Below, piece by piece: positions 1 to 64,000 of a stretch of 64,000 nt of DNA (position 1 is the first letter of the stretch; every line of letters begins with the position of its first letter). The notes beneath the pieces are model-generated. The model was given only the letters and a program-made list of their open reading frames with translations. It was not told the DNA's origin and searched no databases. Where the stretch lies: assembly GCF_034424155.1 (NCBI RefSeq), contig NZ_CP139992.1, positions 3,798,012 to 3,862,011 of the forward strand, written 5' to 3'. The translations under genes were made by a program, and so were the position numbers. Source of the DNA: Hafnia alvei. Its GTDB lineage: Bacteria; Pseudomonadota; Gammaproteobacteria; Enterobacterales; Enterobacteriaceae.

Positions 1-881
1 ATAAATGTCCCTATTTCTATTTTTCAGATCTGGTTGTGGGGGAAACTACCTGCGACGGAAAGAAAAAAATGTATGAGTACATGGCCGAGTTCAAACCAGT
101 CCATGTCATGCAGTTACCAAACAGCGCCAGCGATGACGCTTCACGTGCGCTATGGCGAGCTGAGATTTTGCGGTTGCAGGCCACGCTCGAACAGCAGTTT
201 GGCCGTAAAATTAGCGAGCACGATCTGCGTGCGGCCATTGCGCTAAAAAACCAAGAGCGTGAAGCCTTATCCTCTTTTTATCGTTTGGGCCAACTAAACC
301 CTCCCGCCCTATCCGGGGTGGAAATCCTTAAAGTCGTGTACGGCGCCACCTTCAAATTCGATAAAAATGCGCTGATCGACGAACTCAATGCCTTAACGGC
401 AAAAGTGCGGCAAGAATACGAGCAAGGCAAACGTCTTGAGCCACGCCCTCGCATTTTGATTACCGGCTGTCCAATCGGCGGTGCGGCGGAAAAAGTGGTT
501 CGTGCCATCGAAGAAAACGGTGGTTGGGTGGTGGGCTATGAAAACTGCACCGGTGCGAAAGCCACTGAGATGCAGGTTAACGAAGAAGGCGACGTGTACG
601 ACGCATTAACCGACAAGTATCTGGCGATTGGCTGCTCCTGCATTTCCCCCAATACCCAGCGCCTGAATCTGCTGAGCCAGATGATTGACGAGTATCAGGC
701 CGACGGCGTTATCGACGTTATCCTTCAGGCCTGCCATACCTACGCGGTGGAGTCTCTCGCCATCAAACGGCATGTGCGCCAGCAGCATGATATTCCTTAT
801 ATGGCGATCGAAACGGACTACTCCAACTCCGATATCGGCCAGTTGAATACCCGCGTGAGTGCGTTTATCGAAATGATGTAA
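1..881 (+). CDS. yjiM: YjiM, 2-hydroxyacyl-CoA dehydratase-like protein (5' truncated by window edge)
   Basis: The reading frame is already open at base 3 and reads KCPYFYFSDLVVGETTCDGK, the interior of YjiM, so roughly the first 100 residues lie outside the window. It belongs to the HgdB/HgdC-type D-component family (double-cubane or [4Fe-4S] proteins related to 2-hydroxyglutaryl-CoA dehydratase). Visible cysteines include CPYF, TCDGKKK, ITGCPIGG, GYENCTG, GCSC and QACHTY, the expected cluster ligands. yjiL follows 10 bases later with a good Shine-Dalgarno between them, so the two are probably cotranscribed and the YjiL ATPase is the likely electron-donating activator. The physiological substrate is not known to me. 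An internal GTG at 36 is not the real start. Confidence 0.9.
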   Translation, partial: KCPYFYFSDLVVGETTCDGKKKMYEYMAEFKPVHVMQLPNSASDDASRALWRAEILRLQATLEQQFGRKISEHDLRAAIALKNQEREALSSFYRLGQLNPPALSGVEILKVVYGATFKFDKNALIDELNALTAKVRQEYEQGKRLEPRPRILITGCPIGGAAEKVVRAIEENGGWVVGYENCTGAKATEMQVNEEGDVYDALTDKYLAIGCSCISPNTQRLNLLSQMIDEYQADGVIDVILQACHTYAVESLAIKRHVRQQHDIPYMAIETDYSNSDIGQLNTRVSAFIEMM

Positions 882-891
882 GGAGCAGCGC

Positions 892-1680
892 GTGAGTTTA
901 AGTATTGGCATAGACTCTGGATCTACGGCCACCAAAGGGATTTTAATGAGCGCCGCTAACGGCGGTGAGATCCTGCGCCGTTTTCTCGGGCCCACGTCGT
1001 TTCGCCCGCAGGACACCATTGATGAGGCGTGGTCACAGCTGAGTGCAAATCTAAGTGAGCGTCCCATGCTCACGCTCACCGGCTATGGACGTGCCTTGGT
1101 AGACTACGCCGATAAGCAGGTAACAGAAATTACCTGCCATGGCATAGGCGCACGGTTTTTGTGCCCTACCGCTCATACGGTTATCGACATTGGTGGGCAA
1201 GACAGCAAAGTGATTCATCTGGATAGGGATGGAAGCCTCACTGACTTTCTGATGAACGATAAGTGTGCCGCAGGAACTGGGCGCTTTCTCGAAGTGATAT
1301 CTCGCACGCTAGGCACCGAGGTCAGCCTGTTGGATAAACTGGTTGCTGGCGTAGCTCCGCATCCAATTTCCAGCATGTGTACGGTTTTCGCCGAGTCAGA
1401 AGTTATCAGCCTGCGTTCTGCTGGCGTGGAACCTGAGGCTATTTTATCCGGCATCGTTTATGCCATGGCGCGCCGCAGCGCCAATTTTATTGGCCGACTC
1501 GGCGTGCGCCCGACGATCTTATTTACCGGGGGCGTAAGCCATTGTGACGCGTTTCGCCTGCATCTTACTGAAGCGCTAGACACCGAGGTAAAAACGCATC
1601 CTGATGCCCAGTTTGCAGGGGCACTCGGCGCTGCGCTGGTTGGTGGTCGCCAGAAAAAGAGAGGCCTGCATGGAGGATGA
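892..1680 (+). CDS. yjiL: YjiL, ATP-dependent activator of YjiM-type dehydratase (HgdC family)
   Basis: 262 residues. It starts at GTG 892 preceded by TAAGGAGC. The N-terminus GIDSGSTATKGIL and the later VIDIGGQDSK and FTGGV segments are the phosphate and adenosine loops of the ASKHA (actin/hexokinase/Hsp70) fold. NDKCAAGTGRFLE and SMCTVFAESEV carry the two cysteines that in HgdC-type activators bind a [4Fe-4S] cluster between two subunits. By family knowledge it hydrolyses ATP to drive an electron into the partner, here presumably YjiM. Its stop codon lies inside the start of the next gene (11-base overlap), implying translational coupling. Confidence 0.9.
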   Translation: MSLSIGIDSGSTATKGILMSAANGGEILRRFLGPTSFRPQDTIDEAWSQLSANLSERPMLTLTGYGRALVDYADKQVTEITCHGIGARFLCPTAHTVIDIGGQDSKVIHLDRDGSLTDFLMNDKCAAGTGRFLEVISRTLGTEVSLLDKLVAGVAPHPISSMCTVFAESEVISLRSAGVEPEAILSGIVYAMARRSANFIGRLGVRPTILFTGGVSHCDAFRLHLTEALDTEVKTHPDAQFAGALGAALVGGRQKKRGLHGG

Positions 1681-1918
1681 ATACCTTTTTTTGTTCCACA
1701 GCACGCTAGGAGTGGTGCGCTTGAAAAAACGGCTTCAGGCACATAACGTGGCGTTTAAGGTCGCAGATATTCCACGCCAACTAAGCAGCGGCTGCGGGTT
1801 GAGTATCCGGCTATGCTGCCCCAAGCCTGAATTGTCACAATGGTGGGTTGATGGGGAAACATCGGCGATTTTTCGCTGCGAGGGTGAGACGTACCACGCG
1901 GTCTCGCTAGACGCGTAA
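1670..1918 (+). CDS. DUF3343 small protein (putative Se/S-carrier-like)
   Basis: 82 residues from ATG 1670, overlapping the end of yjiL by 11 bases. The protein begins MEDEYLFLFHSTLGVVRLKK and contains SSGCGLSIRL followed by a CC pair, matching my recollection of the DUF3343 family, described in domain databases as putative Se/S-carrier-like. An upstream start at 1604 is unlikely because it would lie deep inside yjiL. Family function is unproven. The genetic link to YjiML suggests a sulfur or redox role for the iron-sulfur dehydratase-like pair, which is inference. It ends just before a strong bidirectional terminator. Confidence 0.75.
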   Translation: MEDEYLFLFHSTLGVVRLKKRLQAHNVAFKVADIPRQLSSGCGLSIRLCCPKPELSQWWVDGETSAIFRCEGETYHAVSLDA

Positions 1919-1925
1919 ATCGACA

Positions 1926-1963
1926 TAAAAAAGCCCGCAATAAATTATTGCGGGCTTTTTTTC
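1926..1963. terminator. Bidirectional rho-independent terminator
   Basis: AAAAAAGCCCGCAATAA, a short loop, then TTATTGCGGGCTTTTTTT. The hairpin has A and T runs on both sides and sits between the convergent DUF3343 gene and djlA, so it can stop both transcripts. Confidence 0.9.
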
Positions 1964-1973
1964 GGCTAAAGGA

Positions 1974-2810
1974 TTACTTGAACCCTTTTTCCTTCTTAAT
2001 TAAATCGTAAGCAGCCTGAATTTCTTGCGCTTTCTGTTTAGCCATTTCCATCATTTCCGGCGGCAAACCTTTCGCCACCAGCTTATCGGGATGGTGCTCG
2101 CTCATCAGCTTGCGGTACGCACGTTTGATCGTCGTAGCATCATCGTTTGGCTTAACACCTAGCACTTTGCAAGCATCCGCCAACGTCGGCCCACTTTGGC
2201 GCTGATAGCCACCACCGTATCCGCCTTGCTGCTGATACTGCCCTTGCTGCTGGTAGCCGCCGCCAAACTGGCGTCCGCCCTCCATCATGCTCAGGAACTG
2301 ATCAAACTGAATACGCGAGAAGCCAAGCTCTTCGGCGATGACATACAGCACCGCGCGCTCATTGGGATGCAAAGAACCATCGGCAAACGCGGCCTGTAGC
2401 TGGATCTCCAAGAACATACGGATGAGATCGACACGCCCAAAGCAGATGCTGCGCAATTCCCGCAGCTTTTCACGCAGGGGAAAATCGGCCTGCTTGCCTT
2501 CGCGAAACGCCTGCTGCGCCGCCGTTCTTGCCGCACCATGCAACTGCATTCTTTCCATCAGCGCACTGGCAACATGAATATCGGCTTCGGTTACACGCCC
2601 TTTCGACTTGGTTAAATGCCCCATTACCTGAAACGTCGTGCTAAAAAATAGAGCCTGTCGCTGCGCTTGGTTAGAAAAGTAGCCACTACTTCTCACCTGA
2701 CGCGACTTATCTATCATATGGCCAATAAGTAGCCCTAACACGACGCCCCAAAAGCCCGTTCCTGACATTAGACCAAGAACTAATCCGATTAATTTACCCC
2801 AATACTGCAT
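1974..2810 (-). CDS. djlA: DjlA, membrane-anchored DnaJ-like co-chaperone
   Basis: 278 residues. A single hydrophobic N-terminal helix (about residues 6-31) anchors it in the inner membrane. A TerB-like central region follows, then a Gly/Gln-rich linker (about 178-208, repeats of GGYQQQ type), and a C-terminal J domain with the HPD motif near residue 240 that stimulates DnaK ATPase. In E. coli DjlA influences the Rcs envelope stress and capsule pathway. It is divergent from lptD, as in E. coli. DnaK itself is encoded at 35677-37587. Confidence 0.95.
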
Positions 2811-2993
2811 ATCGTCCTCAATTCATCATGCCGAGGGACATAATTTGCTTTATCATACCTGTCATTTATTCTGACGCCTAACGACAGCAACCAAGAATGC
2901 GTCAATTTAACACTAGCGCAACGCTAAGGGGTGATATAGTCTCTGAGCGTTCGCTGCTCGACGCCTCTGATGACGGAACTTCTGAAACCGCGT

Positions 2994-5360
2994 ATGAAAA
3001 AAAGTATTCCAACACTGGTTGCCACCTTGGTTTGGTCGGCACTCTATAGCCAGAACGCTCTGGCCGATCTTGCTGAGCAATGCTTGCTCGGCGTGCCTAT
3101 GTATAACAAACCACTGGTATCCGGCAATCCAAATGATTTACCGGTGCATATTCAAGCCGATAAAAGCGACGCAAATTATCCCGATAATGCGGTGTTCAGC
3201 GGAAACGTGAACATTGAGCAGGGTAATAGCACGCTGACAGCCGATCAGGTTCAGCTCGATCAGAAGTTTCTTAAAGATAAACCCGATCCGCTGCGCACGG
3301 TCACTGCAACCGGCAACGTTAACTATTCAGATAATCAGGTCAAACTGAAAGGCCCGAACGCGTGGTCAAATCTGAATAACAAAGACACTAACGTATGGCA
3401 GGGTGATTATCAGTTCGTGGGTCGCCAAGGTCGAGGCACCGCGGATTTAATGAAAACCCGCGCCGAGAACCGTTACACCATTTTAGAAAACGGGACCTTT
3501 ACGTCCTGTTTGCCTGGCGATAATAGCTGGAGCGTTGCAGGTTCTGAAATCATTCAGGATCGGCAGGAAGAAGTGGCAGAGATTTGGAACGCGCGCTTTA
3601 AAATTGGCGGAGTTCCGGTTTTCTATAGCCCTTACCTGCAGCTCCCTATCGGTGACAAACGTCGCTCCGGCTTCTTACTCCCTGATTTTAAATATTCCAG
3701 CAGCGATGGCGTTGAGTTTAGCCTGCCATGGTATTGGAACATCGCCCCTCAGGTCGATGCCACCATTACGCCACACTACATGGAAAACCGCGGTCTGCAA
3801 TTGCAGAACGAGTTCCGCTATCTGACCGTAGCGGGTGCAGGTTTGATGGAGCTGGACTGGTTAAACAAAGATAAACAGTACGCTGACGATCGTCTGGATA
3901 AAAATAATATCTCTGACGCGGAAAAAGATAAAAAACGCTGGTTGTTCTACTGGCAACACAGCGGCGTGATGGACAAGGTGTGGCGATTCAACGTCGACTA
4001 CACCAAAGTGAGCGATCCTTACTACTTTAACGATCTGGATTCGACTCACGGCTCCAGCACCGATGGCTATGCGACGCAGAAATTCAGCGTGGGCTACGCC
4101 GAGCAAAACTGGAACGCAACGCTATCCACCACGCAGTTCCAGGTGTTTGCTGATGCCGGTAATACAAACGCATACCGTGCTGAGCCACAGCTAGATTTGA
4201 ACTACTACAAAAACGATATCGGGCCGTTTGACCTGCATTTGTATGGTCAAGCCGTTAAATTTACCAACGAAAGCGATACTCAGCCTGAAGCCGATCGTTA
4301 TCACTTTGAACCGACTCTTGACCTTCCTTGGTCAAACGGCTGGGCCAGTGTGAATACCGAAACTAAGCTGTTGGCAACGCATTATCAGCAGACGCTGCCG
4401 GATAACAACAGCAACTTTAGCGATCTTAAAGACTCGGTAAACCGCGTTATGCCAGAGTTGAAAGTCGACGGAAAAATCACCTTCGACCGGGATATGGACT
4501 GGGCTGAGGGCTACACCCAAACGCTGGAACCTCGTGCTCAGTACCTGTATATCCCATACCGCGATCAAAGCGATATTGGCGTTTATGACTCAACGCTGTT
4601 GCAGATGGACTATACCGGTCTGTTCCGTGACCGTATCTATAGTGGTCTAGACCGTATTGCCTCCGCCAACCAGATGTCTACCGGCTTAACCACGCGTATC
4701 TATGATGATGCGTTGGTAGAACGCTTTAACGCCTCTCTGGGGCAGATCTACTACTTCGAACGCTCACGTACCGGTGATGAAACGCTATCTACCGATAAAG
4801 ATAAAGACACCGGTAGCCTCGTTTGGGCGGGGGATTCTTATTGGAAAATTACCGATCATTGGGGTATCCGTGGCGGCTTGCAGTATGACACCCGTCTAAA
4901 CAGCGTCGCGCTGGGCGATGCGGTCATGGAATATCGTAAGGATGCCGAAACGATGGTTCAGTTGAACTATCGTTACGCTAGCCCTGAATATGTCACCGCG
5001 ATGATCCCACGTTATGCCAATAACGATCTGTATAACCAAGGGATTAGCCAAGTGGGCGCAACGGGGAGTATTCCTGTCGCCGATCGTTGGGCATTGGTGG
5101 CTGCGTACTACTACGATACCAACGCGAATCAAACCGCGGATTCTCTGGTTGGTCTTCAGTACAACACCTGTTGCTGGTCTGTTGGTGTAAACTACGAGCG
5201 TAAAATCACCTCTTGGGATTCTACCGCCTCTCAGCCAAACAGTAAGTACGACAACAAGTTCTCGTTCACCTTCGCACTGCGTGGATTGGGCACGAATTAC
5301 AGCTTGGGTACGGCAGACATGCTGCAAAAAGGTATCTTGCCTTACCAGCGTGCTTTCTAA
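2994..5360 (+). CDS. lptD: LptD, LPS-assembly outer-membrane protein
   Basis: 788 residues from ATG 2994. The earlier in-frame start at 2970 would place non-signal residues before the signal peptide, so MKKSIPTLV is preferred. A signal peptide ends around ...NALA, followed by DLAEQC. An N-terminal OstA/LptA-like periplasmic domain comes next, then the beta-barrel. Paired cysteines are visible near the N-terminus (EQCLLG, TSCLPG) and the C-terminus (YNTCCWS), the residues that form the essential interdomain disulfides in E. coli. It inserts lipopolysaccharide in the outer leaflet together with LptE. It heads the lptD-surA-pdxA-rsmA-apaGH cluster, and SurA, encoded next, chaperones this barrel. 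Confidence 0.97.
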
Positions 5361-5468
5361 CATTTTGCGATTTTTGTGGTCTAATCACTACCTAGTTGTA
5401 GCTTGATTAGTAAAAGCAGAGTTTTGACATTAACCCGCAGCAATGCGGATTGGACAAATGGAAAAGGT

Positions 5469-6767
5469 ATGAAGAACTGGAGAACGCTGATCCTCGGTGT
5501 GGCATTCTGTGCCAACACTGCGTTTGCAGCCCCTCAAGTCGTTGATAAAGTAGCCGCTGTGGTTGATAACGGTGTGGTGCTGGAAAGTGACGTCGATGGT
5601 CTGATGCAATCCGTAAAACTGAACGCGCGTGAAGCAGGTCAGCAACTGCCTGATGATGACACATTACGTCACCAGATCCTCGAGCGTCTGATCATGGATA
5701 ACATTCAGCTGCAGATGGCGAAAAAGATGGGCATCAATATGACCGATGCCGACGTCGATCGTGCGATTGGTAACATTGCTCAGCAAAACAACATGTCGAT
5801 GGATCAGATGCGTAGCCGTTTGGCCGCCGATGGGATTAACTATAAAACCTATCGCGAGCAGATCCGTAAAGAGATGCTGATTTCTGAAGTGCGTAACAAT
5901 GAAGTTCGCCGCCGCGTGACGATTCTTCCGCAGGAAGTTGAAGCGTTAGCTAAACAAGTTGGATCGCAGAACGGCGCTGATACCGAGCTTAACCTCAGCC
6001 ACATCCTGATTGCTCTGCCGGAAAATCCATCTCAGCAGCAGGTTGACGACGCAGAACAACAGGCTCGTCAGTTGACTGACCAACTGAACAAAGGTGCTGA
6101 TTTTGGCAAGATGGCAGTAAGTTATTCCGCAGACTCTCAGGCGCTGAAAGGCGGCCAAATGGGCTGGGGAAAAATTCAGGAACTGCCTTCACTGTTTGCG
6201 GCTGCACTGCAAACGGCTAAAAAAGGTGACATCATTGGCCCAATCCGCTCCGGCGTTGGTTTCCATATCCTAAAAGTAAATGACGTTCGTGGCGGTCAGG
6301 CTAATGTGTCTGTTACCGAAGTTCATGCTCGTCATATTTTGCTACGCCCTTCTCCGGTGATGACCGACGATCAGGCTCGTGCAAAACTGCAGGAAGTTGC
6401 CCAGCAGATTAAGAACAAGCAGATCACCTTTGATGAAGCCGCGCGTGCTATTTCTCAGGATCCAGGATCAGCACTGAAAGGTGGCGATCTCGGTTGGGCT
6501 GTTCCGACCATGTATGACCCTGCTTTCCGCGATGCGTTAATGAAGCTGCAAAAAGGCGAATTAAGCGCACCGGTTCACTCTTCATTTGGCTGGCATTTGA
6601 TTCAACTGATGGATACGCGCCAAGTTGACCGCACCGATGATGCACAGAAAGATCGCGCATATCGCATGCTGTTCAACCGCAAGTTTGCGGAAGAAGCACA
6701 GACTTGGATGCAGGAAGAGCGTGCCAGCGCTTATGTAAAAATTATTGATGGTAGCAATGCCCAGTAA
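5469..6767 (+). CDS. surA: SurA, periplasmic chaperone and peptidyl-prolyl isomerase
   Basis: 432 residues from ATG 5469, which follows GGAAAAGG. An upstream in-frame start at 5403 would precede the signal peptide [20 protein letters not shown] and is rejected. The order is signal peptide, N-terminal chaperone module, two parvulin domains (each with the LSHILI/ARHILL and GG.LGW/GGQMGW signatures, roughly 175-275 and 285-385), and a C-terminal helix. It escorts outer-membrane proteins, including LptD encoded upstream, to the Bam complex. Its last codons overlap the start of pdxA, giving coupled translation. Confidence 0.97.
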
Positions 6768-7764
6768 TCATACACATGACACGTTTCGTGTCGTTATAAC
6801 CCCCGGTGAACCTGCCGGGGTGGGGCCGGATTTGGTAATCGCTCTTGCTCAACAGGCTTGGCCTGCTGAGTTGGTAGTGTGCGCCGATCCGGCTTTGTTG
6901 CTTGAACGCGCCGCATTATTGCAACTGCCGCTGACGCTGCGAGAATATCAGCCTGATGTCCCCGCTCAGCCGCAAGCAGATAAAACGCTGACCATTCTGC
7001 CCATCAAGCTGCACAGCAAAGCTTTGCCTGGGCAACTTGATGTTAATAATGGTGCCTACGTGGTGGATACGCTGGCGCGAGCATGCGATGGCTGCCTGAG
7101 CGGTGAATTCGCGGCGCTCATCACCGGCCCCGTGCATAAAGGCATTATTAATGACTCTGGTGTGCCTTTCACTGGCCACACCGAGTTCTTCGCCGAACGT
7201 AGCCATCGCGATCGCGTGGTGATGATGCTGGCGACGGAAGAGTTGCGTGTGGCATTAGCCACCACCCATCTTCCACTACTTGATGTGCCTGCGGCGATTA
7301 CGCCACAAACGCTCACTGAAGTTATCACGATCCTAGATCATGATTTACGTACCAAATTTGGTATCGATGAACCGCAAATTTACGTCTGTGGCCTCAACCC
7401 CCACGCGGGTGAAGGCGGTCATATGGGACGTGAAGAAATTGATGTGATTATTCCGACGCTTGAGTCACTGCGTCAACAGGGTATTCACCTGATTGGGCCC
7501 TTGCCCGCTGATACACTATTCCAGCCTAAATATCTGGAGCACGCCGATGCCGTTTTGGCGATGTATCACGATCAAGGCCTGCCGGTGTTAAAATACCAAG
7601 GCTTCGGCCGCGCTGTGAATATTACGTTGGGGCTGCCGTTTATCCGCACCTCCGTCGATCACGGCACCGCGCTGGATCTGGCTGCTACTGGCATCGCTGA
7701 TGTGGGTAGTTTCAGAACAGCATTAAATCTCGCTATTAAAATGATAAATAACAGTAATGAATAA
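6757..7764 (+). CDS. pdxA: PdxA, 4-hydroxythreonine-4-phosphate dehydrogenase
   Basis: About 335 residues. NAD-dependent oxidation of 4-hydroxythreonine 4-phosphate in the DXP-dependent pyridoxal phosphate pathway. [43 protein letters not shown] and [16 protein letters not shown] are hallmark segments; the histidines in the last three are metal ligands. Starts at 6748 and 6757 are both possible and both overlap surA. I chose 6757 because the homologous protein starts shortly before RVVITPG. The gene overlaps rsmA by 8 bases at its 3' end. Confidence 0.95.
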
Positions 7765-8569
7765 CAGAGTTCACCAAGGCCATCTGGCTCGTAAACGTTT
7801 TGGACAAAACTTCCTGACCGATCAGTATGTGATCGACAGCATTGTGTCCGCTATTCACCCAATGCCAGGCCAAGCCGTGGTTGAAATCGGCCCCGGTTTG
7901 GGCGCACTGACCGAGCCTGTTGCCGACCGCATGGACAAAATGACGGTTATCGAACTCGACCGCGATTTAGCCGCGCGACTAGCAACGCATCCGTTTATCA
8001 GCAGCAAACTTAACATTCGCCAGCAAGATGCGATGACCGTTGATTTTGGCGAACTGTCACGCGAGTTGGGCCAACCGATACGCGTATTTGGTAATCTGCC
8101 TTACAACATTTCAACGCCGTTGATGTTCCACCTGTTCACCTATACTGGAGCTATCAGCGACATGCATTTCATGTTGCAAAAAGAAGTGGTGAACCGTTTG
8201 GTTGCCGGGCCGAACAGTAAAGCCTATGGCCGTTTGACCGTTATGGCGCAATACTACTGTCAGGTTATTCCTGTACTGGAAGTTCCGCCAACGGCGTTCC
8301 GTCCAGCACCAAAGGTTGACTCAGCCGTGGTTCGTTTGATCCCACATGCGACTATTCCGCATCCGGTCAAAGACATCCGCGTGCTTAGCCGTATCACCAC
8401 AGAAGCTTTTAATCAGCGTCGCAAAACCGTACGCAATAGCTTGGGCCATCTTTTCACGCCAGAACAATTGACCGAGCTGGGTATCGATCCTGCTCAGCGT
8501 GCAGAGAACATCTCTGTCGAGAACTATTGCAAACTCGCCAACTGGCTGTGTGAGAAATCAGCAGAATAG
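7757..8569 (+). CDS. rsmA: RsmA (KsgA), 16S rRNA dimethyladenosine transferase
   Basis: 270 residues. It dimethylates the two adjacent adenosines of helix 45 near the 3' end of 16S rRNA using S-adenosylmethionine. [11 protein letters not shown] is the conserved start, [14 protein letters not shown] is the SAM-binding motif I, and FGNLPYNIS is the catalytic NLPY motif IV. Translation probably couples to pdxA through the 8-base overlap. The gap to apaG is 76 bases. Confidence 0.97.
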
Positions 8570-8645
8570 TTGTGCAATATACCCTCTCTGTTTATCGGTG
8601 AGGGTATAGATCTCGCTGACAACGTCATAACGGGAGCCGTACATC

Positions 8646-9023
8646 ATGATTGATTCACCTCGTGTGTGTATTCAGGTACAAAGTGCCTATGCAGAAACCC
8701 AGTCTCTTCCCGATGAAGAGCGTTTTGTTTTCGCGTATACCATCACCATTAGGAATCTTGGACGATTCAATGTACAGCTCCTACGACGTTACTGGCTGAT
8801 TACCAACGGTAACGGGCGTCAGACTGAAGTTCAGGGCGAGGGCGTGATTGGCGAACAGCCGCTCATTCTGCCTAATAATGAGTTCCAATATACCAGCGGA
8901 GCCATTATTGAAACGCCTTGTGGCACCATGGAAGGACATTATGAAATGATCGATCATACTGGTCAGGAGTTTCGTATTGCCATACCCGTATTTCGTTTAG
9001 CTATCCCGACACTCATTAACTGA
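8646..9023 (+). CDS. apaG: ApaG, fibronectin-III-like protein of Co2+/Mg2+ efflux/ApaG family
   Basis: 125 residues, the usual ApaG length, starting at ATG 8646 after GGGAGCC. It is an all-beta protein with the conserved core [34 protein letters not shown] and [16 protein letters not shown]. The biochemical role remains uncertain. It almost always neighbours apaH, as here (17-base gap). Confidence 0.95.
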
Positions 9024-9040
9024 GCAAAACTGACTCATCT

Positions 9041-9880
9041 ATGTCTACATTATTGATTGGCGATGTCCACGGTTGCTATGAAGAGCTTCGTTCTTTATTG
9101 GCGCAGGTTGATTTTGATCCGGCTAAAGATACGCTGTGGCTAACCGGAGATCTGGTTGCTCGTGGCCCAGACTCGGTGGAAGTTCTACGCTATGTACAGT
9201 CGTTGGGCGATAGCGTTCGGATGGTGCTGGGTAATCACGATCTGCATCTTCTCGCCGTGTACGCAGGTATTAGCCGTAACAAGCCGAAAGATAAGATTAC
9301 CCCACTGCTCGACGCCCCTGATGCAGATAGCCTGATTAACTGGCTACGTCGCCAACCCGTACTTCAGGTCGACAACGAGCTTAAGCTGGTAATGGCGCAC
9401 GCGGGTATCAGCCCTCAGTGGGATATTGAGACTGCGCAGCTTTGTGCACGTGAAGTCGAAGCCGTGCTCAGCAGTGACAGCTATCCACTGTTTTTAAACG
9501 CGATGTATGGCGATATGCCAAACAGTTGGGTTGATGGACTCACCGGATTACAGCGCCTGCGTTTTTCAACCAACGCCTTAACGCGCATGCGTTACTGTTT
9601 CCCTGGTGGCGAACTGGATATGATCTGCAAAGATGCACCGGGCGAAGCGCCTTCACCGCTAAAACCATGGTTTAATTTGCCTAGCAAAGTATTGGATGAA
9701 GGTTACTCAATCGCCTTCGGGCATTGGGCATCACTGGAAGGGAAAGGCACTCCGCCGCAGGTCTATGCGCTGGATACCGGATGCTGCTGGGGTGGTGATT
9801 TAACCCTGCTTCGCTGGGAAGACAAACAGTATTTCACCCAACCCTCTCTACGACCTAAATCGATAGAAGAGTCCGCGTAA
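9041..9880 (+). CDS. apaH: ApaH, symmetrical diadenosine tetraphosphatase
   Basis: 279 residues. It hydrolyses Ap4A to two ADP and also removes Np4 caps from RNA in E. coli. Metallophosphatase motifs are in order: [29 protein letters not shown], then VMAHAGI and FGHWAS. It is the last gene of the lptD-apaH cluster and ends before a bidirectional terminator shared with folA. Confidence 0.97.
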
Positions 9881-9903
9881 TTAGCGTTCAATGATTTCAA
9901 AAC

Positions 9904-9939
9904 AAAAAAGCCCGCAGTCATATGCGGGCTTTTTTTTAT
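9904..9939. terminator. Bidirectional terminator between apaH and folA
   Basis: AAAAAAGCCCGCA, loop gtcata, TGCGGGCTTTTTTTT. A GC-rich stem with A and T tracts on each side lies between convergent genes. Confidence 0.9.
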
Positions 9940-9950
9940 CAGGCTGTCAC

Positions 9951-10433
9951 TTAGCGCTTGTGCAAGATCTCAAAGCAATAGCCGTGAGAGTTTGCGCTAT
10001 CCGCATCGTGAAACTCGCTAAATGAGGTTTCCCACTCATCGGGTTCATAGTCTGGGAAGTAGGTATCTCCGCCCACTTCAGCGTCAACGTGTGTTAAATA
10101 CATCCGTTGAGCTAGCGGCAGGAACTGAGAATAAATACTGCCACCGCCGATAACCATCACCTCTTCAACATCACCGGCAGCGGCAATTGCGGCCTCGGGT
10201 GAAGCAACCCATGTCACGCGATCATCATTGCCCGGCTGGCTGCTTAATACGATATTGTGACGCCCTGGCAGAGGCCGGCCAATGGATTCAAACGTCTTGC
10301 GTCCCATGATAACGGGCTTATCTAAAGTATTACGCTTAAACCACGCGAGATCGGCCGGTAAATGCCACGGCATCGCGTTTTCCATACCAATAACACGATC
10401 TGCTGCAAGCGCAGCAATTAGGCTGATATACAT
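9951..10433 (-). CDS. folA: FolA, dihydrofolate reductase
   Basis: 160 residues starting [16 protein letters not shown]; the ATG at 10433 gives the normal family length. It makes tetrahydrofolate with NADPH and is the trimethoprim target. [13 protein letters not shown] carries the catalytic acidic residue (Asp in LPADL). [15 protein letters not shown] and [15 protein letters not shown] are NADPH-binding segments. Confidence 0.97.
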
Positions 10434-10589
10434 GTTGGTCGATCCTATCAAGTAGAAAAATTGCGCACACTATAAGTAAAGGGTTAGCGGGTGTCGATAG
10501 CCAGATGGCCTCATTTACACCCGCTTAAACTAACCCTCAGATAAAACAGCATTTCTACTTCAATTTTTCGCTTCTCAGACTCGCAAAAA

Positions 10590-11063
10590 CTAAACGCTTG
10601 GACGTTTGCGGTATAACCACAGTCCCGGAAGAGATAGGCCGATGGAAAGCGCGCCCACAATAAACGACGCTTTTAGAAAATTGGTGACCATGGTTTCAAA
10701 CAATGCATCGCTAAAGCCAAGGTGTGAAATTTTCACCACGGAAATCATCGCCGTGTAGGCATAGATACCGGGGAACATTGGGATCACGGCGGCGACGGTA
10801 AACACCTTAGGATGAGCAAGCAGCCTGCGCGACCACTGAATTCCCAGCACCCCGATCAATATCGCAGCCCCCAACGTTGCCCACTCGATATTTATCCCAA
10901 AGTGCATCATCACCATGCGTGAACCATGACCGATGGCACCCAATAACGCACAGTAGCGCAGCGCACGAACGGGAACATTAAATACCAACGCAAAACCCAC
11001 GGCAGGCACTGCGGCTAAAACCATGTCCTGCAACAATGCGAGCAATAAATCGATTATATCCAT
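10590..11063 (-). CDS. yjjB: YjjB, threonine/serine exporter family (ThrE C-terminal half)
   Basis: 157 residues with four to five hydrophobic segments. It is the small partner of the split ThrE/YjjPB system; YjjP ends 10 bases inside this gene's start. In E. coli YjjPB has been reported to contribute to succinate export. [20 protein letters not shown] is a conserved segment. It sits between folA and yjjP and is not found at this backbone position in E. coli, where yjjPB lies elsewhere. Confidence 0.9.
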
Positions 11064-11830
11064 CCTCTAAGCCCCCACAGCGACATTGCCATCACCACGC
11101 CAATACAGGTCGCTAGCGTCAGCAGCGACGCCATTGCCCAGCGAGCCAAGCCGGTATTTACATGCCCTTTGAACATATCCGCCACCGCATTAATCAAAGG
11201 GAAACCTGGCACCAACAGCAAAACACTCGCCGCCATAGCGATGGTGGATGTTGCTTTAAATGGGTCATATTGGATAAGCAACCCCGATACCGAGGTGGCA
11301 ACAAAAGCAGTGATACAGAAATTAATCTGCGGGTGCATTTGACGCTGAGTCAGTACCTGCCTCACATACATCGCCACGGCGCTGGCAATAAATGCCACCA
11401 AAGATCCATCCCAACCGCCACCGTTGAGTTTGCAGAAACAAGCACAGGACAGTCCAACCATTAAAACCAGCAACCAGCGTGGATAACGCAGCGGTTTGAT
11501 ATGCTCAAAACGCCGATGCACGTCTTTGATATCCAGCAAGTGGTGCTCAGCCATAATCACAATGTGCTGAACCTCAGTCACAACGTGCATATTGATCCCG
11601 CGATCCACATTTTTGCGCGTTGACGTCATGCAGTGACCACCAATAATCGTCGTCAACACCACCGCATTTGCCGAGATTGAGCTTTCAACGCTTTCAGCTC
11701 CAAGCGCAACGCCTAACCGAGATGAAAGCTGTTCAACTAACATGCTTTCGGCACCGTGTTGCAACAAAAAAAGGGCACATTGTATACAGAGCCGAGTAAT
11801 TTCCCTCTGCTTATGAGAATCCACATCCAT
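11054..11830 (-). CDS. yjjP: YjjP, threonine/serine exporter family (ThrE N-terminal half)
   Basis: 258 residues. A soluble N-terminal domain ([45 protein letters not shown]) is followed by about five membrane segments starting near residue 118 ([20 protein letters not shown]). [20 protein letters not shown] is the family signature. It is the first gene of the yjjPB pair and overlaps yjjB by 10 bases. Together they form an inner-membrane exporter for small carboxylates or amino acids; the substrate cannot be told from the sequence. Confidence 0.93.
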
Positions 11831-11992
11831 GGTTTTTCCTGATTTTTTTGGTTGTTATACGTTCATTTTTCGCTTAAAAAGAGTGCTTTCATATTCTTAT
11901 CATATTGCTTCAATAACCCCAATAGAGGTGATGCACTTGCCTCATCATGGCGTTATGATTTCGTCATATTCTCGCTCACCACGGATCTCATC

Positions 11993-12607
11993 ATGTTTGA
12001 AACCACGCTGTTTGTTGCGTCTATCGCAACGCTAGGAATGTTATCGCCTGGCCCCGATTTCTTCTTAGTGATCAAAAACGCCTCGCGATACAGGCGTCAG
12101 GCCGGCATGATGACCGCCCTTGGCGTGATCGGCGGCGTAGCAACCCACATGTCGTATTGTGTCGCCGGTCTAGCCGTGGTGATCACCACCACGCCGTGGC
12201 TGTTTAATATTCTAAAATATGCCGGTGCCGCTTATTTAGTCTGGATTGGCATTCATGCCCTCTTTTCCCGTGGCGGCAGCAAGATAAATGTCGATAACCA
12301 AACGCCTCAAGAAGTCAGCCTTAAAAGCGCATTTTTGCAAGGCTATTTGTGTAACTTGCTCAATCCGAAGGCGACATTATTCTTTCTGGCGGTATTCACT
12401 CAGGTATTAGAGGTTAACTCAGGCGTAGGTGAAAAACTGTGGTATGCGGGGATAATTCTGGGTTTATCTTTCATTTGGTGGCCAATGCTGGTAGTGCTGA
12501 TTCAAAGCGCCCCTGTTCGTCTAGCACTGGCAAAAGCACAAAAGATAATCGACCGGCTTTTAGGTGTGATGCTTATTGGGTTAGGCCTGAAAGTGGCCTT
12601 AAGCTAA
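11993..12607 (+). CDS. LysE/RhtB-family amino-acid exporter
   Basis: 204 residues from ATG 11993, an all-membrane protein with about six helices. LGMLSPGPDFFLVIKNA is the LysE/RhtB signature near the N-terminus, and GYLCNLLNPKATLFFLAVF is the second conserved block. A longer in-frame start at 11852 would run through the yjjP promoter region and is rejected. The family exports amino acids such as homoserine, threonine or lysine; the substrate here is unknown. It stands next to yjjPB, another putative small-molecule exporter, in the opposite direction. Confidence 0.85.
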   Translation: MFETTLFVASIATLGMLSPGPDFFLVIKNASRYRRQAGMMTALGVIGGVATHMSYCVAGLAVVITTTPWLFNILKYAGAAYLVWIGIHALFSRGGSKINVDNQTPQEVSLKSAFLQGYLCNLLNPKATLFFLAVFTQVLEVNSGVGEKLWYAGIILGLSFIWWPMLVVLIQSAPVRLALAKAQKIIDRLLGVMLIGLGLKVALS

Positions 12608-12649
12608 GGCTAAATGCCCTCTTTCCGTGCATGAAAGAGGGCGAAAACG

Positions 12650-14536
12650 TTATGCGTCTTTTTGCAGTTCTGGCACATCCTCTTCGTGGATCGTAACCAT
12701 AGGGTCAAGATCAGGAGATTTGCCGTCAATACTTCCGCGCCAGCCGCTTTGCTGAGCGATGGTCAAACGCGCCTTATCCTGCTCAATCGCCTGACTCAGC
12801 ATTTCTTTAGCCCGCTGTAAACTGGCAAGACGGAATTCGGCATCCTCGTAATTTGGCACCGTTTCTTCCAGCATACGTAGGTTATAACGACGGAAAATAT
12901 CTGCCTTTTCGCGAGCCTCGTAGGCCCCACAGCCCAAGTGCTCCAGCACATTGCGTCCAACACGTAGCGATCCTTCAAACAGCTCACGTTCAACGAACTC
13001 CACGCCGCGCTGCCGCAGCTGATAGTAATGATCGACATCGCGCGCGCGCGCAACAATTTTCAGATGAGGGAAATGTTCCTGCGCCAGCTCAGTCAACTGC
13101 AGGTTGGCATCCACGTCATCAATGGCGTTAATTAATACTTTTGCCTTGGCGGCACCCGCCGACTCAAGCAGATCCACGCGGGTTGCATCGCCATAAAACA
13201 CTTTCATGCCAAATTTACGCAGCGTTTCGACATGGTCGGGATCGTGATCTAGCACGACGGTATGCACGTCATTGGCTAATAGCAAACGACCCGCAATCTG
13301 CCCAAATCTGCCGAAACCGGCAATGATCACGCTGGCATTATCATCATCAATAATGTCCTGCGGGCGTTCATCCTGTTTAACGTTTTTCTCCATGCGTGTG
13401 TATATCACCAGCAGGATCGGCGTTACCGCCATGGAAAGCGCAACCGCCAACGTGAGTGATTTTGCCCACTCACCGGGCAAAACACCGGCCATTTGAGCCG
13501 CACCAAACACCACGAATGCAAACTCACTGCCCTGCCCTAATAGCACCGCAAATAACGTTCTCTGCTTACGCGGTACGCCTAAAATCGGCGCGACCAGCCA
13601 CAGCAAAGCCGCTTTTAGGATTAAGAACCCGAACAGCAGCGTCGCAATCAGCAACGGATGGCTAAACAAGGTGCCAAAATCGATCGACATTCCCACGCCG
13701 ATAAAGAATAGCCCCAACAATAGGCCTTTAAACGGCTGGATATCGCTTTCCAGCGCGTGTCGATACTCGGAGCTTGCCAGCAAAACACCGGCCAAAAATG
13801 CGCCCATCGCCATCGACATCCCTGCCATCTCTAGCAGTACACCAAATCCAAACACCAGAAATAACGCCACGGCGCTGAACACTTCACGCATGCCTGAACG
13901 CGCAACAAAATGTAGCAATGGTCGAGTCACGTAACGACCGAGCAAGATAACGATAGCTAAAGCGCCAACCACTTTCGCCGCCGACAGCGCAAATGCGCCC
14001 ATGGTGGTGGTTGCTCCGCTGCTTGCCAGCAGAGGGATCATCGCCACCAGCGGTATCGCCGCAATATCTTGGAATAGCAGAACGGCAAAGGAGGAACGGC
14101 CAATCGGTGATGGGGTCAAGTTGCGCTCATTCATCGCCTGCATCGCAATTGCGGTAGAAGAAAGCGCCAACGTTAAGCCAATCAAGATAGCCACTTGCCA
14201 ACTCAGCCCCAGCAAATAGCAGAACAGGCTTAGTACCAATCCACAGCCGACCATTTGAATACTACCACCGCCGAATACCGAGGCACGCAGCGTCCAAAGG
14301 CGCTTAGGATCAAGCTCAAGGCCAATCACAAACAGCATCAACACCACGCCGATTTCGGCGAAAGTCAGAATAGACTCCGCATCAGAAACCAGCTTTAGCC
14401 CCCACGGGCCAATAATGCAGCCAGCGATCAAATACCCCAGCACCGATCCCAAACCAAGGCGCACCGCAATTGGCACAAACAGCGCCGCAGAGCCGAGATA
14501 AATCAGCCCTTCAATCATCATGCCGTGATTATCCAT
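12650..14536 (-). CDS. kefC: KefC, glutathione-gated potassium/proton antiporter
   Basis: 628 residues starting [15 protein letters not shown]; the ATG at 14536 matches the family start. The N-terminal CPA2 exchanger has 12-13 membrane helices (to about residue 380). A KTN/RCK domain beginning [17 protein letters not shown] binds NAD and glutathione. Glutathione adducts open it, acidifying the cytoplasm to protect against electrophiles such as methylglyoxal. It overlaps kefF by 8 bases, and KefF is its required ancillary subunit. Confidence 0.96.
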
Positions 14537-15101
14537 GTGCAGGCTCCTCAACGTCTGATGCCGGTAATTCTGCCTGCGGATGAAGCGCAATATAATTGAT
14601 CAAACGCCGACGATAGCTTTCACTGGCTCGAGCCAACGCCGCTTCGTCGCATGAAAACGTATTATGTTCAGCAAAATAGGGTAGCCAGTTCATGCCGCAA
14701 TAAACTGCCGTTGCCTGAATCGGCTGAGAAAGAATCGGGAAGCCCGGATGGTCACCTAAATCAAAATGATGATCGTTGCCACCGGTGGTGACCGCCCACA
14801 TAAAATCTTTTCCCTCTAACGCTTTGCCGTTATGTCCATATGCCCAACCGTGCTCCAAAACTTTATCGATCCACAGCTTCAACAACGGAGGCATGCTGTA
14901 CCACTGCATCGGGTGTTGCAGGATGATGAGATCGGCCTGACTCAACGCCTGCTGTTCGGCAGCAACGTTAATATTGAAATCAGGATAGAGCTCATACAGT
15001 GAGCGAACTTCAACCTCAGGAATATCGATAACGGCGTCTAACAAACGCTTATTGGCATGCGAATGCCGAGGATAAGGATGGGCGTATATTATCAGGATCA
15101 T
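14529..15101 (-). CDS. kefF: KefF, ancillary quinone oxidoreductase of KefC
   Basis: 190 residues. A flavodoxin-like FMN protein of the NAD(P)H:quinone reductase type: [35 protein letters not shown] and [10 protein letters not shown] bind FMN. It activates KefC and detoxifies quinones in the cytoplasm. First gene of the kefF-kefC pair, transcribed leftward. Confidence 0.95.
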
Positions 15102-15315
15102 GCGTTTCTCGTTGTGCGAAAGCCTTAATGTATCTTAGACCCAAATATTGATGTCATGGCAGCAATGCAAGCGGTGCTAACAGGAATATTAATCGGTTAA
15201 GGCATCAAAAAACTTAGGGAATTTTCTACGACATAGCATGACAGTTTTAAAAACAAATAAAATCTGAAAATTTTTAACAAGTTGCTCAAGTTTTTGGAAT
15301 GACGAAAACATTAGC

Positions 15316-15344
15316 CAAAAAAAAGCCTGACCGAAGTCAGGCTT
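15316..15344 (-). terminator. carAB terminator
   Basis: On the minus strand AAGCCTGAC, loop, GTCAGGCTT followed by eight or more T residues (plus-strand A run at 15317-15324). Located about 35 bases after the carB stop. The 15102-15377 spacer otherwise shows nothing recognisable. Confidence 0.85.
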
Positions 15345-15377
15345 AGCATTTCAACTCAGAAATTTTTGGCGCCGATA

Positions 15378-18300
15378 TTACCCTTTCAAGCGCGCATGCA
15401 TTTCCTGCACCGACGTTACCTGCTCGGTTGGGTCGGAATTCAGCGCCATCGCGGTAGCAAAACCACCGTTCAGCGTGGTGTCGTAATGCACTTTGTATTG
15501 CAGCGCGCTGCGGCGAATCAACTTGGAGTCTTCAATCGCCTGACGACCTGCGGTGGTGTTCACGATATAGGAATACTCACCGTTTTTGATACGGTCTTGA
15601 ATATGCGGACGACCTTCATGCACCTTGTTGACCAAGCGTGGATTAATCCCTGCTTCGCCCAGAACGATTGCGGTACCGTGGGTCGCATCCAGCTCGAAGC
15701 CTTGTTTCAGCAGTTTTGCCGCCAAATCAACTACGCGGTGTTTGTCGCCTTCACGTACAGACAGTAGCGCACGCCCCGGGGTTTTCACCTTAGACTGGCT
15801 GCCCAGCATCGCTTTAGAGAAAGCTTCCGCAAAGGTGCGGCCAACGCCCATCACTTCACCGGTAGAGCGCATCTCAGGCCCTAAGATGGGGTCAACGCCT
15901 GGGAATTTATTGAACGGTAGCACCACTTCTTTCACTGAGTAATATGGCGGGATAACTTCTTTCGTCACGCCCTGCTGTGCCAACGTTTGGCCTGCCATCA
16001 CACGCGCCGCGACTTTCGCCAGCGGAACACCCGTCGCTTTAGACACAAATGGCACGGTACGTGCCGCACGCGGGTTCACTTCAATCAAATACACTTCGTT
16101 ATCTTTAACCGCGAACTGCACGTTCATCAAACCACGAACGCCGAGCTCCATCGCCAGTTTTTCAGCCTGTACGCGCATCACGTCCTGAATTTCTTGGCTC
16201 AGCGTATAAGCAGGCAGTGAACATGCCGAGTCACCGGAGTGAACACCAGCCTGCTCAATGTGCTCCATAATGCCGCCGATTAATACGCGCTCACCGTCAC
16301 AGATAGCATCAACGTCAACCTCAACCGCATCATCAAGGAAGTGATCCAGCAGCACCGGTGCATCGTTAGACACGCTCACCGCATTTTGGAAGTAACGGCG
16401 CAGGTCGATTTCGTCATACACGATTTCCATCGCGCGGCCACCCAGCACGTAGGATGGGCGAACCACCAGCGGATAACCGATAACAGCGCCCTTCTCGATG
16501 GCTTGCTCGATGGTTGAAACCGTGGCGTTAGCTGGCTGTTTTAAGCCAAGGCGCACAACGGCCTGCTGGAAACGCTCACGGTCTTCAGCACGGTCAATCG
16601 CATCTGGGCTAGTACCGATAACCGGCATACCGGCGGCTTCCAATGCACGAGCCAGTTTCAGCGGCGTCTGACCACCGTACTGCACGATGACGCCCTGTGG
16701 TTTTTCTACCGCCACAATTTCCAGCACGTCTTCTAGCGTAACCGGCTCAAAGTACAGACGGTCAGAGGTATCGTAGTCGGTTGAAACGGTTTCAGGGTTA
16801 CAGTTCACCATGATGGTTTCGTAGCCGTCTTCACGCAGCGCAAGGGACGCATGCACACAGCAGTAGTCGAACTCAATACCTTGACCTATACGGTTTGGAC
16901 CGCCGCCCAGCACGATAATTTTCGGACGGTCGCTGTTTGGATTCGACTCGCACTCTTCTTCATAAGTGGAGTACATGTAAGCCGTGTCGGTGGCAAATTC
17001 TGCCGCACAGGTATCCACACGTTTGTAAACAGGATGCAGATTGTACTTGTGGCGCAGTTTGCGAATTTCAGTTTCAGCCACACCAGCCAGCTTCGCTAAA
17101 CGAGCGTCAGCAAAACCTTTGCGTTTCAATTGGCGTAAGAATTCATGGCTCAGACCATTGATACCCACTTCCGCGACCTGCTCTTCCAAGCGCACCAATT
17201 CTTCGATTTGCACCAAGAACCAGCGGTCGATGTTGGTCAGGTTGAACACGCCGTCAACGGACAGACCTGCGCGGAAAGCGTCGGCGATGTACCAAATACG
17301 CTCAGCGCCAGCATCTTTAAGCTCACGACGGATTTTGGTGAGCGCTTCTGGGTCATCGAGGCTCACTTTAGGGTCGAAGCCCGCAGCGCCGACTTCCAGA
17401 CCACGAAGGGCTTTCTGTAGAGACTCTTGCTGAGTGCGACCAATCGCCATCACTTCGCCGACGGATTTCATCTGCGTAGTCAGACGGTCGTTTGCGCCCG
17501 CAAATTTCTCGAAGTTAAAGCGAGGAATTTTGGTCACAACGTAGTCGATAGACGGTTCAAACGAGGCCGGAGTACGACCGCCGGTGATGTCGTTCATCAG
17601 TTCGTCGAGGGTATAACCCACCGCCAGTTTGGCTGCCACTTTCGCAATCGGGAAGCCAGTCGCTTTGGACGCCAGCGCAGAGGAGCGAGAAACGCGAGGG
17701 TTCATTTCAATGACGATCAGACGGCCATTTTTCGGGTTCACCGCAAACTGCACGTTAGAACCACCGGTTTCTACGCCGATTTCACGCAGTACCGCCATCG
17801 AGGCGTTACGCATGATTTGATATTCTTTGTCGGTCAGCGTTTGGGCCGGTGCCACGGTGATGGAGTCGCCGGTATGAATGCCCATCGCATCGAAGTTTTC
17901 AATCGAGCAAACGATGATGCAGTTGTCGTTTTTATCACGTACCACTTCCATCTCGTACTCTTTCCAACCAATCAGCGACTCATCAATCAGTAGCTCTTTG
18001 GTCGGTGAAAGATCCAGACCGCGCTCGCAAATCTCTTCGAACTCTTCACGGTTATACGCAATACCGCCGCCGGTGCCGCCCATGGTGAATGAAGGACGAA
18101 TAATACATGGGAAGCCAACGTCAGCCGCCACGGCTAAGGCTTCTTCCATCGTATGAGCGATGCCTGAACGTGCGGTGTCGAGGCCAATTTTCTTCATCGC
18201 GATATCGAAACGACGACGGTCTTCGGCTTTATCAATGGCGTCGGCGGTCGCACCAATCATGGTTACGCCAAACTCTTCCAGCACACCTTGGCGCTCTAAC

Positions 18301-18602
18301 TCAAGCGCGCAGTTCAGCGCAGTCTGTCCACCCATGGTAGGCAGAACGGCATCAGGGCGCTCTTTTTCGATGATTTTGCGCACCACTTCCCAGTGAATCG
18401 GCTCGATATAGGTCGCATCGGCCATTTCAGGGTCAGTCATGATGGTGGCGGGGTTCGAGTTCACCAGAATGACGCGGTAACCTTCTTCGCGCAGCGCTTT
18501 ACACGCTTGAGCACCCGAGTAGTCAAATTCACATGCTTGGCCGATAACAATCGGGCCTGCGCCCAGAATCAGGATGCTTTTTATATCAGTACGTTTTGGC
18601 AT
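15378..18602 (-). CDS. carB: CarB, carbamoyl phosphate synthetase large subunit
   Basis: 1074 residues, family length. It uses ammonia delivered from CarA, bicarbonate and two ATP to make carbamoyl phosphate for arginine and pyrimidines. It contains two tandem ATP-grasp halves (for example [14 protein letters not shown] in the first, [14 protein letters not shown] in the second), each with an [13 protein letters not shown] metal-binding strand. A C-terminal MGS-type allosteric domain binds ornithine and UMP. The CarA stop and this start are separated by 18 bases. Confidence 0.98.
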
Positions 18603-18620
18603 TTTATTTATTGCTCCTGA

Positions 18621-19793
18621 TTATTTGGCTGTTCTTGTCATAGTGGTGCGGTAGGTCTGAATCAAATCGATAAAGTGGTCAAACAGCGGCGCAGCATCGT
18701 GCGGCCCAGGGCTTGCCTCTGGGTGGCCTTGGAAACTAAACGCCGCTTTATCCGTGCGATGAATCCCCTGAACCGTGTGGTCAAACAGGGACTTGTGCGT
18801 CACACGCAGTGTATCTGGCAGATTGTCGCCATCAACGGCAAAACCGTGGTTTTGAGCGGTAATCATCACAACGTCTTTATCGAGGTCTTTCACCGGATGG
18901 TTGCCGCCGTGATGGCCCAGCTTCATCTTGATAGTTTTGGCTCCGCTTGCTAGCGCCAGAAGTTGGTGGCCCAAGCAAATACCAAATACTGGAATTTCTG
19001 TATCTAAGAAGGTTTTAATGGCGCGAATTGCGTAATCACACGGTTCTGGGTCACCAGGACCATTGGATAGGAAAATGCCATCGGGATTGAGCTTCAACAC
19101 ATCTTCCGCTGGCGTTTGCGCTGGAACCACCGTTAGGCGGCAGCCTCTATCAACCAGCATGCGTAGGATGTTACGTTTCACGCCATAGTCATAGGCAACA
19201 ACGTGGAATGGCAGCTCTGACTCTTCTTTCGCCGCAGGCAATTCGCCCATCAGCGTCCAACTACCTTGCGTCCAAGAATAAGATTCTCGGGTAGTGACTT
19301 CTTTTGCCAGATCCATGCCTTTTAAGCCTGGGAATGCTTTCGCTTTCTCCAGCGCCAATTGAACATCTGGCTGAGCACCGTCAATGCTACCGGTGATGAT
19401 GCAGCCATTCTGAGCCCCTTTCTCACGCAGTAAACGCGTCAGTTTGCGGGTATCGATATCGGCGATAGCCACAACATTGTGACGTTTGAGGTAATCAGAG
19501 AGGCATTCGGTGCTGCGGTAGTTGCTAGCAATCAGAGGCAAATCGCGAATTATCAGGCCTTGAGCATGAACAGCGGAGGATTCTTCATCAGAGGCGTTAG
19601 TGCCGACATTGCCGATATGGGGATAAGTAAGAGTGACTAGCTGGCGGGAATAGGAAGGATCAGTGAGGATTTCTTGATAACCGGTCATTGACGTATTGAA
19701 GACCACCTCGCCCACCGCCGATCCATCTGCACCAATCGACCGACCGTGAAACTGGGTTCCGTCTTCCAGAACCAATATAGCTGACTTAATCAA
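18621..19793 (-). CDS. carA: CarA, carbamoyl phosphate synthetase small (glutaminase) subunit
   Basis: 390 residues starting at TTG 19793, preceded by GGAGGG six bases upstream. An ATG 27 bases further upstream (19820) would overlap the control region. E. coli carA is known to use a UUG start and the context here is nearly the same, so TTG is preferred. The N-terminal CarA-specific domain is followed by a class I glutamine amidotransferase with the nucleophile in [15 protein letters not shown] and the His/Glu of [11 protein letters not shown]. It supplies ammonia to CarB through the interdomain tunnel. Confidence 0.96.
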
Positions 19794-19803
19794 AACACCC
19801 TCC

Positions 19804-19860
19804 AAAGAATATTCAGTCACATTATTTGCATATTAATGCAGATCATTCGATCTAAATCAA
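19804..19860 (-). promoter_or_regulatory. carAB P2 promoter with ARG boxes
   Basis: On the minus strand TTGATT (19855-19860), 17 bases, then ATTAAT (19832-19837). AT-rich imperfect palindromes resembling ArgR boxes overlap it: CTGCATTAATATGCAAAT and the adjacent TGACTGAATATTC. Layout and sequence closely resemble E. coli carAB P2, which is repressed by ArgR with arginine. Exact operator borders are inferred. Confidence 0.65.
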
Positions 19861-19904
19861 TGCAAAAAACTGCCTTCTTGACTAATTTCCGGCAAATTGC
19901 GCGC

Positions 19905-19933
19905 ATTCTAAAGACGTGATGAATGCTTGTCTA
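19905..19933 (-). promoter_or_regulatory. carAB P1 promoter (sigma-70 type)
   Basis: On the minus strand TAGACA (19928-19933), exactly 17 bases, TAGAAT (19905-19910), each 5/6 to consensus. It sits about 70 bases upstream of P2, the same spacing as the pyrimidine-regulated P1 of E. coli. Confidence 0.65.
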
Positions 19934-20018
19934 CCTGAAAAGATGATTTTTTTGTATTTTTTAAGGCTTAAGAAGAGATTTTACAACGAAGAGGTTAAAA
20001 ACAGGCATTAACTAGAAA

Positions 20019-20034
20019 TAGAAAACGGTTGCCA
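20019..20034 (-). promoter_or_regulatory. PurR-like operator upstream of carAB P1
   Basis: Minus strand TGGCAACCGTTTTCTA fits the PurR consensus ACGCAAACGTTTTCNT at 12 of 15 defined positions. It lies roughly 120 bases upstream of the predicted P1 start, as in E. coli where purines repress carAB through PurR. Confidence 0.5.
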
Positions 20035-20178
20035 GTGTCGTGAATTAGCGGCAATACGTTTATGATGCAATTTTCCTCTGCAAAGGTCAATCACAGTTTC
20101 TCACTAGGTTAATAAAAAGTAAAATAAAGAAACTAATAAGTCATTCACAATAAAAATCATTCCAACCTTACTTTAAAA

Positions 20179-20211
20179 TAAAAAAAATGGATAACACATT
20201 GTTATCCATTT
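20179..20211 (-). terminator. dapB terminator
   Basis: Minus strand AAATGGATAAC, loop aatgt, GTTATCCATTT followed by T residues (plus-strand A run 20179-20187). An 11-bp perfect stem about 50 bases past the dapB stop. It separates dapB from the carAB control region. Confidence 0.85.
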
Positions 20212-20261
20212 AATTTTTAATATTAAAAAAAACATTAAAAGAAGATTTTTACTGATTTTAT

Positions 20262-21607
<1,346 letters not shown>

Positions 21608-23893
21608 ATGTCGTTAGGATCCCCACTCAAGCGGGTGGACGCTGAAGCTAAGGTTACCGGCCACGCTCGCTATACCGACGATCATCAAATGCATGGCATG
21701 CGTTACGCTAAATATGTACGTAGTCCTCTCGCCCATGCTTATGTCACGGCCATTGATACTTATGCGGCACTGGCTTTGCCCGGCGTTGAAGCCGTATTTA
21801 CTTATCAAGATGTGCCTGAATTACGATTCCCCACCGCGGGACATGCTTGGTCACTGGAACCCGCTAAACGAGACGTTGCCGATCGCCAGCTACTCACCCA
21901 ACATGTGCGGCATTATGGCGACGGTGTTGCGATTGTGGTTGCGCGTGATGCGCTAACCGCAGAACGTGCCGCCGCGCTGGTTGAAGTGGCATACCAAGAG
22001 CTGCCGGTGATAACCACCGCACAGGGCGCTTTAGCACCAGACGCACCGCTGATTCATCCAGAAGGCAATACGCTGAAAAAAAGTAATATCAGCGCGAATC
22101 AGCCTAAAGAAGCAATCTCATCGGCTGATTTTCAACTCTCTGCGCATTTTCAAACGCCGGTGATCCAGCACTGCCATATGGAAGGCGTGACCTGTTTTGC
22201 CTATATGGAACAGCCAGATCATATTGTGATTGTCTCCAGCACCCAGATCCCGCAGATCGTGCGCCGTACCGTCGCTCAGGCGCTGGGTATGCCATGGTCA
22301 AACATACGCGTGATCAAGCCTTATATTGGTGGTGGATTCGGCAATAAACAGGACGTACTCGAAGAGCCGATGGCCGCATTTCTCACCCAAAAGATGGGCG
22401 GTATTCCGGTGAAGGTCGAACTCAGCCGTGAAGAGTGCTTTTTCGCTTCCCGCACGCGCCATGCCTTCAGTATCGACGCTGAACTGGGGCTTAATCACGA
22501 CGGTATTTTAACGGGCTATCAGTTGGACGTGCTGTCGAACACCGGCGCTTATGCTTCGCACGGGCATTCCATCGCTTCCGCCGGTGCCAACAAAATCAGC
22601 TATCTCTATCCCCGTAGCGCCTTCGGCTATTCTGCTCTCACGCATTATTCGAACTACCCCGCCGCAGGCGCCATGCGCGGCTATGGCGCACCGCAGGTGG
22701 CTTTTGCACTTGAATGTTTATTAGATGACGCGGCAGAAAAACTGTCTCTCGACGCCGTCGATGTGCGTTTGCTGAATGCGGCACGCAGTGGTGATATCAA
22801 TCCGGTTAACCACAAAAAGATTTATAGCGCGGGACTCGTTGAATGCCTTGAGAAAGGACGCGATCTGTTCGAATGGAACGCCCGTAAGGCCGCCTGTCAA
22901 AATCAAACAGGCGATCTGCGCCGTGGCGTCGGCGTCGCATGTTTTAGCTACGGTTCTAATACTTACCCCGTTGGCGTTGAAATTGCGGGAGCCCGCATGT
23001 TGCTCAACCAAGACGGCACGGTAAATCTGCAAATTGGTGCCACAGAGATCGGCCAAGGTTCAGATACCGTTTTCGCCCAGATGGCCGCCGAAACGCTTGG
23101 CATTCCCTTTGGACATATACGCGTGATATCCACCCAAGACACCGATATCACTGCCTACGACCCCGGCGCATTTGCGTCTCGACAGAGCTATGTTGCCGCA
23201 CCGGCGGTAATGCAAGCGGCAAGCGAATTGCGCAGTAAAATACTGGCTCATGCTGAATTAATTAGCCACCAGCCACAGTGGGGACTCACGTTACTCAACG
23301 GAAATGTGGTGATGGCGGCTCAACCTGAAATGGTACTCATGAGCGTGGCGGAGGTTTCGATGCATGCTTACTACCATCAGGAAATCGGTGCCCAGCTGCT
23401 GGCTGAAATATCCCATAAAACCACCACTAACCCACCGGCTTTTGGCTGCACGTTTGTCGATCTCAGCGTCGATATTCCTCTATGCAAAGTCACCATCAAT
23501 AAGATTATCAACCTGCATGATTCAGGCCGAATTCTTAACCCACAGCTCGCCGAAGGCCAAGTGCATGGCGGAATGGGCATGGGGATCGGCTGGGCTTTAT
23601 TTGAAGAGATGATCATTGATGAAAAAACCGGCGTAGTTCGAAATCCAAACCTGCTGGATTATAAATTCCCCACCATTATGGATCTGCCCGATCTGGAGTG
23701 CGCATTTGTTGAAACCTATGAACCCCAGTCTGCCTACGGACACAAAGCGCTCGGCGAACCGCCAATTATCTCGCCCGCTCCCGCGATTAGAAACGCGATT
23801 CGTATGGCAACCGGCATCCCCATTAACACACTGCCCATCACGCCTAAAACGCTGTTTGCTGAATTCGTTCAGGCCGGACTCATCAGGGAGTAA
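21608..23893 (+). CDS. xdhA: XdhA, molybdopterin-binding subunit of xanthine dehydrogenase
   Basis: 761 residues from ATG 21608, preceded by TAAGGAG eight bases upstream. Longer in-frame starts to 21389 lack family similarity. It belongs to the xanthine oxidase family and resembles E. coli XdhA along its length. Conserved segments are GGGFGNKQDVLEEP, GAMRGYGAPQ, GATEIGQGSDT, GMGIGWALFEEM and KALGEPPIISPA (the LGEPP Glu is the catalytic base at the Mo centre). It probably oxidises a purine (hypoxanthine or xanthine). The three subunits are encoded in order xdhA-xdhB-xdhC. Confidence 0.93.
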   Translation: MSLGSPLKRVDAEAKVTGHARYTDDHQMHGMRYAKYVRSPLAHAYVTAIDTYAALALPGVEAVFTYQDVPELRFPTAGHAWSLEPAKRDVADRQLLTQHVRHYGDGVAIVVARDALTAERAAALVEVAYQELPVITTAQGALAPDAPLIHPEGNTLKKSNISANQPKEAISSADFQLSAHFQTPVIQHCHMEGVTCFAYMEQPDHIVIVSSTQIPQIVRRTVAQALGMPWSNIRVIKPYIGGGFGNKQDVLEEPMAAFLTQKMGGIPVKVELSREECFFASRTRHAFSIDAELGLNHDGILTGYQLDVLSNTGAYASHGHSIASAGANKISYLYPRSAFGYSALTHYSNYPAAGAMRGYGAPQVAFALECLLDDAAEKLSLDAVDVRLLNAARSGDINPVNHKKIYSAGLVECLEKGRDLFEWNARKAACQNQTGDLRRGVGVACFSYGSNTYPVGVEIAGARMLLNQDGTVNLQIGATEIGQGSDTVFAQMAAETLGIPFGHIRVISTQDTDITAYDPGAFASRQSYVAAPAVMQAASELRSKILAHAELISHQPQWGLTLLNGNVVMAAQPEMVLMSVAEVSMHAYYHQEIGAQLLAEISHKTTTNPPAFGCTFVDLSVDIPLCKVTINKIINLHDSGRILNPQLAEGQVHGGMGMGIGWALFEEMIIDEKTGVVRNPNLLDYKFPTIMDLPDLECAFVETYEPQSAYGHKALGEPPIISPAPAIRNAIRMATGIPINTLPITPKTLFAEFVQAGLIRE

Positions 23894-23895
23894 TC

Positions 23896-24774
23896 ATGTA
23901 CGATATCGAAAACTACTACCGTGCTCGCAGCGTACAGCATGCCTGTGAGCTACTCAGCGAATATCCCCAAGCGCGGCTTTTGGCCGGTGGCACCGATGTG
24001 CTGATCCAGCTCCATCACCTGAATCCTAACTATCGCCACATCGTTGATGTTCATGATTTACCCGAGTTAAAAGGGATCGCCATCGATCGCCATCATCATT
24101 TACGCATCGGCTCAGCCACCACGTTTACTGAGCTCATTGAACATCCGCTGATTCAGCAGCATCTGCCTTTGCTCGCCGAAGCCGCTGCGACGATCGCAGG
24201 CCCTCAGGTACGTAACGTTGCCACCTATGGCGGCAATATTTGCAACGGCGCAACAAGCGCAGACTCAGCGTCACCTACGTTAGCCCTGAAAGCAGAGCTA
24301 GAAATTGCGACTGCCCACGGTTGTTATCGGCGCTCTATTGAGGGTTTTCACACGGGTCCCGGAAAAGTTGCACTCCAGCAAGGGGAAATCGTGGTGGCCT
24401 TCCATTTTGCTCCCGAGTATTACCAACATATTGGCAGCAGCTACATTAAATACGCCATGCGTGGCGCAATGGATATCGCCACAATTGGCTGTTCGGCGGC
24501 ATGTCGCATCGCTCAAGGGCGCTTCACCGATCTCCGTCTCACCTATGGCGTTGCTGCACCAACGCCAATTCGCTGCCCGCACGCCGAACAAAGCGCAATG
24601 GGTCAACCGCTGAACCAACAAACGTTGGCGGCTATCAGCGAAGCCGTGGCTCAGGATGTTTCCCCGCGCTCATCATGGCGCGCAGAGAAATCATTTCGCC
24701 TGCATCTCATTCGCACCTTGGCTCAACGCGCTATTTCACTCGCCGTTGAACGCGCTGGAGGAAAAATCGCATGA
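23896..24774 (+). CDS. xdhB: XdhB, FAD-binding subunit of xanthine dehydrogenase
   Basis: 292 residues, starting two bases after the xdhA stop. [13 protein letters not shown] is the FAD-binding loop of CO dehydrogenase flavoprotein-type subunits, and [18 protein letters not shown] is the second FAD-contact block. It passes electrons from the iron-sulfur subunit to NAD. Its TGA overlaps the xdhC ATG by four bases. Confidence 0.94.
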
Positions 24775-25247
24775 ACCGTAAGCATTGGGTTGATATTGAA
24801 TGTGAAATAAACGGGAAGCGTTACCCCTTTACGATTTCTCCCGCGCTGTCGTTGATGGAGCTTCTCAGAGATGAAGGGCTAACGAGCGTGAAGCAGGGCT
24901 GTGGCGTAGGAGAATGTGGCGCCTGCACCGTGCTTATCGACGGCGTCGCCACCGATAGCTGTTTATATCTCGCCGTATGGGCCGATGGAAAACGCATTCG
25001 TACCGCTGAAGGTGAGGTAAAAAATGGCCGGATCTCTCAGGTACAGCAGGCCTACGTGGATGCCGGAGCGGTACAGTGTGGTTTCTGCACGCCGGGTCTG
25101 GTAATGGCAACCACGGCGCTGCTCGCCAAGCATCCGTCCCGCCCGTTAACTCATGAAGAAATTCGCCGTGGATTAGCTGGAAACCTCTGCCGCTGCACGG
25201 GCTATCAAATGGTGATCCGTGCGGTTAAGGCATGCTGCGATAACTAA
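24771..25247 (+). CDS. xdhC: XdhC, [2Fe-2S] subunit of xanthine dehydrogenase
   Basis: 158 residues. The plant-type [2Fe-2S] motif is [16 protein letters not shown] plus a later Cys, and the second cluster is CGFCTPG...CRCTGYQ. This carries electrons between XdhA and XdhB. It is a structural subunit and distinct from the unrelated Mo-cofactor insertion chaperone that is also called XdhC in other bacteria; no such maturation gene is present nearby. Last gene of the operon. Confidence 0.94.
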
Positions 25248-25274
25248 CACCCGATCGCGGATACCTGTCAGATA

Positions 25275-25306
25275 TAAAAAAATGGGATACCTTCCGGTAT
25301 CCCATC
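25275..25306. terminator. ispH-side terminator, convergent with xdhC
   Basis: ATGGGATACC, loop TTCC, GGTATCCCAT, a 10-bp perfect stem. The T run is on the minus strand (plus-strand A residues 25276-25282), so it acts best for the leftward ispH transcript and may also slow xdh transcription. Confidence 0.8.
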
Positions 25307-25333
25307 TCATCAACGTTTGATATAGCCAAGCAA

Positions 25334-26287
25334 TCAGTCGATTTGCTTCACATCCACACGCAATTCTTTAGGCACTTCAAAAACGATATTTTCTTCACGC
25401 CCTTGCATCTCAACGGCATCTTCGCCGCCTAACGCTTGAAGGCGCTTAATCACGTCTTGAACCAAGATATCAGGGGCTGAAGCACCTGCGGTGACGCCGA
25501 TACGCTTCACATCTTTCAGCCACTCTTCGCGAATATCTTCCGCTGAATCAATCAAAAATGCGGGGATCCCTGCACGCTGTGCCAGTTCTGCCAAGCGGTT
25601 AGAGTTGGAGGAGTTTTTCGATCCCACCACCAGCACCACTTCAGCCTCACTAGCAAGATTGCGCACCGCTTCCTGACGATTAGTTGTGGCATAACAGATA
25701 TCGTCTTTACGCGGGCCAACAATCTTAGGGAATCGTTCACGCAGAGCATCAATGATGTCTGACGTATCATCAACGGAAAGCGTGGTCTGAGTCATAAAGC
25801 ACAGGTTATTTTCATTTTTCACCTGCAGCTTCCAAACATCTTCCGGCGACTCAACCAGATACATCCCGCCTTCAGGATTATTGTACTGGCCCATCGTGCC
25901 TTCAACTTCCGGATGCCCAGCATGACCAATTAAAATGGCCTCGGTTCCTTTACGGCTCGCACGCGCAACTTCCATATGGACTTTAGTGACCAGTGGACAG
26001 GTCGCATCGTACAGCATGGTGAGATTACGGGCTTTAGCCTCAGCACGAACGGCTTGAGAAACACCATGAGCCGAGAAAATCAGAATCGTGTTATCGGGCA
26101 CTTCACTGATTTCTTCAATGAACACGGCTCCGCGCTCACGCAGGCTGTTGACAACATAGCGGTTATGCACCACTTCATGACGAACATAAATCGGCGCGCC
26201 GTAAATCTCTAGCGCGCGTTCTACGATACTAATGGCTCGGTCGACACCCGCGCAGAAGCCGCGCGGATTAGCCAGCAGGATTTGCAT
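25334..26287 (-). CDS. ispH: IspH, HMBPP reductase
   Basis: 317 residues from ATG 26287; an ATG 24 bases upstream lies outside the family start [14 protein letters not shown]. The last enzyme of the MEP isoprenoid pathway, converting HMBPP to IPP and DMAPP. The [4Fe-4S] ligands are in [20 protein letters not shown] and [20 protein letters not shown] and [16 protein letters not shown] supply substrate-binding histidines. It overlaps fkpB by 20 bases at the start. Confidence 0.97.
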
Positions 26288-26738
26288 CAACGTCTCCCTG
26301 CTGCGGGTCAATCTCCAGCACCTCTACATCAAAGGTTACCGGATGTCCCGCAAGCGGATGGTTAAAATCAACGGTCACTGAATCACAGGCAACTTCACGC
26401 ACGATACCCGGCATTTCGCTGCCATCTCGGCCAGTGAACATCATAATGGTTCCCGCTTCCGGCACGCCTACGTCAGCGAAATCACGACGGGTAAAGAACT
26501 GAACCAGATCGGGGCTATTTTCACCAAACGCGTCTTGCGGCTGCAAGGTGAACTGAAACTTATCGCCCGCTTGATGTCCCAGCAAGTGCTCTTCCAGCGC
26601 ATCGGATAAACTGCCATCACCCAAACGGAACAGCGCTGGTTTGCCGCTGCTACGCGTTGACTCGGCCTGCGTGCCATCCTCTAACTGCAAGGTAAAATGC
26701 ACTAACACTGCGCTGTTGCTTTGCACTTGCTGAGTCAT
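26268..26738 (-). CDS. fkpB: FkpB (SlpA), FKBP-type peptidyl-prolyl isomerase
   Basis: 156 residues beginning [17 protein letters not shown] at ATG 26738. A SlyD-like two-domain FKBP: the catalytic core includes [18 protein letters not shown], and the inserted-flap region includes [14 protein letters not shown] and [17 protein letters not shown]. Cytosolic folding helper. Five bases separate it from lspA, and its 3' end overlaps ispH. Confidence 0.95.
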
Positions 26739-26743
26739 ACCTG

Positions 26744-27247
26744 CTATCCCTTTTTCTTCGCGGGAAGGAAACCTTCCAAAACAATGAATGCTGCGCCAAT
26801 ACAGATCGCCGAGTCCGCGAGGTTGAAGGTGGCAAAATGCCAATCTCCCACGTAGAAGTCGATCATATCGACAACAAAACCATGCCACAGACGATCGAAC
26901 AGATTGCCCAGTGCTCCGCCGATGATCAGCGCATAGGCGATGTTATTGAGTTTTTGTGTCGCCCGAGAGCGATACATCATCACTAACAACGCCACACAGA
27001 TAGCGATGGCGATACCGGCAAAGAACCAGCGCTGCCAGCCACCGCTGTCAGCTAGGAAGCTGAAAGCGGCGCCGTAGTTGCGTGCATAGTGCAGATTAAG
27101 CGATGGCAGCAGTGCTTTGGTTTCGCCTAAGGCGAAGTCCTGCAAAATTAAATACTTGCTGCCTAAATCAATCACTAACACGACAAGCACCAGCCAAAGC
27201 CAGCGCAGTCCTGTAGACATTATTGGTCGTTTCATCGCGTCAGCCAT
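26744..27247 (-). CDS. lspA: LspA, lipoprotein signal peptidase
   Basis: 167 residues, four membrane helices. An aspartic protease that cleaves prolipoprotein signal peptides after Lgt modification. Catalytic aspartates are in [22 protein letters not shown] and FNLADSAI. The start at 27247 overlaps the ileS stop by one base (TAATG). A second ATG at 27235 is also possible. The ileS-lspA coupling is typical of enterobacteria. Confidence 0.95.
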
Positions 27248-30096
27248 TATGCAAACTTACGTTTTTCGCCGTGACCGGCAACGTTCGTAATGCAACGTGG
27301 GCACAGGTCTGGATGCTCAGCATTCTGACCAATCTCGGTAGAGAAGTGCCAGCAGCGAGGACATTTCTGGCCGTCAGCCTTGCTCAACGCAACTTTCAAG
27401 CCTTTCAGCACGTCGCTCTGTACGGCGTCTGCCGGTGCGTTTGCCAGCGGTTCAACCTGAGCCGCAGAGGTGATCAGCACGAAGCGCAGTTCATCTTCTA
27501 GGCTGTTCAGTTTGGCGATCAGATCATCATCCGCATACAGCGTCACGCTAGCTTCCAAAGAGCCGCCTACACGCTTGTCGTTACGTGCCTGCTCGATGAC
27601 CTTGTTCACTTCACCACGAACTTTCAGCAGCTCGGCCCAGAACTCGTTGTTCATAGACTCTGCATTACCTAAGCCGAACAAACCTTGATACCACTCTTCA
27701 GTGAAGACATAGTCAGCACGGTCGCCCGGCAAGTAGCCCCACAGTTCATCGGCAGTGAAGGACATGATCGGTGCCATCCAGCGAACCAGTGCTTCTGCAA
27801 TGTGGAACAGCGCAGTCTGGCAGCTACGACGCGCAATGCTGTCAGCTTTGGTGGTGTACTGACGGTCTTTGATGATATCCAGATAGAAGGAACCCATCTC
27901 AACCGAACAGAACTGCATCAGACGCTGAACCACTTCGTGGAAATCATAGTTTTCATAGGAAACCAGAATTTCTTTCTGTGCTTCCATCGCACGCTCTACC
28001 GCCCAGCGATCCAGAACCACCATATCTTCCGGTTTCACCATGTGCTGTTTCGGGTCGAAACCGTTCAGGTTAGCCAGTAAGAAACGTGCGGTGTTACGGA
28101 TACGGCGATAAGAGTCGGCGGAACGCTTCAGAATCTCGTCTGAAACCGCGATTTCACCGGTGTAGTCGGTAGAAGCCACCCACAGACGCAGGATATCGCC
28201 ACCCAGTTTGTTCATCACATCCTGAGGGCTCACGGTGTTACCGATAGATTTGGACATTTTGCGTCCCTGACCATCCACGGTGAAGCCGTGAGTCAGTACC
28301 TGACGGTAAGGCGCTTTGCCTTTCATCGCGGTAGAAATCATCAGAGAAGACATGAACCAACCACGGTGCTGGTCAGAGCCTTCCAAATACATGTCGGCGG
28401 TGTTGCCATGGAATTCAGGGCGCGCATCAACCACGGAGAAGCTGGTTGAACCGGAGTCAAACCATACGTCCAAGGTGTCAGGTACTTTTTCATACTGGTC
28501 GGCGTCTGCGCCCAAAATATCTTTTGGATCCAGATCCCACCAAGCTTGAATACCGTCTTTCTCAACGCGCTTCGCCACTTCTTCCATCAGTTCGATGGTG
28601 CGTGGATGCAGTTCCTGAGTGTCTTTATGCACAAACATCGACATTGGCACCCCCCACGTACGCTGACGAGAGATACACCAGTCGGGACGGTTTGCCACCA
28701 TTGATTCGATACGTGCTTTACCCCATGCAGGGATCCAACCGCTCAAGCCTTTTTCTTTCAGGCCAACCTGTTCGATTTCGTCGATCTCAGCCAGAGACTG
28801 TTTACGCAGTCCTTTCTGATCCATGCTGATGAACCACTGTGGGGTCGCACGGAAAATGATCGGCGTTTTATGACGCCAGCAGCATGGATAGCTGTGATTC
28901 ATTTTTTCAACGTGCAGCAAAGCGCCATGCTCTTTCAGCAGCTCAACCACAACGTCATTGGCTTTGAATACAAACAAACCATCCAGACCTGGGAAGGTGC
29001 CTTTCAAATAGCAACCGTTCGGGCCCACTGGGTTAGCGGTTTCCAAGCCATATTTTTGACCAATGACATAGTCATCTGGACCATGGCCCGGCGCGGTATG
29101 TACTGCACCTGTACCGGCTTCGAGCGTAACGTGCTCGCCCAGAACGATAGGCACATCAAAGCCCATGAATGGATGCTGGAAACGCATCAGTTCTAGATCG
29201 GCACCTTTGCAGCTTCCCAGCACGGTCCAAGAGGCAATACCGGCGCGTTTCATGACGCTTTCAACCAGATCGGCTGCCAAAATCAGGCACTCGCCATCAA
29301 CCTGAACCAGCTGGTATTCGAATTCAGGGTGCAATGAAACCGCGCGGTTAGCGGGCATTGTCCACGGCGTGGTGGTCCAGATAACAACGGAAACGTTGCC
29401 TTCGGCTTCTTTAACACCAAATTTAGCCAACACTTCGTTCTTATTGACCGCGGCAAAGCGCACGTCAATAGACGGAGAAGTTTTGTCGTAGTACTCAACC
29501 TCAGCTTCAGCCAGTGAAGAACCACAGTCTGGGCACCAGTGAACCGGCTTCGCACCTTTCATCAGGTGGCCGTTATCAACGATTTTAGCCAGTGCACGGA
29601 TGATGTTAGCTTCGGTGTCAAACGCCATCGTCAAGTACGGGTGATCCCAATCGCCCAGCACACCCAGACGTTTGAAATCCGCTTTTTGGCCTTCAACCTG
29701 TTCAGCGGCGTACTCGCGGCATTTTGCACGGAACTCAGCGGCGCTGAATTTTTCGCCTGGTTTACCAATCAACTGTTCAACTTTCAGTTCAATAGGCAGA
29801 CCGTGGCAGTCCCAGCCAGGAATGTACGGTGAGTCAAAACCGCTCAGGCCTTTGGACTTAATAATAATGTCTTTAAGAATCTTGTTTACTGAGTGACCAA
29901 TATGAATACTGCCGTTCGCATAAGGAGGGCCATCGTGCAAAATGAAGGTTTTCTTGCCTTTTTTCGCGTTACGGATAATCCCGTACAGATCCTGCTCATA
30001 CCAACGTTGCAGCATGCCAGGCTCGCGCTTGGCGAGATCGCCGCGCATCGGGAACCCTGTTTCCGGCAAGTTCAGGGTATTCTTATAATCACTCAT
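27247..30096 (-). CDS. ileS: IleS, isoleucyl-tRNA synthetase
   Basis: 949 residues, slightly longer than the E. coli enzyme (938). Class I synthetase with the HIGH motif as [11 protein letters not shown] and the KMSKS motif as [13 protein letters not shown]1 editing domain lies between them ([27 protein letters not shown]). The C-terminal zinc site is CPRCWHF and CPRCITN. It charges tRNA-Ile and hydrolyses mis-made Val-tRNA. Downstream lspA, fkpB and ispH follow closely. Confidence 0.98.
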
Positions 30097-30182
30097 TCGA
30101 TTCTCGGTTCCGTTTTCGGCTATCCCCTTGGCTCAATAAGCTACTCATGCAGCTTTTATGACTTTGGGCATATGTATATAGA

Positions 30183-31121
30183 TTAAACCGGTGTCGCCAG
30201 CCCAAAGAACTCTCGGGCCGTCACCACATCATTGGCGATTTGTTGCTTAAGTGCATCAAGCGAAGCAAAACGCTGTTCATTGCGCAGTTTTGCGCGGAGC
30301 ACCACATCAATGTGGCGTCCATAGAGATCCATCGTGGTATCCAGCAGATGAACTTCTAGCTGCTGACGTATGCCAGCGACGGTTGGGCGGGTACCAATAT
30401 TCGCCACACCGGGCAACGGTGTCGCTCCCAACCCATAAACATCAACGGCGTATACGCCCTTTACCGGTGCAACCAACCGTTTCAGCGGTAGGTTGGCGGT
30501 TGGAAAACCGATAGTTCGCCCAACTTCATCACCGTGCACAACGCGCCCAGAAATGCTGTATGGATGGCCTAAAAGGCTTTCCGCGAGTTCAAGCTTATCT
30601 TCCTGCAATGCCTGTCGAACGGCGGTGCTGCTAATGCGCTTGTTTCCTTCGCAAAAGCTGTCAGAGTTTGTCACGGTAAAGCCGAACTGTTCTCCGGCCT
30701 GTTTCAACAACTCATAGTCGCCCTGACGCCCTGCGCCAAAACGAAAATCATCACCGACCATTAGATATTTTACGCCGAGCTTTTCAACGAGTAACTTTTT
30801 CACAAAGTCATGAGCTGAATTCGCCGCAAAATCACGGTTAAAACGTACGCACAGGAGATAATCAACTCCTGCTTCTGCCAGATAGTGACATTTATCGCGT
30901 AACCGAGTCAGGCGAGCTGGCGCTTTATCTGCGCTGAACAGCTCTAACGGTTGGGGCTCAAAGATCATGACCATGACGGGCAGCCCCAAGCGCTTCCCTT
31001 CCTGCTTCAAACGGGCCAGCAAGGCCTGATGACCGCGGTGCACACCATCGAAGTTACCGATCGTCAGCACGCAGCCATGGTGGCGCGCCCGTAGATTGTG
31101 AATGCCGCGAATTAGCTCCAT
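30183..31121 (-). CDS. ribF: RibF, bifunctional riboflavin kinase/FAD synthetase
   Basis: 312 residues. An N-terminal adenylyltransferase domain (TIGNFDGVHRGHQALL, a nucleotidyltransferase HxGH-like motif; FRFGAGRQGDYELL) and a C-terminal flavokinase domain (GRTIGFPTANLPL, GVYAVDVYG, DLYGRHIDV). It makes FMN and FAD. First gene upstream of ileS, 86 bases away, in the same direction. Confidence 0.97.
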   Translation of the reverse strand: MELIRGIHNLRARHHGCVLTIGNFDGVHRGHQALLARLKQEGKRLGLPVMVMIFEPQPLELFSADKAPARLTRLRDKCHYLAEAGVDYLLCVRFNRDFAANSAHDFVKKLLVEKLGVKYLMVGDDFRFGAGRQGDYELLKQAGEQFGFTVTNSDSFCEGNKRISSTAVRQALQEDKLELAESLLGHPYSISGRVVHGDEVGRTIGFPTANLPLKRLVAPVKGVYAVDVYGLGATPLPGVANIGTRPTVAGIRQQLEVHLLDTTMDLYGRHIDVVLRAKLRNEQRFASLDALKQQIANDVVTAREFFGLATPV

Positions 31122-31487
31122 ATCAGGCTCAAAACAGTGGAAATCGGCGGATTATACCTTGTACAGAGACTAAGGTTAACCAGCGATTAGAGAGTTTAAA
31201 GGGATTCTGCCACCATACCGGAGATAAGCCGCCGGTTAAATACATTACGCATGATTTCTACCACTCTATTTACCTTTCGATAAAATCATATCGGTTACTC
31301 ACCTCGTCGCCTTTCAAGATGCAGGGGTATAAACCTGCGCTTTTATTGCAAACGCTGATATAATCAGCAACCGCACAGGAAAAAACTCTCGAAAGGGTGT
31401 ATTCCAAGGGACAAAGCTGGTAAAATCCCGCGCCATCACAACGCGAAAGTGTCGTTCGTACAAGCGACGCTTATTTGCACAAATCCA

Positions 31488-31516
31488 TTGACAACAGAGG
31501 GCTAAAAAGGCATATT
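31488..31516 (+). promoter_or_regulatory. rpsT proximal promoter (sigma-70 type)
   Basis: TTGACA (31488-31493), 17-base spacer, CATATT (31511-31516), giving a short leader before the TTG start at 31563. Upstream in the same 440-base ribF-rpsT spacer a perfect TATAAT at 31359-31364 has only a weak -35 and could be the distal promoter. E. coli rpsT also has two promoters. A GCAGG/CCTGC stem (31321-31338) and a TTTCAAGATG word at 31313 precede these. Confidence 0.6.
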
Positions 31517-31562
31517 TCTCGGCCTTTGAATTGTCCTCATAGAATATTTTGGGAGTTGGACC

Positions 31563-31826
31563 TTGGCTAATATCAAATCAGCTAAGAAACGCGCCGTACA
31601 ATCTGAGAAGCGCCGCAAGCACAACGCTAGCCGTCGCTCCATGATGCGTACTTTCCTTAAGAAAGTATACGCGGCGATTGCAACCGGCGATAAAGCCGCT
31701 GCACAAAACGCATTTAACGAAATGCAACCAATCGTGGATCGCCAGGCTTGTAAAGGCCTGATCCACAAAAACAAAGCTGCACGCCATAAGTCAAACTTGG
31801 TAGCGCAAATCAACGCAATGCAGTAA
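31563..31826 (+). CDS. rpsT: RpsT, 30S ribosomal protein S20
   Basis: 87 residues, very basic, starting [20 protein letters not shown]. The start codon is TTG at 31563, preceded by TTGGGAG. E. coli rpsT also uses UUG, which allows autogenous control of translation. S20 binds 16S rRNA early in 30S assembly. A strong terminator follows. Confidence 0.98.
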
Positions 31827-31848
31827 TTGCTTTACGTTGAAAGCTTTG

Positions 31849-31876
31849 AAAAAAACCGGCCTAGGCCGGTTTTTTT
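31849..31876. terminator. rpsT terminator (bidirectional with nhaR)
   Basis: AAAAAACCGGCC then TAGGCCGGTTTTTTT, a tight GC-rich stem with A and T tracts, between convergent rpsT and nhaR. Confidence 0.9.
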
Positions 31877-31894
31877 ACGTCTCGACTAAGGCGC

Positions 31895-32797
31895 CTAGCG
31901 GCTAAACAACGCTGAGAAATCTTTGTTACAAACCCGCTGTACTGCCGGATGCTGAATCATTCGCTCAGCAAAAATCACGTAATACTCTTCCTGTAAGTTA
32001 TCAATTCGTCCCACTTCCTTGATGTTTTCGGAGTCGTTCGCGTATAAATCCTGCGCATAGATCGACGGTGCAACAAAAATAGCGTCGTGGAATTGAGCAA
32101 ACGCCTTCATCAAAGCGGCATCATCAAACTCACCGAGGATCTGCACTTGTAGCCCTTGGCTATTGAACCAGTTTAATAACTTACGCCCTAACATGGTTCG
32201 GCGCCCTGGGATCAACAGCTTACGTTGCTCAAGGCAGGCAGGAAAAGGCTGCTCAGGCAACGGCTGGCGACAATAGAAACTCACACCACACTCACCCAGT
32301 TTTACCGAGAACAGCCCTTCTTGCTGGCTAGAATCCACCGGGCAATCCGATAAAATCATGTCCAGCTTATGCTGGCTCAGCTGTTCCAACAGCATTTCAT
32401 GAGTCGATTCAAAGCAGCGCAAATGAATTTGCTCGTGATCGGCAACCGCGGTTTCCAATACTTGGCTGACTAAACGTTTAGACAGCGCATCGGCAACGCC
32501 GACGTCAAAGAGCATGTTGGATTCTTTGCGGTAGTTCACAATGTCGAGCATTTCTTGGCTAAGCATAAACATGCGGTCGGCATAACGAAAAACCAACTGT
32601 CCTAGCTCAGAAGGCACTAATCCACGGCCTTGGCGTTTGAACAGCTTTCCGCCCAAGCGCTCTTCCAAGGCTTTAATCTGCCCGGTAATGGTCTGCGGCG
32701 TTAAAAACAGCGCTTCAGCTGCGCCGACCACCGACCCTTCTTTGCAAACCTGCCAGAAATAATACAGGTGGTTAAAATTGATATGTGCCAGACGCAC
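31895..32797 (-). CDS. nhaR: NhaR, LysR-type activator of nhaA
   Basis: 300 residues. It starts at GTG 32797, preceded by GGAGAG nine bases upstream; no ATG fits. The N-terminal winged helix-turn-helix ([25 protein letters not shown]) is followed by a LysR effector domain. In E. coli it senses intracellular Na+ and activates nhaA, also acting on other genes. Downstream of nhaA in the same direction, as in E. coli. Confidence 0.95.
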
Positions 32798-32974
32798 GAT
32801 AGTGCTCTCCTATTCCCTTTCGCATAGTGAAAACGATGCGAACATTGCTGCGGTGTTTAAATCAAAAAGGCGGCACAAACAGTGCGACCAAGAAGGCGCA
32901 GCGGCGTATGACTTATCTTGCCACTAAAACCGCTGAGCACCTATGATGAAGCCTCCCCAACGGGAGCCAGATTA

Positions 32975-33005
32975 CAAAAGGCGCTCCATTTTCACCAAGA
33001 GCGCC
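32975..33005 (-). terminator. Weak hairpin terminator after nhaA
   Basis: Minus strand GGGCGCTC, 12-base loop, GAGCGCC then TTTTG. The T run is short, so some read-through into nhaR is likely. Confidence 0.4.
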
Positions 33006-33014
33006 CAAGAATAC

Positions 33015-34199
33015 TTATGAATTCTCGACCGCCGCTCGGCGAGGCAGCACGCGACTCAAAAGCATATATCCCACGAAAGCCGCTGCCGTCGACCCCAACA
33101 AAATACCCAATCTTGAATAGGTGGCCAGCTCAGGCGCGCCGCCAGCAAACGCCAACGAAGCAATAAAGATAGACATCGTAAAGCCGATACCACACAGCAC
33201 GGAAACGGCAAAAATATGCTGGAAGTTAATGCTTTCAGGCAAACGAGCAACGCCCATTTTTACCGCCACCCAGCTAAACAGGAAGATCCCAAGCGGCTTG
33301 CCGATAAACAAGCCCAGCATAATTCCGGAAGGCAGAATCCCGGTCAGATTCTCGAGCGAAACGCCCTGTAGAGATACACCGGCGTTCACAAAAGCGAACA
33401 ATGGCAGAATCAAATACGCTACCCACGGATGCAAGCTGTGTTCTAATTTTTCAGCCGGACGCTTACCGTTTTTCGCTTTCATCGGCAGCATAAAGCCAAC
33501 AATCACACCGGCCAAAGTGGCATGAACACCTGATTTCAGAATCGCAGTCCACAGCACCGCACCGACCAGCAGATACACCGAGGTTTTGCCAATACCGCGC
33601 CAGTTTAGATATCCCAGCACCGCGATGGACGCAGCGGCAACGCCCAACGCGGGCAGAGAAACCTCATGGGTATAAAACAGCGCGATAATAACGATAACGC
33701 CTAAATCATCGATAATGGCCAGCGCCAGCAGAAATACCTTCAAGCTGGTTGGGACGCGATTCCCAAGTAAAGCCATAACGCCTAAAGCAAAAGCAATGTC
33801 CGTTGCCGCTGGAATTGCCCAGCCTTGGCTCGTCACAGGATCGGCATGGTTAAACGCGAGATAAATCAACGCGGGAGCCAGCATTCCGCCTAATGCCGCA
33901 ATAGCGGGGAAAATAGCCTGCTCACGGCTGGCCAGCGATCCGCACATCAGTTCACGCTTAACCTCTAGCCCCACCACTAAAAAGAATATCGCCATCAGGC
34001 CATCGTTCACCCATAGCAGCAGCGTTTTGTTGATATCCAGCGCCATAAAACGGAACTGAACCGGTGAGTTTAAGAACTGCTGATAGAGATCGTGCAGTGG
34101 GCTGTTTGCCAATACTAAAGCCACTATTGCGGCCATGATGAGAATAATGCCACCAGCGGCTTCAAGGCGCAGAAACTGGCGGATTGCACGGGTTACCAT
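33015..34199 (-). CDS. nhaA: NhaA, Na+/H+ antiporter
   Basis: 394 residues from ATG 34199 ([13 protein letters not shown]); an ATG 27 bases upstream is not family-like. Twelve membrane helices. [15 protein letters not shown] and [17 protein letters not shown] contain the Asp pair that binds Na+ or Li+ and H+ (the adjacent DD of helix V). [21 protein letters not shown] is the conserved early block. It exports sodium at alkaline pH; NhaR is encoded downstream. Confidence 0.97.
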
Positions 34200-34361
34200 A
34201 GTCACTCTCAGAAACTCCTTACACACATTCGTTAATAATGGGCGAGAGAACGAATTAATGCAGTTAGTTTACGGATTACTTTATTTCGGCAAAAGTAGTT
34301 TATAAGTGCTATTAACGTAGGGAAAACCGAGTTATTTATGAGATTCGTCACACAATAATGT

Positions 34362-34395
34362 AAAAAAATCCCCACGTATTAGGCGGGGATTTTTA
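34362..34395. terminator. dnaKJ terminator
   Basis: Minus strand AATCCCCGCC, loop, ACGTGGGGATTTTTTT. Plus-strand T residues also follow the other arm. It lies just past the dnaJ stop and ends the dnaKJ transcript. Confidence 0.85.
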
Positions 34396-34421
34396 TTAAC
34401 TGCTTATTTTAAAAGAAAATC

Positions 34422-35555
34422 TTAACGGGTTAAATCGTCGAAGAATTTCTTTACACCGTCGAGGAAACTTTTAGAACGTGGGCTGTTATTCGCGCTCGAA
34501 GAATCGCCAAAGCTCTCTTCCAGCTCGCGCAGCAGCTGCTTCTGTTTCTCATTCAAGTTAACCGGTGTTTCAACCACGACGCGGCATAGCAGGTCGCCCT
34601 GACTTCCACCACGTACAGATTTAACGCCTTTGCCTCGCATACGGAACATCTTGCCGGTCTGGGTTTCCGCAGGGATTTTCAGCTTAACGCGACCATCCAG
34701 CGTTGGAACTTCAATCTCGCCGCCAAGTGCAGCCATCGCAAAGTTGATCGGTACTTCACAGAACAGGTTGTTATCTTCACGTTCGAAGATTGGGTGCGCT
34801 TTAACCTGAACCTGTACGTACAAATCACCCGCTGGAGCGCCATGCTCACCGGCTTCACCTTCGCCGCTTAAGCGAATACGGTCACCGGTATCAACGCCCG
34901 CAGGAATTTTCACCGATAGCGTTTTAGATTTCTCTACGCGGCCATGCCCATGACATTTGTTGCACGGATCTTTGATAATCTGACCACGTCCATGGCAGTG
35001 TGGACACGGTTGTTGCACGGTAAAGAAGCCCTGACGCATCTGTACCTGACCTGCACCATGACAGGTTGGACAAGTGACAGGCTCAGTGCCTTTTTTCGCG
35101 CCGCTGCCGTGACAAACTTCGCACTCAACCAAGGTTGGAATGCGAATTTCTTTGGTCACACCGCGCACCGCCTCTTCCAGCGTCAGCTCCATGTTGTAAC
35201 GGAGATCTGCACCACGGGTCGCACGCTGACGGCGACCGCCGCCGAAGATGTCGCCGAACACGTCACCAAAGATGTCGCTGAAGTCTGCACCGCCGCCGCC
35301 ATATCCGCCGCCACCGCCGCCCATACCACCTTGTTCAAAGGCTGCATGGCCGTATTGATCGTAGGCTGCACGTTTCTGCGCATCGGTTAAGATCTCGTAG
35401 GCTTCTTTAACCTCTTTGAACTTTTCTTCAGCGTCTTTTTCCTGATTGCGGTCAGGGTGGAACTTCATCGCTAGGCGTTTATAAGCCTTTTTGATTTCGC
35501 GCTCTTCCGCATCGCGGGATACGCCCAAAACCTCGTAATAGTCTCTTTTCGCCAT
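34422..35555 (-). CDS. dnaJ: DnaJ, Hsp40 co-chaperone
   Basis: 377 residues. A J domain with HPD ([11 protein letters not shown]), a Gly/Phe-rich linker ([14 protein letters not shown]), and four zinc repeats [24 protein letters not shown] and CNKCHGHG. The C-terminal substrate-binding domain follows. It delivers clients to DnaK and stimulates its ATPase. It follows dnaK by 121 bases in the same direction. Confidence 0.98.
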
Positions 35556-35676
35556 TCTCTATCCTGCCCTTAACATAACTGCACGGGCGTTGAGTTTCCT
35601 CGACGCCCGTGCCGGTTAATAGTAACGACGCTTAATGGTTAACCACTACCGTCTTTACCTAGCCCGCTAAGGGCGA

Positions 35677-37587
35677 TTATTTTTTATCTTTCACTTCTTC
35701 GAATTCAGCATCAACCACGTCGTCATCTTTCTGAGCGCTGGTATCTGCCTGCTGAGCACCACCGGCCTGAGCCTGCTGCTGAGCCATTTCTAACAGTTTG
35801 CTTGAAGCCTGAACCAGAGTCTGGATTTTCGCTTCGATGTCAGCTTTATCTTCGCCTTTCGCTGCAGTATCCAGCTCAGCCAAAGCAGCTTCGATCGCAG
35901 TTTTGTCTTCTGCTGGCAGTTTATCGCCTGCTTCTTCCAACTGTTTGCGAGTACCGTGAACCAGCTGATCGGCTTGGTTACGAGTCTGTACCAGCTCTTC
36001 AAACTTACGGTCAGCTTCAGCGTTAGCTTCAGCATCACGAACCATTTTCTGGATTTCTTCTTCGTTCAGACCAGAAGAAGCCTTGATGGTGATCTTCTGC
36101 TCTTTACCGCTGTTTTTGTCTTTAGCAGACACGTGCAGGATACCGTCGGCATCGATGTCGAAGGTGACTTCGATCTGCGGCATACCGCGTGGTGCAGGCT
36201 GGATACCATCCAGGTTGAACTGACCCAGAGATTTGTTATCCGCAGCACGTTTACGCTCACCCTGAATGACGTGAATAGTCACGGCAGACTGGTTGTCTTC
36301 AGCGGTTGAGAACACTTGGCTGTGCTTAGTTGGGATCGTGGTGTTCTTCGCAATCAGAGAAGTCATCACGCCGCCCATGGTTTCGATACCCAGAGACAGA
36401 GGGGTAACGTCCAGCAGCAGAACGTCTTTCACTTCACCGGTCAATACACCGCCCTGAACCGCAGCACCGATAGCCACTGCTTCATCTGGGTTAACGTCTT
36501 TACGTGGTTCTTTACCGAAGAAATCAGCCACTTTCTTCTGAACCATAGGCATACGAGTCTGACCACCAACCAGGATAACGTCCTGTACGTCAGAAACAGA
36601 CAGGCCAGCGTCTTTCAGAGCCACTTTCAGTGGTTCCATAGAACGGTTAACCAGATCTTCAACCAGTGATTCCAGTTTTGCACGGGTCACTTTGATGTTC
36701 ATGTGTTTTGGACCAGACGCATCTGCAGTGATGTACGGCAGGTTAACGTCGGTCTGCTGAGCAGAAGACAGCTCAATTTTCGCTTTTTCAGCAGCTTCTT
36801 TCAGACGCTGCATCGCCAGCGGATCATTGCGCAGATCCATGCCCTGTTCTTTCTTGAATTCGTCAACCAGATAGTTGATCAGACGGCTGTCGAAGTCTTC
36901 ACCACCCAGATGGGTATCACCGTTGGTTGCCAGAACTTCGAAGGTTTTTTCACCGTCAACTTCGTCGATCTCAATGATAGAGATATCGAAAGTACCACCA
37001 CCCAAGTCGTAAACGGCGATAGTGCGGTTGCCGACTTCTTTATCCAAACCGTATGCCAAAGCAGCAGCGGTTGGTTCGTTGATGATACGTTTTACTTCCA
37101 GACCTGCGATACGGCCGGCATCTTTCGTTGCCTGACGCTGAGCATCGTTGAAGTATGCAGGAACGGTAATAACCGCTTCGGTTACTGGCTCACCCAAGAA
37201 GTCTTCTGCTGTTTTCTTCATTTTTTTCAGAACTTCAGCAGAAATCTGTGGTGGAGCAATTTTCTGACCTTTAACTTCGACCCATGCGTCGCCGTTGTCA
37301 GCGCCTACGATACCGAAAGGCATGATGCCTTTATCGCGCTGAACTTCTTCGTCTTGGAAACGACGACCAATCAAACGCTTGATCGCAAACAGAGTGTTTT
37401 GCGGGTTAGTCACAGCCTGACGTTTTGCTGGCTGACCAACCAGAATTTCGCCGTCCTGAGTATAAGCAATAATAGAAGGAGTGGTGCGGTCGCCCTCGGC
37501 GTTCTCCAGCACACGTGCGGTAGTTCCATCCATTACAGCTACACAAGAGTTAGTTGTACCCAGGTCGATACCAATAATTTTGCCCAT
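35677..37587 (-). CDS. dnaK: DnaK, Hsp70 chaperone
   Basis: 636 residues. The ATPase domain starts [20 protein letters not shown], with [11 protein letters not shown] and [11 protein letters not shown]. The interdomain linker is [15 protein letters not shown], followed by the peptide-binding domain and helical lid. It ends in the acidic EFEEVKDKK tail, close to the EEVKD-type terminus. It folds nascent and stress-damaged proteins and restrains sigma-32. Two sigma-32-type promoters lie upstream. Confidence 0.98.
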
Positions 37588-37634
37588 CGAACATCTCCAC
37601 TAAGAATTTTGTTATTAATCTCGTTGCTACCGTA

Positions 37635-37661
37635 GGTGGGGGCGATATTTTGCTTTTCAAC
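37635..37661 (-). promoter_or_regulatory. dnaK P2, sigma-32-type heat-shock promoter
   Basis: Minus strand GTTGAAA (37655-37661), 12 bases, CCCCCACC (37635-37642). The same -35 word and spacing occur in E. coli dnaK P2. About 48 bases upstream of the dnaK start. Confidence 0.65.
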
Positions 37662-37690
37662 CGCCTTTTTTTCTACCTACTCCCTAAATC

Positions 37691-37735
37691 ATTCAAGTTG
37701 TGCCTAAGGCTCATACAGCTTGAATTAAAACAGGG
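37691..37735. repeat. Interrupted palindrome in dnaK leader
   Basis: ATTCAAGTTGT, loop gcctaaggctcat, ACAGCTTGAAT: about 11 paired positions including one G-T pair. The arms and loop closely resemble the palindrome at 40313-40350. It lies between dnaK P1 and P2, so it would form only in the longer transcript. Confidence 0.6.
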
Positions 37736-37764
37736 TTACTCGGTAACCAACTGCGTTGTAAGTA

Positions 37765-37792
37765 AGATGGGGTCGCTCAAGCGGACAACAAG
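37765..37792 (-). promoter_or_regulatory. dnaK P1, sigma-32-type heat-shock promoter
   Basis: Minus strand CTTGTTG (37786-37792, inside CCCCCCTTG), 13 bases, CCCCATCT (37765-37772). A very good match to the sigma-32 consensus CTTGAAA/CCCCATNT and to E. coli dnaK P1. The remaining spacer to satP at 38036 is AT-rich with nothing else identifiable. Confidence 0.8.
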
Positions 37793-38035
37793 GGGGGAGA
37801 TTAAAAAAAATATGATTTTTTAACCTACAAGATCATTGTTTATGTTCTAACTCCTCATTATTATGCCGCGCGCTCGATCGTTGAAAACAACCGCAATGCC
37901 ATAAAGCATTGTGTTCTCGGGCACGTACCAATGAATTTCCATGCATAACTAATTGATGCTGAATATATAAATATCAACATCAATTGCATTGGATTATTTG
38001 TTTCTACATTAAACTTCTCTTATTACAGAGGCTCT

Positions 38036-38635
38036 ATGCACACCAACAAGTTGGCGAATCCCGGTCCTTTAGGCCTGATGGGCTTCGGGATGACCACCGT
38101 CTTGCTGAACCTGCACAACGCAGGCTTTTTCCCTCTAACTTCCGTGATTATCTCTATGGGGATTTTCTTTGGAGGGTTTGCTCAGATCTTAGCTGGGCTG
38201 CTTGAGTACAAAAAAGGCAATACTTTCGGTTTAACCGCATTCACTTCCTACGGCGCTTTCTGGCTGTCTTTGGTCGGTATTCTTGTCTTGCCAAAAATGG
38301 GTCTGGCCGATGCCAGCGATGCAAGCTTCCTCGGTACCTACCTGGCGCTGTGGGGCATCTTCACCCTATTCATGTTCTTCGGTACTTTAGGCGCTAACCG
38401 CGTTCTGCAATTCGTATTCGCGAGCCTGACCGTGCTGTTCTTCCTGCTGGCCTACGGCAACATCACTGGCAACGCAGCGGTTCTGCATTTTGCTGGCTTT
38501 GAAGGCATCGTTTGTGGCGCGAGCGCGATCTACTTAGCAATGGCTGAAGTGATTAACGAACAGGCTGGACGCACCGTGCTGCCAATCGGCGAGTGCAAAT
38601 GCCCGAAAGCAAACGCACATCCAGCTGAGCTGTAA
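38036..38635 (+). CDS. satP: SatP (YaaH), acetate/succinate:proton symporter
   Basis: 199 residues, six membrane helices. [23 protein letters not shown] is the GPR1/FUN34/YaaH signature at the N-terminus, and [16 protein letters not shown] is the conserved C-terminal block. It imports acetate and succinate with protons across the inner membrane. Divergent from dnaK, and located next to the nan genes rather than next to mog as in E. coli. Confidence 0.95.
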
Positions 38636-38675
38636 TCTTCAGTACGTTTCTTGATATAAAGAACGTGAGAAAACA

Positions 38676-38707
38676 AAAAGCCCCGTGATGAATACGGGGC
38701 TTTTTTT
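38676..38707. terminator. Bidirectional terminator between satP and nanT
   Basis: AAAAAGCCCCGT, loop gatgaat, ACGGGGCTTTTTTT between convergent genes. Confidence 0.9.
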
Positions 38708-38728
38708 ATCATCATGATTTATGTGAAA

Positions 38729-40222
38729 TTACTTATGCGGAACCGGCACAGCTAAAACTTTCTTTGCCGGACGCCCAATTGCACCACTAAAAGGTTTTCC
38801 ATCAATCGTATCATGCGTTCTTATTCCTTCCGGCTTTAACCAGCGCTGCACGCGCGAGGGCATATCCAAACCAATCAGCAGAATAACGACAAAGGTCAGG
38901 CTAAAGGAAAGCGAGGCCAAGGCAGTCCCCAGATCCAAACGCTGAGCAATCGTTGCGCCTAGAATCGGTGCTAAAGCTCCGCCTAGCGCCCCGACGTTAT
39001 AGGTAAAGCCAAGCCCTGCCGCACGCTGTTCTGTATCAAAATAGCCGCCGATCAGCTTAGGCAAAATCCCCGAAATCCCCTGCCCTAACATTTGTTGCAG
39101 GAACAACAGAATGCCAAGCGTCCATAAACTTCCGCCACCGATGGCAAATACCGGGATAATTAATAGCTGGGAAAGCAGCAAACTGTAGACATAGGCTTTA
39201 CGCGTCCCCAACCAATCGCCGAGAAAACCACCCACACAGCAGCCAACCGCCGCACCAAATCCGCTAAAGAACAGGATATGCGCCACGGTGGACGGATCGT
39301 ATAACAGCTCGGTTTTTAAGTAGGTTGGCAACAGCGCCTGAATCGGCCATGAGTAAAGGAAGGCAAACAACACCACGACCATCAGCATAACGCCCGTTGG
39401 CCAACGATTGCCGCTGCTTTGCACCATAAAACTGATGAAGATAGCCGCGCAAATTAGGCCAAGCACCGTGATAATAAATGGATTGCCAATATCTCCGGTA
39501 AAGCATAAATAGAGCGCTAACGATGCAATCACGGTCATCATCACGTTCATAACTTTACGCGGGCCACGGTATAAAATATCCACCATGGTTTTTACCGGTT
39601 GTTTATCACCAAATTTCTTTTCCCAATCTTCTGCTTCAGGAATATTTTTACGTAGCCAGAGCGCAAAGATAATCGGCAAAATGCCAATAAAGAACAGCGC
39701 ACGCCAACCCCATTCAGGTACAACCACGCTATATACCTGCGCGGAAATAACGGCACCGATGGAAAACCCTGAAATCAAAAAGCCGCTGGCTTTATTACGC
39801 AAATGTTTTGGCCAACTCTCGATCACATAGGTTGCGCTGGAACCATATTCACCCGCCATACCCATGCCAATCATGAGTCGAGCAATAAACATGGTAGTGA
39901 AACCCGGAGCAAAGCCACAGGCTAATGTGCCTACTGAAAATAAAACGATGCTGGTGATCATCGCTAATTTTCGTCCATAGCGATCGCCCATGGCACCTAA
40001 TAATAACCCGCCAAACCATCTGGATATAAAGGCGGCTGAAATAAGACTTGCAGCTTCTACGGTGGTTAATCCAAATTCGCTTTGGATTTCAGTTAATACT
40101 AGAGCGATTAATACAAAATCAAAACCATCAAGCAAATAGCCAATCCATGCGGCTGAAAACGCTTTCCATTGTGACTTGCTGATATGTCGGTACCACGGAA
40201 GATCTTGGGTAGTGTTATTCAT
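38729..40222 (-). CDS. nanT: NanT, sialic acid:proton symporter (MFS)
   Basis: 497 residues, closely similar to E. coli NanT from the start ([27 protein letters not shown]) to the C-terminal [14 protein letters not shown]. It has fourteen predicted membrane segments, with the typical GDRYGRK loop. It imports N-acetylneuraminate. Downstream of nanA by 153 bases, in the same direction, so it probably belongs to the nan operon; the palindrome at 40313-40350 lies between them. Confidence 0.95.
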
Positions 40223-40312
40223 AAAGCACTCCCGGCGCAGGTCTAATTATTTAAGGTCTATAAATTGCCCGCGCTCTATATCGTAGGGTAAGAGGTCTTT
40301 CGGTATACCTTA

Positions 40313-40350
40313 AATTTCAAGATGAAGCCTATGGCCCACATCTTGAAATT
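40313..40350. repeat. Perfect 12-bp palindromic repeat between nanA and nanT
   Basis: AATTTCAAGATG, 14-base loop aagcctatggccca, CATCTTGAAATT. Related in arms and loop to 37691-37735. A lone GGTATACC lies just upstream at 40302-40309. It may stabilise or process nan mRNA between cistrons. Confidence 0.65.
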
Positions 40351-40375
40351 AACAGGCATAAGAATAAGTTCAGCG

Positions 40376-41275
40376 TTATTGCGCTGCTCTTTCTGCACTT
40401 AGCTGTGCAGCTAACTGGCGAAGCTCAGGTAAATACTGCTCTTCAACCGGTGCAAAAGGTTTGCGACAAATCGGCGTATCTACAACATCCATATAATGCA
40501 GAATGGTTTTCAATCCACGGAATACGCCGACTTTAATCAGCACATCAATCACCTTATTACACTCGGTTTGCAGCGACTGAGCCTGAGAAATATTGCCTTC
40601 TTTGAGAGCTTGCATAATGCCCTTATAGCGCCAGCCCATTACGTTATAGGTACTGCCGATCCCGCCATCCGCACCGGCCAACAGCCCTGACAGGAAAATT
40701 TCATCATAGCCGTTATAAATGACTTTATCTGGATGGGCGCGACGAACTTGTTCCATCTGATATAAATCACCGGAAGTTTGTTTCAGCGCTGCAACGCCAG
40801 GTAAGGTAATCAGGGTTGAGATTTGATCGAGTGAAAGTTTCACGCCGCTTAAGGCCGGAATGTTATACACCACCATCGGCAATCCTTCAGCCGCGTCAAT
40901 GATAGCGCGGTAGTGATCGCAATGTTCGCTAAAGCTGAACGGATAATAGAACGGCGTCACGGCAGATACGGCGTCGAAGCCATAGCGTTTTGCCGCACCC
41001 GCCAAGATCTGGCTTTCATGCGTGCTGATCCCACCCACGTGGGCAATCAGCGTCAGCTTACCTTTAGCTTCCTGCGCCACGACTTCTAATACCTGCTCGC
41101 GCTCCTGCAAGTTTTGGATAAATGCCTCACCGGTAGACCCACCCACATAGAGTCCATCTACGCCCTGAGCAATGTTGAACTGCACCAATCGGCGCAGGCT
41201 TGGAATATCCAACTGCTGTTGTGGATTAAACGGCGTAAGTAACGCAGGCATCACCCCATGGAGATTTTTCGACAT
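40376..41275 (-). CDS. nanA: NanA, N-acetylneuraminate lyase
   Basis: 299 residues from ATG 41275 ([17 protein letters not shown]). A DapA/NAL-family TIM barrel that cleaves sialic acid to N-acetylmannosamine and pyruvate. [10 protein letters not shown] binds the pyruvate carboxylate. [11 protein letters not shown] contains the catalytic Tyr and [12 protein letters not shown] the Schiff-base Lys. An upstream ATG at 41305 lies inside the leader and is unlikely. First gene after the NanR operator. Confidence 0.95.
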
Positions 41276-41312
41276 AAGACCCTCTGACTTGATTATTTGA
41301 TACACACAAAGA

Positions 41313-41335
41313 TATACCTTTATACCTGTTATACC
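41313..41335 (-). promoter_or_regulatory. NanR operator (three GGTATA repeats)
   Basis: Minus strand GGTATA at 41330-41335, 41321-41326 and 41313-41318, with spacing of 9 and 8 bases. This is the arrangement NanR recognises upstream of E. coli nanA. TATAAC (41328-41333) inside it could be the -10, so NanR binding would block RNA polymerase. N-acetylneuraminate relieves repression. Confidence 0.85.
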
Positions 41336-41373
41336 AGACTAAAAAACGAACTAGCGCGATATTCGCTTTGATA

Positions 41374-41389
41374 TGTGATCAATCTCAGA
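41374..41389. promoter_or_regulatory. Candidate CRP site upstream of nanA
   Basis: TGTGATCAATCTCAGA fits TGTGA-N6-TCACA with one mismatch. Its centre is about 60 bases upstream of the predicted nanA transcription start, a class I CRP position. A 14-base perfect palindrome AAGAAGATCTTCTT lies further upstream near 41403-41416. Confidence 0.5.
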
Positions 41390-41476
41390 TAAAGCCGTGT
41401 GAAGAAGATCTTCTTTCAAGATTAAAGATGAACAAGATCTCGTTTAGTTCATTCTCGGCGAGGAATAAAGCGAACG

Positions 41477-42241
41477 TTATTTTTTGGCAGGGTAATAGGC
41501 AGCAAAAACGCTATTGAGATGGGATTTGAGAGCCTTATCCGCAGCATCGGGATCTCGCTTGCAGATCGCCTGATAGATTGCGATATGCTGCTGATAGCTA
41601 ATATTGTTGTGGGCATGCAGTTCAGCCAGCGACACCGTTGGACGAGCGGCAATCAACCAATCTAGCAACGCTACGTGAATCACCATGAAGATCGGATTGC
41701 CGGGGATCTCCGCAAGCTCGCGATGAAATTCGATATCGGATCGAATAAACAGATCGTTATCGTCCAGCGACTGGCTGTTCATTTCCAGCGCCTTGCCCAA
41801 GCGCGCAATCTGCTCATCGGTGGCAAATTCAGCGGCATAGCGCACTAGGCTGGACTCAAAGAATAAACGCAGTTGTTCAAAATGAGCGATACCGCCAGGC
41901 TTGGTGAGAAAGTCTTTGGCCATGCCTGAAAGTTCAGAAATGATAGTATCTGCGGATGGGCGACAAACGCGTGCGCGCTCGCCGTTATTAATCTGAACCA
42001 GCCCTTTGCGCTTTAGCGCGGCCAGCGCCTCTCGCACGGAAGGTCGACCCACATTAAAAAAGGCCATCAGCTCACGCTCTGAAGGCAACTGCTCACCTTC
42101 GGCAAATTCCCGCCGACGGATCATCTGCTCTAACTCTTCTTCCACCACATCCGACAGTTTTTTACGAGGCACTGGGCGTCGGCGCATTGCATGTCCGATA
42201 GCTTCAGGTTTTTCAAAAGGACGATCGTCTGATGTGCTCAT
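41477..42241 (-). CDS. nanR: NanR, GntR/FadR-family repressor of sialic acid catabolism
   Basis: 254 residues. The unusual N-terminal arm (about 30 residues), which in NanR helps dimer-DNA assembly, precedes the winged helix [34 protein letters not shown]-terminal all-helical FCD domain follows, with metal-site residues in [11 protein letters not shown] and HNNISYQQH. It binds GGTATA repeats and responds to N-acetylneuraminate. The cognate operator lies at 41313-41335. nanE and nanK are not in the window. Confidence 0.94.
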
Positions 42242-42412
42242 AAATTAACGTTCTGGCTGGTTCCGTCAGTAATAAATCCAATCGCAGGAAGTCTATGATA
42301 TTTCGATAAACCTACTGGGTCGAGAAGAGAAAGTTCGTTTGAATCATAACATAGGAAAAGTAAGGCGGCTAAGCAAGCAGGAATGTTGAAAGCGTGATGT
42401 TCACCCTAAGCC

Positions 42413-42442
42413 AAAACGCCCTGCCACGGAGGCAGAGCGTTT
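42413..42442 (-). terminator. Terminator of the MHS transporter gene
   Basis: Minus strand AACGCTCTGCC, loop tccgt, GGCAGGGCGTT followed by TTGG. Imperfect stem and short T run, directly after the stop codon at 42454. Confidence 0.55.
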
Positions 42443-42453
42443 ACGATGATGAT

Positions 42454-43788
42454 TTAGCTGTGTTCTTGGTGCCCAGATGGCATTAACGGCTTATTTTCGA
42501 CATGAGCCTCACTGTTTAAATCACGCTGCAAATAAAGCCCCAGCAACAATCCAACCAGTGACAGCGCCAACACGTAATATGCCGGAGCCATCGGCGTCAC
42601 TTTCATGATTAGCGTAACAAAAATCGGCGTTAATCCCCCGAAGATGGCGTAGGCCACGTTATAGGAGAATGAAATTCCGCTAAAACGCACTTCAGCGGGG
42701 AACGCTCTCACCATGACATAAGGCACTGCGCCCACGATACCCACGCTAAATCCGGCTAACGCATAGCCCAAGAATAAGTGCTCAGCGCTGACGCCAGCGG
42801 CTACCGAGTGGTAAAACGTCCAGCTACACACGGCTAAAAATAGGCTACCAACGATAAAGGTTTTGCTGGCGCCAAAGCGATCGATTAAACGTCCTGCAAT
42901 CACGCAGCCCACCGTCAATGCTATCGTCGCCAAGCAGTTAGCCTGCAACGCCAGCGCCGGTGAAATGCCAAATTGTTTTTGCAAATAGGTTGGCGTCATC
43001 AGAATCACCACCACAATACCGGCCGACAACAGCCACGTGAGCAGCATGGAAATAGCCACTTCGGTGCGATGATTTTTCACCACCGTTTTCAACGGCATCT
43101 CTTCGGCTAACGCCTTGCGCGCCTGCATTTCGACAAAAATCGGCGTTTCTTGTAACCAACGGCGCAGATACATCGCGAACAGGCCAAAGATCCCACCCAA
43201 GAAGAACGGAATACGCCAGCCACCGGCCAGAATAGCGTCTTGGCTCATCACGGTATTAAGCAGAGTCGCCACCAGCGATCCCAACAAAATACCGGCGGTT
43301 AATCCGGCGGTTAACGTGCCGCAGGCAAACCCAACGCGTTTACGCGGCACATGCTCGGCAACAAATACCCAAGCGCCTGGGACTTCACCACCAATTGCAG
43401 CGCCCTGAAGCACGCGCATCAGCAACAGCAGCAGCGGTGCGGCAATCCCAATGCTTTGATAAGTCGGCAGCATCCCCATCGCCAACGTTGGCAACGCCAT
43501 TAACAGGATACTGAGAGAGAACATTTTTTTGCGCCCGACTTTGTCACCAAAGTGCGCCATGATGATCCCGCCAAGCGGGCGAGCCAGATAACCGGCGGCA
43601 AAAATCCCGAAGGTCTGCACTTGACGCAGCCACTCAGGCATATCGACTGGGAAGAAGAGATCGCTGACAACCGCCGCGAAGAAAACGAAAATGATGAAGT
43701 CGTAGAACTCTAACGCGCCGCCCAAGGCTGCCAACGTCAAAGTCTTGTAGTCCTGCCGATTTAAACGGCGATTGTGATTTTGTTCCAT
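42454..43788 (-). CDS. MFS transporter, metabolite:H+ symporter (MHS) type
   Basis: 444 residues, twelve membrane helices. The start ALGGALEFYDFIIFVFFAAVV and AHFGDKVGRKKMFSLSI are the MHS subfamily signatures (ProP, KgtP and citrate transporters), and RVLQGAAIGGEVPGAWVFVAEH is the second motif. It probably imports an organic acid or osmolyte with protons; the substrate cannot be read from the sequence. It stands alone between nanR and mog and has its own terminator, so it is not clearly part of the sialic acid genes. Confidence 0.85.
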   Translation of the reverse strand: MEQNHNRRLNRQDYKTLTLAALGGALEFYDFIIFVFFAAVVSDLFFPVDMPEWLRQVQTFGIFAAGYLARPLGGIIMAHFGDKVGRKKMFSLSILLMALPTLAMGMLPTYQSIGIAAPLLLLLMRVLQGAAIGGEVPGAWVFVAEHVPRKRVGFACGTLTAGLTAGILLGSLVATLLNTVMSQDAILAGGWRIPFFLGGIFGLFAMYLRRWLQETPIFVEMQARKALAEEMPLKTVVKNHRTEVAISMLLTWLLSAGIVVVILMTPTYLQKQFGISPALALQANCLATIALTVGCVIAGRLIDRFGASKTFIVGSLFLAVCSWTFYHSVAAGVSAEHLFLGYALAGFSVGIVGAVPYVMVRAFPAEVRFSGISFSYNVAYAIFGGLTPIFVTLIMKVTPMAPAYYVLALSLVGLLLGLYLQRDLNSEAHVENKPLMPSGHQEHS

Positions 43789-43953
43789 AAGATCCAGCCC
43801 AGTACGTTATTTTTCATATTATTTTGCGATGTTGTGTGGTTATAAACCGGCATCACGGCTTCGTGTTACAAAGTTGTAATGCAAAATAATTAATATAACG
43901 TTACTGGATGACTGGCTAGTCGTACTGAATCTTATGCCGCAATGAGTTCAATT

Positions 43954-44541
43954 TCAGTCGATTGTTTCGCGACGTGCACTTTTAGGACGAAAAGCTGCTA
44001 TTACGCGCGGATCGGTTTCCACATACGGCCCGTCTAATAGTTGGATGCAATAAGGTACGCTGGCGAAAATACCATGCACAATGGGTTTACCGTTTTCGTC
44101 CTTCACGCCTTCCAGCGTTTCTTTGATCGACTTCGGCTGCCCAGGCAAATTGATGATCAACGCCTGCTTGCGGATCACGCCCACCTGACGAGACAAAATC
44201 GCCGTCGGTACATAGTGCAAACTGATTTGGCGCATCTGTTCGCCAAAGCCCGGCATTTCACGATCGGCGACCGCTAACGTTGCATCCGGCGTGACATCGC
44301 GGCGAGCAGGGCCGGTGCCACCGGTGGTCAGCACTAAGTGACAGCCCATTTCATCAACCAGCTCGCACAAAGTCTGCTCGATCATAACTTGTTCATCGGG
44401 GATCAACCGCGTTTCCAGCGTAAACGCCGTAGTGAGCGCCTGCTCCAACCACTCTTGTAAGGCTGGAATACCTTTATCCTGATAAACACCGCTGGAAGCA
44501 CGATCGGAAATCGAGACCAGACCTATACGCAATGCATTCAT
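43954..44541 (-). CDS. mog: Mog, molybdopterin adenylyltransferase
   Basis: 195 residues. RIGLVSISDRASSGVYQDKGIP and VLTTGGTGPARRDVTPDATLAV are the MoaB/Mog signatures; LPGQPKSIKETLEG is the C-terminal substrate loop. It adenylates molybdopterin before MoeA inserts molybdate. Molybdenum enzymes such as the XdhABC product encoded at 21.6-25.2 kb depend on this pathway. Its start overlaps the HAD gene by four bases, implying coupled translation. Confidence 0.96.
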   Translation of the reverse strand: MNALRIGLVSISDRASSGVYQDKGIPALQEWLEQALTTAFTLETRLIPDEQVMIEQTLCELVDEMGCHLVLTTGGTGPARRDVTPDATLAVADREMPGFGEQMRQISLHYVPTAILSRQVGVIRKQALIINLPGQPKSIKETLEGVKDENGKPIVHGIFASVPYCIQLLDGPYVETDPRVIAAFRPKSARRETID

Positions 44542-45194
44542 GCAACTACCTCTATGACTATTCCTTGACGCTGGGGATGCAGAATAATACTACGCCAGCC
44601 GCTAATAACCACATCTGCACGCTGTAAATGATGTCGTTGATGGCGATGGGTGATGGCAATCACCGTCATTCCTGCGGCCTGTGCGGCTTTAATCCCAGCC
44701 TCATCGCTTTCAAACACGAGGCAATCACGCGGATCTACGCCGTAAAAACTGGCGGCGAGTAAGTACGGCTCAGGATCGGGCCGACCGCTCGATACCTGCT
44801 CGGCTCCCACCACAAGCGGTGGACGCTGCATACCGGCCTGCTGCAACTGTGCTTCAGCGCGTGCACGATGGGACTGCGTCACCACGCCCCACGGCGTTTC
44901 GCCTAGTGCCTGTAGTAGCTCAGAAACGCCCTGCTGTAATTGGCTTTGATGACGCTGAGTCATTTGCAGCAAGGCCGCCTCCAGCGCATTCACCTCTTGC
45001 AGGGTATCAAGATGCGGGGCTAAACGGCGTACAATTTCCTGCACGCGTTGGCTATGAATCTGTTCTCCCAGCAGTGCCTCATCAATGCCGTGTTGCTGCG
45101 CCCACTGCATCCACACTTGCTGAGCATGGTTACCTGAATCCAAAAGAGCGCCATCCATATCCAGAAAAACGGCGGCAAATTGTTTTTTCCACAT
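44538..45194 (-). CDS. HAD-superfamily hydrolase (YfbT-like, divergent motifs)
   Basis: 218 residues. Motif I is FLDMDGALLDS (Asp12, Asp14), motif II GVVTQS, motif III GRPDPEPYLLAA, and motif IV CLVFESDEAGIKAA. This pattern is of the beta-phosphoglucomutase/sugar-phosphatase group, but motif III has Arg where Lys is usual, and motif IV has ESD instead of the usual EDS. Activity could therefore be altered. It probably dephosphorylates a sugar phosphate. It overlaps mog by four bases. Confidence 0.8.
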   Translation of the reverse strand: MWKKQFAAVFLDMDGALLDSGNHAQQVWMQWAQQHGIDEALLGEQIHSQRVQEIVRRLAPHLDTLQEVNALEAALLQMTQRHQSQLQQGVSELLQALGETPWGVVTQSHRARAEAQLQQAGMQRPPLVVGAEQVSSGRPDPEPYLLAASFYGVDPRDCLVFESDEAGIKAAQAAGMTVIAITHRHQRHHLQRADVVISGWRSIILHPQRQGIVIEVVA

Positions 45195-45354
45195 AGCGAA
45201 TTCCTCTTAGAGAACGATTAACCAAGTATAAGAGTTACGGTAGATCTGTCTGGTTTGTGAATCAAAGATTCGGAATAAACTGTAGGGGGAGAAGTGGCAA
45301 GGAGTGATGACAGGGCTTTCCTTTCTCACCTATTCACCAGCGGTGTATGTAATT

Positions 45355-45488
45355 ACGGTGTAAGGTATCGTCCTTCAGACACGCATGCGAACACGGTGTA
45401 AGGTTTCGTCCGTCAGACACGCATGCGAACACGGTGTAAGGTTTCGTCCGTCAGACACGCATGCGAACACGGTGTAAGGTTTCGTCCG
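45355..45488 (+). repeat. 38-bp direct tandem repeat, 3.5 copies
   Basis: Units start at 45355, 45393, 45431 and 45469 (the last partial, 20 bases). Each begins ACGGTGTAAGGTTTCGTCCG and ends TCAGACACGCATGCGAAC. Copies 2 and 3 are identical; copy 1 differs at about two bases. The first 20 bases equal the outer end of the box repeat that begins in the fourth copy, so the array seems to be an amplified end of that element. The 160 bases before it (45195-45354) show nothing recognisable. Confidence 0.9.
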
Positions 45489-45556
45489 CCGATTTATACC
45501 GAACTCCATTGATACATCAATGAAGGCGTCCGATGAGGGGCGCCAGCGCGCGCCCC
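45469..45556 (+). repeat. Box-plus-hairpin repeat, copy A
   Basis: The box runs from GTGTAAGG and TTTCGTCCGCC through ACCGAACTCCA to GGCGTCCGATGA. It is closed by the hairpin GGGGCGC, loop CAGCGC, GCGCCCC (45537-45556). Copies B and C, in the other orientation at 46280-46364 and 46160-46248, share GTAAG, TACGTCCGCC, AACTC and GGCGTCCG in the same order, followed by their own hairpins. Confidence 0.8.
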
Positions 45557-45604
45557 TTCAATCCTCGCGCTTTTATCCGAGACGCCATCTCCGCGCCGGG
45601 TCGG

Positions 45605-45655
45605 CATGCGCCATCCTTGGCGCCTCCTCCCCTCGTGAAAACATCCTGTTTTCAC
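45605..45655. repeat. Two short hairpins with TCCT/AGGA loops
   Basis: GCGCC, ATCCTT, GGCGC (45608-45623) and GTGAAAAC, ATCCT, GTTTTCAC (45635-45655), the second a perfect 8-bp stem. Loops read AGGAT or AAGGAT on the minus strand, like the AGGA and AGGGA loops of the hairpins at 45997-46066. They lie between copy A and the heptamer arrays. Confidence 0.65.
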
Positions 45656-45700
45656 TGCTCTAAATGCCATAACTTAAACTCAAAAACAGATAGAGTTTTT

Positions 45701-45770
45701 GTCTTTTGTCTTTTGTCTTTTGTCTTTTGTCTTTTGTCTTTTGTCTTTTGTCTTTTGTCTTTTGTCTTTT
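45701..45770 (+). repeat. Heptanucleotide array, 10 perfect GTCTTTT copies
   Basis: Seventy bases are exactly ten GTCTTTT units, with partial matches before. The next seven bases (GATTTCT, 45771-45777) keep the register, and the second heptamer array starts at once. All six frames through the unit are free of stops, so spurious open frames arise here. Confidence 0.95.
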
Positions 45771-45777
45771 GATTTCT

Positions 45778-45902
45778 GGGTTTTGGGTTTTGGGTTTTGG
45801 GTTTTGGGTTTTGGGTTTTGGGTTTTGGGTTTTGGGTTTTGGGTTTTGGGTTTTGGGTTTTGGGTTTTGGGTTTTGAGTTTTGGGTTTTGGGTTTTGAGT
45901 TT
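45778..45902 (+). repeat. Heptanucleotide array, about 17 GGGTTTT copies
   Basis: Fourteen perfect GGGTTTT units (45778-45875), one GAGTTTT, two more GGGTTTT, and a final partial GAGTTT. The plus strand has many G3 runs spaced by T4, a canonical G-quadruplex pattern; the minus strand reads AAAACCC. Copy number is expected to vary by slippage. Confidence 0.95.
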
Positions 45903-45912
45903 GACCTTTTCT

Positions 45913-46149
45913 GGCACGTTGTTCTTCAGCCGAATTGAGAAATGCAGGCTAGGATTTGCCGACCGGACGTCGGCAAAAGAGCGACGGAGGCATGGACAAA
46001 TTTGCAGGGAGCAAATTTGAACAACGCTTGCGTTGGCCCCGTAGGGGTGAGGCGCAAGGATGCGCCGAATATCCGCGATTGTCGCTCGTTCCGTTAAAGC
46101 CGGAATGACGAGATGAGGGAACCTGCGAAGCAGGCTGAAGAACGGTGCC
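45913..46149. repeat. 237-base chain of hairpins with imperfect terminal inverted repeats
   Basis: The left end GGCACGTTGTTCTTCAGCC (45913-45931) pairs with the right end GGCTGAAGAACGGTGCC (46133-46149). Inside are successive hairpins: TTTGCCGAC/GTCGGCAAA (45955-45977), CAAATTTGC/GCAAATTTG (45997-46019), CAACGC/GCGTTG (46022-46035), CCCC/GGGG near 46040, GGCGCA/TGCGCC (46051-46066), an interrupted CTCGTTCCG stem (46085-46112), and CCTGC/GCAGG (46121-46133). No credible protein is encoded. It could be a non-autonomous mobile element or a structured RNA. Confidence 0.6.
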
Positions 46150-46159
46150 AAGCCGGGTT

Positions 46160-46248
46160 GTTAGGGGGCGGCGATTGGCCCCCTAACACGGACGCCCGCA
46201 CAGTTTAGATGTGGAGTTAAGTGCTTTAGGCGGACGTAACTTACCCCA
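46160..46248 (-). repeat. Box-plus-hairpin repeat, copy C
   Basis: Hairpin GTTAGGGGGC, 8-base loop, GCCCCCTAAC (10-bp perfect stem, 46160-46187), then a 60-base box (46189-46248). The box matches copy B at most positions: both read CGGACGCC at one end and AGGCGGACGTAACTTACCCC at the other. Confidence 0.85.
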
Positions 46249-46279
46249 ATATAAAAATATTCGAGCATGAGTAATTGAG

Positions 46280-46364
46280 AGGTTGCGCGCTAGCAACCTT
46301 TCGTCGGACGCCTGCACGGTTTAAATGTAGAGTTCAGTGTTTTAGGCGGACGTAACTTACCCCA
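46280..46364 (-). repeat. Box-plus-hairpin repeat, copy B
   Basis: Hairpin AGGTTGC, gcgcta, GCAACCT (46280-46299), five bases, then a 60-base box (46305-46364) almost identical to that of copy C, 116 bases away. Box sequence is conserved while the stem sequence differs but still pairs, which suggests that the hairpin shape is what is kept. Ends 13 bases before the csiR stop codon. Confidence 0.85.
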
Positions 46365-46376
46365 TATCTAAAACAC

Positions 46377-47063
46377 TTATCCCCCCTTCCCCCCCATTGC
46401 CTCCTGAATAATCGGTATCGGCGTGAGTAAATGCTGCCTCATCAGTTCACCGGCGCGCTTTCCATCACGGGCCAAAATTACCTTCACCAGCTCATCATGC
46501 TCATGATGTTTATTTTCTAACATCTCCACGGAAAGCACGGTTTCACGCAGCCAAATGAAGCGGTAGCGCGCCGCGAGATCAAACAATCTAGCACGCATTT
46601 GCAGCAGGTATTGCGATCCACATCCGGCAACAATCGCCGTGTGAAATGCCTGATGACGTTGATCCCATTCATCCAACAAATCTTCGCTGGCATCACTGGC
46701 CTCTAGTTTGGCAAGCATATGGGAACGCGCAAGGATCTCAGCTTCCCAATCGTCTTTGCCGCGCTCAATCGCCAACTGCACCAGCATCGATTCCATATTG
46801 GCTCGAGCATCGAAAATATCGAGCAGCTCGGCCTGCGACATCGAGGCAACGCGATAGCCTTTTTGGCTAACCACCGTCACCAAATGTTCTGCCACCAGCT
46901 GCGAGAGCGCCTCGCGGAGCGGGCCGACGCCCAGCCCATAGCGGCTCGTCAACAGACTCATGCGTAACTTTTCATCCGGCTGATAGATACCGCGGATGAT
47001 GTCTCTTTTCAGCCATTGATAACCGTCAAACGTTGAATAAGGTAAAGAGGCGGTCATAGGCAT
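46377..47063 (-). CDS. csiR: CsiR (GlaR), GntR-family repressor of the glaH-lhgO-gab cluster
   Basis: 228 residues from ATG 47063, preceded by GGGAG six bases upstream (a second ATG at 47057 is less well placed). The FadR-type winged helix YGLGVGPLREALSQLVAEHLV is followed by an FCD ligand domain with ANMESMLVQLAIERG and QRHQAFHTAIVAGCGS. In E. coli it represses csiD/glaH and is relieved by glutarate. Last gene of the cluster, as in E. coli. Confidence 0.93.
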   Translation of the reverse strand: MPMTASLPYSTFDGYQWLKRDIIRGIYQPDEKLRMSLLTSRYGLGVGPLREALSQLVAEHLVTVVSQKGYRVASMSQAELLDIFDARANMESMLVQLAIERGKDDWEAEILARSHMLAKLEASDASEDLLDEWDQRHQAFHTAIVAGCGSQYLLQMRARLFDLAARYRFIWLRETVLSVEMLENKHHEHDELVKVILARDGKRAGELMRQHLLTPIPIIQEAMGGKGG

Positions 47064-47185
47064 AGCTCCCAAATTGCCACGAAGCAAAAAGAATAACCTA
47101 CCAAAGTTGCAGGATCTCTTATACGAAAATGCGCCGTTTCAGTACTGACCGAACCGGCGCATCAAGATTATTAGCAAGCCTTTCG

Positions 47186-48586
47186 TTACCTCAAACTCTG
47201 CTGGGGCTGTTTTTGCCACTGAAACAGCGCCTTCCAGCGAGTCATGATCGGCACCGTGCAGATGATGCCAATCCCCAATAGCACGGTAGAAACCACTTCA
47301 ATACGCTGCTCTGGCCTAAACATCATCACCACTAACACGAAGGTGATAAACAGGATCACCGTCCATGTTAGATAGGGATACAGCCACATTTTAAGCTTGA
47401 GTTCGTTGCCTTGCGTTAACAGGATCTTGCGCATTCTCAATTGAGAAACCGCAATCACTAAATACACCAGCAGCGCAATCGCGCCAGAACTGGCAATCAA
47501 GAAGTTAAACACCTTGGCGGGGGCATAGTAGTTAACAATCACGGTCAGAAACGCCGCGCCGGTAGACAATAAAACCGCCACATAAGGCGTTTTACTGCGG
47601 TTGGTTTTTCCCATAAAGGCGGGCGCATCACCGCGATGGCTCAGTGAATAGAGCATGCGCGAAGCGGTATACAACGCCGAATTCAAACAGCTGGTGACCG
47701 ATAGCAGGATCACGCAGTCCATTATCAATTTGGCGTGCGGAATATGCAGCAGTTGCAGCACCGAGCTATAAGATCCCACGGTTTTCAGTTCCGGCGCGTT
47801 CCAAGGCACCAGCGCCACCACCACAAAGATCGAACACAGATAGAAGATCGCAATGCGCCAAATCACGGAATTGGTCGCCCGCACAATATGCTTGTCTGGA
47901 GTATCTGATTCAGCCGCCGCGATCGTTACGATCTCCGCCCCCATAAAAGAAAACATGGTGATCAACATAGCGCTAATCACAGCCCCAAAACCATTTGGCA
48001 TAAAGCCGCCGTGATCCCAAAGTCGAGAAACGCCGCTGACCTGAACATGCGGATAAAATCCGGTGATGGCAATCGCGCCCACCACGATAAAGGCCAGAAT
48101 GGCGATCACTTTGCACAGCGCCAACCAAAATTCAAACTCACCGTAGTTTTTAACGCTAAGCAAATTACTGCCGGTTAATGCCACGGTAATGAGTAAGGAA
48201 AATAGCCAGATAGGCACTACAGGAAGCCATGAGTTAAGAATGATAGCGGCGATATTGGCTTCCAAAGGGATCACCAAAACCCAGAACCACCAGTAGAGCC
48301 AACCGATGGTATACCCGGCCCACTTGCCAATAGATCGTTCGGCGTAGGTTGAGAAGGAGCCGGTATCCGGCGACGCCACCGCCATTTCCCCCAGCATGCG
48401 CATAATCAACAGCACCAGCAAGCCGGCGAAAAGATAAGACAATAATACCGCTGGCCCCGCCTGTGAAATCGCAACGCCTGAGCCAACAAATAGGCTAGCA
48501 CCGATAACACCAGCAATGGACAGCATGGTGACATGGCGGGACTTCAGCCCGCCTCCCAGCGAGTTTGTTTCTGCAATCTGACCCAT
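47186..48586 (-). CDS. gabP: GabP, GABA permease (APC family)
   Basis: 466 residues, twelve membrane helices. HVTMLSIAGVIGASLFVGSG is the amino acid permease signature in helix I, and FSFMGAEIVTIAAAESDTP is the helix VI region with the consensus amphipathic loop. Closely similar to E. coli GabP. It imports gamma-aminobutyrate with protons. A hairpin separates it from gabT. Confidence 0.95.
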   Translation of the reverse strand: MGQIAETNSLGGGLKSRHVTMLSIAGVIGASLFVGSGVAISQAGPAVLLSYLFAGLLVLLIMRMLGEMAVASPDTGSFSTYAERSIGKWAGYTIGWLYWWFWVLVIPLEANIAAIILNSWLPVVPIWLFSLLITVALTGSNLLSVKNYGEFEFWLALCKVIAILAFIVVGAIAITGFYPHVQVSGVSRLWDHGGFMPNGFGAVISAMLITMFSFMGAEIVTIAAAESDTPDKHIVRATNSVIWRIAIFYLCSIFVVVALVPWNAPELKTVGSYSSVLQLLHIPHAKLIMDCVILLSVTSCLNSALYTASRMLYSLSHRGDAPAFMGKTNRSKTPYVAVLLSTGAAFLTVIVNYYAPAKVFNFLIASSGAIALLVYLVIAVSQLRMRKILLTQGNELKLKMWLYPYLTWTVILFITFVLVVMMFRPEQRIEVVSTVLLGIGIICTVPIMTRWKALFQWQKQPQQSLR

Positions 48587-48625
48587 AATTCGAACCCTCT
48601 CGAAAGTTTTGCACTTAGGGAGAGC

Positions 48626-48649
48626 GCTCCGGCATTCCCGCGCCGGAGC
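48626..48649. repeat. Intercistronic hairpin between gabT and gabP
   Basis: GCTCCGGC, loop attcccgc, GCCGGAGC, an 8-bp GC-rich stem without a T run on either strand. It cannot be a classical terminator. It may stabilise the upstream gabDT mRNA or act as a REP-like element. Confidence 0.55.
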
Positions 48650-48728
48650 ACGCGCATTGTTATTATTTAGCCATCAGACTTCCTTTATGACGGGTGCTAC
48701 TCGCATAACCACAAGCACCTCGTTGCGC

Positions 48729-50012
48729 TTAGTTTTTCTTAGCCTCGGTAAAACATTCGGCGATAATATCCAGACCCTGTTTGATCTGCGCGTCACTCAC
48801 CGTGAGCGGAACCAAAATACGCAGCACGTTATAGTAAGGCCCGCATGACAACAGGATGAGCCCCTTATCACGCGCCCGCGCCACCACTTCTGCCGTCAGT
48901 TTGGCATTCGGTTTATGCACATCGCCGTTTTCGAACAGCTCAATCGCAATCATCGCGCCAAGACCACGCACATCACCAATTTCTGGATGAGTTTCAGCGA
49001 TATTGAGCAGGCCATCTTTCAGCTTCTGCCCTACATCGTTAGCGCGCTGCAACAGATTTTCTTCATCAAAGGTTTCAAGCACCGCTAGGGCCGCCGCACA
49101 GGCAATGGGGCTACCGGCATAGGTTCCACCTAGTCCGCCCGGCGCAATAGCATCCATGATCTCGGCTTTGCCTGTCACGCCCGCGAGAGGGAAACCACCC
49201 GCGATAGATTTCGCAAAGGTGGTGAGATCGGCAGCAACGCCTAACTGTTCCATCGCAAACAACGTTCCGGTACGCCCTGCTCCGCTTTGTACTTCATCGG
49301 CAATCAGCATGATCCCATGCTCATCACACAGTTCGCGCAGACGTTTCATAAAGGCAGGTGACGTTGAATAGAATCCCCCTTCCCCCTGCACCGGTTCGAT
49401 AACGATGGCGGCAATATCTTCCGGCGCAGCGTCGTTTTTGAAGATGCGATGAATGCTGGCAATCGCATCATCGTCGCTGACACCGTGTAATTCACAAGGA
49501 TACAAAGCGCGGAATACGTGCCCTGGCATTAATCCCATACCCGCTGAGTAAGGGTTTACTTTGCCGGTCAACGACAAGGTGTAATGAGTACGCCCATGAT
49601 AAGCGCCGCTAAAAGCGATGGTTCCGCTGCGCTTGGTGGCCGCTCTGGCAATCTTCACCGCGTTTTCTACCGCTTCAGAACCCGTTGTCACCAGCAGCGT
49701 TTTCTTGTCAAAATCTCCCGGAACGCGCTTGTTCATGATTTCGCACAGTTCCAAATACGGTTCGTAGGCCAACACTTGGAAACAGGTATGCGACAGTTTT
49801 TTCAGCTGAGCTTCAACCGCAGCCACCACTTTTGGATGCAAATGGCCCGTATTCAGAACCGCAATCCCACCGGCAAAGTCCAGATACTCACGTCCTTCGA
49901 CGTCCCATACGCGGCAGTTTTCTGCTCGCTCGGCAAAAATAGGATGAATCTGCCCCACGCCGCGTGGAATGGCGTTACTGCGGCGCTGCATCAGTTCTTT
50001 ATTCGTGCTCAT
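48729..50012 (-). CDS. gabT: GabT, 4-aminobutyrate aminotransferase
   Basis: 427 residues. A class III PLP-dependent aminotransferase transferring the GABA amino group to 2-oxoglutarate, giving succinate semialdehyde. TTGSEAVENAVKIARAAT and AYHGRTHYTLSLTG bind PLP phosphate and ring. IADEVQSGAGRTG holds the ring-nitrogen Asp, and LTTFAKSIAGGFPLAG the Schiff-base Lys. Follows gabD by about 73 bases. Confidence 0.96.
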   Translation of the reverse strand: MSTNKELMQRRSNAIPRGVGQIHPIFAERAENCRVWDVEGREYLDFAGGIAVLNTGHLHPKVVAAVEAQLKKLSHTCFQVLAYEPYLELCEIMNKRVPGDFDKKTLLVTTGSEAVENAVKIARAATKRSGTIAFSGAYHGRTHYTLSLTGKVNPYSAGMGLMPGHVFRALYPCELHGVSDDDAIASIHRIFKNDAAPEDIAAIVIEPVQGEGGFYSTSPAFMKRLRELCDEHGIMLIADEVQSGAGRTGTLFAMEQLGVAADLTTFAKSIAGGFPLAGVTGKAEIMDAIAPGGLGGTYAGSPIACAAALAVLETFDEENLLQRANDVGQKLKDGLLNIAETHPEIGDVRGLGAMIAIELFENGDVHKPNAKLTAEVVARARDKGLILLSCGPYYNVLRILVPLTVSDAQIKQGLDIIAECFTEAKKN

Positions 50013-50085
50013 CAGGTGTCCTCTCAGTGTTCGGGTAGGCGGCTGATGCCGCTCTGTTGGTGTTAAAAAGTAAGATCAGTTCTCT

Positions 50086-51534
50086 TTACAAGCCGATGCA
50101 CATATATTTGATTTCGAGATAATCTTCGATGCCATACTTCGAGCCTTCGCGGCCCAGGCCTGAGGCTTTGATCCCGCCAAAAGGCGCGACTTCATTCGAA
50201 ATAATGCCGGTGTTGATCCCCACGATGCCGTACTCCAGCGCTTCGCCAACGCGGAATACGCGGCTAAGATCGCGCGCATAAAAATAAGCCGCCAAGCCAA
50301 ATTCGGTATCATTGGCCTGTGCAACCACGTCTGCTTCATCTTTAAAACGGAATAACGGAGCCAACGGGCCAAAAGTCTCTTCTTTGGCGACTTTGGCGCT
50401 CGCAGGAACATCCACTAAAATGGTGGGCTGGAAGAAATTGCCGCCTAATTCGTGCGGCTGGCCGCCGGTGATAATGCTAGCCCCTTTCGACAGCGCATCT
50501 TCAATATGCTCTTTCACTTTCGCCACCGCTTTTTCATCAATCAGCGGGCCGGTTGTTACGCCCTTCGCTAAGCCATCGCCCAGAGTGAGTTTTTCAACCG
50601 CAGCCTGTAACTTTTTAGCAAAAGCGTCATAAACCCCATCCTGAACATATAGGCGGTTGGCACACACGCAGGTTTGTCCCGCATTACGGAACTTAGAGGC
50701 CAGCGCACCGTCAACCGCTTTATCCAAATCAGCATCATCAAACACGATGAATGGCGCATTCCCGCCCAGCTCCAGCGAGACTTTTTTGATGTCTTTAGCG
50801 CACTGTTGCATCAGTTGACGACCAATTTCGGTCGATCCGGTAAACGAGAGTTTGCGCACTAACGGGTTGCCCGTAAGCTCATTTCCCACTTCGCTGGCCG
50901 AGCCGGTTACCACGTTAAAAACGCCGTCGGGGATCCCTGCGCGCTGGGCCAACTCCGCAAGAGCTAATGCTGAAAATGGCGTTTGGCTCGCAGGTTTAAG
51001 CACCATGGTGCAGCCAGCGGCAAGCGCAGGCCCTGCTTTACGCGTGATCATTGCCGCAGGAAAATTCCACGGGGTGATCGCAGCGGTAACGCCAATCGGC
51101 TGTTTGATCACGATGAGGCGTTTGTCTGCCTGATGACCTGGAATGGTATCCCCATAAATGCGTTTACCTTCTTCGGCAAACCACTCAATAAAAGAGGCGG
51201 CATAGGCAATCTCACCCTTGGCCTCAGCCAACGGTTTGCCCTGTTCCAGCGTCATGAGCTTGGCGAGATCGTCTTGGTTAGCCATCATGAGATCAAACCA
51301 ACGGCGCAGGATCGTCGCACGCTCTTTGGCGGTTAACGCACGCCATGCCGGCAACGCCTGATTAGCTGCTTCAATCGCCGTACGCGTTTCATTTGCCCCC
51401 ATTTTGGGCACAGTGCCCAAAAGCTGAGCATTAGCGGGGTTTGTCACCTCGATAGTTTTGTTACTTTCTGCGTCACACCACTTTCCTTGGATAAAAGCCT
51501 GCTGGCGAAAAAGCGTTGAGTCATTAAGTTGCAT
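50086..51534 (-). CDS. gabD: GabD, NADP-dependent succinate-semialdehyde dehydrogenase
   Basis: 482 residues from ATG 51534 (MQLNDSTLFRQQ), preceded by AAGGAATT; an ATG 18 bases upstream is also in frame. Aldehyde dehydrogenase motifs: TPWNFPAAMITRK and FTGSTEIGRQL for NADP, SLELGGNAPFIVFDDADL with the catalytic Glu, and RNAGQTCVCANR with the nucleophilic Cys. It oxidises succinate semialdehyde, or glutarate semialdehyde, to the diacid. Confidence 0.96.
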   Translation of the reverse strand: MQLNDSTLFRQQAFIQGKWCDAESNKTIEVTNPANAQLLGTVPKMGANETRTAIEAANQALPAWRALTAKERATILRRWFDLMMANQDDLAKLMTLEQGKPLAEAKGEIAYAASFIEWFAEEGKRIYGDTIPGHQADKRLIVIKQPIGVTAAITPWNFPAAMITRKAGPALAAGCTMVLKPASQTPFSALALAELAQRAGIPDGVFNVVTGSASEVGNELTGNPLVRKLSFTGSTEIGRQLMQQCAKDIKKVSLELGGNAPFIVFDDADLDKAVDGALASKFRNAGQTCVCANRLYVQDGVYDAFAKKLQAAVEKLTLGDGLAKGVTTGPLIDEKAVAKVKEHIEDALSKGASIITGGQPHELGGNFFQPTILVDVPASAKVAKEETFGPLAPLFRFKDEADVVAQANDTEFGLAAYFYARDLSRVFRVGEALEYGIVGINTGIISNEVAPFGGIKASGLGREGSKYGIEDYLEIKYMCIGL

Positions 51535-51583
51535 AGCGAATTCCTTATTCATCAGTAAATTAGCTTTTGTTATTCGATGACGT

Positions 51584-52843
51584 TTATACGGTGGCCAAAG
51601 ATGGCTTATCGTTAATTGCCGCAGTTAAAGTGCGGCCGTTATGGGTTTGCCCTGCCAGTAGCGCCTGAACTTTGCCTACAATATGCGTGCCAATCGGGAT
51701 CGCCGAGGTTGCCGCCGGTGAAGGCGCGTTGCAGACATGAATACTGCGAGCGGTGGTCACAAACAGAAAATCATCAATCAATTTGCCATCGGGCGAAACG
51801 GCCTGAGCACGTACTCCGGCGGGATAGGGCTGAAGATCTTGTTTGGTCAAGCTTGGGCAATACTTTTGCACGCGTTTGAGATAGCCGCTTTTGCACAGAG
51901 AATTTTTCATCTCATCCAGACCGGATTTGAGATTTTGTCGCATCACGCTGCGAATACCGGAAGAACCAAATATCTCCAGCGTGTCGCTCAGTGAAATATC
52001 GCGTTTGCGGTAGCCTTCGCGCTTAAATGCCAGCACGGCGTTCGGCCCCACCGTCACGCTGCCATCGATCATGCGAGTCAGATGTACGCCGAGAAACGGC
52101 ATCGCCGGATCGGGGATCGGATAAATGAGATGATTAACAATATGATTATGCTGCGGCGCTAAACGGAAATATTCGCCGCGGAACGGGCAAATAATAAAAC
52201 CGGGATCAACACCTAGCATTTTCACCAAACGATCCGCCATCAGTCCTGAACAGGTGATCAGGTTAGAGCCTTCATAATCACCCGCCGTCGTCGTTACGAT
52301 CACGCCCTGCGCATGTTCCCGCAGCGCGGTAACTTCTGCGTTATAGACGATCTCGCCCCCTGCGGCGCGGAAACGATCTGACATTGCCTGTGTGACTTCG
52401 GTGTAGCTGACGATCCCGCTGGAGGGAACCAAAATACCGCCCAGCCCGACGATGTTGGGCTCGCGTTCATGAAGTTCCTCCGCGCTCAACCAATAACGCT
52501 CTAAGCCGTTGGCTTCAGTGCGATCCCATAGCGCGCGCATACGCTGCATTTCTAGCTCGGACGTTGCCACCAGCATTTTCCCGCAGGTGTCATAGCGAAT
52601 GCCGTTTTCATCACAAAAGGCTTTGGTCGCCCGATTACCTTCCAAACAGAATTTGGCTTTTAAACTTCCGGGCGTGTAATAAACCCCCGCGTGGATCACG
52701 CCGCTATTGTGGCCGGTCTGATGGCACGCCGGGCCGCCCTCTTTTTCCAGCAAAGCAATGCGGGCATCTGGATAGACGCCGATCAACTGCATGGCAGTCG
52801 ACATCCCAATGATGCCGCCGCCAACGATCACAAAGTCATACAT
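51584..52843 (-). CDS. lhgO: LhgO (LhgD), L-2-hydroxyglutarate dehydrogenase
   Basis: About 419 residues. A FAD-dependent DAO-family enzyme bound to the membrane, oxidising L-2-hydroxyglutarate to 2-oxoglutarate and feeding electrons to quinone. MYDFVIVGGGIIGMSTAMQL is the FAD loop, HQTGHNSGVIHAGVYY the second conserved block, and PSPAATSAIPIG closes the FAD site. The ATG at 52843 sits nine bases after AAGGA. An ATG at 52852 is too close to the ribosome site. Confidence 0.94.
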   Translation of the reverse strand: MYDFVIVGGGIIGMSTAMQLIGVYPDARIALLEKEGGPACHQTGHNSGVIHAGVYYTPGSLKAKFCLEGNRATKAFCDENGIRYDTCGKMLVATSELEMQRMRALWDRTEANGLERYWLSAEELHEREPNIVGLGGILVPSSGIVSYTEVTQAMSDRFRAAGGEIVYNAEVTALREHAQGVIVTTTAGDYEGSNLITCSGLMADRLVKMLGVDPGFIICPFRGEYFRLAPQHNHIVNHLIYPIPDPAMPFLGVHLTRMIDGSVTVGPNAVLAFKREGYRKRDISLSDTLEIFGSSGIRSVMRQNLKSGLDEMKNSLCKSGYLKRVQKYCPSLTKQDLQPYPAGVRAQAVSPDGKLIDDFLFVTTARSIHVCNAPSPAATSAIPIGTHIVGKVQALLAGQTHNGRTLTAAINDKPSLATV

Positions 52844-52928
52844 CCGGCTCATTCCTTCCTCAAACTCTCTTGCATGCTCTCTTGATCCAACGAGAGCACG
52901 CTCGGTTAATCAAAAATGAAGCCGAAGC

Positions 52929-53906
52929 TTATTGCCCAGCCTGATAGTGCGAGGTGGAATAGCTGATATATCCGCGCTGACGCATCAGTTCGCGGCGCAA
53001 ATCTGGGTGTGGGGTAAAGCGATCGCGACCATGCAGCCAGAACAAATTATTAATCAAAAGGAATTTGCCGACGGGAACCGGAACCGAAACGATATTGCGG
53101 CTGCCTTCGAGCGCATCTGAAAGTTCACTCAGCCAGTTACCTTCTTCAAAATCCTTTGGCTGAACAAACTGATCGATATAGCGCATTACCGGACGCCCTT
53201 GCCCATCGACATCAAATACTGGGTGGAAAACATCTTGGGTAACATTTTTGCTAGGCGGCGCAGTCCAGCGCATAGGGCGACGTGCTAACGGATGGCTGAA
53301 ATATTTATCGAGTGACTCCCAGTCATCCAGATGCAGCAATAGGGAATTGCCGCCCTGCATATTCTGCTCGTCGATTTTCATCATCAGCACATAGTCAGTC
53401 ACTTCATCCACGAAAGTGCCATCGTTATGCAGCTCTAATACGCGATGAGGTTGACGCAGATAGCTATCTGAACTATCGACGTTTTTCACTACAAAACGCG
53501 CATAATACTGGCCGCTCATGGCGTCATAGTTGGAACGCCCGATAAGATGCGCCACCGCGGTAGCAATTTTAACCATCTCATCTGCCTGCTCGACGTGGTC
53601 GATACCCTCAGCGCCAATCAGTAATGCACCTTGAGTCCGCGCCAGAATGGTATTGAGCAGCAGTGGCTGAAGCTGGTTGCCACAGAGTTCATCAAGGATT
53701 TTCGCCACGCGGAAACGCAGGAATGATTTGTACTCCAGCGCTTGCACGGGCCATTCAGCCACCAGCTCTAAAAAACGTTGCGTGGTAGCAGCATCGAAAT
53801 TGAGTTCCAGCATGCGTGGCGACTGTGCCGACGGGCGAACGGTAAAGCCCTGCCCTTTGGTTTTAGCTTCAGAGATATCCTGCTTTACGGCGGTTAACGC
53901 ATTCAT
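52929..53906 (-). CDS. glaH: GlaH (CsiD), glutarate 2-hydroxylase
   Basis: 325 residues. An Fe(II)/2-oxoglutarate-dependent dioxygenase that hydroxylates glutarate to L-2-hydroxyglutarate. [17 protein letters not shown] has the HxD metal pair, and [22 protein letters not shown] has the distal His and the Arg for 2-oxoglutarate. First gene of the cluster: its product is the substrate of LhgO, encoded next. In E. coli it is induced by carbon starvation through sigma-S and CRP. Confidence 0.95.
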
Positions 53907-54168
53907 CAGAAAGTATCCTCATTGCAGAAAATTATTATCGGCAGAGCAATTTCCAGACATGCTCATTTCGTAGCCATAATTTAAAAATATCTACATTTTG
54001 GAGAATTGCGTATAAAAAAAGCAGAAATGTTTATTTTTTGCGATCAACAATACACAATAATTTTACATATGCATGCGAAGATAATTAGGAGGAATGGTTT
54101 AAGGTGATGAAATAAAACAATTTAATTCGAATATAAATGAAGGGAGAATATTTAGTGTTATTAAAATG
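53907..54168 (-). promoter_or_regulatory. AT-rich control region upstream of glaH
   Basis: The 306-base glaH-talB spacer holds the glaH promoter. TTTTTTATACG near 54007-54017 on the minus strand could be an extended -10 region, and A/T-rich words such as TTGTTTTATT (near 54112) could be CsiR contact sites. No site matches a consensus well enough for me to name it; regulation by CRP, sigma-S and CsiR is inferred from E. coli. Confidence 0.35.
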
Positions 54169-54169
54169 T

Positions 54170-54195
54170 AAAAACCAGCCCTAAGGCTGGTTTTA
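54170..54195 (-). terminator. talB terminator
   Basis: Minus strand AAAACCAGCC, loop ttag, GGCTGGTTTTT directly after the talB stop codon. Confidence 0.85.
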
Positions 54196-54212
54196 TAAAC
54201 TGAGTTGCTTGA

Positions 54213-55166
54213 TTACAGCAGGTCAGCGATCATTTTTTCCAGTTTGCCTTGGTCTACGGCAAACTTACGGATGCCGTCAGACAGTTTATCAACCGCCATT
54301 GGATCCTGATTGTGCTGCCAGTAGAACTCAGCTTCGGTCAGACGCGCTGGACGCGCTTTGATTTCACCGGTGTAGCTCAGCTTACGCTCAACGTCGCCCT
54401 GAGCTTCAGACAGCTCTTTCAGCAGCGCTGGAGCGATGGTCAGACGGTCACAGCCAGCCAGTTCCAGAATCTCACCCATGTTACGGAAGCTTGCGCCCAT
54501 AACCACGGTTTCATAGCCGTGCTGTTTGTAGTATTCGTAGATTTCGGTCACGGATACAACGCCTGGATCTTCGTTTGGCGCATATTCTTTCTTGTCGGTG
54601 TTTGATTTGTACCAGTCAAGGATACGACCAACAAACGGAGAAATCAGGTATACCCCTGCTTCAGCACAAGCACGCGCCTGAGCGAAGGAGAACAGCAGCG
54701 TCAGGTTACAGTTGATGCCTTCTTTTTCCAGCTGCTCCGCAGCGCGGATACCCTGCCAAGTTGAAGCCAGTTTGATCAGAATGCGATCGTTGCTGATACC
54801 AGCATCGTTATACATTTTGATCAGACGTTTAGCTTTAGCAACGCTAGCTTCGGTGTCATAAGACATGCGCGCATCAACTTCGGTAGAGATGCGGCCTGGG
54901 ACCAGTTTCAAAATTTCCAGACCGATATTGACGGCCAGCTTGTCTGAAGCATCCACAACCTGCTGAGCTTTGTCGCTGCTCTGGCTGCGCGCCCAAGCAA
55001 TCGCTTCATCAATCAGCTTACGGTATTCAGGAATTTGTGCTGCATTCAGGATCAGAGAAGGGTTGGTGGTTGCATCTTGTGGTTGATACAACTTCATTGC
55101 AGCGATATCGCCGGTGTCGGCCACAACGGTGGTCAGCTGGCGTAGGGATGTCAGTTTATCGGTCAT
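54213..55166 (-). CDS. talB: TalB, transaldolase
   Basis: 317 residues from ATG 55166 ([20 protein letters not shown]); the upstream in-frame ATG at 55214 is outside the family start. A class I aldolase barrel of the pentose phosphate pathway that moves a dihydroxyacetone unit from sedoheptulose 7-phosphate to glyceraldehyde 3-phosphate. [14 protein letters not shown] contains the Schiff-base Lys, and [12 protein letters not shown] is the N-terminal signature. Confidence 0.98.
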
Positions 55167-55628
55167 TTTTAGCGTTTCCATTATTGGTGCATAAAACCAG
55201 AATTGATGCAGCAATGGTTTTGCTTGTCACTTTTCGAGCTATAACACGGATATTCTCAAGTGAATAACGCCATTGTGCATGAACTGTTGGCGGTTTATGA
55301 CGTGCCTGTAGCTGATAATAACACGCATCCACTGTTGCGCAATGCACTAAACTCGTCATAAAACCTATCACTTTTATCGGTTCTAACGCAGAAACGGCAG
55401 GCAACCGTTTTCGGCTCCGATAAAAACGGCACATGGGCGGCAATGAGAATAAAGCGCCATCGTTTTTCAAACTTATGTTACATTCTTGCCGTTTTTTCAG
55501 ACCCAAAATTTGCGCCAGTTGCGCAACACCAAAGCCCAGTTATCACTATAAAAATATTATCGGCGCGGTGAAATTTGCGTTGTGCTTTTAGGCACATACG
55601 CCATGTTATCGAACACTAGGAGTACGTT
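55167..55628. other. Noncoding spacer between talB and the AGCS symporter
   Basis: About 460 bases between divergent genes, holding both promoters. The word GTTGCGCAA occurs twice (about 55335 and 55519). The second lies inside the inverted repeat TTGCGC-cagtt-GCGCAA (55510-55526), a possible operator of an unknown regulator. No gene or RNA structure was recognised. Confidence 0.35.
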
Positions 55629-57062
55629 TTGACGGATCTAATTAGCTTTATCAACAACATATTATGGGGATCGGTGCTGATCTACCTTCTAATCGGCACA
55701 GGGATCTTTTTCACGATCCGAACCGGATTCATTCAGTTTCGTCATTTCGGCCATATGTTTTCGGTTTTAAAGAACAGTAATAAGGCCGACAGCTCAGGCA
55801 TTTCTTCTTTCCAAGCGTTATGCACCAGTCTTGCCGCCCGCGTTGGCACAGGCAACTTAACCGGCGTCGCCATTGCGATTACCGCAGGCGGGCCTGGAGC
55901 CGTTTTCTGGATGTGGGTGGTTGCCGTGATTGGTATGGCAACCTCTTTCATCGAAAGCACCTTGGCACAGTTATACAAAACCAAAGACGATCAGGGAAAT
56001 TACCGTGGTGGCCCCGCCTATTACATGGAAAAAGGGCTCGGCATGCGGTGGATGGGCGTTCTATTTTCGATCTTCTTAATCATCGCATTTGGTTTGGTAT
56101 TTAACGCCGTGCAGTCTAACTCGATTGCTCAGGCTACCGCTGTTGCCTTTGGCACTAAGCCGCTCTATGTCGGCATTGCTTTAGTTTTGCTCAGCGGCGC
56201 TATCATTTTTGGCGGACTACGTTCAATTGCCAAAACGGCAGAATTAGTCGTGCCGTTTATGGCTATCGCCTATTTGGCGCTGGCATTCTGGGTGGTTGGG
56301 CACAATCTGAGCCGAATGCCCGAAGTCCTTTTGCTGATATTCAAAAGCGCTTTCGGTTTGCAGGAAGCGGCCGCAGGCGCCGTCGGATATGGAATTGCGC
56401 AGGCCATGACGCAAGGCATTCAGCGCGGCTTATTTTCAAACGAAGCCGGTATGGGATCTGCGCCTAATGCTGCAGCGTCTGCCGCACCATATCCACCGCA
56501 TCCAGCATCACAAGGCTATGTGCAAATGTTCGGTGTTTTTGTCGATACGCTGGTTATCTGCAGCGCCACTGCGGCCATTATTCTTTCATCTGGCGCATTA
56601 GACCACGCGCCGGGCACGATTAGCGGGATTGAACTCACCCAGCGAGCGCTAGCCTCCTCGGTAGGCGGATGGGGTTCTATCTTTATTGCTACCGCCATCT
56701 TTTTCTTTGGTTTTACCTCAATTATCGCCAACTATTCGTATGCCGAGAGTAATCTGGTCTTTCTCGAACACAACCATCCCGCCGGTCTCATGCTGTTCCG
56801 CTGCTGTACGTTGGGCATGGTGATGTTTGGTACGCTCGCTGAACTGCCGCTGGTATGGAAAATGGCCGATCTTTCCATGGCAATGATGGCCATTACTAAC
56901 CTGATCGCAATTTTACTGCTCTCCGGTGTAGCGCTGAAATTGGCCAAAGATTATAACCACCAGCGAAGCATCGGGCGCTTGCCAACCTTTGATATCAGCC
57001 AATACCCTGAAATTCAGCAGCAGGTTGAACCCGGCATTTGGGATAAACCGAAATCTGAGTAG
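55629..57062 (+). CDS. AGCS-family sodium:alanine symporter (YaaJ/AlsT position)
   Basis: 477 residues starting at TTG 55629, seven bases after TAGGAGT. About ten membrane helices. The AGCS signature is present as SLAARVGTGNLTGVAIAITAGGPGAVFWMW, and NEAGMGSAPNAAA is the second conserved block. It occupies the yaaJ position between talB and yaaA, but is diverged from E. coli YaaJ as I remember it, so orthology is uncertain. It imports alanine or glycine with Na+. Confidence 0.88.
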   Translation: MTDLISFINNILWGSVLIYLLIGTGIFFTIRTGFIQFRHFGHMFSVLKNSNKADSSGISSFQALCTSLAARVGTGNLTGVAIAITAGGPGAVFWMWVVAVIGMATSFIESTLAQLYKTKDDQGNYRGGPAYYMEKGLGMRWMGVLFSIFLIIAFGLVFNAVQSNSIAQATAVAFGTKPLYVGIALVLLSGAIIFGGLRSIAKTAELVVPFMAIAYLALAFWVVGHNLSRMPEVLLLIFKSAFGLQEAAAGAVGYGIAQAMTQGIQRGLFSNEAGMGSAPNAAASAAPYPPHPASQGYVQMFGVFVDTLVICSATAAIILSSGALDHAPGTISGIELTQRALASSVGGWGSIFIATAIFFFGFTSIIANYSYAESNLVFLEHNHPAGLMLFRCCTLGMVMFGTLAELPLVWKMADLSMAMMAITNLIAILLLSGVALKLAKDYNHQRSIGRLPTFDISQYPEIQQQVEPGIWDKPKSE

Positions 57063-57177
57063 TTCCCCGAAAAGTAGGGGGCGTCGGTATAATACGATGC
57101 CCCTATCGCACTGATTAATCCCCTCTCAAGATTAAATTTGTTACATTAGTAGACAACTCTCATAACAGGATCAATCC

Positions 57178-57957
57178 ATGCTGATTATTATCTCACCTGC
57201 CAAAACGCTGGATTATGAAAGCCCGCTGGCAACAACGCGCTTTACTCAACCTGAACTGCTCGATCGCTCTGCTGAGCTCATGGAATATTGCCGTGAATTA
57301 ACACCGGCGCAGATTGGCAGCCTGATGAAAATCAGCGATAAGCTCGCAGGACTGAATGCCGCGCGCTTTGCCGAATGGCAGCCAAATTTCACGCCTGAAA
57401 ATGCACGTCAGGCCATTCTGGCCTTTAAAGGCGACGTTTATACAGGGCTGCAAGCCGAAGACTTTAGCGAGCAAGATTTCGACTTTGCTCAGCAGCATCT
57501 GCGCATGCTTTCTGGCCTATACGGTTTGCTTCGCCCACTTGATTTGATGATGCCGTATCGTCTGGAGATGGGTATCAAATTGCATAACGCCAAAGGCAAT
57601 GATTTATATAGTTTCTGGGGCGATTTGCTCACCGAGAAATTAAATCAGCAATTGAAAGCGCAAGGCGATAACGTGCTGATTAACCTTGCGTCTGATGAAT
57701 ACTTTAAAGCCGTAAAACCTGCCAAGTTAGACGGGCAACTGATTAAGCCGGTATTTTTAGATGAGAAAGGCGGCAAGTTTAAAGTCATCAGTTTCTACGC
57801 CAAAAAAGCGCGTGGCCTGATGAGTCGTTTTATCATTCAGAACCAGTTAACCAAACCTGAGCAATTGAAAGATTTCAATTTAGAAGGGTATTTCTTCGAA
57901 GAAGAGAAGCCGTATAAATCAGGCAGCGAACTAATTTTTAAACGTCACGAAGCGTAA
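57178..57957 (+). CDS. yaaA: YaaA, peroxide stress resistance protein
   Basis: 259 residues. [16 protein letters not shown] is the conserved UPF0246/DUF328 start, with GDVYTGL and [22 protein letters not shown] further on. In E. coli it lowers free iron under H2O2 stress as part of the OxyR response. Convergent with thrC. Confidence 0.95.
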
Positions 57958-57960
57958 AAA

Positions 57961-57989
57961 AGAAAACCGGCTTATCGCCGGTTTTTTTA
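57961..57989. terminator. Bidirectional terminator between yaaA and thrC
   Basis: AAAACCGGC, loop ttatc, GCCGGTTTTTTT. The A and T tracts on both sides allow termination of yaaA and of the thr operon. Confidence 0.9.
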
Positions 57990-58007
57990 TCACTTATTTT
58001 CAATGGG

Positions 58008-59297
58008 TTACTTTGCCCACTGCATCATAAAGGCGCGAAGCGGAACGAAATCCGCCGCCATTTGATGTGAAAGCAGAGGCAAATCAGCGCGTTCTGCCAG
58101 TTCGGCTGGCAAAGGCAGATCGCTAGTTAAGATCTCATCCACCACTTCTTTAAACTTCGCCGGATGCGCGGTGCCTAAGAACAGGCCAAACTCTCCTGGC
58201 TGCAAAGTGTCACGCAAAACACGATAGGCAATCGCCGCATGAGGCTCAGAGATATAACCAAGCTGCGCCATTTCACGCACCGTTTGGCGCGTCACATCAT
58301 CAGAAACGTGCCCATAAGCCAGCTCTTTGAGCTGCCATATCTTGCGGCGGAATAACTCCTCAACCCGCGGCCAGTTATTTGGGCGGCTAACGTCCATAGC
58401 ATTCGATAGCGTTGCTACGGTGTTATGCGGCTGCCACTCGCCGGTGGCGAGAAAGCGTGGCACGGTGTCATTCGCGTTGGTCGCCGCAATAAAACGCTTA
58501 ATCGGTAACCCCAGAGATTTCGCCAGTAACCCTGCGGTTAAATCTCCAAAATTGCCGCTAGGTACAGAGACCACCAGCTGGTTACGTGCTTCTTGAGGCA
58601 GTTGCGCTACGGCTTCGAAGTAGTAGCAGATCTGAGCCAGCAAACGGCTGATATTAATTGAGTTGGCAGAATTCAGCCCCACCGCGTTTTTAAGCTCTTC
58701 ATCATCAAAGGCTTGTTTAACCAAGGCCTGACAATCATCAAAATCGCCATCGATAGCAATCGTCTGGATGTTTCCACCCAACGTGCAGAACAGTTTTTCC
58801 TGCAACGGGCTGATTTTTCCCTGAGGGTAGAGAATGACAACGCGCACGTTCTCTAAGCCGTAAAATGCGTGAGCTACCGCTGCGCCGGTGTCACCGGAGG
58901 TGGCGGTCAGAATCGTGACAGGCTCATTGCCCGCCACTTCCTGTAGCATCTGCGCCATAAAACGCCCGCCAAAATCCTTAAACGCTAACGTTGGCCCGTG
59001 AAATAGCTCAAGCGCGGCGATGTCCGGCTCCACCTGTGCAACCGGCGCGGGGAACGCAAAAGCCGCTTTCACGCGATTATAGATAACCTCTGGAGCAAAT
59101 TCGTCCGCCAAATAGGCAGATAAGATATTCGCGCTGCGGGTCACAAAATCCTGCTTCAGTAAGCTATCAATTTCAGTAAGCTCAAATTCTGGAAGTTCTA
59201 AAGGAAAAAAGAGTCCCTGATTTTTGCCCAACCCCTGTTTAATTGCCTGCGCAAAGCTGACCTGCTCGTTATGATCTTTCAGATTATAAAGTTTCAT
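58008..59297 (-). CDS. thrC: ThrC, threonine synthase
   Basis: 429 residues. A PLP enzyme converting O-phosphohomoserine to threonine. LAFKDFGGRFMAQML contains the PLP Lys; TILTATSGDTGAAVAHAF and VSVPSGNFGDLTAGL bind PLP phosphate. Last gene of thrABC, three bases after thrB. Confidence 0.97.
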   Translation of the reverse strand: MKLYNLKDHNEQVSFAQAIKQGLGKNQGLFFPLELPEFELTEIDSLLKQDFVTRSANILSAYLADEFAPEVIYNRVKAAFAFPAPVAQVEPDIAALELFHGPTLAFKDFGGRFMAQMLQEVAGNEPVTILTATSGDTGAAVAHAFYGLENVRVVILYPQGKISPLQEKLFCTLGGNIQTIAIDGDFDDCQALVKQAFDDEELKNAVGLNSANSINISRLLAQICYYFEAVAQLPQEARNQLVVSVPSGNFGDLTAGLLAKSLGLPIKRFIAATNANDTVPRFLATGEWQPHNTVATLSNAMDVSRPNNWPRVEELFRRKIWQLKELAYGHVSDDVTRQTVREMAQLGYISEPHAAIAYRVLRDTLQPGEFGLFLGTAHPAKFKEVVDEILTSDLPLPAELAERADLPLLSHQMAADFVPLRAFMMQWAK

Positions 59298-59300
59298 GCG

Positions 59301-60230
59301 TTATCCCAGTCGTCGTGCGCCTGCATTGTCCAGACGGCAAATGTGAACAAAACCTTCGTCGTTTTGCAGATAGTTTTCTTTCAGCCATTGCGCCATACGC
59401 TGCGCGGTATCTTGGCGATCGCAGATGGCAAACAGCGTTGGACCTGAGCCAGAAATCCCACAGGCCAAAGCGCCAATGTCGTGAGCGGCCTGACGAGCCT
59501 GAGCAAACCCAGGTAAGAGGCGAGTACGGTAAGGCTCGGCAATCACATCATTCATTAACTTAGCCGCTAAAATTGGCTGGCGGGTGTGGCAGGCATGAAT
59601 AAACCCAGCCAGATAGCGGCCATGGCTAATGCAGTCCTGACGACGGTACTGCGCGGGTAAAATGGCCCGCGCTTCGGCGGTCGAGACTTTAATTCCCGGA
59701 TAAGCCATAACCCAGAACCAATCATCAAAGCAGGGAACGGTTTGGCTAATAATACCGTTCTCTTCCAAAATCAGTTGTAGACCACCGAGGTAGCACGGGG
59801 CCACGTTGTCATAATGCACGCTCCCTGAAATGCGCCCTTCCATTTCGCCCATCAGCGCTAATAACTGGGTTTGGTCGAGTGGCTGCTGAGCAAACTCATT
59901 CAGCGCCATCAGCGCCGCGACCACCGAACAGGCGCTAGAACCGAGCCCTGAGCCAATCGGCATATTCTTTTCCAGCACCATGGCGACCGATAACTCTTGT
60001 CCGATCGCTTGGCAAAAACGCTCCCAGCATTGATAGACAATGTTTTCTTTAGGATCGCTCGGAAGCTTGCTCACAAAGCTGCCTTTAGACGTTAGGCTAA
60101 AAGCATCAGCGGCTTCAACGCTCACGCAATCGCCAAGAAACTGGCCATCGACCGGCGAAACAGCGGCACCCAGTACGTCAAACCCCACGCTCACATTTCC
60201 AATTGAGGCCGGTGCATAAACCTTAACCAT
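59301..60230 (-). CDS. thrB: ThrB, homoserine kinase
   Basis: 309 residues from ATG 60230 ([18 protein letters not shown]); a longer frame to 60311 overlaps thrA and is rejected. A GHMP kinase with the ATP loop [20 protein letters not shown], and [12 protein letters not shown] at the C-terminal glycine-rich motif. It phosphorylates homoserine. It starts one base after the thrA stop. Confidence 0.97.
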
Positions 60231-60231
60231 A

Positions 60232-62691
60232 TTAAACTCCCAACTTCCATGACAAGGTGCGCAGTAAATCTGCAAACACACCGGCTGCGGTGACGTCGTT
60301 ACCTGCACCATAGCCGCGCAGAACTAACGGAATTGGCTGGTAATAACGGCTGTAAAACGCCAACGCGTTCTCACCGTTCTTCACTTTATAAAGCGGATCG
60401 TTACCATCGGCTTCAACAATCTTGACCTGACAGCGACCGTCGACAATTTGTCCAACGTAGCGCAATACCGCGCCATTCTCACGTGCTTTAGCCACGCGTG
60501 CCGCAAACAGATCGTCTAACTGAGGTAAACGCGCCAAGAATGATGCGGTATCGCCACTGGCGTCGAAATCAGCAGGCAACACGGACTCCACGTCGATATC
60601 ATCCAGTTCCATTACATGACCCGCTTCGCGAGCCAAAATCAGAAGCTTGCGCGCTACATCCATACCCGACAGATCGTCACGTGGATCGGGCTCGGTATAG
60701 CCCAATTTTTTAGCTTCCAGCGTAGCGGCAGATAACGACATCCCTTCTTCAAGCTTGCCAAAAATAAACGACAGAGAGCCCGACAAAATCCCCGAGAACT
60801 GAACCAGTTCATCACCCGCGCTCAGCAAATTCTGCAAGTTTTCGATAACCGGCAGCCCCGCGCCTACGTTGGTGTCGTAGAGGAATTTACGGCGTGACCC
60901 TGCGGCAGCCTGACGCAGTTGATGGTAGTAGTTCATTGAACCGGTGTTGGCTTTTTTGTTTGGCGTCACGACGTGGAAACCATTACTGAGGAAATCAGCG
61001 TACTGATCGGCAACGGCCTGACTCGACGTGCAATCCACAATCACCGGGTTCAGCAGATGGTATTCGTTCACTAAACGAATCAGGCGGCCAAGATTAAACG
61101 GCTCTTTGGCATCAGCCAATTCATCCTGCCAGCGAGCAAGATCGATACCGTGCACATTGGTTAATAGCGCGCGGGAGTTTGCAATGCCGCAAACGCGTAA
61201 ATCGATATGTTTGTTCTTCAGCCATGACTGTTGGCGGTGGATCTGCTCTAACAAAGCCCCACCCACGCCACCAGAGCCAATCACAAAGACTTCGATAACC
61301 TGATCGGTATTGAACAACATCTGATGGCTAACGCGCACGGCGGTAGTGGCTGAATCATTGCTGACAACAACGGAAATCGAGCGTTCGGAAGAGCCCTGCG
61401 CAATCGCAATAATATTGATATTCGCGCGCGCCAAAGCTGAGAAGAATTTTGCTGAGATACCGCGCATGGTGCGCATACCATCGCCAACCACAGAGATAAT
61501 CGCTAAGTGCTCGGTCACATCCAACGCTTCCAACAGGCCGTCTTTTAGCTCCAGATAGAACTCTTCATTCAACGCCCGCTGTGCGCGATCCAGCTCGCCC
61601 TGCGGGATACAGAAGCTGATGCTGTATTCCGAAGAGGATTGCGTGATCAGTACCACCGAAATACCGCTGCGTGACATAACGGCAAATACGCGCGCCGCCA
61701 TGCCGACCATGCCTTTCATCCCCGGGCCTGAAACGTTAATCATCGCCATATTGTTCAGGTTAGTGATCCCTTTCACTGGCAGGCCGTCCGAACCACTTTC
61801 ACGTCCAATAAGCGTTCCCGGCGCTTGAGGGTTGGCGGTATTTTTGATGAGGCAGGGAATTTGGAACTGGGCGATGGGAGAGATGGTGCGAGGGTGAAGA
61901 ACTTTGGCGCCAAAATACGAAAGCTCCATGGCTTCCTGATACGACATCGACTTAAGCAATCTGGCATCGGGCACAGTGCGTGGGTCGCAGGTATAAACGC
62001 CGTCTACGTCAGTCCAGATTTCACAACAATCTGCACGTAAGCAGGCGGCCAGTACAGCAGCAGAGTAATCAGAACCATTGCGGCCTAACACCACCAGTTC
62101 GCCTTTGTCGTTACCCGCGGTGAACCCCGCCATCAGTACCATATGATCGGCTGGAATCGGATCAGCGGCGATACGTCGAGTCGACTCCGCAATATCAACG
62201 GTTGATTCAAGATAACCGCCATGAGCCAAGAGTTTTTCAACCGGATTAATGACGGTTACGCCATAGCCACGCGCTTTGAGCAACTCAGCCATAATGGCAA
62301 TCGAGAGCTTTTCACCGCGACAAATCATTGCCGCATTCACGCTGTCGGGGCATTGCCCTAACAAAGAGATGCCATGAAGTACCTGTTTGATTTGAGCAAA
62401 CTCAGCGTCAACCACCTGCTTCAGACGCCCCGCGTCAAAACCGGTTTGGGCCTGCTGCAAACCCGTCAGCAAATCAGTAAAGATAGCCTCAGCGTCGCTG
62501 ATATTTGGCAGTATCTCTTGCCCTGCAATGGTTTTCTCAACCATCGCGACCAGATGGTTGGTGATTTTTGCCGGCGCAGACAGCACGGTCGCAACCTGCC
62601 CCTGTTGGGCATTATTTTCTAATATGTCAGCAACGCGCAGAAACCTATCTGCATTCGCCACTGAGGTACCACCAAATTTCAGCACTCGCAT
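60232..62691 (-). CDS. thrA: ThrA, aspartokinase I/homoserine dehydrogenase I
   Basis: 819 residues. The N-terminal aspartokinase starts [17 protein letters not shown], with [13 protein letters not shown]. Two ACT-type regulatory segments follow (near [19 protein letters not shown] and [19 protein letters not shown]). The C-terminal homoserine dehydrogenase has the NAD loop [15 protein letters not shown] and [16 protein letters not shown]. Threonine inhibits both activities. Expression is controlled by the thrL attenuator upstream. Confidence 0.98.
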
Positions 62692-62717
62692 TTGTCACAC
62701 TCTCCCGAATTAGGCTT

Positions 62718-62756
62718 AAAAAAAAGCCCGCACTGTTTAGGTGCGGGCTTTTTTCT
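62718..62756 (-). terminator. thr operon attenuator
   Basis: Minus strand AAAAAAGCCCGCAC, loop ctaaaca, GTGCGGGCTTTTTTTT, 20 bases after the thrL stop. Leader stalling at Thr and Ile codons would favour the alternative pairing and let transcription enter thrA. Confidence 0.93.
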
Positions 62757-62775
62757 TTCTCTTTTTCTGTACGCG

Positions 62776-62859
62776 TCAGCCCGCCCCGTTACATGTCGTA
62801 TCGGTGGTGGTAATAATTGTTGTGGTGTTCAGGCTGTAGTTATGAAAACTAATACGCAT
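62776..62859 (-). CDS. thrL: ThrL, thr operon leader peptide
   Basis: 27 residues, too short to be called by length. It starts MRISFHNYSLN, has a run rich in threonine and isoleucine (8 Thr, 3 Ile of 27, including TTTIITTTDTT), and ends CNGAG before TGA. The E. coli peptide (21 residues) shares the MKRIS-type start and the exact GNGAG-stop end. Codon starvation for threonine or isoleucine stalls the ribosome here and prevents the attenuator hairpin. The alternating region is longer than in E. coli. Confidence 0.92.
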   Translation of the reverse strand: MRISFHNYSLNTTTIITTTDTTCNGAG

Positions 62860-62892
62860 CTCTGTCTGTCCAATAAATTCTTGTGTCTGCCC

Positions 62893-62926
62893 TATATTGG
62901 TTAAAGCAAAGGCAAAACTAAGTCAA
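62893..62926 (-). promoter_or_regulatory. thr operon promoter
   Basis: Minus strand TTGACTTAG (TTGACT at 62921-62926), then CTTTAACCAATATAGG, nearly identical to the E. coli thrL promoter around both hexamers. Transcription starts about 25 bases before thrL. Confidence 0.75.
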
Positions 62927-63100
62927 CGAAATTCTGTTTTTAACCGGCAACATTTCGATAACCTCGACAGCATAAAAACCTATAGAAAAATAGCACATCA
63001 GCAAAAGTGCGCTGAATCACACTTTTCTTACACGTTATCTAAGAGAAATTTATCCGCCTTTGCCGAGCAATCGTCGTTTTCAGCTTTTTTCTTCGACAGG

Positions 63101-63787
63101 CTATTTTTTCAGCATTTTTTCGATGTCATGCAGCAAGGTGTGGAGCATAGAAGTATCACGTTTAGCGAGCAATCCAAGGCGCTGATCGAGCCAATCGGTA
63201 AGCTTTTGATCATCGGCAACATCGAGCGTTCCTAACAGACGGTGTACTCGTTGGCGTAGTGCCACCAGCTGATTCTCTTCAGCCAGCGCTTCTGGCTCCA
63301 CATTGTTCTGAACTAATGACGATAGCTGATAGCAGAAGACCATTACGGCCTGCCCCAAGTTGAGCGAAGGATAATCGGCCACCATTGGCACACCGGTGAG
63401 AATATCCGCCAAGGCTAACTCTTCATTTGAAAGCCCTGACTCTTCACGCCCAAAGACCAACGCACAGCTGGATGTCCAACTCTGCTTTTCATGCAAGATA
63501 TTGGTGAGCTCGGATGGCGAGCAGTAATAGTGAAATCTGGCACGGCTTCTTGCCGTAGTGGCAACCGTGAAATCCACATCAGCCAATGCGGCTTCTAGCG
63601 TGTCGAAATGCTGGGCATTATCCAGAATATCAGCGGAACCGTGAGCAACCCAGCGAGCAGCGGGCTCTAGGTATGCTTGGCTATCAACAATTCTTAGTGA
63701 AGAAAATCCCATGGTTTTCATCGCTCTTGCCGCAGCGCCAATATTTTCAGGTCTGGCTGGAGCAACCAGTACGATATGAATTTGCAT
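63101..63787 (-). CDS. yjtD: YjtD (LasT), SpoU/TrmJ-type RNA 2'-O-methyltransferase
   Basis: 228 residues. IVLVAPARPENIGAAARAMKTMGF is motif 1 of the SPOUT class, ALVFGREESGLSNEEL motif 2, and YPSLNLGQAVMVFCYQL motif 3, which together form the SAM-binding trefoil knot. A helical tail follows. The target RNA is not known for this member. It stands upstream of the thr operon as in E. coli; the 62860-63100 spacer has the thr promoter only. Confidence 0.9.
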   Translation of the reverse strand: MQIHIVLVAPARPENIGAAARAMKTMGFSSLRIVDSQAYLEPAARWVAHGSADILDNAQHFDTLEAALADVDFTVATTARSRARFHYYCSPSELTNILHEKQSWTSSCALVFGREESGLSNEELALADILTGVPMVADYPSLNLGQAVMVFCYQLSSLVQNNVEPEALAEENQLVALRQRVHRLLGTLDVADDQKLTDWLDQRLGLLAKRDTSMLHTLLHDIEKMLKK

Positions 63788-64000
63788 AGAAATGCCCGAT
63801 TTTTAACAATTAATAATAAACAGGTGCACACTTTATCCTGCTCGCAAGGGTTTTTCCATTAGCTATAAAGTTACATTTATTTAACAAAAGTACGGACTTT
63901 TCTATTAGATAAAAAAGGAAAAAGGCATTTTAGTCAAAAAACATTCAAAGACTAAGCTATTTGTCACTAATTCAATAAATTCATTCTTATAATCAATTAA
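63788..64000. other. Noncoding AT-rich edge of the window
   Basis: No gene is visible in the last 213 bases. By synteny it should be the control region of yjtD and of arcA beyond the edge, but no promoter motif can be named with confidence. Confidence 0.3.

Follow-up and report, generated by a model that had tools for sequence, protein, structure and literature searches.

The junction between a HAD gene and csiR in Hafnia alvei holds a 1-kb island of nested repeats, which raises the questions of what this island is and whether it records the arrival of the adjoining gab/csi cassette. The window analyzed here is a stretch of 64,000 nucleotides (NZ_CP139992.1, positions 3,798,012 to 3,862,011), to which coordinates refer unless a genome locus is named. 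Its genome (G000) was compared with those of three relatives in the genus (G001, G002, and G003).

Anatomy of the island

The island spans approximately 45355 to 46364 and is crossed only by low-complexity ORFs, none of which was seen to encode a transposase. An initial annotation, made from the letters alone, had listed 38-mers, boxes, hairpins with GGA loops, some 28 heptamers, a chain of hairpins, and a pair of inverted boxes on the right, and all of these lie where it placed them. Its description of a noncoding, composite-looking inverted element with structured-RNA character was borne out. From left to right, the order is a 38-bp tandem array, a minus-strand arm, two heptamer arrays, a plus-strand arm interrupted by a 75-bp insert, and a pair of terminal boxes.

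The tandem array at the left end (45355 to 45488, plus strand; 3.5 units of 38 bp, 97%) is present as annotated, but what is repeated there is the terminal repeat of the element itself, TGTAAGGTTTCGTCCGCC, one in each unit. The orthologous site has 4.5 units in G002 and fewer in G001; other copies also show the spacing of about 38 bp, but their spacers differ. Arm A, of type A1 and recovered as an nhmmer half-module (45472 to 45651), reads outward on the minus strand and contains two GGA hairpins on that strand: hairpin 1, GTGAAAACAGGATGTTTTCAC, with an AGGA loop (45635 to 45655), and hairpin 2, with a CAAGGATG loop (45608 to 45623, outer limits approximate; motif at 45612 to 45619). Judged from the motif positions, the two GGAs are 30 nt apart. 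In G002 the entire stem of hairpin 1 is swapped (AACGCTAACAGGATGTTAGCGTT) and the loop is retained.

The center (45697 to 45902, no strand assigned) comprises TTTTGTC repeated 10.7 times (45697 to 45771) and TGGGTTT repeated 18 times (45777 to 45902), 28 to 29 heptamers in total, which are an expansion of the element's A/T-rich center; in G001 and G002 the heptamers are down to a few. Arm C (45912 to 46188) reads outward on the plus strand and consists of a closing stem, GGA hairpins, and a GC-rich hairpin. Its plus-strand hairpin chain is closed by the inverted ends GGCAC..CAGCC (from about 45912) and GGCTG..GTGCC (to about 46150), and the fold of 45905 to 46200 has a z score of -7.4, which no shuffle equaled. 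GGA hairpin 1 of this arm, TTTGCCGACCGGACGTCGGCAAA, lies at 45955 to 45977 (plus strand), and the 75-bp insert (45997 to 46071, plus strand) stands immediately 3' of the GGA of hairpin 2.

On the right are a first terminal box (46189 to 46248, plus strand), inverted relative to the left end, and a second right end (46274 to 46364, plus strand) made up of the outer part of a B-type arm and another terminal box. The boxes at 46189 to 46248 and 46305 to 46364 are 90% alike, and an inverted match pairs 45521 to 45536 with 46301 to 46316. The three box copies, A, C, and B, were thus correctly located in the initial annotation, but they are the left and right ends of the element and not three independent insertions.

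A dispersed repeat family in the genus

Searching the island against its own genome yielded about 10 other matching places. A pattern search with TGTAAGGTTTCGTCCGCC, in which as many as three mismatches were tolerated, matched G000 at 39 forward and 35 reverse sites, versus 5 for the reversed pattern used as a control. These matches stand paired around copies, as the terminal inverted repeats of a MITE do, with members of a pair approximately 450 to 800 bp apart and no pair in G000 seen to enclose a gene. Our reading of the matched loci puts the number of copies in G000 at about 31, halves and remnants included; the copies elsewhere in the genome on which the initial annotation had staked its reading are thus present. 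At least one full arm was found in 28 of 33 loci fetched from G000 and in every one of the 39 loci taken from G001 and the 39 taken from G002, so that the family occupies at least 39 loci in each of these two relatives. Several draft contigs of G003 (C1, C8, C14, and others) end inside elements, and short-read assemblies therefore probably undercount the copies.

The element is present at the HAD/csiR junction of G001 and G002, and in G003 csiR is accompanied by it as far as the contig end, so that the comparison called for in the initial annotation finds it at this junction in each of the four genomes, a contig end truncating it in one of them. In all, 24 of 26 copies from the relatives (G001 to G003) are orthologous in place to G000 copies, so that nothing singles out the gab/csi junction. 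One of the other two lies at the locus of a truncated G000 copy (L043/L077) and is arguably shared too; for the last (L104), the corresponding G000 site holds a different repeat. At the G000 locus L120 (G000:C1:2831500-2832900), where the three relatives carry the element, the repeat present is a different one (CTCCCCCTTCACAGGGGGAGG ... CTCCCCTGACAAGGGGAGGGTTAGGGTGGGG). The sole locus lacking the element being so occupied, there was no clean empty site for a target-duplication test, and the element showed no target duplication. Relative to its counterparts in the other species, the window copy has acquired heptamers and the 75-bp insert; stem swaps that keep the loop may be explained by exchange between copies.

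The distance from a copy to a gene 3' end is usually no more than about 60 bp. By eye, on a rough ORF call, about 18 of some 28 scorable copies have convergent genes as neighbors, and of 57 gene ends that flank copies, about 44 are 3' ends. No autonomous relative with the same ends was seen in G000. Plasmid and phage records gave three weak plasmid matches and no phage match, and a sequence-motif search of the literature returned no description of the family. Outside the genus, the genomes of the first search contained no strong arm match, only matches to the heptamers or the hairpin-chain insert.

Two unlike arms facing outward

In a typical copy, TGTAAGGTTTCGTCCGCC forms terminal inverted repeats, and two unlike arms face outward from an A/T-rich center. 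Among 211 arms from the four genomes, classed as types A1, A2, B, and C, both arms face outward in 102 inverted pairs, which are made up of 60 A-B, 40 A-C, and 2 B-C combinations, orthologues being included so that the counts are not independent. Like is never paired with like, and the single A-A pair is a same-direction duplication. Each arm has two GGA-loop hairpins; 417 such hairpins lie on the outward strand and none on the inward strand, and CA(N)GGAYG motifs number 371 on the outward strand and zero on the inward strand, with about 11 expected. Despite differing stem sequences, the GGA-GGA distance is 28 to 30 nt in about 190 of the 211 arms (30 in A1, 29 in A2, 29 to 30 in B, and 28 to 29 in C). 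The identity of the island as a copy of a dispersed two-armed repeat is well supported, and the structure and distribution of that repeat are directly visible in the genomes.

From two to four Watson-Crick pair types occur at stem positions, with the paired bases changing together, and the pairing is therefore maintained. Whether it is maintained in RNA or DNA was addressed through wobble pairs. A strand-symmetric count restricted to pairs predicted on both strands gave 28 G-U versus 15 A-C, no clear bias, and initially favored purely DNA-level pairing, a reading later weakened because this test drops fixed G-U pairs. A symmetric walk through the GGA hairpins gave 128 G-U versus 4 A-C cells and 21 versus 1 distinct stems, with two arm B columns dominating; by columns, the same data stand at about 13 versus 5. 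The controls are too weak to calibrate these figures (CsrB, 8 versus 3; 6S and tRNA alignments poor or of too few sequences), and wobble lends modest support to an outward-strand RNA.

Relation to TwoAYGGAY and CsrB

Paired GGA-loop hairpins about 30 nt apart, as in the arms of the repeat, also define TwoAYGGAY, an RNA motif reportedly described by Weinberg in 2010 and an orphan since. In cmscan searches against Rfam (TwoAYGGAY, RF01731, cutoff of 43 bits), window arm A scored 33.6 bits (E value of 0.0035), under the cutoff, and window arm C, interrupted by its insert, was not among the TwoAYGGAY matches. Arm C of sister copies in G000 and the genus scored 44.9 to 50.7 bits, above the cutoff; the G000 copies that pass include those at 741369, 2699292, 2791695, 3174980, 3275444, 2717820, and 4714396, and several G000 copies have a weaker match in the opposite direction on the other arm. 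The repeat family thus has TwoAYGGAY members, of which the window copy, by the cutoff, is not one; the evidence supports kinship between the arms and TwoAYGGAY at the level of the family, though not by the cutoff for the window copy. About 7 kb to the left of the window, L305 (G000:C1:3789600-3792000) scores 55.3 bits and has a different outward partner arm (GCCACAGGGATGTGGC). Elsewhere in the window, Rfam models identified Thr_leader (62717 to 62840, minus strand) and the tpke11 sRNA (35554 to 35630, minus strand), as expected for an enterobacterial genome.

What sets the repeat apart from TwoAYGGAY is that its two arms differ from each other and stand back to back within a dispersed element bounded by terminal repeats. 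On visual inspection, tandem GA in a stem, a TwoAYGGAY feature (PMC4333381), was seen in one subtype of arm C (GGACAGCC / GGCTGGAA) and in the stem of the terminal box; in window arm C these positions are base paired instead. Gardner and Eldai proposed TwoAYGGAY as a CsrA binder (PMC4333381), and our literature search found no experimental test of that binding. The GGA-loop hairpins of CA(N)GGAUG type are shared with CsrB and related CsrA-sequestering RNAs, but the repeat offers short paired arms in many copies and not one long sRNA. The genome has its own CsrB, and the island gave no match to the CsrB covariance model (RF00018).

The hairpin-chain insert

The insert at 45997 to 46071 is missing from the orthologous site of G001 and G002 and seems to move on its own. 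It scored 28.5 bits against AaHKsRNA22, under the cutoff of 39.8; similar hairpin chains occur in E. coli, Serratia, and others, with 266 E. coli genomes matching. Further instances are at L218 and L221, near the pattern match, and at L091, around 2501 to 2551: in distant gammaproteobacterial contigs, an insert of 75 to 80 nt splits the T-loop of tRNA-gene copies (GGTTCGA^...^ATCC) with no target duplication, and in Proteus it lies within an rhs-like gene. Some E. coli intergenic repeats (L090, 2380 to 2600; L092, 2450 to 2600), bounded by TACTCTAAATAATTCGAGTTGCA / TGCAACTTGAAGTATGACGAGTATA, have GGA-loop hairpins too.

Comparable elements

The same plan recurs in other genera. Outward-facing GGA-hairpin pairs were found in G005, G012, G014, and G023, GGA spacing of 28 to 30 nt in G005, G006, G020, and G028, and central short tandem arrays, unrelated in sequence, in G006, G020, and G023; the copies in G006 and G028 are for the most part one-sided. 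Long elements in G023 (L005, L018, and L029) combine several different central heptamer arrays, tandem outer repeats, and outward GGA hairpins, the same plan in unrelated sequence.

REP/BIME and REPIN elements are mosaics of palindromic units near gene 3' ends, and the repeat described here resembles them in build and placement; to our knowledge, its terminal sequence and GGA hairpins bear no resemblance to REP. The genome has Y1_Tnp in five identical copies and one fragment, none of them tied to the repeat. With the MITE-like enterobacterial repeats ERIC/RU-1, YPAL/RU-2, and RU-3 (PMC2229807), it shares a noncoding, dispersed, intergenic, inverted-repeat-based character, but those are shorter than 200 bp and it is modular and about 450 to 900 bp long, reaching 1 kb. 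The E. coli repeats RrA, RrB, and RrF, located behind rrn operons, are transcribed by read-through and bind CsrA in vitro via GGA motifs (PMC8144298). They too are repeats with GGA motifs behind gene or operon ends, but they are linked to tRNA or rRNA genes and contain a copied gene 3' end, and the available part of that report describes no two-armed anatomy. The E. coli yqfE region of PMC8144298 was considered as an instance of the element and dropped, its intergenic gap being different.

Interpretation and alternative explanations

We infer that the copies are most likely old nonautonomous repeats transcribed as 3'-UTR or read-through RNA able to bind CsrA. For the island itself, an even chance attaches to the reading that it is an expanded, mosaic copy of a dispersed nonautonomous intergenic repeat whose TwoAYGGAY-type arms act as CsrA sites or sinks. 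The center is A/T-rich and would be prone to slippage, and the nonidentical arms would each specify a TwoAYGGAY-type RNA with GGA loops about 29 nt apart. The copies, adjoining gene 3' ends and mostly between convergent genes, would be inherited in place and would swap parts among themselves. Transcription running past a neighboring gene, from either side, would copy the far arm in the GGA sense, its paired GGA loops could bind a CsrA dimer, and the copies would then provide CsrA with sites or sinks in 3' UTRs or read-through RNA. Read-through from flanking genes is favored over internal promoters because neither promoter (center included) nor terminator signals exceeded shuffles in the window copy. 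The arms may be transcribed and bound by CsrA; this mechanism is our best guess, at about even odds. Dispersal and terminal repeats suggest that the family spread as a mobile element, though no transposition event was seen.

The strongest competing explanation, although an improbable one, is a purely selfish MITE-like DNA element, now mostly immobile, whose hairpins would function in transposition or replication and not as RNA. Terminal inverted repeats, dispersal, lack of coding capacity, near-perfect Watson-Crick stems, wobble that is strand symmetric in one test, and an insert that moves between unrelated contexts without target duplication all fit such an element. Conservation of the loops and the 29-nt spacing on one strand only does not, nor do the lack of an autonomous partner and of terminal-repeat pairs enclosing a gene, or the conserved sites of 24 of 26 copies.

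Rather less probable is a BIME/REP-like element acting at 3' ends, in mRNA stability or in the ending of transcripts, in which the GGA loops are incidental. Such a role would accord with strong folding and with placement against gene 3' ends, but the window copy has no intrinsic-terminator signature where 2.4 are expected, and the GGA in every arm at fixed spacing is left unexplained. That the island is neutral debris of repeats, its heptamer tract prone to slippage, is very unlikely: heptamer number does differ greatly between species, but compensatory stem changes, fixed spacing, a one-sided motif, and heterotypic outward pairing over four genomes, with the same plan in several other genera, argue against decay. 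Hardly credible is a composite mobile element that carried in the gab/csi cassette, as the initial annotation had suggested from its inverted outer boxes and the adjoining csiR, because csiR and the element stand together in four of four genus genomes, contradicting such an arrival within the genus, some 30 sister copies adjoin unrelated genes, the island holds no transposase, and the boxes form the ordinary ends of a single element and flank no cargo.

In this genus, the orphan motif TwoAYGGAY forms one of the two arms of a dispersed repeat that adjoins gene 3' ends, and its GGA spacing is fixed; this gives it a genomic setting and a testable role. More speculatively, and with the chances against it, dozens of back-to-back TwoAYGGAY elements might form a dispersed CsrA buffer, with GGA sites possibly rivaling those of CsrB, through which read-through would tune the Csr system, a design that would have arisen or persisted in several enterobacterial genera. 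The family may thus be a case of a repeat family feeding a global RNA-binding regulator.
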